A program made the translations under genes and the position numbers. From Centroberyx gerrardi (lineage: Eukaryota; Chordata; Actinopteri; Beryciformes; Berycidae), in NCBI RefSeq assembly GCF_048128805.1, contig NC_136003.1, positions 29,038,001 to 29,102,000 on the forward strand: a stretch of DNA of 64,000 nt, given 5' to 3'. Shown here one piece after another: positions 1 to 64,000 of this stretch (position 1 is its first letter; each line of letters begins with the position of its first letter). The notes below the pieces were generated by a model, which was not told the DNA's origin, did not search any database, and saw only the letters and a list, made by a program, of their open reading frames with translations.

Positions 1-420
1 GACTTCTGTCTGTCCCGAGATCCAGGACTAAGTGTTATGGGGACAGGGCCTTCTCTATCGCTGCCCCAAAACTATGGAAATCTCTTCCTCCCACCATCCG
101 ATTCTCCCCCACTATTGAGATCTTAAAACACACTTCTACTCATTAGCTTTTAACTGTGCCTAACTTAAATTAACCAGCTCAGGTATTTCTCCTGAAGTCT
201 CTGTAGGTCTGTGTTGTCACTTTGGGCTCTGTGTGACCATGTGCCTTTACTATTATTATTATTATTATCATTATTATTTATCATCACTCTGATCTTTTCT
301 CCTCTTCTATTGTGTTTGTCTCCTTCTTTTGTTTTGTTTTCCTCTGTGTGTGTTGTAAAGCACTTTGGATCAACTGTGTTGTGTGTAAAGTGCTATATAA
401 ATAAAGTTGAGTTGAGTTGA
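1..420 (+). mobile_element. 3' end of an L2-like LINE
   Basis: The first 130 bases resemble, in broken frames, the C-terminal end of fish L2-type LINE ORFs (a segment like VLWGQGLLYRCPKTMEISSS). A 3' UTR follows and ends in the motif AAGCACTTTGG ... AAGTGCTATATAAATAAAG, then short TTGAG repeats. The same terminal motif recurs at 9.4, 13.7 and 62.3 kb. The element is 5' truncated by the window edge. The family assignment comes from remembered fish LINE tails. Confidence 0.65.
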
Positions 421-477
421 GTTAACTGGGAGGTCACAGTTCAGATGACTAATTTTCTCAGTTTTGTTCCTGCAGAT

Positions 478-479
<2 letters not shown>

Positions 480-531
<52 letters not shown>
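480..531. repeat. (GT)n microsatellite
   Basis: An uninterrupted GT dinucleotide tract of about 26 units. Histidine/threonine ORFs read through it are artefacts. Confidence 0.95.
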
Positions 532-533
<2 letters not shown>

Positions 534-1820
534 GCTCTACAGCAGCTGTTTCCATGCAATATCCCAGAGGAAACAGAGGTATTGAGGTAAGACTCTCCTG
601 AAGATGAACAGCTTCTTGTATTCATTCATTCCTTCAGGCTGTCATAACACAACATAACACAACGTAATGTAACATAACGGTCCCGGGGGTTCAACAGCCC
701 ATGTGTCCGTCCACAGCCTGTCAAATCCTCCGGCGGGGCGCTGAACTCCACCTGCTCACTCACTGTACGGAGTCTGCGCATTCATGTGCTATCGGATACA
801 TCGGAAAAACTTTACTACTTGGAAATTTCACATGAACGCTCTGCAAAATCGGATGATGAAGTCGGAAACCGTGAGAACATTTTGCTATCCGAGTTTCCGA
901 GTTATGACACAATGGTGACCTTTAACCTTCTCAACAAGGCCAAAAAATAAAGTTTTGTGTCAGTCAACAGTAAGAAAACATGCACATGCACCTTGTTGTT
1001 AGCCAGACTGACCTAACATTTGTTTAAAGTTCATCAAATTAGCTTGTTAAGCTGCAGGACGTCTGTGTTTGTTTGATGTCGGACTTTCCCACCAGCACAT
1101 GAACAAGTGTCAGCTAAAGGTCTAAATTATAAACTGTAGCTAAATGAGCTTTTTGCAACTTTCATAACTGTTCACAACTCCAGATACAGCTTGTTTATTC
1201 CAATTTGCCTCAATGTTCTGAATGCAAAGTAATGCTTTTATGACTTTAAAATGTATTGCAATTCATATTTAGCTGTCAAACAATTCTGAGTCATTTTATT
1301 TAAGGTGTTAGCAACCAATCCGAGAACCAAAAAAAAATCTCTTAAATCCCACAATTGCTTTTCCTCAGTCTGTTATTTTGTTTCCATTTCAAACACAACC
1401 ACCCTAAAACAGAATTCACAGTTTGTTCCTGCAGTCTTGGGCGGGTCAAGTCTGAACACGACCGAAACCTGAATATGCAAAGTCATTTCACAACAAAGCC
1501 TAAAGCTGCTCTGGTGACAGTGACTTTCTGGGATGACTTGTGCGCACTTGTAAAATGTCTGAATGCTCACCCAGGAGTGAGTTTTATTTTGTAGTACTGC
1601 CGCTCATGTTTCTGTGCCAAATCCCTCTGGGTCCTGGTCTGGGATCAGGGGTTCACCACTGACATGATATCACTGAATACAGTTTTCCACGTTCACATAT
1701 CAACACTGATCAGGTTCAGTAGATCATTGGATGGAATTCCATTTTAGGGTGGATTTTCTCTTTCAGTTGCATATGGCTGAGTGGAATCAATCACCTTGAC
1801 ATCTCTCTCTCTCTCTCACC

Positions 1821-1852
<32 letters not shown>

Positions 1853-2590
1853 AATACACACATCAGAGTTTGCCATTCATCAGCCTCCATGTGTGACACT
1901 TGCCATATGTTAGCCTAAATGAGTCCAAATGTGTAATTTTTCTTGTAGTTTATCATTATAACAGAGGGCAAAGACCAAACAAGATAATGGCAGCAATTTG
2001 GATGCCATATCTGAAAAAAGTCACATTGGGGGAGCAACCAGTTCTCTCTCAGCTGGCAGTTTGGTGACCTGCATCTAATAATTGATCACATTGACTTGAT
2101 AATGACATTATCAGCCACCAGCTGACTGATGAACTTTGTCCCCAGAGATTCAGTCTATTTATCTAAGCAGGTTTGGAAGTTTTGTTGGCAGCAGATGATA
2201 TTAAATGAAGAGTTAGCAAACAGCTAAGGGTTTAGTGAATGGACGCGCCCCCCCAGTCACATTTAATTAAATTGATCTGTTGTATTGAATTCAGCCGGCT
2301 AGAACAAAGTTGGCTGCACAATATTCAACAAGGAGACGGTGAACATGGACGGCTGCTCACCAGTGACACCAGTACAGACATCAGATACTCCAGTCTGTTC
2401 AGAAACCAACTTTGCACTGACCCCTCTGTGACCCCCCTCACCTTCTGCTCTACACACCCCCCCTCTCTCTCTCTCCTCCTTCACCTCCCCATAAACCCCA
2501 TGCAGAAGAGTCAGACACCCCCTCCTCCCTCCCTCCCTCCCTCACCCTCCAAAACCACAAAGCAGCAGCTCCACATCAATTAACACTCAC
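532..2590. other. Non-coding stretch, no gene seen
   Basis: No conserved-looking exon or splice-flanked ORF was found on either strand. There is a CT/CA tract at 1803-1860. If the maz-like exon at 2591-2623 is real, this stretch is its first intron. Confidence 0.5.
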
Positions 2591-2623
2591 CTGAAAGAGG
2601 AAATTACTCCAGGAGGTATCCAT
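2591..2623 (-). CDS. First coding exon of a maz-like zinc-finger gene (partial)
   Basis: On the minus strand an ATG at 2623 opens 11 codons, MDTSWSNFLFQ, which end exactly at a strong donor (CAG|GTGAGTG). MAZ and VEZF1 zinc-finger factors have short first coding exons ending in a W..F.FQ motif, and MAZ lies near CDIPT in human 16p11.2, so a fish maz gene running off the left edge is the best guess. The zinc-finger exons would lie below position 1 and are not in the window. The upstream leader is purine/pyrimidine-rich. Evidence is limited to the short peptide, the donor and the synteny. A chance ATG plus donor remains possible. Confidence 0.5.
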
Positions 2624-3099
2624 TTTGAACAGGTTGGGGAGCTGGCACTCTGCAAAAAACTAAAAGCCACCAGCCTGAGACCAAAGAGGGGAGGGAGGAG
2701 GGCAACGGAGCCAAGGAAGAAATGAAATGCAATAGCTGCTGCTGCTATGAAAACAAAAAAAAATCAGAGGCCTGTATCTCAGCTCTTCTGTGCCTGTCTG
2801 GGTTGGAACTGTGTAATGATACCGGATAATATTCAGTTTTGATCAATTAGCAGTGATTAGTCTTCTATGAGTTATGATTTAATATGGCAATCTGTTGGCA
2901 ATCTACAGGCACTGACAAGATGATTTTGTAAATGCGACAAAATGGTTGGTATCATGCTTGCTTTAATGGTGCATTTTAATATAGTTTGCTTATGTCTACT
3001 GTAATAAAATTCGGTGAAATGCATGCAAAAATAGAGATTATTTGTATACAGAAGTAGTTGATAGGATGTAGTCGAAACGTAATAATCATAGTCAGCAGC

Positions 3100-3860
3100 T
3101 GTTCAGGAGTCATTTATTTCGTTAGCTCCGAAAAGGCCGGAACGACGGATCCCGAAGCCTCGGCGTTGCGTACGGCTCGTCCCCTAACTAGAGAGCTCCT
3201 GGTCGGCCGCGGTCCATGGCTCCGCCTCGGTGTTTCAATCGACAGGATGACATCTTTCTTTTTTTTCAAATTCTCTCTCTCTCTCTCCCTCCCTCCCTCT
3301 CTGTCTTTCTTCCTTTTCTTTTTTTATCTCTTCTTCTCCCCCTCTGTCCCTCTGCTTTAAAGGGAAAGTATTTTGTGTATGCACCCTCCTCGCGGACCCC
3401 GTCTCGTGCCGTCCTCTCGCCCCCGCCACTTCTTAGTAGGCCGACAGATAATGAAATCCCGCTGTACACATTAAGCGTCAATAAAACCGCGCTCGCTCGT
3501 TAATTCCTCAATTCGCGATAAAGGCAAAATCCGGTGATACTGTGAACGACCTGCCAACCGGACCGTATAAACTACACGGACCAAACAGTTAAGATGGAGG
3601 TGTCGGTTTAAAACAATGCATTATCCGTTTGCATCTTAAAGGTAACGATGCGCGCAAGTGCAACAGCTGGATCCGATGTAACCCCGATACATGACGTTCA
3701 CTCGCGTGCGGACTGAACGTCACAACAAACTCCATTCAAAAATCTGACAGTGACATGTGGCCTTGCTCGTCGGCAAAGGGGCACAGGCGATAAAGCATGA
3801 CTTTTTACCTTTTACCAATCGCTAGGAGCCGCTCGTCAATTCGGCATCTATCCCAATACA
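3100..3860. promoter_or_regulatory. CpG-rich stretch, possible promoter
   Basis: CpG is conspicuously more frequent here than around it (for example near 3130-3230 and 3370-3540), with a long CT-rich tract at 3258-3360 in the middle. It lies about 0.5 kb upstream of the maz-like exon in the minus direction, so it could be that gene's promoter or 5' UTR. No TATA box or exon was defined. Confidence 0.35.
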
Positions 3861-4196
3861 AGTAGCATTTTATTACTAATAAAATGTCAACTTTTATAGC
3901 TGGTTCCTCTGTGAATTCCTTCTATCCTCCTCCCCTTAACTACACTGTGGTGGACGGCAGCCAGCACTGTGTGAACCAGTTAGAAAAGTTGAGATTTTAT
4001 TAAAATCAAGTGCAGTTTGGGGGATTATTTATATGCCGAAGTTACCAAATGATGCTAAAGATTCGTAAAACGGCGAGTGTTTTATGAAGTGTGGCTTTCT
4101 GCTGTAAGAAAAGCAAAATTAAACTTTTGTTCAATGTGACGTTTTCTCACCTTGGTTCAGGAAGTTTTAGGAAGCACACGTCACCCTTTGCATAAT

Positions 4197-4665
4197 CAGA
4201 GGTGGAAAGTAACTAAGAACATTTACTCAAGTACTGTACTTAAGTACAGTTTTGAGGCACTGGCACTTTACTTGAGTATTTCCATTTTGTGAGACTTTAT
4301 ACTTTTACTTCACTACATTTATCTGCCGGCTGGAGTGACTAGTTACTTTGCAGAATAAGGTTTTACATGCAAAACATAGGATAAGCTCATAAAATATGTT
4401 GCATTTTTAGAGACACTCAGTATATGGAGCAGTTAGACCGACAACATTAAAATAATTATAGGTTAATACAATAATTTAACACTCTGAAAAGGGACAGTTT
4501 TTCAGAATCAGTACTTTTGTTACTTCAGTACATTTTACTAATACTTCTACACTTTTACTTAAGTAAACTTTTGAATGCAGACCTTTACTTTTAATTAAGT
4601 ATTTTTCCATCATGGTATTGCTACTTTTACTTAAGTACAAGATTAGAGTACTTTTTCCACCACTA
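4197..4665. mobile_element. hAT-type MITE, 469 bp, with perfect 8-bp TSD
   Basis: The terminal inverted repeats are CAGAGGTGGAAAGTA and, read on the other strand, TAGTGGTGGAAAAAGTA. The flanks carry an exact 8-bp duplication, TGCATAAT, at 4189-4196 and 4666-4673. The interior is AT-rich with repeated ACTTAAGTA motifs and has no ORF. An 8-bp TSD is the signature of hAT transposons. Relatives sit at 40000-40332 and 56746-57282. Confidence 0.85.
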
Positions 4666-4836
4666 TGCATAATGCTCATAAACACACAAACACATCTGGA
4701 CCCTGTGCTTCAGATCCAGGTAAGCCCATGCAGTAATGTGTGCATGGATACAGCATAGCATTAACACCACAAGCTGATAAACTAAAGCCGAGTGCAAAAA
4801 AAAAAAAAGCAAAATGAACACTTTGGTTTTAATGTC

Positions 4837-4842
4837 TTTATT
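4837..4842 (-). other. cdipt: Candidate cdipt polyadenylation signal
   Basis: AATAAA on the minus strand (AAAATAAAGACATT), with an A-rich run about 25-40 nt further on. If used, the cdipt 3' UTR runs from 6943 to about 4820 (about 2.1 kb). I saw no transposon inside that interval. Confidence 0.4.
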
Positions 4843-6943
4843 TTGCAGCTCCACTTTTTACAGTAAATGCAAGTCAGAGGCACTGCATGGAAATAATAGC
4901 CAAATATATCATTTTATAACATATATTAGAATTGGCTGTGTTGCAGCCAGCTGTCACATGTCGATATTCTACTATACATTCTAGCAAATGACTTCATCAA
5001 AAACAAATAAGACAAGTAAGTGCCATGGCGTGGATATTTATATATTTCAACATTTCACACACTTTCTGCACTGAAACATGGCTTTACAGTAGGCTAAGTC
5101 ATTCAGCAGCACATACTTATGGTCAGACAGTGACAGGAAAGCTTTTAAATTCGTAATACAACACCACAAACGATAATACTTGGTGTCCTTTATCTGAGGT
5201 ATGAATTGTGCCCTATATAACTTTTAGTTTGTTTATAAGTATAAATAGAAACACACACCTCTTCTTCTACCACAATATTTTTAATAAGCTGCAACATCAT
5301 AAACATCAAAAATAAGCAAACCTCTAAACGCCCCTCTAGTGCAACCATTACCCACTTTATCAACACCAAGACATTATTAGGAATCTCAATAAAATCACAA
5401 AAAGAACGGCAAAGATAGTGGCTCGGATGTCACGGCGGGAGAATTTTTATACTAAAGTCAACTTAACAAGTAAGTTTAACACAAAACTATCCAAGGTATT
5501 ACCTGTTTGTGTAATGTTTAAAAAAGGGACAGAAGGATGTAATCAGAAATTGTTTTGACATTAACTAAAAAGTCAATTTTTGGTCTGTTTTGTAGATTCA
5601 CCTTCATGACCGACTTCCCTATTAGGAATACAGCAAGTGACTGGAGTTGTTCCTGTTCACAAATCACAAACAAAAACATAACAAATAATAAATAAAAAAA
5701 AAAAAGACAAATCATAGGAATAAAAGGTGGCTTTTCCTTTTCAGAGTCAAAGTTTTTAGGGTCACGGTTATGCGAGTAGTTTTCTTAGAAAAGCTACGAC
5801 TCGGGGGGTCGTGGTTTACATAAATGATGAATATGAATGGAGCTTTACATACAGAGTGTTACATGGATATGACTTCGAAGTGTAAGCGTCAGATAACCTG
5901 CCTGCTGATTTAAATTCCCTCAATATTTAGTCATCACACACCTCCATGTTGGTCGTTTAGATTTCCAGTGTGACTTGGGGGAATATTCAGCAGTACGCAA
6001 TTTATTTTTTCAGCTTTTGTTGATTTGTCATCAATTTCTCACCAGAATTCAGTTAAAAAAAAATACGCAGAGGAAGGCATTTTCTGACGATTGAACGTTA
6101 AGATTTTACCCGATATCATCACTGACAAAAGGGCAAAGTTGATAGTCACTGGAGTTATTTCTTTACATGTGGGCAGCTCCAGACACCGGATGAGTGATGA
6201 AGTGCAGTGTAACAAATAAACTGAAGGTAACTGGAAGTGCTGCACTGACCTGAGCGGCTGCTGTCGCATGACGTTCTGCTGAGCCTCGGATTGAGCCGAG
6301 ATCCACTTTGGAGATTTTGCTCAAATGTTAAGAAAACTAATGTCAAACCAAGGTATTAAAGATTTAAATAAAATGCAACGATGATGATACTTGTGCTGCT
6401 TTAAAGTCTAAACCGCAAAGTCCCTGACCAGCAGCTCTTCACAGCTCCTCTGGTGTAACAGCAGGCTTAGGTGACACTAATAACTGAAGGTAGACCTGGG
6501 AATTTTCTGCTTCATTCAACCGGGCCACAGCACGTTAGTTGCTGTGTCATCAAATAAATTTCACAATGTTAATGTCTGATACTGTTAGATATCATCAATC
6601 TGTGATATGTTCAACGCATTCCAGGAGTTATTTTGTGATGAAGTGTTTCATTTACTTTCCCTCAACCTGCCTCAACCAGTTCTACTTCAGTTAGTGATTG
6701 CCTACGTTTCCCAGGATGCCTTTCAACAACTCCCAGATTGAGCCAATGTACGCTCGACAAAGTTTATGTGGGTGCCCTGTGTTTCACGCCTTATTTGACT
6801 CACCTAAGTCCAAATCAACCGAGTCCACAGAGTGTACCTTTAAAAAAAATTAAAATAAAAAAAAATAAAAAAAAGGACAAGTGGACTGAGGGTGGATTTG
6901 GCGGCGGAGGTTCAGCCCCCGGCCCCGCTCCTCGTCTCGGCTC

Positions 6944-8891
6944 TCACTGGGTCTTGGCTGCGGTCTTTTCGCGCTCGGCTGCGTCGAAGGCCACCATGTT
7001 CTGGGAGGCGGTGACGAGGTGCAGCAGGCTGATGCCCGACTTCAGCAGGCAGATCACAGCACAGAGTCCCTGCAGCCAGTACAGCCAGGCTGCAGCAGGG
7101 GGGAGGAGACAGGCTGGGTCAGAACATGGACTGAGCTGGACTTCACTCTGCATCTGCTAAGGGACTGAGCTCACTCACAGGGCTGGGGGCGGTACACCGA
7201 AAATGTACCAAAACCAACACTGGCACCAAATTTTCTACATGTCTTTTTGTTTGTCATTCGTCAAGTAGCCAACTTTGCAGAAACAGTTTCACTTGTGTTG
7301 CTTCGGTTAATTTGAGTGTATAATCTGCTGTGTCAGAGAAGGACAGAATATGATCGGGAGTAAGGTGGGTTTAACTTCAAAATAAAAGCGTACTTTTTAT
7401 ATTTATGAAGCCAATGGTGAATGTAGTATTTCTGCACCGGGGTTAGAAAAAAGAAAAGGATTGTTTCATTTATCGTTAGACGTAAATGTGACAGTATATA
7501 GTGATATGAATCTCAGGCTGTATCACCCAGGGACTGAGCTCACTCATCAAAGACCCCCGGAGACTGTGAGTTTCTTTGGGTCTTGGCCTCATTTTGTGTC
7601 CCAGAGTGTATATAGATATATGTGTTAGGGTTCAACCGGGTTTTGAAGGCCGATACAGATTCTGATAGTTTTGCAATGAAGCTGCTGATATTTTGCGCCA
7701 GTAATATCTGTAAATTTGACTATTTTCATGCCAAAAATGACAAGAATCCACTGTTTACTCCTGAATTTTATTCTCATCAGAGTGGAAAAGTCTCTGAAAC
7801 AGCATTTAGACCATCATGGGACACTAAAACTCTCCACTGAAACCCAAGATAATGCTACTACTATACACTACTATTATACAATAAATATATAATCAATCAA
7901 ACTGCATTATATCCATCATTCCAGAGGCGGACGACACTGACTGGCTGATATCTCATATTTAATAAAATACCAATATCGGCCCCATATATTGGCAAACTGA
8001 TTGGTCGAATCTTAATGTACACAATTAGGATTAGGTGCAAAAAACGCTGGAATTATTCCCCCCACCCCCCACTACTTATTTCTAGCATGCAGCTCAGTTC
8101 AGCTGCAACACGGACGAAGGAGAGTTTCTGGCTGCGCTTCACCTAAAACTTTTTTCCCCAGACGGAGTGGCGGAGGCAGAGAATATTCCTCCACAACCGA
8201 CTGCATACTGCTGTCCGCTCACTTCCTCCATATCTCATTAATATTCAAATAAGCCCCTCCCACTGAAGCTTCCTGCGCTAACTTTCTGTTTCATGTGTAA
8301 ATACGTCAACACACGGAAGCAAATCACACTCTCCGTGCCACTTCACGGGGTCTTTAACATGTGTACACGTGTCCGTTCACGTGTGCAGAATACCAACACA
8401 CATGCTGGGTGTTCACATTTATTCTGCAGTCTATGCATGTTAGCTGACGTACTAGCATGTGAACAGTTTATTAACAGGCGAGGAGAAGGGAGGCCAGCAG
8501 AGAAAGAGACTTACCAGCAGGTTCCTCAATGTAATAGAGAATGTAGAGCAGGCAGAAGAACAGCTCATTCCCCATGCACATGACAAACAGCACCGGCTAT
8601 GGGACAGCACACAAAAACAGAGAAAGAATATTGACATTTCCCTTTACTCTTCGCAGGGAAACAATTTCTTGGAACCCACAAGGAGCTCCGTCAGTATTAG
8701 GTGTGATGACTCAGAAAATGTTTGCTTACACAAGAACAAAGTCACGAGTCAAAAGATTTTTCTTCTCCTGTCAAAAGTTGCATAAGCCTAAACTTTTTCA
8801 GACATAACCACGCTTTTCTGCTAGGAATACTTTCTGAAAGAGTTTTAACCCAGACTTATGCATGAAACATCTGCATCCTTGTCAAGTGTGC

Positions 8892-8937
<46 letters not shown>

Positions 8938-11900
8938 GACTCCTCTTACCCTGGATGTGTAGTAGATACGAAGGATGGGGTTCCCAGAGAGGTCAATGGT
9001 CTTGTGACTGGCGGATCCCTTCATCATTGAGCTGAGGGATGAAAAAAAAAAAAAAAAACACATCAAGGGAAAACTGACTACAGCAGAAAGCTCAGTGTAG
9101 ATTTTAATAATTTTCTATTTTTGTGACCCGTCCAAGAAAGGGAGGATCAGGCTGGCAGACTCAGTGTCCTCTTTTAAAAACACTCCTGAAAACGTATTTT
9201 TATCAGAAGGCCTTTTTGTGACCACTCTACTCTCTGGTTTATTTGATTTATCTATTTTAATGTAAACTTGTTTTATCTGACATTTTATCCGATGAGCTTG
9301 GTGTGACTATGGTTTTATGTTTTATCTTCACATTGCTTTTATCACCTTTTGTTCTGATATGTTTGTGTGAAGCACTTTGTAACATTTGTTTTCATGTGCT
9401 ATATAAATAAAGTATTATTATTATTATCCGTGATTGAGTAACTAGAGGAACTGACTAGAGAGCAGCAAACAACCCCCCTCTGACAGAACCTGCTGTTGTG
9501 AAACAAAAGTGAAACTTCAAACTCCTAACCCTCCAAACACTTTATAATCGGAGATGTGTCAAACTGCTCAACACTCAGATAGAGAGTTAACTTGAGTGCA
9601 GTGCAGAGACTTAACTGCATATCACCCCTGTTTACCACTGCTGTAACTGTAGGTAAGGACAAGTAATTACTCCCTCCCCCTCCCACTTTATACAGAATTA
9701 ATATGTTGTAATGACTGGCACACCTGGCTCTCAAATTTTCCTCTATATGCATATATGATCAAAAATGTTTACTGTAGACATTTTTACATTTTTATATTTG
9801 TATTCGGTTTGAGTGGTTAAATGTAAAAAAAGATCCATCCTTTATTCCCTCACTAAAACCTAAACGCAGGTTGCTAGCGGAGCGTTACCTGTGCAGGTGC
9901 AGCCAGTGGCTGGCGATGTCCAGACACATGCTGAGCTGGAAGAGGAAGGTGTAGGAGGGGTAGAGCAGGGCCAGGTTCACCAGGAGGCACATGGTGGCAC
10001 AGCGGTCCGTCAGCATGTCCAGCATGGCTCCAAACTTGGTAGCTGCTCGAGACACCGGAGGAGACGGACAGTTAGAGAGAGAGCTGGTGAACAGAAGTAC
10101 ATTCCTAAACAGTAAGTCCTGATCTGTGAGTAATATTCTGATGATTCTTTGGTCTGAGAGTCGCCCAAGTATTTGATGAGACTTAATATTTAGTTTGATT
10201 CTCTGGTAATAGCGTTGCTCCGAAACGTGCCGTTCTAGGGATGAGACGATGTGCTGATCTCACGATACGATTCGATACATGATATGGGGTTCAGGATTTA
10301 ATACAACTACGATACGATGTAATAAATAAAAGTTCAATGACAACAAAGTCTGACTGTGCAGAATTATGTTTATTTCTGAGGCATAAATCTTTCTAGCAAT
10401 AACATTGTCTTGCTAGAATGTAACCAACAATTTAAAAATGTCATTACAAAGTGCAAATAATATGGTTTCGATGGAGAGATTGTGAAACTGTGATGGTCAA
10501 GCGTCTCATTTGCGATTACTACAGCAGAATAAAATAGAGCTAACGTCACGATTCATTTTTCTGCCCCACGATATGTATCGTCACATTTTCGTATTGCAAT
10601 ATATTGTATTAACAATTAATTAAATCAATATATATCGTCCCATCCCTATGCCATTCTCTCTTGTATTCCCATTTAAAAAATCTGGCAGTTTATCCTTGCT
10701 TATTGGCCAAGGTGTATATATATATATATATGATAGAAGATGACTTACGACCTTTTATAAATTCATTTGGAAGTCATAACTAAAACAAAATTCCCCATCA
10801 GGGGGGCATTCAGGACCAATGTTCCCTCTAAAATGATAATTTGGTGATCTACATCTAATAATCCATCACCAAATGATAATATCCTGTCAGTCATCAGGAA
10901 TTGCTCCACTTAGTCTCCATCAGTAGGTTTTGAAGTTTTGGTGGCAAATGACAGGATGCCAGGATTTTGCCATACCTCTGGGTTTAGTATACTGACACTC
11001 CTGATCTTAGACTCTTCTCAGTTATTTGCTTGGTTATTTCTTATACTGGGACAAACTGTCTCTCACAGCCTACATCATGCTTACATTGATTAAGCGCCCG
11101 GGCAGCATGGCCATCGAAAGCATCCAGCAGGGCGCTGAGCAGGTAGCAGAACACAGCAGACACCGGACAGCATGGCATCAGGTAGAAGGACAGCAGGGCC
11201 AACACGATACGGGCATAACCTGCAACCACAAGATAGAGAAGAGTTGGTCAAGTCAAGTTCCCTTCGTCTTTTTAATTCATCAGCATAAGCAGTGTTTCCT
11301 CTGCCACTTTATGCAGCTGGGGTGCATGTGGGGATAATTCTGTTGCTGTTTGGGTTTAAAAGCTGAGGCTGTAGTGCTAAAAAGGTTTTTTTTTAATAAT
11401 AACGTCATTACCTCTAAAATAATTGGACTACATTTATTTTAGATTTAGGTCACAGTATGACTAAATTACAACGCTAATTTTAACTTAACATTTTCTCGAG
11501 CAGTGGTGGCGCCCACAGAGGAAACACGTTGAAACGGTTGAATGTTGCGGTCGGACAGATGCAAACTCCATTTAAAAACCTGGCAGTTTAAAGTTGCTTG
11601 CTTATAGGCAAACATACATAAATCACAGAACACGGTTTAAGACCGTTAACTACACGTTGGGGGGTCTTCTGATAAATTCGGCATACATCCGATCCACCAA
11701 GCACCACTTTATTTTAATTCAATTCTAGCTTTCAAAATTGGCTCACACTGTTGTCTAACGTTACTGTCCACCACGGTGCATTTTGGTGGCAGAAGACTGT
11801 TGGAATAACAAGCTAATCAGTTATACAAGTTTACATATAACGTTAATTGATGTAAGATGCTGCTGGGTGTATTGGACGTATACCGAATTGAAAAGCTCCT

Positions 11901-12125
11901 GACGATTCAGAAAAAGGTCTTCCGTTATGTTTTACGTGGTGTGCATATTTGCCAATAAGGAAGACAGTTATAAATTGCCCTGTTTTTGAATGGCCTGGAC
12001 GTTATCTCTATACAAGAAACAACAGCAAACATCAGGGCTAGCTAGCTAACAGCTACATGTTCGTAGGGACAGAAAAACTCACCGATCAAGTTGGGAACGA
12101 AAAGAAATATATTTTCCTCGGCCAT
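6944..12125 (-). CDS. cdipt: CDP-diacylglycerol-inositol 3-phosphatidyltransferase (PI synthase), 6 coding exons
   Basis: It joins CDP-diacylglycerol and myo-inositol to make phosphatidylinositol, as an integral ER-membrane enzyme. Exons on the minus strand: 12083-12125, 11085-11219, 9889-10042, 8950-9031, 8515-8596, 6944-7089. All junctions are GT-AG, phases agree, and the total is 213 aa plus TGA, the usual length of vertebrate CDIPT. The protein begins MAEENIFLFVPNLIG. The CDP-alcohol phosphatidyltransferase motif is complete: D47, D50-G51, A54-R55, G64, D68, D72 (DAFDGHAARA then GAMLDMLTD). Hydrophobic segments follow (CLLVNLALLYPSYTFLF; LQGLCAVICLLKSGISLL). The residue at the exon 2/3 junction reads Ser60 where I expect Gly in other vertebrates; motif spacing is unaffected. 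Introns hold a hAT MITE (10236-10648), an L2 tail (9130-9430) and a GT microsatellite. Identification is secure. Confidence 0.96.
7620..8025. mobile_element. MITE-like dispersed repeat in cdipt intron 5
   Basis: A stretch starting TAGGGTTCAACCGG and ending near CTGATTGGTCGAATCTTA. Its middle (around 7740-7990) matches 39330-39600 in short blocks (GTGGAAAA..TCTCTGAAACAGC; ACACTGAAACCCA). It is non-coding and resembles fish elements rich in CGATA/ATCGGCC motifs. The ends are approximate. Confidence 0.45.
8888..8936. repeat. (GT)n microsatellite in cdipt intron 4
   Basis: A GT tract of about 24 units just below exon 4 (8950-9031) on the transcribed minus strand, about 14 nt from the donor. Confidence 0.9.
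9130..9430 (+). mobile_element. 3' end of an L2-like LINE in cdipt intron 3
   Basis: It opens with a piece readable as the C-terminal tail of a fish L2-like ORF (LLKTYFYQKAF-like, frames broken). A 3' UTR follows with GAAGCACTTTGTAAC ... TGCTATATAAATAAAGTATTATTATT. It is a 5'-truncated insertion, antisense to cdipt. Confidence 0.65.
10236..10648. mobile_element. hAT-type MITE with TAGGGATG ends, cdipt intron 2
   Basis: The termini are TAGGGATGAGACGAT and ATCGTCCCATCCCTA. The flanking 8-bp duplication is TGCCGTTC / TGCCATTC (one mismatch). The interior has many CGATA motifs. A relative in inverted orientation is at 31469-31790 (shared CACAGTTTC, GCAATAACATTG-like and AACTTTTATTTATTACATCGTA blocks). 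Confidence 0.75.
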
Positions 12126-12660
12126 TTTCTCGGTACGATGCGGTCGCACCAACGCGTCTTCTGGTATGTCACCTATGTATTTACTAGGTAACAACAAGCT
12201 AGCTTTAGCTATGTGTATGTATCGTTAGCCGACACTCTAGCACTTCTTCGAATGTTGAGTTCCTTAGCAGTGTAAAGTCAGCGTTAACTAATCTGCTGCT
12301 TATACATTTCAAAATAAAACCTTTCGAAATACCATGCATCATAATACAACATATTATAATTACTGTATATTTTCAGCTATAGTCTAGTTCCATATATAAT
12401 ATAATGCTTCCAATGAGTATTTTGATACGATATTTGCTGCGGTGCACATCCCCAATACTTGCTTATTTTGTGACAAATCTTACGCTTTTATTTTGTAGAC
12501 ATCAATAAACTTCCGGTCTGTTCTGTCTGTCTCCGTCTAGCTTGACGCAGCTGATTTCCGGACTAGTGACGACAAAGTTCGAGTTGATTCAGTGTGACGC
12601 AGCGCGCGCCTCCCCTTTAATTTACACCAGAACAGATTGAAAGTTATTTTTAGACGCGTG
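12126..12660 (-). promoter_or_regulatory. cdipt: Putative cdipt promoter and 5' leader
   Basis: Sequence immediately upstream of the cdipt ATG contains CpG-bearing segments (around 12127-12155 and 12540-12660, including GCAGCGCGCGCC) and a purine/GTGACG-type context. No TATA box was defined and the transcription start was not located. It is called from position only. Confidence 0.3.
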
Positions 12661-13459
12661 TCAAGACCTCTATTCTTCACGCTGCCTATTCACTTCCTGG
12701 CCTTTTGTCATCCACAATGCATTTGAGCATTTTTTACGCGAGACCTTGTCCCATAAAAAAGGTAATATTTGAACTCAAATGATAGTTAAGACAAATAAAA
12801 ATGAAACCCACACACAAGTAAGAAACCTTTTGTAATAATAACGGTATTCATTATGACTGTGATGAAATGAAACCGATATTAAGTGGATCAAAGCTTTGGC
12901 CTCTAGTTTTTCCCTTGCATGAAAAGTAGGGTTATTCAATGCCTCTAAGACTTCTGTCAATTTGCAAATCTGGAATCCATACTGGAAAATCTTGGTATAA
13001 TACTGTATTATACACTCGTATAGATGTCATTATGGAATACTACTCATAGTGTGTGTGTACAATTTCATTAACATATCAAACTTGACTACTAAACAAGCCC
13101 TTAAGTAATATTGTGTAAAATGTTCATATTTTAGAATTGCTTTAAAAACAAAATGCAACCCACAAGACAAATTACTGTTGTGTTGTGGGCATGATGAGTA
13201 TTTGACAGTTTTCCTGTTCTGTGTGAGCGAATACAGCCTCCAGCAGTAAACACATTCCTTTATCACAAAACTAGCATTGTTTCATCACTACCATTGAAAC
13301 ATAGTAAGCCTATAAATATCTGAGGGCTACAACATCTCCAAAACAACTTCTTGAGGCTTTCTGACGATGACCTTTGACCTATTGTAAACCCTCGGAAGTG
13401 ATTGCTTTACAATTTGAGTGCAAAGTAACTTAAGGTGTATTAGGTCGCCCCAATCTGTC

Positions 13460-13712
13460 TGTCTGTTAATTGATCTCTTTGTCGCATTTTGTCTTTATAC
13501 CTGTATGTATGCCTTCTATTGATTATGTCTGTGTGTTTGGTCCTTTCTATCTGTTCCTCTGTATTATTTTGTTTTGTGTATGTGTGTGTACATTACCGTA
13601 TCGCTGTAAATCACCTTAGTACATTCTACTGTTTATTCAGTATGTTTTTTTTTGTAAAGCACTTTGGTACAAACACTACTTTGTTTTTAAAGCGCTACAT
13701 AAACTTAAAGGT
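13460..13712 (+). mobile_element. 3' UTR remnant of an L2-like LINE
   Basis: A pyrimidine-rich stretch ending in TGTAAAGCACTTTGGTAC ... TTTTAAAGCGCTACATAAAC, the same terminal architecture as the tails at 1-420 and 9130-9430. No coding part remains. Confidence 0.55.
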
Positions 13713-13946
13713 ATTTCAAAAGGAAAACATTACAAAGGATTGGATTAAAGCTGAATGTGCGAAGAGATATCCAGGGAAAAGTATGAGAAATTCTCCTGAG
13801 TGAATCAGCTGTCATATTAAAAAGCCTCCTGGTTACACAAATCAAATCACAAACACAAAAAAGTGTCCTACAAAAGTTGAAGCGAACCCAAGATAACACC
13901 GACAGTAACAGATGACACAAACACCGCTTTTTTTTTTTTTGGTTCA

Positions 13947-13952
13947 TTTATT
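13947..13952 (-). other. taok2: Candidate distal taok2 polyadenylation signal
   Basis: AATAAA on the minus strand (AAAAATAAATGAACC), followed at once by a genomic A run. It would give taok2 a 3' UTR of about 3.7 kb (17684 down to about 13930). The interval is AT-rich and gene-free, with a MITE at 14232-14645 and C/A homopolymers. Nearer signals could be used instead. Confidence 0.3.
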
Positions 13953-14231
13953 TTTCCAAAATTATTTTTTTTTGTTATGTTTCTGTACAACTAATCTTTA
14001 CGACGCACCTCCTCTACCGCTTTGCATTGAACCTGAACATTTAATACCTGGCCTCTCTCTGTAAAAACAGTTTCAGATCCATCCATCGTCTCTTCACTTC
14101 CCACAGACACACTCCTGACTCATTCCTACAGTATCAGTCATCCTCACAGTTGATCTACCAGTGTGTGTGTGTGTGTGTGGGTTGGGGGGGGAGGGTGTCG
14201 GGCAGCGGGGGGTTCGTCCCACAGCAGTTGC

Positions 14232-14645
14232 TTTAAAGCTGCACTAGGCAACTGCTGGACCCAAATGGCAGCGAGCGGTAACTGTCTGAACTTCAACACA
14301 GAAATCCTGTAGTGTGAGGTCAGTAAACGTCTCACAGCTCGCTCATGTTCACCAACCGGCCGCTCTGTGATGCTTCATACCAAAGAAACGAGAGAGGAGA
14401 AGATCTAACGCTGGTGAGTCCAGCTTTCTCTGCTGCTGTTTAGGAGACAGTTTGGATTTCACTCTGAAGTCGAAAATACAGACACTAGAATTTCATTTGG
14501 GCAAATATGGCGAATCTACAGTGTCTCAGTTAGCGGGGATGGGACGCTCTTCTCTGTTGTAGCCCCACTTCCTGATTTAGGCTGATAAGACAGGTGTATT
14601 TTTACATAATAAAAAAAAAAAAAAACGTTCCTAGTGCAGCTTTAA
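14232..14645. mobile_element. MITE with TTTAAAGCTGCACTAGG ends
   Basis: The left end CTTTAAAGCTGCACTAGGCA and right end TTCCTAGTGCAGCTTTAACT form an inverted repeat around a non-coding core with an A run. Related ends occur near 40494, 42212-42832 and 43448. The TTAA at each edge may be part of the target site. The superfamily is not assigned. Confidence 0.65.
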
Positions 14646-17600
14646 CTGGCAAAAATAATACTATTGGAACATTTTCCCGAGCTCTACGGTAAGAAGAATA
14701 TTGGCAAATTGGCAAAATGAAATCTCACAATTCAAAATTTCCTTTAGATGTTCGAGGGAAAAAAAAAAAAAAAGACAACACCTGGGTCGGGCCGCAGCAG
14801 GGAAATCCTCGCTGCCTGACACAAACCCCCCCCCCCCCCCCCCCCCTCACCCCCTCCCTGTTAGCAAGCCAGTTCACATAACAGATTTCCAACCAGACAT
14901 TTCCATCACTGAAGTCAGTAGAACATGTTGGGTGACTTCTCCTGACCCGCCCCCAAAAATGTCTCTGAACTCCCCGTGGGATTTACAGCCTCTGAATTAG
15001 AATCCAGCATGTTCTGTAGTTGTGTGTAAACGGTGGGGAAACTGATGGAGACATTGAACATAAAAAAAAAAAAAAGAAAAGAACAAAAACATGGCTGCCT
15101 ATCCCTTGTGAGAAGCAAAGTCAGGGATGTAGTTAATGCTTTCTGTTGGGGAGACTTCCGCCCCCCCCCCTCATCTCATTCACCTCTTGTCAACATTTGC
15201 ACGGATGTAGGAGAAACAAAAACAGTTCGCAAAGCCAGGTCTGCATACGAGGAAACTGCTCTCACCCAAACATTCTTTTACTATCAGTGCAAATGAGGTA
15301 GACATGACAACTAAGATAGCATCAGATCACACCGAGATCATCTTTCTCCAAAACAGCTGATGGCGGGGAAGGCTGACCGGAGATCAGCTGGCTCTCGGGC
15401 AAAATCCCAAATAAAAAACATCCGTCAGAAATCCGTCGTTTCTTCCCATCGCGGCCTCAAAAACACGTTTGGAGAAAGAGTTAAAGACGATCTTCCTTTT
15501 CTACCCATTCGGACTGTGCAAAACTAAATGATGAGGTGTTACGGGGACTGGATGTTTTTGCAGGTTACAGTGTTTTTTGTTTTTTTTTTTGGAGGGGGAG
15601 GGGGGGGGATCTGCGTCTGTGCAGTGTTGAGAGTCCGGTCCTTTTGCACGACGACTGAGAAGCAGAGTGTGAGATAAACGAAGGTAAAAACATGGCACCC
15701 GGCGTGCTGAACGAACCAAAGTCTGGAAATACATCTATTCAGCTAGACTGTGGATGAGTACAGTCCACATTTTAATACTGGCTCAAAAAAAAATAAAAAA
15801 TAAAAAAAAGTAAAACACACCCCTGCCCGGTAGACTCCCACCCTGAGACCTCGACAGGAATGCTGGGAAAGGTAGTCCTTTTTCCTCCTTAAAAATGCAA
15901 CAATATTGTTTTTTTTTTTTTTATAGCTCTATCACAGTAACATTGCTCTTATTCCCCACCTAGTGGTCAAAATTGGCAATAAATTTAAAAAAAAAAAGAA
16001 ACTTAAAAATTAGCATACAACATAAATATTACAACCGCAGGAGTAGTAATAATAATAATGATAGCGTCTATTTGTCTGCATCTATTACAAATTTGTATAA
16101 CTCACGTGACAAAATAATCATTATTATTACTCTAACACAGTTTCAAAGTTAGTGCTTATATGTACACTCGTTAAGTACAATGCAAGTCAAAAGTGTTTGG
16201 ACAGTGAACAATCTTCAATATACCTGTTACATTTACACAGGTATCTTACATTTATATGCATTTATATAAATAGGTAGTGTGCATGTTATCCATACAAATG
16301 CGGTCTGTACATAAGTTCCATGCACTGAATTGTACTAACTTGTATGCACATGTACATCTTATCTACAGATGCAGACAAAATGTGGGGAATGAGTTCTAGG
16401 TGAAAGTAAGCGTTCAGCACTGTACACACACACACTTACACACACACGCACCCCACTTTCAGCATGTTCACACGCTATTTAGTGCTTGGCTCACTCAAAA
16501 ATACTCTGTGGCAGCATCCCTTTAAGAGAACTTAAAGGGCAGTGGTAGAGTTGTCTTGGGTCAGCCCAACAAAGAGATGGCAGTGTTTTAATTGTCATTT
16601 TGAATCTTAATAGCTACAAATAATAATAAAAAAACAAAATATGTTTTCAAGAAATCTGCCCTTTGTCAACTCCTGTGCTGTCTCCCCCCCCCCCATCATC
16701 CTCCCACCCCCCCACTGAGCAGTATGAAACACTTAAAATCAAAAATTAGGTTTACAATTTAGCGTTATTTACATAGTTACAGTGGTTTTCTTAAAGCACC
16801 GCTAGCCGAGTGGAAGCTCCACAGCCGCCGCCCGCCTCTACCGGCCGAGTTCTGCTCCGAATCTAAAACCAAAAAACTATCCGATTTAAAAACTCCTCAT
16901 GGCCTCAACAGCCGCTCTCTGGCACTTCGTACGCAGCGGTTCTCTGCTCTGTTCTAAGCTGGAAGTCTACTTTATCTTCTACAGCGCTACCATCCCACTA
17001 GATAGGCAATACTGTGCTGTGACCGATGGATTCACTGTTACAAGATGAACAAACGTGTTAAAACTTTCAAGTTTTTGTTGACTACTGGATTTTACTTGAT
17101 TTTGACATTTTGCGACACGCTGCTCTTTTTCACTTCTAGTCATGCTATTCATGCCGTTTTGCTGCGTGTTTTTAGATTGTTTTGTTTCAACACTGTTACT
17201 GTGCAACACCACCTCAGGCCAACCCCAACTGCTGGATGTGTGGGAGAGGTCAACCCATCCCAACAGTAATGCAGGGCCAAGTTTCCGGGTCTTAATACTC
17301 ATGCTAAATTAAGTGTGCCTGCATGATAAGCACTCTGCCCCTTCTGAGAACTGGGCAGCTGCTCAGTGACTCAGAGGCTTCCTCTCTTCCTTTCCTTGTG
17401 CAAGGAAAAGCCAATGCACAGCTCAAGAAAGGAGATTTTAAATTCTTTTGACTGCGGGGGGCGGCAAATTTTTTTTCTTCAAAATTTAAGATCAATTTAC
17501 TTCTGCTCCACTTCTATGAAGCTTCTTAGAGAACAGATAAAAAGTTAAAACTTCCCCTTAATTCCACTTCGGTCCTCTCCCACCCACTTGGCTCATGAAG

Positions 17601-17684
17601 GCTCAAAACACCTTTCAGCCAGATTTGTTTTCAGTTGGAGAAGCAGCGCCATGCACACGAGGCCAGGGGAGATGAGGAGCAGGT
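14646..17684. other. Gene-free stretch, probable taok2 3' UTR
   Basis: AT-rich sequence with several homopolymers: C run 14826-14848, A runs at 14760-14773 and 15062-15074, T runs near 15576 and 15909. No exon was seen. It lies directly downstream of the taok2 stop on the transcribed strand, so much of it may be 3' UTR. Confidence 0.35.
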
Positions 17685-31134
<13,450 letters not shown>

Positions 31135-31468
31135 TGCCAGGGCCTGGAGAACAGGAAGAGAACGAGAACGAGTTAGTACCGGGACGCTGCGCTGACGGGT
31201 GCAAATACGCGGCTTACAAAGTATGGTCCATACGGTTTTTTGGGCATGGTTTTGATAATCTCATTTCAAAGTCCTGGTCACTACTACAGGTTTCCCACCT
31301 TGTTCCTGATGTAAAATGCTTGTCATGTCATGTTCCATGACTTTTCATAATTAAGTTGGGGCGCTTCCATGATTTAAAAACATTGTTCCTTCATGGCTTG
31401 TTAATGTTGTTTGTCAGTCTGGTTTCCATTTGGGCTGAAAACCATCTAATGCAATCAATGTGTTAATG

Positions 31469-31790
31469 TAGGGATGGGACGATATATTGACATTCAGTAT
31501 CGCAATACAAAACTGTGTGCTACGCTTGACCATCACAGTTTCAAAAGCTCTCCATACAAATTATATTATTTGCAATTTGTAATGACATTTTTAAATTGTT
31601 GTTTACATTCTAACAAGCCAATGGCATCGCTAGAAAGATTTGTGTCTCAGAAATAAACATAATTCTGCACAGTCCCACTTTGTGGTCACTGAACTTTTAT
31701 TTATTACATCGTATCATGATTGTATTGAATCCTGAACCCCATATTGTGTATGAAATCATATTATGAAATTAGCTTATCGTCCCATCCCTA
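31469..31790. mobile_element. MITE with TAGGGATGGGACGAT ends, taok2 5' intron
   Basis: The termini TAGGGATGGGACGATAT and ATCGTCCCATCCCTA pair as an inverted repeat, and internal blocks match 10236-10648 in reverse. No clean target-site duplication was seen (TGTTAATG against GTTATACA). A separate repeat, with TGATATTCCAGGAATTCCATG and CCCTCTGGTCATGG-type text, follows at about 31800-31920 and also occurs at 21280-21380. Confidence 0.65.
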
Positions 31791-31929
31791 GTTATACAAG
31801 ATTCATTCTGCTATATTCCTGAAAAATGACCAGAGAAATGATCAAATTCCCTGACTTTCCCTGTCTCGAATATGCCTCTCAAAATTCCATGATATTCCAG
31901 GAATTCCATGACCAGAGGGAAGTCTGATA

Positions 31930-34900
31930 CTAGTATAAGGATTCAAACTGATCATCTGGGCTCTCCACCTTTACGATGGTAGAAAACAGTCTTTGCTGTT
32001 GGTTCTGAACCTCCCATAGCTGCTCTATGTGGGATGATAACAGGTTGACAGGTTGTGGTATGAAGGGTAACAGCCGGGATGTGTGACTGCAAAAGCCCTG
32101 AAAAACTTGAGGTTCAATAAAAGCGAGTCTGTTACAAAGAGAGAGAGAAAGTGTGAGGGGAGTAACAATGTGGAGGAAAAACAGAGTGATGTGAGCGGCA
32201 GGGAGCGAGTGGTGATGTGGGAAAGGAGAGACGAGATGGCAGCTGATTTTCACAAAGTGCACTTTAAAACTAATGCGTTTCAATTATTTACTATGCAGTT
32301 TGGCTGGGACTTGTGACGTCAGAAGGAATAACCGCTGTGAAAGCCCGACAGCGTCCAAAATAAGGACGGAGTGGCGCCAGTCAGCGTTCCCAATTCATTA
32401 GCTAGGCCTAACTGCTGACATTCAGTGCCTCTGTTTGTGCATTATAGAAGCAAGATACTGTCACACACGTGTTATGACCTGTCAAGAAAGGGAGCAAATA
32501 CTTTCACTCCGGTACTTGAGAAATATTTGTACTTCACAGCTATTTAGATGAATGTAGTGGAGTAAAGACTTGGGATATTTGCCTTAAACTGTAATGGCAT
32601 AAAGGTACTCAGAAAGGTCTATTATATTAAATATGCCATCAGTTAAGACAAATGACCCCCTTTTTGACATAACTGAACTTCAGGGAACAATCTTAGGGGA
32701 AGCAGTGAACACAACTGGACCTGGACCACCAACACTTCGCTTAACCAATAAAGATTAATGCTTCAGGAATTTTACAAAAGTATGATTCTAACAGGGTATT
32801 TGCACTTTAACTAACTCATTTATGTGCTTCCAGACATGCCAGTGTTGTGTACTAGCGGCCAGCTGCTGTACAGCTCACTGACAGTGGCGCAGATTTCTAA
32901 CAAGCTACAAACTGCCCGTTACCAAACAGGACTTCATTGATACCGTACATTAGCCAGTTGTCTACCACATGGCTAAACAGGGCTAGCTGGGGCTTACTTA
33001 TTAGCCATTTGTCCACTACAGGGCTAAAATGGGTCGCCTGGGCTTACTCATTATCTGTCTCAATGCCGTTTATATTTTGTTGACAAAGATCATTTTTAAT
33101 ATGGACTACAGTTTCAATGAACAATTGGACTTTTGTGGAGAGTGAAGTCAGGATGCTGAGCAGAAAGACTGATCAGCCAGATCTATGTATCCTGTTCTGT
33201 CAGTCTGCATTTCTGTACCTCGCCTCTTGTCTAGTCTGTGGTCTTTTCAGTCAAACTGGTTTGTCTAATATTATGCAATCTACATTCAGTTGCAGTTCTG
33301 GCTGTCATCTTATTATGTTAGAGAAAAGAATGCAATCATTGACATGGTGCTTACCATAAGCAATAGACATTTAAAAATGATGATAACGATGATACAGATA
33401 AAATTCTATAATTCTGTTATTATCTTTACGTCTGAGTGTTATTGTTGTAACACTTTAACGTTTTGTTGACCTACTAAAATGGTTGCAGTGGATACACAAA
33501 TAGTTTTTCCATGGTAATCGTTTTCCAGTTTGGACAAGTAAAAAATTTGGTGCCATTTATCCTTCAGAAAACGTTCATGTTACCCTGCATCAAATGCGCC
33601 AAGTAGTCCAAATTTAGCTTTGCAAACAAATCTGTCTGAGAGAAAAAATGTAGCCTTTAAACATATTTGTATTTATGCATGGCTCTTGAACAACACCATA
33701 AATAACTTAACGACTTAAACATTTGGACCCCTTTCAAACATGTTGTGAAACCCCTCCATGGCCTGTGTTATATCACGCATCTGGAGATCTAAGAGCAGAG
33801 AGTCTGACTGGTAACACTGTACGTTCTTCACCATGACTAATTCAACTCAACAGGAACATGGGTATATATCCATGAAAATGCAAAAATGAGCCGTGTTGAG
33901 CTTCATGTCAAATCATCTGAATAAATCAACGAATGTCAACTTAGCATGCACATTAGGCCATGGTTATCGACAAATGCATCATCATTTGATAATATGGTTA
34001 ATGTAACTGCTCATCCTTGAGCATTAGCTGAGGCCTGGAGGAGAGAGCCAGCAACATTACTCTGCCTCTACAATTCAGTGAATGCATGAAGACATGGCCT
34101 TAGGGCTTCTGTTTAATGCAATACTGCATGGGTTGTTCCCTTTGAAGCAACTCTCTGTCAGCGCGCTAGTAAATCTGTGTGAGACACCCCCCACACTCCT
34201 TCAAAATGCAGTGAACAAATTTCCAATTATACATTATGTGGCACTCAGTGGTCTGATGGTGCCCAATCCAAGGCACGGAACCAGAGGCCTGTGGCTGTTT
34301 GTAAAGGCCCTGATCTTTTAGTAAATTTTAGTAGTTGTTGACAGTCAAGAGAAAAACAACAAATGTGGAATAGAGAAATGCATCAGCCTACCATGAGGAT
34401 GGATCTAAAAGGAGGAAAGATGTTTCTCAAACGGTTCTTGTTCAACAGAAAGGGCGAGTCATAATTTGGTGTGTCAGTGGTGCCTGATGACCACGATCAC
34501 ATGGCTGAACCAAGCTGCGACTCTGGTGGCTGTGACGAAGTAACGACGTTACTTCTGCACAGCAGAAACTCCTTAGTGTAAATAGCCTGTCCCTACTTTA
34601 CCCTAAAACTGGTACTTTTCTGTTGCTCAATTGATAGATATGTGTAGGCTATATAGTATGTGTATAATATGAGTGGTCACAACATTCAAACAGGCTGGGG
34701 TTCTGGGTATAAAAGCATTCATCAGTGCCAGTAACCATCGCCTTCACAAATTAGACCTAGACGATTCCTCAGTTTAAATGAAACAAGCAGTTGGACCACA
34801 CACACAGTGAATAATGGGCAGTTTTCAGTGGGTGTGGTCCAAAGTTTAAGGAAAAGTTTATAGAATAGGAAAATCTTTAATCGTGAAGCATACAAAGAAT

Positions 34901-37670
34901 GAAACATCCATGAGTTGCAGTGCTAATGAATAAATTACTGTATAATAATTGTATTATGTAGCTATAGGAGTGTAATCATAGTTGAAGCTGAATGAAACCA
35001 TATGTGCCTTTCAGCTTTTCCGTGATTAGATGCCAAATCTCTCATGGCAGAAATCACTATTCTCAAACATCAAATCCACCCTAAACAATTTAAGGAAGTA
35101 AGGAAGCTGAGGGAATGTGGCCTTTGTTTTTAACTTTGAAAAGCATCATGTTATGCATACTCGTTTGGACTTCTTCCCCAAAACCAAAATCTCAATTCTG
35201 TGAGATGAAAGCAGTTTTGTTCGGATATTACAATGTCATGGCCTCCATTTCGTCCTGATAATTCTCGTCAAGAGCTCGTATAGTCTAAGAAAAACTGACT
35301 GTTGGCTGGTTGACCTGCAACAATATTCCAGTTGACATTAGCTCACTTGAAGCAATTTTTGCAGGCCGAGCATTTTAGCTTGTTGTTGTGGTTCGTGAAA
35401 GAAGAATCAAACATTACAAATTAAGAGTCTAATGCCTAGGGATGCATTAGCTTAGCTAGTCGCTGAATATTGATAGTTCGTTAGGTTGTTAATTTAGTGA
35501 GTGTTAGCAGCTATTGAATGGTTAGCTATTAAGCTGATGTTAGCAAAGCAAACCGCAACTGATAGCAGTAGCTAATGTTGCCTCGGTTAGCTCAGGGGTT
35601 CTCAAAAGACCCCCAATTAGACAAACATTCAACCAACGATTCAGATTTGATATAATGTTGTCCCAGGGATCCATACGGAAAGACTACTGTTACTGAATTA
35701 GCACTGTATTGTAGCTGTCTGTGCAAATGTGATAGTGGTGAGTGTAACCTGTGATTAAAACAGCCCAATTTAAACATTATCTAATTGGGCTAATTTCTAG
35801 TCATTTGAATTATAGTGAAATTATACTATCCCTGTTTTGCTAGGGATCCCCTGTAGCCGCTTTGAGGGCCCCTGGGTGTCCCCGGACCCCAGTTTGAGAA
35901 CCTCTAGTTAGCTAACTAGGTTAGTTAGCATTGCAGCTAGCTAGCAAAATCAAGCATTCCTTACCGCGGCTTATTGTGGTTCCGCTCTGGCACGAAAAAC
36001 AACTGTTAGCAGTCAAGCTAGCAAGCCTCAATCCTCATAGCCCGGGTCTGCTCACAGTGGATGATCAATGAGATGTTTGGTCCATTTTCACTGAGGTCGC
36101 CCCAGATTTCAGAGCCACGACGAAATTGGTGAACGGTTTACAGACTGTTCTGGCTAGTTTAGCTAGCTCAAACGGCTACTGCAAGCCCGCTAGCTGTCTG
36201 TTTACTGGTTTACTAGCCTTGGCTAATTGGCTAGCTTAGCTTTGCTAGCTTGCAAGCTAACGTTAGCTGTTCCTACGGGGTGTGGCTGTCGTTTCTCCGC
36301 GATTCCCCACTTCCATGCATATTGCCCGGTTACACCAAACCTTTAAAAAAATTATAGACTTAAAATCCTGTGTATCGTCTGTGCCTTGTCCTCACGTTTG
36401 ATTTCTTTCTAACACCGTTTTTGTTCTTGCTAAATACAAGATGGCACAGACTGGTGGGGCGGGACTCAAGAGTGTGGACCGGAAAATGATTTGTTCTATT
36501 TCCTGTGAGGTTTCTGCTTCACAAATAAAAGAGTATAAATAAATCGACCTAGATAATATTAATAATCTAGTACAAACGCTCGAAGGCTCGATTAAATTTT
36601 TTTTACAACACACTATGTTTGTGAGTCATATTTCATTATGTCAGCGGTCGAGGCACGGCAGCTAATGCATGTTATGTCACACATGTAGGCTAACGTTACA
36701 TGAATGAAGGGAATTTGGAGATGCTCCATTTGAGAATGACTTGAAAAATGGTAAAGGTGGACCAGTGGGATTTAGACAGGATAAGAGTACGTTTTACTGT
36801 TCAGAACTGATTTGGACGTGCTGTTGTTGTTGTTGTTGTTGTTGTTTTTTTACATTTCTTTAATGCCATAGGCTCTGTACTTAGTTTTGCTTTTCAAAAG
36901 AGTTGTTGTTCATTTTCACAAAATAGTCTATTGATTTGAGTGTCATATAAAGTGTTTGGAGTAAGATAAGATAAGATAAGATAGCACTTTATTGATCCCC
37001 TTAGGGAAATTCAGGTGCCGCAGCAGCAACTGGCAGACAATGGCAACAGGAAATGTCAAGTATACAACAACACGTAATAGGCTATACAACAATAGAGACA
37101 GAGCAGTGCAGACGGTGCAAATAAATGCAGGTAAATGCAAATAAAAATGCGAATTATAATGCAAATAATAACTGCAGAATTTCGGCTAACGGATAAGTCT
37201 GTGGATATATTTCAGAGGAACGTAATTTCCTTGTACAGCACAGTCAAGAGATCAAGTTGTTAAGTTATTAGGGCCGGTTGGGGGGGAGTTGTGCAGGTTG
37301 CATGGGGGGGGTGGGTCGTGGGTCTGGGAACTGCTCCTCATCAGCCTCAGCTCATGGTAGAGCGGGTGAGAGGGGTTCTCCAGGATGGCGCTGATCTTTC
37401 CCCTCATCCTCCTCTCTGCCACTGCCTCCAGACGGTCCAACTTGAGCCCCAACACTGAGATAAGACAAATTCTTAAACTGACCTCCAGCTGGTTATCACA
37501 ACACAATAACAACCACCAACATTAACAAAAATCAATTACACTTTTCAGAAAAAGCATTGATTTATTTTGTCCTTACAAGACTTTGTTCATCTCATCCACC
37601 ACATTGTCATCTTTTTGGATAACACACACCAGTGGGATCCACCAGGTGAAGACGTCGGTCCTTATCAGGC
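31930..37670 (-). CDS. Unidentified gene X, two phase-compatible exons (partial)
   Basis: Exon N, 37577-37670, lies between a good acceptor (CTTCACCAG|GC) and donor (GTCTT|GTAAGG) and encodes LIRTDVFTWWIPLVCVIQKD then DNVVDEMNKV. Exon N+1, 31930-32128, follows a strong pyrimidine tract and acceptor (TTTGTAACAG|A) and encodes 65 residues ending SPDDQFESLY and a stop. Exon N ends in phase 2 and exon N+1 supplies the missing base, so the two join in frame. Both exons occur in the same order and close together in an inverted copy at 59081-60346. In this copy 5.4 kb separates them, including a LINE tail and the putative taok2 first exon. I do not recognise the protein. Upstream exons were not found. 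It may be a gene relic or a captured transposon exon. Confidence 0.45.
33040..35960. other. Gene-free intron sequence
   Basis: AT-rich sequence in the putative first intron of taok2. No exon or clear transposon was recognised. Around 35440-35600 and 35900-36280, GCTAGC/TTAGC words are strongly over-represented. Confidence 0.4.
35965..36330 (-). other. taok2: Putative non-coding first exon and promoter of taok2
   Basis: The coding exon at 31003 has an acceptor 9 nt before its ATG (TTCTCCAG|GCCCTGGCA), so a 5' UTR exon must exist upstream. The best candidate ends at a donor GCCGCG|GTAAGGAA at 35965 in a locally CpG-richer stretch, with more CpG up to about 36330. Start site and exon length are not determined. 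Confidence 0.4.
36822..36846. repeat. (TTG)n microsatellite
   Basis: About seven TTG units followed by a T run. Confidence 0.85.
36962..37475 (-). mobile_element. 3' part of a LINE with (TTATC)n tail
   Basis: On the minus strand the text reads as a LINE ORF C-terminus (LDRLEAVAERRMRGKISAIL, then NPSHPLYHELRLMRSS). Its 3' UTR then includes AAGGAAATTACGTTCCTCTG-like sequence and ends GATCAATAAAGTGCTATC followed by TTATC repeats. Two shorter relatives are at 37797-38165 (+) and 55965-56410 (-). Family not assigned. Confidence 0.65.
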
Positions 37671-37796
37671 CTGGTGAAGGACAGAAGATCGGATAAAAAA
37701 CATAATCTTCATCAGGTGAAGACAAACTGGAAGTAATAAAGTCATAAAACTGGAACATAAGAACTTTTTTTCCCCCCTAACCGGCAATAATAACTT

Positions 37797-38165
37797 GAAC
37801 AATTGATCTCTTGACTGTGCTGCACAAGGAAATTACGTTCCTCTGGAATATATCAACAGACTTATCCGCTATCCGGAATTCTGCAGTAATTATTTGCATT
37901 TTTATTTGCATTTACCTGAATTTATTTGCACTGTCTGCACTGCACTGTCTCTGTTGTTGTATATTATGTACATTACCTTTATCTTATTTTAGTACCTATT
38001 TCTTCTATTACCTTGCTGTACTTGAATCATATCATACTTGACATTTCCTTGGCTCTGTCCGCTAATTGCTGCTGTGGCACCTGAATTTCCCCAAGGGGAT
38101 CAGTAAAGTGTTATCTGATCTGATCTTATTTTATCTGATCTGATTTGATCTGATCTTATCTTAAA
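37797..38165 (+). mobile_element. LINE 3' tail, same family as 36962-37475
   Basis: Near-identical, in inverted orientation, to 55965-56410, including AGGAAATTACGTTCCTCTGG and GGATCAGTAAAGTGTTATCTG. It ends in degenerate TTATCTGATCTGATC repeats. The homology to 55915-56410 continues past the element into flanking AACACTTTTTTGGTC sequence, so it is part of a larger duplicated block. Confidence 0.7.
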
Positions 38166-38524
38166 ACTATGAAATAACACAAATGGAATTGTGCAGCGAC
38201 CAAAAAAGTGTTAAACAAATCAAAACTATCTTATGTTAGATTCTTTAAAGTAGCCGCCCTTTGCCATGATGGAAAGGCAAAGGCTTTGGAAAGAAATTAA
38301 TACACAGACATCAACTTCACTATTTGCATTTGTCTACGAAACTAATTTCAAGCATTTAAGCAGAAGCCTTTAGATCAAAATGGCTTTAAGAGAATGAAAA
38401 ACATAGTATATTCAATCAGTGTAAGTATGTATGTTTTCAAAAGCAAGGCATCAGCAAACGGCCAAATTTGAGCATGAAGTCAGACTGGTTCTCTCCGAAC
38501 AGAGTTCAGGGATCACAGACCAGA

Positions 38525-38819
38525 GTTAAGATCTGCTTATCTTTTTTAGTCAGTGTGGTAAATGGTTGTACTGTGTAAAAGGTGCTGCATGTCCCATTTT
38601 AGCATCAATAAATCATTGCCACGTTTTTAGACATTAGTATGATTAGAGTAAACAAATGAGACCATCGCTGAGAAGACTGTCAGCCTCTATCAGCCTCTAC
38701 TCTGCATCCTCCATTGTTTCTCCACCTGGTGGATCTGGGGGGAAATCATCAGGTCTGACTACTTCCTACAGAAGATTCCTCAGGACCGGTCTACCTCGTG
38801 CTGCTGAATGTGAGGGAGG

Positions 38820-38859
<40 letters not shown>

Positions 38860-38915
38860 AAACACACACACACACATATAGAGCCTCACTTTTTTTACCT
38901 ATCCAGTCACGTTGG
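38525..38915 (+). pseudogene. Rearranged fragment of taok2 (intron 5 joined to exon 9)
   Basis: 38525-38747 matches taok2 intron 5 (27290-27520 on the minus strand), both the unique text (GATCTGCTTATC..TTTTAGTCAGTGTG) and the MITE inside it. At 38751 it switches to exon 9: the acceptor CAG, then GTCTGACTACTTCC, a 21-bp gap, TACAGAAGATTCCTCAGGAC, a 4-bp gap, CTGCTGAATGTGAGG including the donor. An intron-9-like CA tract and ACCTATCCAGTCACG follow. The two deletions break the frame. It lies on the strand opposite to taok2, upstream of it. It is a DNA-level copy, not a retrocopy, because intron sequence is present. Confidence 0.8.
38824..38877. repeat. (CA)n microsatellite in the taok2 relic
   Basis: An interrupted CA tract. 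It corresponds in position to the GT/CA tract at 25688-25710 beside true exon 9. Confidence 0.9.
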
Positions 38916-38999
38916 ACCACACATGGCACAACCCTCTGAGACATAAAACAAAGAGATTGCCAGCAATTATAAATATACATTATACGACTCAAAATGATG

Positions 39000-39681
39000 A
39001 GAAATTAGAATAAATTAACTTAGCATACTTCAACTTCAGTCAGTTTATTTGGTATTGTTCAAATGTACTTCAAAAACAATACAAAGTCTTAAATTTTGCT
39101 TTATTTTCTTCTAACATAACAGTTCTAGTTTGTTTTTTTCTGGTTTGTAGTTAAGCATAATGTCTGTAGGGCATTGAAATGAGTATATTCTGGGTGTTAC
39201 TATAAAACAAGCTATTATTAAAGCTGATTTGAGACAATTTGAAATCATAATCGTTTATTAGTTAGTTACACATAATATGAGTTGTACATAACATATGCTG
39301 ATTCTTTCATTCAAAAACATCCAAAATACACATTTTATTCTTATCAAGGTGGAAAACCTCTGAAACAGCCATCAGACCATGAGACACTGAAACCCAGGAT
39401 AATAATAATCATAACATACTGGAATCTGATCAAGACACTCTCAATAAAATCAATTCAGGTTAAGAGCTTCCCATAGACAGCCAGTGTAGTATTGATCAAT
39501 TCTACAATCAATATGAACAAACTGCATCATGTCAGATGTGGACGTCACTGACAGGCCAATATCCAATTTCTAATTTCTTATATTTCAAACTGGTATATCA
39601 CTATAACCTTATTCTCTGCTATCTGCTGGCATTCTCTTCAGCTTTAAATTCCCAGAAAAGCGTCCCTGACCTTCCACTTTC
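39000..39681. other. No gene seen; MITE-like repeat at 39330-39600
   Basis: AT-rich sequence downstream of the protease stop codon on its strand, so part may be its 3' UTR. Blocks at 39330-39600 match the repeat at 7740-7990. Confidence 0.4.
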
Positions 39682-55299
<15,618 letters not shown>

Positions 55300-55690
55300 C
55301 TTGTTAATTGTTCTGACTGTGTGTTATCAGTGAGACAATGGCGCAGTTTCTACCAAGAGAAGGCGTGATACTCCAAACCAAACCTGCCGTCATTCTCCAT
55401 CACTGTTAATACTTCACATGCTCCACACATGTAACTCCCTCCTTCTCAAACTTAAGAACAAACTATGGTGTTCACAAGTCTACCAGCTTTCAACAATAAC
55501 TATTCATGTCAAATATTGAAACAGACCATGACAAAAAGGCTTTTTTTATTCACTACACTTGCTGTTTTTGTCTTAAACACTAACTGCTAAAGCCTACTGT
55601 TGTTTTACACCTGAATGTTTTAATGTGTAAGGTACTGCAGTAATCTAATCTATTAGTTTGTAAATTGTTGTAAGGTTGAAACAAGTTGAA
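55300..55690 (-). promoter_or_regulatory. Upstream region of the protease gene, conserved in the inverted copy
   Basis: Sequence upstream of the ATG at 55299 is repeated in inverted form at 62313-62701, with few differences (for example GAATGACGGCAGGTTTGGTTT and GTGTTATCAGTGAGA-type blocks). Similarity stops at about 55690, where the other arm meets an L2 LINE. Both copies therefore keep about 390 bp of putative promoter. No TATA box was assigned. Confidence 0.45.
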
Positions 55691-55964
55691 AACAAATCCT
55701 CCATGACAGCCAATCACATAAAAACACATTTGTAACAAAACTGTATATTATGTAGCTCTAAGTTGATCTAAGTCTGTCTTTATGAATTTCTTTTGGCTAG
55801 ATGATTATGAAAAACTTCAGCTATGTTTTAGAAAGTTTCCATATTGCTCTCTTTATTTTTAAAGCATAGGAAAAAAGGCAGGAGATTTTGTTTGTGTAAT
55901 ATCTGAGTTTGCTAACACTTTTTTGGTCACTGCATAATTCCATTTGTGTTATTTAATAGTGATC

Positions 55965-56410
55965 AGATCAGCTAAGATAAGCTAAGCTAAGCTAAGCTAA
56001 GATAAGATAAGATAAGATAAGATCAGATCAGATCAAATCAGATCAGATAAAATAAGATCAGATCAGATCAGATAAGATAGCACTTTACTGATCCCCTTGG
56101 GGAAATTCAGGTGCCACAGCAGCAATTGGTGGACAGAGGCAAGGAAATGTCAAGTATGATATGATTCAAGTACAGCAAGGTAATAGAAGAAATAGGTACT
56201 AAAATAAGATAAAGGTAATGTACATAATATACAAAAATAGAGACAGCGCAGACAGTGCAAATAAATGCAGGTAAATGCAAATAATAAATGCAAATAAAAA
56301 TGCAAATAATTACTGCAGAATTCCGGATAACGGATAAATCTGTGGATATATTCCAGAGGAACGTAATTTCCTTGTGCAGCACAGTCAAGAGTTCAATTGT
56401 TCAAGTTATT
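55965..56410 (-). mobile_element. LINE 3' tail, inverted partner of 37797-38165
   Basis: It begins with a degenerate GATAA/GATCA tract (55970-56080) and continues as the mirror of 38165-37797. It is part of a larger inverted block starting near 55915. Confidence 0.7.
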
Positions 56411-56745
56411 AGATGTGTTGATGTTATTCTAAAATGTGGAAAACAGTGAAACTGTGAAAATAAAGAAAAATGTGGTGTGTCCAAGGTTTGACTGGTAGTT
56501 TACGTGTTTAAGATCTTTATCAAATCATTAGAGTCCACTGATGAATTCGGCACTTTTGACCCACCAAGCAGCCTTCATTTCAGTAAATGTCATGTTATAT
56601 ATGCAGTTCACTTGTTATTCCTTTGTTTTATTATCAAAATACACTGTAGGGGAAGTTACAAGCATCATGAATTAATTAAAAAAATTGTCATTTTATTGAA
56701 ATAAGTCCTGCTTAGTGGATGGTAAGTTTGGGGTTCAACAAGGTG

Positions 56746-57282
56746 AGTGGTGGAAAGAGTACAAGAATGTCCTGGTCCAGTAGAAGTACCGTTACTTTGC
56801 TGTAGTTTTACTTCAGTAGAAGTAAAAGTACTGGTGTAAAAATCTGCTGAAGTAAAAGTAAAAAGTGTCTCATTTAAAATGTCCTCAGAGTAAAAGTTAC
56901 TGAGTTCCTTTTTAGAAAAGAGAACGTTGTTAGCTGTGATCTTTTCCATGTGATTCTAACAGGAGAGAGGACAGAGTTCAAACTGGATTCTTTTAAATGG
57001 AAAAATTGGAAATTACAAAATAAAGTGTACAAAGTAAAGCCAGATTCCTCTTCTCACTGTGAATGGATCCACAATTTGTCAATTTATGATTATCCAGTTT
57101 CTGATACTTATAGAGAGCCACAAAATCTGTCCTCTGTAATGGATTTGAATGCAGCAAAGTACAATACTTAAGTAAAAACTTACTTAAGTAAAAGTAAAAT
57201 TATTGACTTTAAAAAATTCTCAAGTACACAAAAAAGCTACTCAATTACAGTAACTGGAGTAAATGAGTTACTGTCACCCTTG
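56746..57282. mobile_element. hAT-type MITE, 537 bp, perfect 8-bp TSD
   Basis: It starts AGTGGTGGAAAGAGTACAAG and ends GTTACTGTCACCCTTG. The flanking ACAAGGTG occurs at 56738-56745 and 57283-57290 exactly. Same family as 40000-40332 and, more distantly, 4197-4665. Confidence 0.8.
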
Positions 57283-57435
57283 ACAAGGTGTATTTGTTTG
57301 TCAACAAGAATGGAAACATTAAACTCCCAGGTTTCAGCAACACACTGACAACATGAAGTATATAATGAAATGGCTTCTGAATTTATGTTCATATTCAGTG
57401 AAGTTTAGATTCACTGTGATCTTGTTGCTGTTATT

Positions 57436-57632
57436 AAAGGTCCCATATTCTCCACTTTCCAGTGTTTTATTTTCTGTCTTGAGGTCCATTCAAAGCTGTG
57501 TGTGTGGTCTCATGTACCAAAAAACACTCTCAATCCATTTTTACATGTTAATTTTCCAGCATCTCTCCTAGCCTTGCCAAGAACAGGCTGTTTCTGTTGC
57601 TGTGTCTTTAAGGCTCATTAATATTAACTAGT
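57436..57632. repeat. Dispersed repeat, direct copy at 60477-60675
   Basis: About 200 bp shared in the same orientation (CTTTCCAGTGTTTTATTTTC, CTTGAGGTCCATTCAAAGC, CAAGAACAGGCTGTTTCTGT, TAAGGCTCATTAATATTAAC). No ORF or clear inverted ends. Confidence 0.75.
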
Positions 57633-57930
57633 GCAGTGCCTGTTCAAAATGTGCCTGTCTGGAACGGGTCCAAATTGCACCAAATCCGACACTGCACGTC
57701 CTTGGGTCCCCAGCAATACACCCGCCAAGTGAGAAGTAGATCGGACGAACGGTTCTCGAGATATGCGAAGGACACACACACTCATTCACTCACAGACAGA
57801 GATTCCTGGAATTAGTAGATAGATGACCCTCTGTTCTCACTGGCTAACCTTTTTATTATTTATTACTGTTTGTCTCACACAAAGCACATTTCTTCTGCTT
57901 CCTGTCCACAAGCTCCTCCCTTAAGCCCTT

Positions 57931-58442
57931 TTAAAGGCGCTACATGTAATATTTTAAAATCAATAAATCATTACCACAAACAAACAAGACCATTTTCGAG
58001 AAGATTAGCAGCCTCTTCTCTGCATCCTCCATTGTTTCTCCACCTGGTGGATCTGGAGGGAAATCTGCTGGATCACTTTACAGCACAAAACAGGAAGAGG
58101 TTCTGTTCTTCCAGAGCAAACGGAACTAAAGCTTTCAGAGTTTCTGGCAGCAGATTGTGGAAGGAGGGAAAGACCAATGGAAAAATCACTTTATCAATTA
58201 TCAGCTCTTCAAAACAAACACATGCGGAGCAACACCAGGGAGGGGGACAGGAAGTAAGAGGGTTTATGGGAAATGTAGTCTTAATTTGGAGAAACACAAG
58301 CACACTAATAATACCACCTGTGTGAGATAGAGACTAGTCGTCTCCACCATGGTCTCATTTGTTTACGGTAACTATACCAAGGTATCGCAGTTAAATTGAC
58401 AATGATATATTGATGTTTAAAAATGCTACATATAGCACCTTT
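57931..58442. mobile_element. Full-length MITE, same family as taok2 intron 5
   Basis: The ends AAAGGCGCTACATGTAATAT and ATGCTACATATAGCACCTTT form an inverted repeat. The core shares TCCTCCATTGTTTCTCCACC and GAGCAAACGGA blocks with 27060-27475 and with the half copy at 38576-38747. Confidence 0.75.
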
Positions 58443-58787
58443 AAGATCATTATATAAACCTCCACAGCAACTGAAAAGATTCTCACTGCTGAGAGGGTGC
58501 TAGCTTTATGGAGTCCCACTCACTGGCTACCATGAGTAATGACAGAGTCAGATGATGGGCGATATGGCCTAAAAATAAAACATCAGATTTTTTCGCACCT
58601 ACACCCGATTTATGATTTCAATCTTTTTTTTTTCTTAAAAACAAACTAAAAAAGACAAAGGCATTATTCAAATAAGTGTATGAAAAATATATGAAACGCC
58701 ACCGCATCTGTAATGTCTTTCCACCAGGGCCCCTTCTTGTCACATGGGATGCCACGGGAAAATGATGCCGCTAATGTTACCTGCTTG

Positions 58788-59054
58788 TTAGCAGGCGTTT
58801 GGGGGGGCTACCGCTAGCTTGTGCGTCTCGCAGTGCCACACACTTCTCCCAGTCGGCTGCTGCCTCTGTCGGAGATGCTGGAATAAATTTGTCGTGCTGC
58901 TGCCTTTAATTGCCACAGACTTTAGACAAACTTTACAATGGACAGTGGTTTGCTCGACGTCGGATGTTGCAAAACCGAACCGCTTCCAAACGAGTGAGGA
59001 GACGCTGCCTTTTTTGGAAACGAGCTCCTCACTTGTAGAAGCGTGTGCTGCCAT
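58788..59054 (-). pseudogene. hAT transposase N-terminus with BED-type zinc finger
   Basis: The ORF encodes VWKRFGFATSDVEQTTVHCK followed by VCLKSVAIKGSSTTNLFQHL, which is the BED-finger segment typical of ZBED/hAT transposases (C-x2-C, then N-L-x2-H). The second histidine pair is not obvious and the frame ends soon after, so this is a fragment. Flanking 58540-58780 looks like hAT non-coding sequence. Confidence 0.65.
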
Positions 59055-59080
59055 CTTGACACTGTGTTTGTGTCTGAGGG

Positions 59081-60346
59081 GATAAGGACCTATGTTTTCA
59101 CCTGGTATGTCCTACTGGTGTGTTATCCAAAAAGATGATAGTAGGGTTGATGAGATGAACAACGTTTCTGATAATTGATTTTTGTCAATGTTGGTGGTTG
59201 TTGCCTTTTGATGATCACCAGCTGGAGGTCAGTTAAAGAATTTGTGTTATTCCAAGCACTTTATATGACACCCAAACCAATAGGCTATTTGTGGAAATGT
59301 GGAATGTTTTAGCCCTGTAGTGGACAAATGGCGAATAAGTAAGCCCCAGCTAGCCCTGTGGTAGACAAGTCCTGTTTGGTAACCGGCAGTTATAGCTTGC
59401 TAGAAAACTGTGCCACAGTCGGCTGTACAGCAGCAGGCAGCTAGTACACAACAACACTGGTGTGACAGGATGTACATGAATGAGTTACTTAAGTTTAAGT
59501 GCAAATACCCTGGTAGAATCATACTTTCATACTAAAATTCCAGAAGGATTAATCTTTATTGGTTAAGCTAAGGGGTTGGTGGTCCGGGTCCAGTTGTGTT
59601 TCCCTGAAAGTCAGTTTGTTCACTATTCTCATTGAGTACTTTTATGCCACTCGATTACATTCATCTAAATGTGAAGTACAAATACCTGGAAATATTTCTC
59701 AAGTACTGGAGTGAAAGTATTTGCTCCCTTTCTTGACAGGTAATAACAGATGTGTGACAGTATCTTGCTTCTATAATGCACAAAGAGAGACACTGAATGT
59801 CAGCAGTTAGGCCTAGCTAATAAATTGGGAACACTGACTTCATTTTATGGGAATATGGGCACCTTGGTATGATAGCCTGCAATATAATTTACAACTAACT
59901 CATTCGCATGTGTCTACTGCAAACATAGGGAGAAAATGGGCCTTCTGACGTCACGAGTCCCAGGCAAACTGCATAGTAAATAATTGAAACGCTTTAGTTT
60001 TAAAGTGCACTTTCACTTTAAAGTGAAAACCAGCTGCCATCTCGTCTCTCCTTTCCCACATCACCACTCGCTCCCTGCCGCTCGCATCACTCTGTTTTTC
60101 CTCCACATTGTTACTCCCCTCACACTTTCTCTCTCTCTTTGTAACAGACTCGCTTTTATTGAACCTCAAGTTTTTCAGGGCTCTTGCAGTCACACATCCC
60201 GGCTGTTAACCTTCATACCACAACCTGTCAACCTGTTATCATCCCACATAGAGCAGCTATGGGAGGTTCAGAACCAACAGCAAAGACTGTTTTCTACCAT
60301 CGTAAAGGTGGAGAGCCCAGATGATCAGTTTGAATCCTTATACTAG
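59081..60346 (+). pseudogene. Inverted, damaged copy of gene X exons
   Basis: 59081-59260 matches 37660-37440 (minus): exon N with a 2-nt deletion that shifts the frame and a lost donor (CTGATAA where the other has CTTGTAAG). 59310-60354 matches 33030-31924 (minus). The second exon, 60148-60346, is intact: same acceptor, same length (199 nt), same stop, only a few amino-acid differences (for example FQGSCS for FQGFCS). The two exons are here only about 1 kb apart. Confidence 0.6.
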
Positions 60347-60476
60347 TATCAGGCTTTCAACTGGGAACTCACTTGAAAAATCTGGGGATCAATAAAATGC
60401 TATCTTATCTTGAAATAACACAAATTGAATTATGCAGTGTTAAACAAATGAAAACTATCTTATATTTTAGATTCTT

Positions 60477-60675
60477 TAAAGGTCACATACTCTACACTTT
60501 CCAGTGTTTTATTTTCAGTCTTGAGGTCCATTCAAAGCTGTGTGTGTGGTGTCATGTCCCAAAAACACTCTCAATCCATTTTTACACGTTTATTTTCCAG
60601 CATCTCTCTGAGCCTTACCAAGAACAGGCTGTTTCTGTCGCCGTGTCTTTAAGGCTCATTAATATTAACGACTCC
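60477..60675. repeat. Dispersed repeat, direct copy of 57436-57632
   Basis: See the partner at 57436. Sequence just before it (60411-60476: GAAATAACACAAATTGAATT...) also matches 38165-38250, so pieces of several duplicated blocks abut here. Confidence 0.7.
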
Positions 60676-60689
60676 TCTGTTCTGATTGC

Positions 60690-61018
60690 AGTTCAGCTGC
60701 AACTCATCTGCCAATTAGTCTTGTCCCTCATATTACCTGCTCTCCCTTCAGTCTCTGCCAGATCGTCCTAGCTTCTACCTAGTTCATTCCTGCCTTACCC
60801 GTTCTACTCTGCCTGTATATATTGTCTGCCTGGTTCTGACTCTGCCCGTTGTTTGGACTGCCTGATTGCCTTCTCCTACTGGTACTGTAGCCTTGTGACC
60901 ACCTGTGAAATGACCTTATGCCTGCCTATGACCCTTGCCTATTCCTTAAGTAAAGACGGTTTGAACTGTATTCCCTGTCTGCTTGTCTGCATTTGAGTCC
61001 TGGTACTGATCCTGACAG
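60690..61018 (+). mobile_element. LTR-like repeat (possible solo LTR)
   Basis: Text such as CTGCCTGATTGCCTTC, TAAGTAAAGACGGTTTGAAC and CTGCATTTGAGTCCTGGTAC resembles the 3' part of fish Gypsy-type LTRs. No internal coding region, primer-binding site or second LTR was seen. Assignment is tentative. Confidence 0.4.
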
Positions 61019-61293
61019 TATTATTTCTTACAAAAATGATAATGAGCGAACCTTTGTCGCCACAAAGTGACGCAAGTTAAAACGGCTCGTTTAGAGTCTG
61101 TTGTTAAGCCCGATTGATTTTGACTGATTTAGATGAAAATGAGCTCCTAGCAGGCATGTTCGTCCAGCACTGCAGCAGCTCATAACGGGCAGGCTGGAGT
61201 AGAAAGCAAACTTACCTCTCTCAAGTGCACAGAAGGCTTGTATTGTCATCCGAGGACGAAAAACTAACAATACAGTAATGTAATAATATACAT

Positions 61294-62313
61294 ATGTATA
61301 TCTTCCTATCGTTCCCGCCAGACGACCCCGCAGTCTCGGCACGGATATCGGCATGCCTCACCGATATCTCGGCATGGATGAAGGAACGCCACCTTCAGCT
61401 TAACCTGTCAAAGACTGAGCTCCTTGTCATCCCAGCCGGTCCCTCTGTACACCAACAGATCAGTATCCAGCTCGAATCAGCTCAGCTCATTCCCGCAAAG
61501 TCTGCCAGAAACTTGGGTGTCATGATTGATGACCAACTAACCTTTAAGGAGCATGTGGCTTCTGTTGCTCGGTCATGCCGATTTGACCTGTACAACATCA
61601 GGAAGATCAGACCCTACCTGTCTGAGCATGCAGCACAACTCCTAGTACAGGCTCTTGTAATATCACGCCTTGACTACTGCAACTCCTTACTGGCAGGGCT
61701 CCCGGCATGTACGCTCAAACCTCTGCAGATGATCCAGAACGCGGCGGCGCGTCTGGTCTTCAACCAGCCCAAAAGAGCACGTCACTCCACTGTTCATATC
61801 CCTCCACTGGCTCCCAGTCGCTGCCCGCATCGAGTTCAAGTCCTTGATGCTCGCCTACAAAGCAGCAACCAAAACGGCTCCGACCTACCTGAACTCCCTC
61901 ATTCAGGTCTACGCTCCCTCCCGCCCACTACGCTCTGCCAAGGAGCGGCGCCTGGTGCTGCCGCCACAACAAGGCTCTAAGTCTCTATCCAGACTCTTCT
62001 TCTGTGGTTCCTCGGTGGTGGAACGAGTTACCAAACTCTGTTCGATCCGCAGAGTCCCTCTCAATCTTTAAGAAAAGGCTAAAGACCCAGCTCTTTAGTG
62101 AACACCTTCTCACCTGATGGACTGTGTAACTAAAAAAAACAAAAAACTCTTTATCTGCCTCTATGCACTGCCTCGTAGCACCTCTGTCCTGTTGGACCAG
62201 AACTTAGCTTTATGGCACTTACTCTCGTTCTCTCAAGACTAGATCCTTGCTTGTGTTGTATTAAAATCTCATGTGTACGTCACTTTGGATAAAAGCACTT
62301 TGGGAAATTGTAA
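61294..62313 (+). mobile_element. L2-type LINE, 3' part of the reverse transcriptase and 3' UTR
   Basis: An ORF encodes the RT thumb and C-terminal region of L2 LINEs (WMKERHLQLNLSKTELLVIP; ARNLGVMIDDQLTFKEHV; SRLDYCNSLLAGLP; LQMIQNAAARLVF). One frameshift near 61800 moves it to the frame of MLAYKAATKTAPTYLNSLIQ. It ends AAGCACTTTGGGAAATTG. The 5' part is missing. Its 3' end coincides with the boundary of the inverted protease arm. Confidence 0.85.
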
Positions 62314-62701
62314 ATTGTTTTCAACTTGTTTCAACCTTACAACAATTTATAAACTAATAGATTAGATTACTGCAGTACCTTACACATTAAAACATTCAGG
62401 TGTAAAACAACAGTAGGCTTTAGCAGTTAGTGTTTAAAAACAGCGAGTATAGTGAATAAAAATGTCCTTTTGTCATGGTCTGTTTCAATGTTTGACATGA
62501 ATAGTTATTGTTGAAAGCTGGCAGATTTGTGAACACCATAGTTGGTTCTTATATTTGAGGAGGGAGTTACATGTGTGGAGCATGTTAAGTATTAACAGTG
62601 ATGGAGAATGACGGCAGGTTTGGTTTGGAGTGTCACTCCTTCTCTCGGCAGATACCGCTCCCTTCTCTCACTGATAACACACAGTCAGAACAATTAACAC
62701 G

Positions 62702-63513
62702 ATGGACTCAAGGCTGCTCACCTGTGCTGTAACGCTTCTGGCCTTAATGGTGAAGGGTAAGTGTTAATATTACAAATCCTCTTCTAAAAGAGTTACAGTT
62801 TGCTGTGGAAAGGCAACTTGGTGTCTTGATGTGATTTGTTTTGCGTTTACAAAGACTATAGTGAAGTCTGAATTTGGCACAGAATAGAGTGAGTTGCCTG
62901 TTTCCATGTATCGGTCTAATGATTGTGAATTGAGACAATTCATCAGCATTATTCATATAAATACGGTTATATGAATTTGGATTCCTTTGTTGGACATATG
63001 AACCAACTACATGAGATAAGGCACAGCTGGAAAGGTTAGGTTCAACTTAGGGAACATAACTGATCTTAAAACTGGCTTTTACAGGCCCATAGTTTTAGTG
63101 GCAGTAGCATCAAATGTTTCCTTGGCATTACTTCCTTGTAATGGACAGTACACAATAATCTTTAAATTTTTTCTACTAAACTAAACTCTACCCAACAACA
63201 TCCCATGACTCATTGCTTAAAACAAATGTATGGGAATGTATGGGATGTAAGAGAGATTGCAGGGTCAGAAGTTTTACACACATAGAGCAACATCCAGCTG
63301 GTTTTCTTTTCCTAAACCACATGATTTATACGTTTATTTAAAAAAGCAAACACACCGGTTGTAACTTTCCTGCTGGTTGTGACCAGTGGGATCAGGCTGG
63401 ACACACCTTTAAGACAGATTTCTATATCACTATACTGTAAACAAGGCATATAGGCTGATTTGTAAATAACATCAATTATTGCATCTCCTCAGGTACCGAA
63501 GCACAGTTGGATG
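62702..63513 (+). CDS. Inverted paralogue of the serine protease, exons 1-2 (partial)
   Basis: Exon 1, 62702-62756, encodes MDSRLLTCAVTLLALMVK plus one base and differs from the other copy by a single base (Thr14 to Ala). Exon 2, 63493-63513, encodes the same GTEAQLD segment and is identical. Donor and acceptor sites are preserved (AAGG|GTAAGT, CTCCTCAG|GTACC, GATG|GTGAGT). The catalytic exons would lie to the right of the window, so whether this is a working gene is not known. The ~390 bp upstream is also conserved. Head-to-head with the first copy, 7.4 kb between start codons. Confidence 0.85.
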
Positions 63514-63525
63514 GTGAGTTCTGTT

Positions 63526-63562
63526 CTTATTCATTCATTCATTCATTCATTCATTCATTCAT
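63526..63562. repeat. (ATTC)n microsatellite
   Basis: About nine units, allelic in position to the GAAT tract at 54485-54513 of the other arm. Confidence 0.9.
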
Positions 63563-64000
63563 TTCCCGTTGGCCAAGATAACCATGATATTGTGCTGTAT
63601 TGGGTGCTGTCTAATTTTCTGTCTAATTTTCCAGTGTATGGAAAGGAAGGGTGTGTTTACTTTGATTTCTAAGGTATAAGAGATAATATTTGTCGCCAAC
63701 ATACAAGGTAAAGTCAAACTGAAGGAAAGGTGTCAACATAAATGCGTTTTATTTCCCCCAGGGGGGATCAATAAAATGTCGTCACATCTTATCTCCATTC
63801 ATACAGAGAGGAGGGCAAAAGTCAGTCATGCAAACCAGGATTATTTATTGCCATTACCAGTGCAATGGAAATCTTACATGCTTCCTCTCACAGTATCAAA
63901 CAAAATATACAATATCACACTAAACACAGTCAGTTACAGTATACACAATCAACACATACGATACGCTAAATAATATTCACACTAGACATAATACTCAATA

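Follow-up and report, generated by a model that had tools for sequence, protein, structure and literature searches.

The window, i.e. the whole stretch of 64,000 nucleotides that was analysed, carries taok2 and a gene for a trypsin-like serine protease, both on its minus strand, and a short inverted relic of taok2 sits in the 3' flank of the protease gene. The parent gene was assigned to taok2 because its kinase exons scored higher against solved TAO2 (451 bits) than against TAO3 (419 bits). Exons were numbered as coding exons, exon 9 being the 82 bp at 25801-25720. The ATG exon is preceded by a splice-acceptor-like sequence, which makes a non-coding first exon likely. The stretch 35960-36500 is CpG-rich (observed/expected 0.67-0.90 in 400-bp windows) and ends in a GTAAGG donor, and was considered a candidate promoter with a putative non-coding exon 1 of taok2 (36.45-35.96 kb). 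The protease gene was recognised by Pfam PF00089, found in three protease ORFs among the nine ORFs scanned. The features needed below are the following, C7 being the contig of the window and C17 a second contig of the same genome.

25286 to 25646, minus strand: MITE in taok2 intron 9, with ends TAGGGCTG...CAGCCCTA, absent from both relics
25651 to 27512, minus strand: source segment, taok2 intron 5 to intron 9, from the alignment with the relic
38163 to 38419, plus strand: multi-copy element, about 93-95% identical to other copies, without its last ~29 bp
38423 to 38527, minus strand: left flank, a stretch of the 3' unit of the protease locus that lies the other way round on C17 and at the C7 paralog; the three bases it shares with the relic reflect an ambiguous alignment
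38525 to 38577, plus strand: relic of the unique part of taok2 intron 5, matching 27512-27460 on the reverse strand (53 bp, 91%)
38578 to 38747, plus strand: relic of the left half of the intron 5 MITE, matching 27459-27286 (170 bp)
38748 to 38752, plus strand: joint left by the deletion and the TCAG that ends intron 8, with ~1.48 kb of taok2 missing
38753 to 38809, plus strand: exon 9 relic, 57 of 82 bp, with losses of 21 and 4 bp and three substitutions
38810 to 38912, plus strand: beginning of intron 9 as a relic, including the donor GT, the CA tract and CTATCCAGTCACGT
39685 to 46028, minus strand: trypsin-like serine protease gene
26831013 to 26831203 of C17: sister relic, with taok2 intron 8, 19 nt from the start of exon 9, and intron 9 sequence

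Local alignment of positions 38300-39200 with the whole window returned two collinear matches, both on the reverse strand of taok2. The first pairs 38525-38747 with intron 5 at 27512-27286 (213 of 227 positions identical, 93.8%, E 5e-97), with ten substitutions and one 4-bp gap, while the second pairs 38756-38852 with exon 9 and intron 9 at 25777-25680 (86%, E 5e-27). A third, shorter match joins 38891-38912 to 25672-25651 (20 of 22 bases) and runs through CTATCCAGTCACGT. The matches are far beyond chance, and both exon 9 and the unique part of intron 5 align significantly. They bear out a sequence-only reading that had described an inverted, internally deleted DNA copy of taok2 at 38525-38915, in which intron 5 with its MITE is joined to the exon 9 region and the start of intron 9 with its CA tract follows. 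The left end of that interval was reproduced; at the right end homology stops at 38912, giving the relic a length of 388 bp.

The intron 5 and exon 9 pieces meet at 38747/38748, the segment missing at this joint being the remainder of intron 5 through intron 8. Exon 9 has lost 21 bp, a multiple of three, and 4 bp, which shift the frame, as had been claimed; the three substitutions were counted on the alignment with taok2. The same reading had listed both splice sites of exon 9. The donor GT is indeed intact at 38810, whereas the acceptor is incomplete, since the TCAG at 38749-38752 is kept and the polypyrimidine tract is gone.

Much of the intron 5 piece is repetitive, 170 bp of it being the left half of an element that has inverted ends and occurs in multiple copies. 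The same MITE, whose inverted ends start with AAAGGTGCT, also lies in the window at 26918-27462 and 57930-58445. When the relic was compared with the genome, the 40 places scored, out of 1392 candidates, were the relic itself, taok2 intron 5 (94%) and 38 other places (83-88%). Within the MITE part, there are ten alignment columns in which relic and intron 5 share a state that is not the majority one in six other copies, namely those of the 38 places given as loci; in five of these columns the shared state occurs in none of the six. Nine other columns, four of them forming one gap, differ between relic and intron 5. The shared derived sites thus indicate that the relic comes from the intron 5 copy. 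The substitutions in its intron 5 part are nominally uneven, with five in the 53 unique bases and five in the 170 MITE bases, which counts against the history proposed below.

Among the four places found, taok2 alone matched the 53 unique bases, and the relic is therefore not merely an independent MITE insertion. The exon 9 part was found at two places, the relic itself and taok2 exon 9. These searches covered the 779-Mb genome and, at their sensitivity, taok2 is the only other match for the non-repeat parts of both relics; on these comparisons the window relic is derived from this taok2. The exon 9 search missed the relic on C17, which keeps only 19 nt of that exon, so further small taok2 remnants could exist. 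Pattern scans of viral_contigs with the MITE core and of genome_contigs with the relic joint, two collections not intended for fish, gave 0 matches each.

A genome search with the right flank of the relic (38880-39330) gave four other matches, and the best of them, on C17, continues across the relic border. There GTGAGGGAGG is followed by a CA tract, by ATCTATCCAGTCACGT and by the flank also seen in the window. On the left, this C17 sequence has taok2 intron 8 (25875-25804, 67 matches in 72 positions), from which a short filler leads to the acceptor; of exon 9, 19 nt remain at its start and the other 63 nt are gone. A genome search with the intron 8/exon 9 stretch returned three matches, itself and two in taok2. 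A second taok2 remnant beside a duplicate of the same protease locus is a new finding with respect to the sequence-only reading, and the two relics, both at protease loci, are the taok2 copies found in the genome.

The right-hand junction, CCAGTCACGT-YGSACCACACATGGCACAACCC, at 38912/38913 in the window, is common to the C7 and C17 relics, which indicates descent from a single insertion. Since the window relic keeps intron 5 and the C17 relic intron 8, the ancestral copy would have held both, and the deletions would be later and independent. The pair of remnants thus gives direct support to an order in which duplication would have come first and deletion afterwards. The relic is part of a duplication of the protease locus and occurs beyond the neighbourhood of taok2 as well, a point that the earlier reading had missed. 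We consider it very probable that it is an unprocessed partial DNA duplicate of taok2, moved with the protease locus to C17 and then altered by deletions and an inversion.

The trypsin-like protease copies form an array on C7, at 39685-46028 of the window and at C7:29104000-29122200, with a probably decaying copy on C17 at 26831204-26848000. Window positions 38913-44057 pair piecewise with C17 up to 26836370, with K2P distances of 0.057-0.095 in the five pieces measured, those full of gaps or repeats being left out. A motif scan of the C17 protease copy did not find the last-exon part with GDSGGP, the end of the catalytic domain, and this copy is probably a decaying pseudogene. In the window, positions 54990-58472 are related to the region 3' of the C17 and C7 protease copies (pieces of 73-94%, broken by elements), and the motif scan found no protease motif beside them.

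Near the corresponding place, the two protease paralogs on C7 showed no taok2 piece but separate MITE copies. Their distal flanks lie further from the window flank (K2P 0.162 and 0.152), as would be expected if the insertion followed those splits. It counts against the proposed history that the closer of the two paralogs, which differs from the window by only 0.033-0.041 in the gene body, has no relic, so that gene conversion within the array, or loss of the relic, must be assumed; its distal flank, at 0.162, does fit an older split, and conversion appears likely from these distances. Across the protease copies, the divergence of gene bodies and of flanks differs, which likewise suggests conversion in the array.

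The distances also bear on the timing. Relic and taok2 differ by 15 substitutions in 295 positions (intron 5 of the window relic plus intron 8 of the C17 relic, without their exon 9 and intron 9 parts), and C7 and C17 by 205 in 3027 (the five measured pieces), proportions that are not different (Fisher P 0.33). Copying of the relic and its dispersal to C17 may therefore have been close in time. Against the proposed history, a relic older than the C7/C17 split should be at least as distant from taok2 as C7 is from C17, and the nominal order is the opposite (0.051 vs 0.068), a difference that is not significant.

The taok2 piece could instead have been copied first to the C17 protease locus and then have reached C7 with that locus. 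Although the present data accommodate either order of C7 and C17, we regard this course as quite unlikely, since taok2 and the relic lie ~11 kb apart on C7 and the C17 protease, without its GDSGGP last-exon part, looks like a decaying daughter.

A further alternative is a one-step templated insertion with template switching, in which two taok2 fragments would have filled a break at once, exons 6-8 never having been present in the copy. The two segments do lie in one orientation, the joint could by eye carry a 2-bp microhomology (TC) or a 1-nt filler, and templated insertions of Class 2 are an established type (PMC5110952). Such a patch, however, does not predict intron 8 in the shared ancestor of both relics, and the C17 relic, with the same right junction, has intron 8 from 25875 to 25804 followed by its short filler in front of the acceptor. 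We therefore judge this explanation very unlikely.

The right border of the relic lies next to the MITE of taok2 intron 9, which we take to be a hAT element from its ends and its 8-bp target copies (GCGTCACA and ACGTCACA). In the window the homology stops at ACGT, 4 bp into the 8-bp target, and on C17 one base later, at ACGTC. The A of the ACGT in the relic is that of the right target copy, and it is thus probably the left target copy in taok2 that has changed. No MITE sequence was found at the right border of either relic. It had been proposed that this MITE might date the copy; with the border inside its target, both orders fit and no date follows, since such a border can arise if the MITE is the younger of the two or if the copy stopped just short of the MITE.

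The coincidence of the border with the MITE target is striking but was noticed post hoc. Because the duplicated segment ends inside the 8-bp stagger of the present intron 9 MITE, a hAT transposase break might have started the copying, with the MITE and the inverted duplication as products of one aberrant transposition. We give this origin only a slim chance. The CACATG that follows the right junction could be read as a continuation of the empty site, with P ~0.005 for that word and ~0.05 for any shared word of at least 6, again post hoc.

On the left side, the genome search located the flank piece 38423-38527 three times: beside the window relic, 1.5 kb away from the one on C17, and ~2.5 kb past the last exon of the closer C7 paralog. 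At both other places its orientation relative to the protease gene is the opposite one, and the left edge of the relic is thus a probable inversion breakpoint in the window lineage. As the left edge would be a later breakpoint, the original copy may have exceeded 1.86 kb. The neighbouring element at 38163-38419, presumably Tc1/mariner-like, lacks ~29 terminal bases, which is a sign of further breakage.

Capture of a taok2 fragment by a transposable element, either a Pack-type element or a Helitron, would suit a neighbourhood so rich in elements, and the relic lies inside two imperfect inverted pairs of only 17 nt (88%) and 18 nt (78%). These pairs are short and lie at unrelated distances, and apart from them no element termini enclosing the relic were recognised at its borders. 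Moreover, the flanks do not behave as a dispersed family, the left one occurring at three places including this one and the right one at four others, with all the other places at protease copies or within a few kb of them. Capture is thus highly improbable.

Retroposition of spliced or partly spliced taok2 RNA has next to no chance of being the origin: taken together, the two relics contain sequence of introns 5, 8 and 9, ruling out a fully spliced RNA; neither relic end bears a poly(A) tail or A tract; and the 5-bp repeat GACCA near both ends of the relic, which would speak for it, was rejected as a target-site duplication, a shared word of at least 5 occurring in 8% of random pairs (P 0.08), other windows giving a 4-mer (P 0.25) and the left edge being probably a secondary breakpoint.

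The preferred reading is therefore still a DNA duplication followed by deletion and not retroposition, as the sequence-only reading had claimed; the introns of the relic and the intron 8 kept on C17 behind the same junction both speak for it. In this history, DNA copying would have placed at least 1.86 kb of taok2 (intron 5 to intron 9, if contiguous), inverted, on the 3' side of the protease gene next to it, ~11 kb from taok2. The protease locus carrying the relic would then have been duplicated, from C7 to C17 as we infer. The window copy would have lost ~1.48 kb from intron 5 to intron 8 as well as the 21 and 4 bp of exon 9, and the C17 copy the part left of 25875 and 63 bp of exon 9. In the lineage of the window, an inversion may have set the piece of protease-locus flank against the left edge of the relic. 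Lying between the putative promoter of taok2 and the poly(A)-signal motifs of the protease, the relic would since have drifted neutrally.

As judged from its sequence, the relic appears non-functional and no sign of function was seen in it. It bears the 4-bp frameshift and the 21-bp deletion, and has lost exons 6-8 and the polypyrimidine tract. On the protease strand AATAAA occurs at 39334, 39254, 39100 and 39044, and the relic lies beyond all four. It is situated ~2 kb upstream of the putative non-coding first exon of taok2 and is therefore probably absent from the taok2 transcript; a role as an inverted repeat pair acting on taok2 RNA was rejected for this reason. Elsewhere in the window, a 120-bp unit is tandemly duplicated at 48667-48901 (2.0 copies with 98% matches).

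Partial gene relics are common, and this one tells little about the function of taok2. Its interest lies in the two sister remnants, which share one junction and have suffered different losses, so that duplication, inversion and deletion can be ordered from a single genome. The relic also marks a duplication of the protease locus between two chromosomes, and automatic annotation could mistake it for a taok2 exon. No mention of this relic was found in the literature searched.

Among known systems, the composite insertions produced by alternative transposition in maize resemble the relic in having a duplicated segment that borders a transposon site; they are described as flanked by transposon termini (PMC4270019), whereas the right junction of the relic shows no element end. 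Like the Class 2 templated sequence insertions (PMC5110952), the relic is a short genic patch from elsewhere without a poly(A) tail; unlike them, it has a sister on C17 that shows a fuller ancestral copy, with the deletion coming later. Its introns, the missing poly(A) tail and a flank repeat within chance set it apart from processed retrocopies. The relic is an ordinary molecular fossil of a kind already known. Unprocessed (duplicated) pseudogene fragments arise from local segmental duplication and, as in these, the parent introns are retained, the parent is identifiable and disabling changes are present. The relic resembles them in being intron-bearing, partial, disabled, near its parent and carried along by further duplication, and it differs from a typical fragment of this kind in being only 388 bp long and inverted, and in having two remnants whose different deletions order the events.
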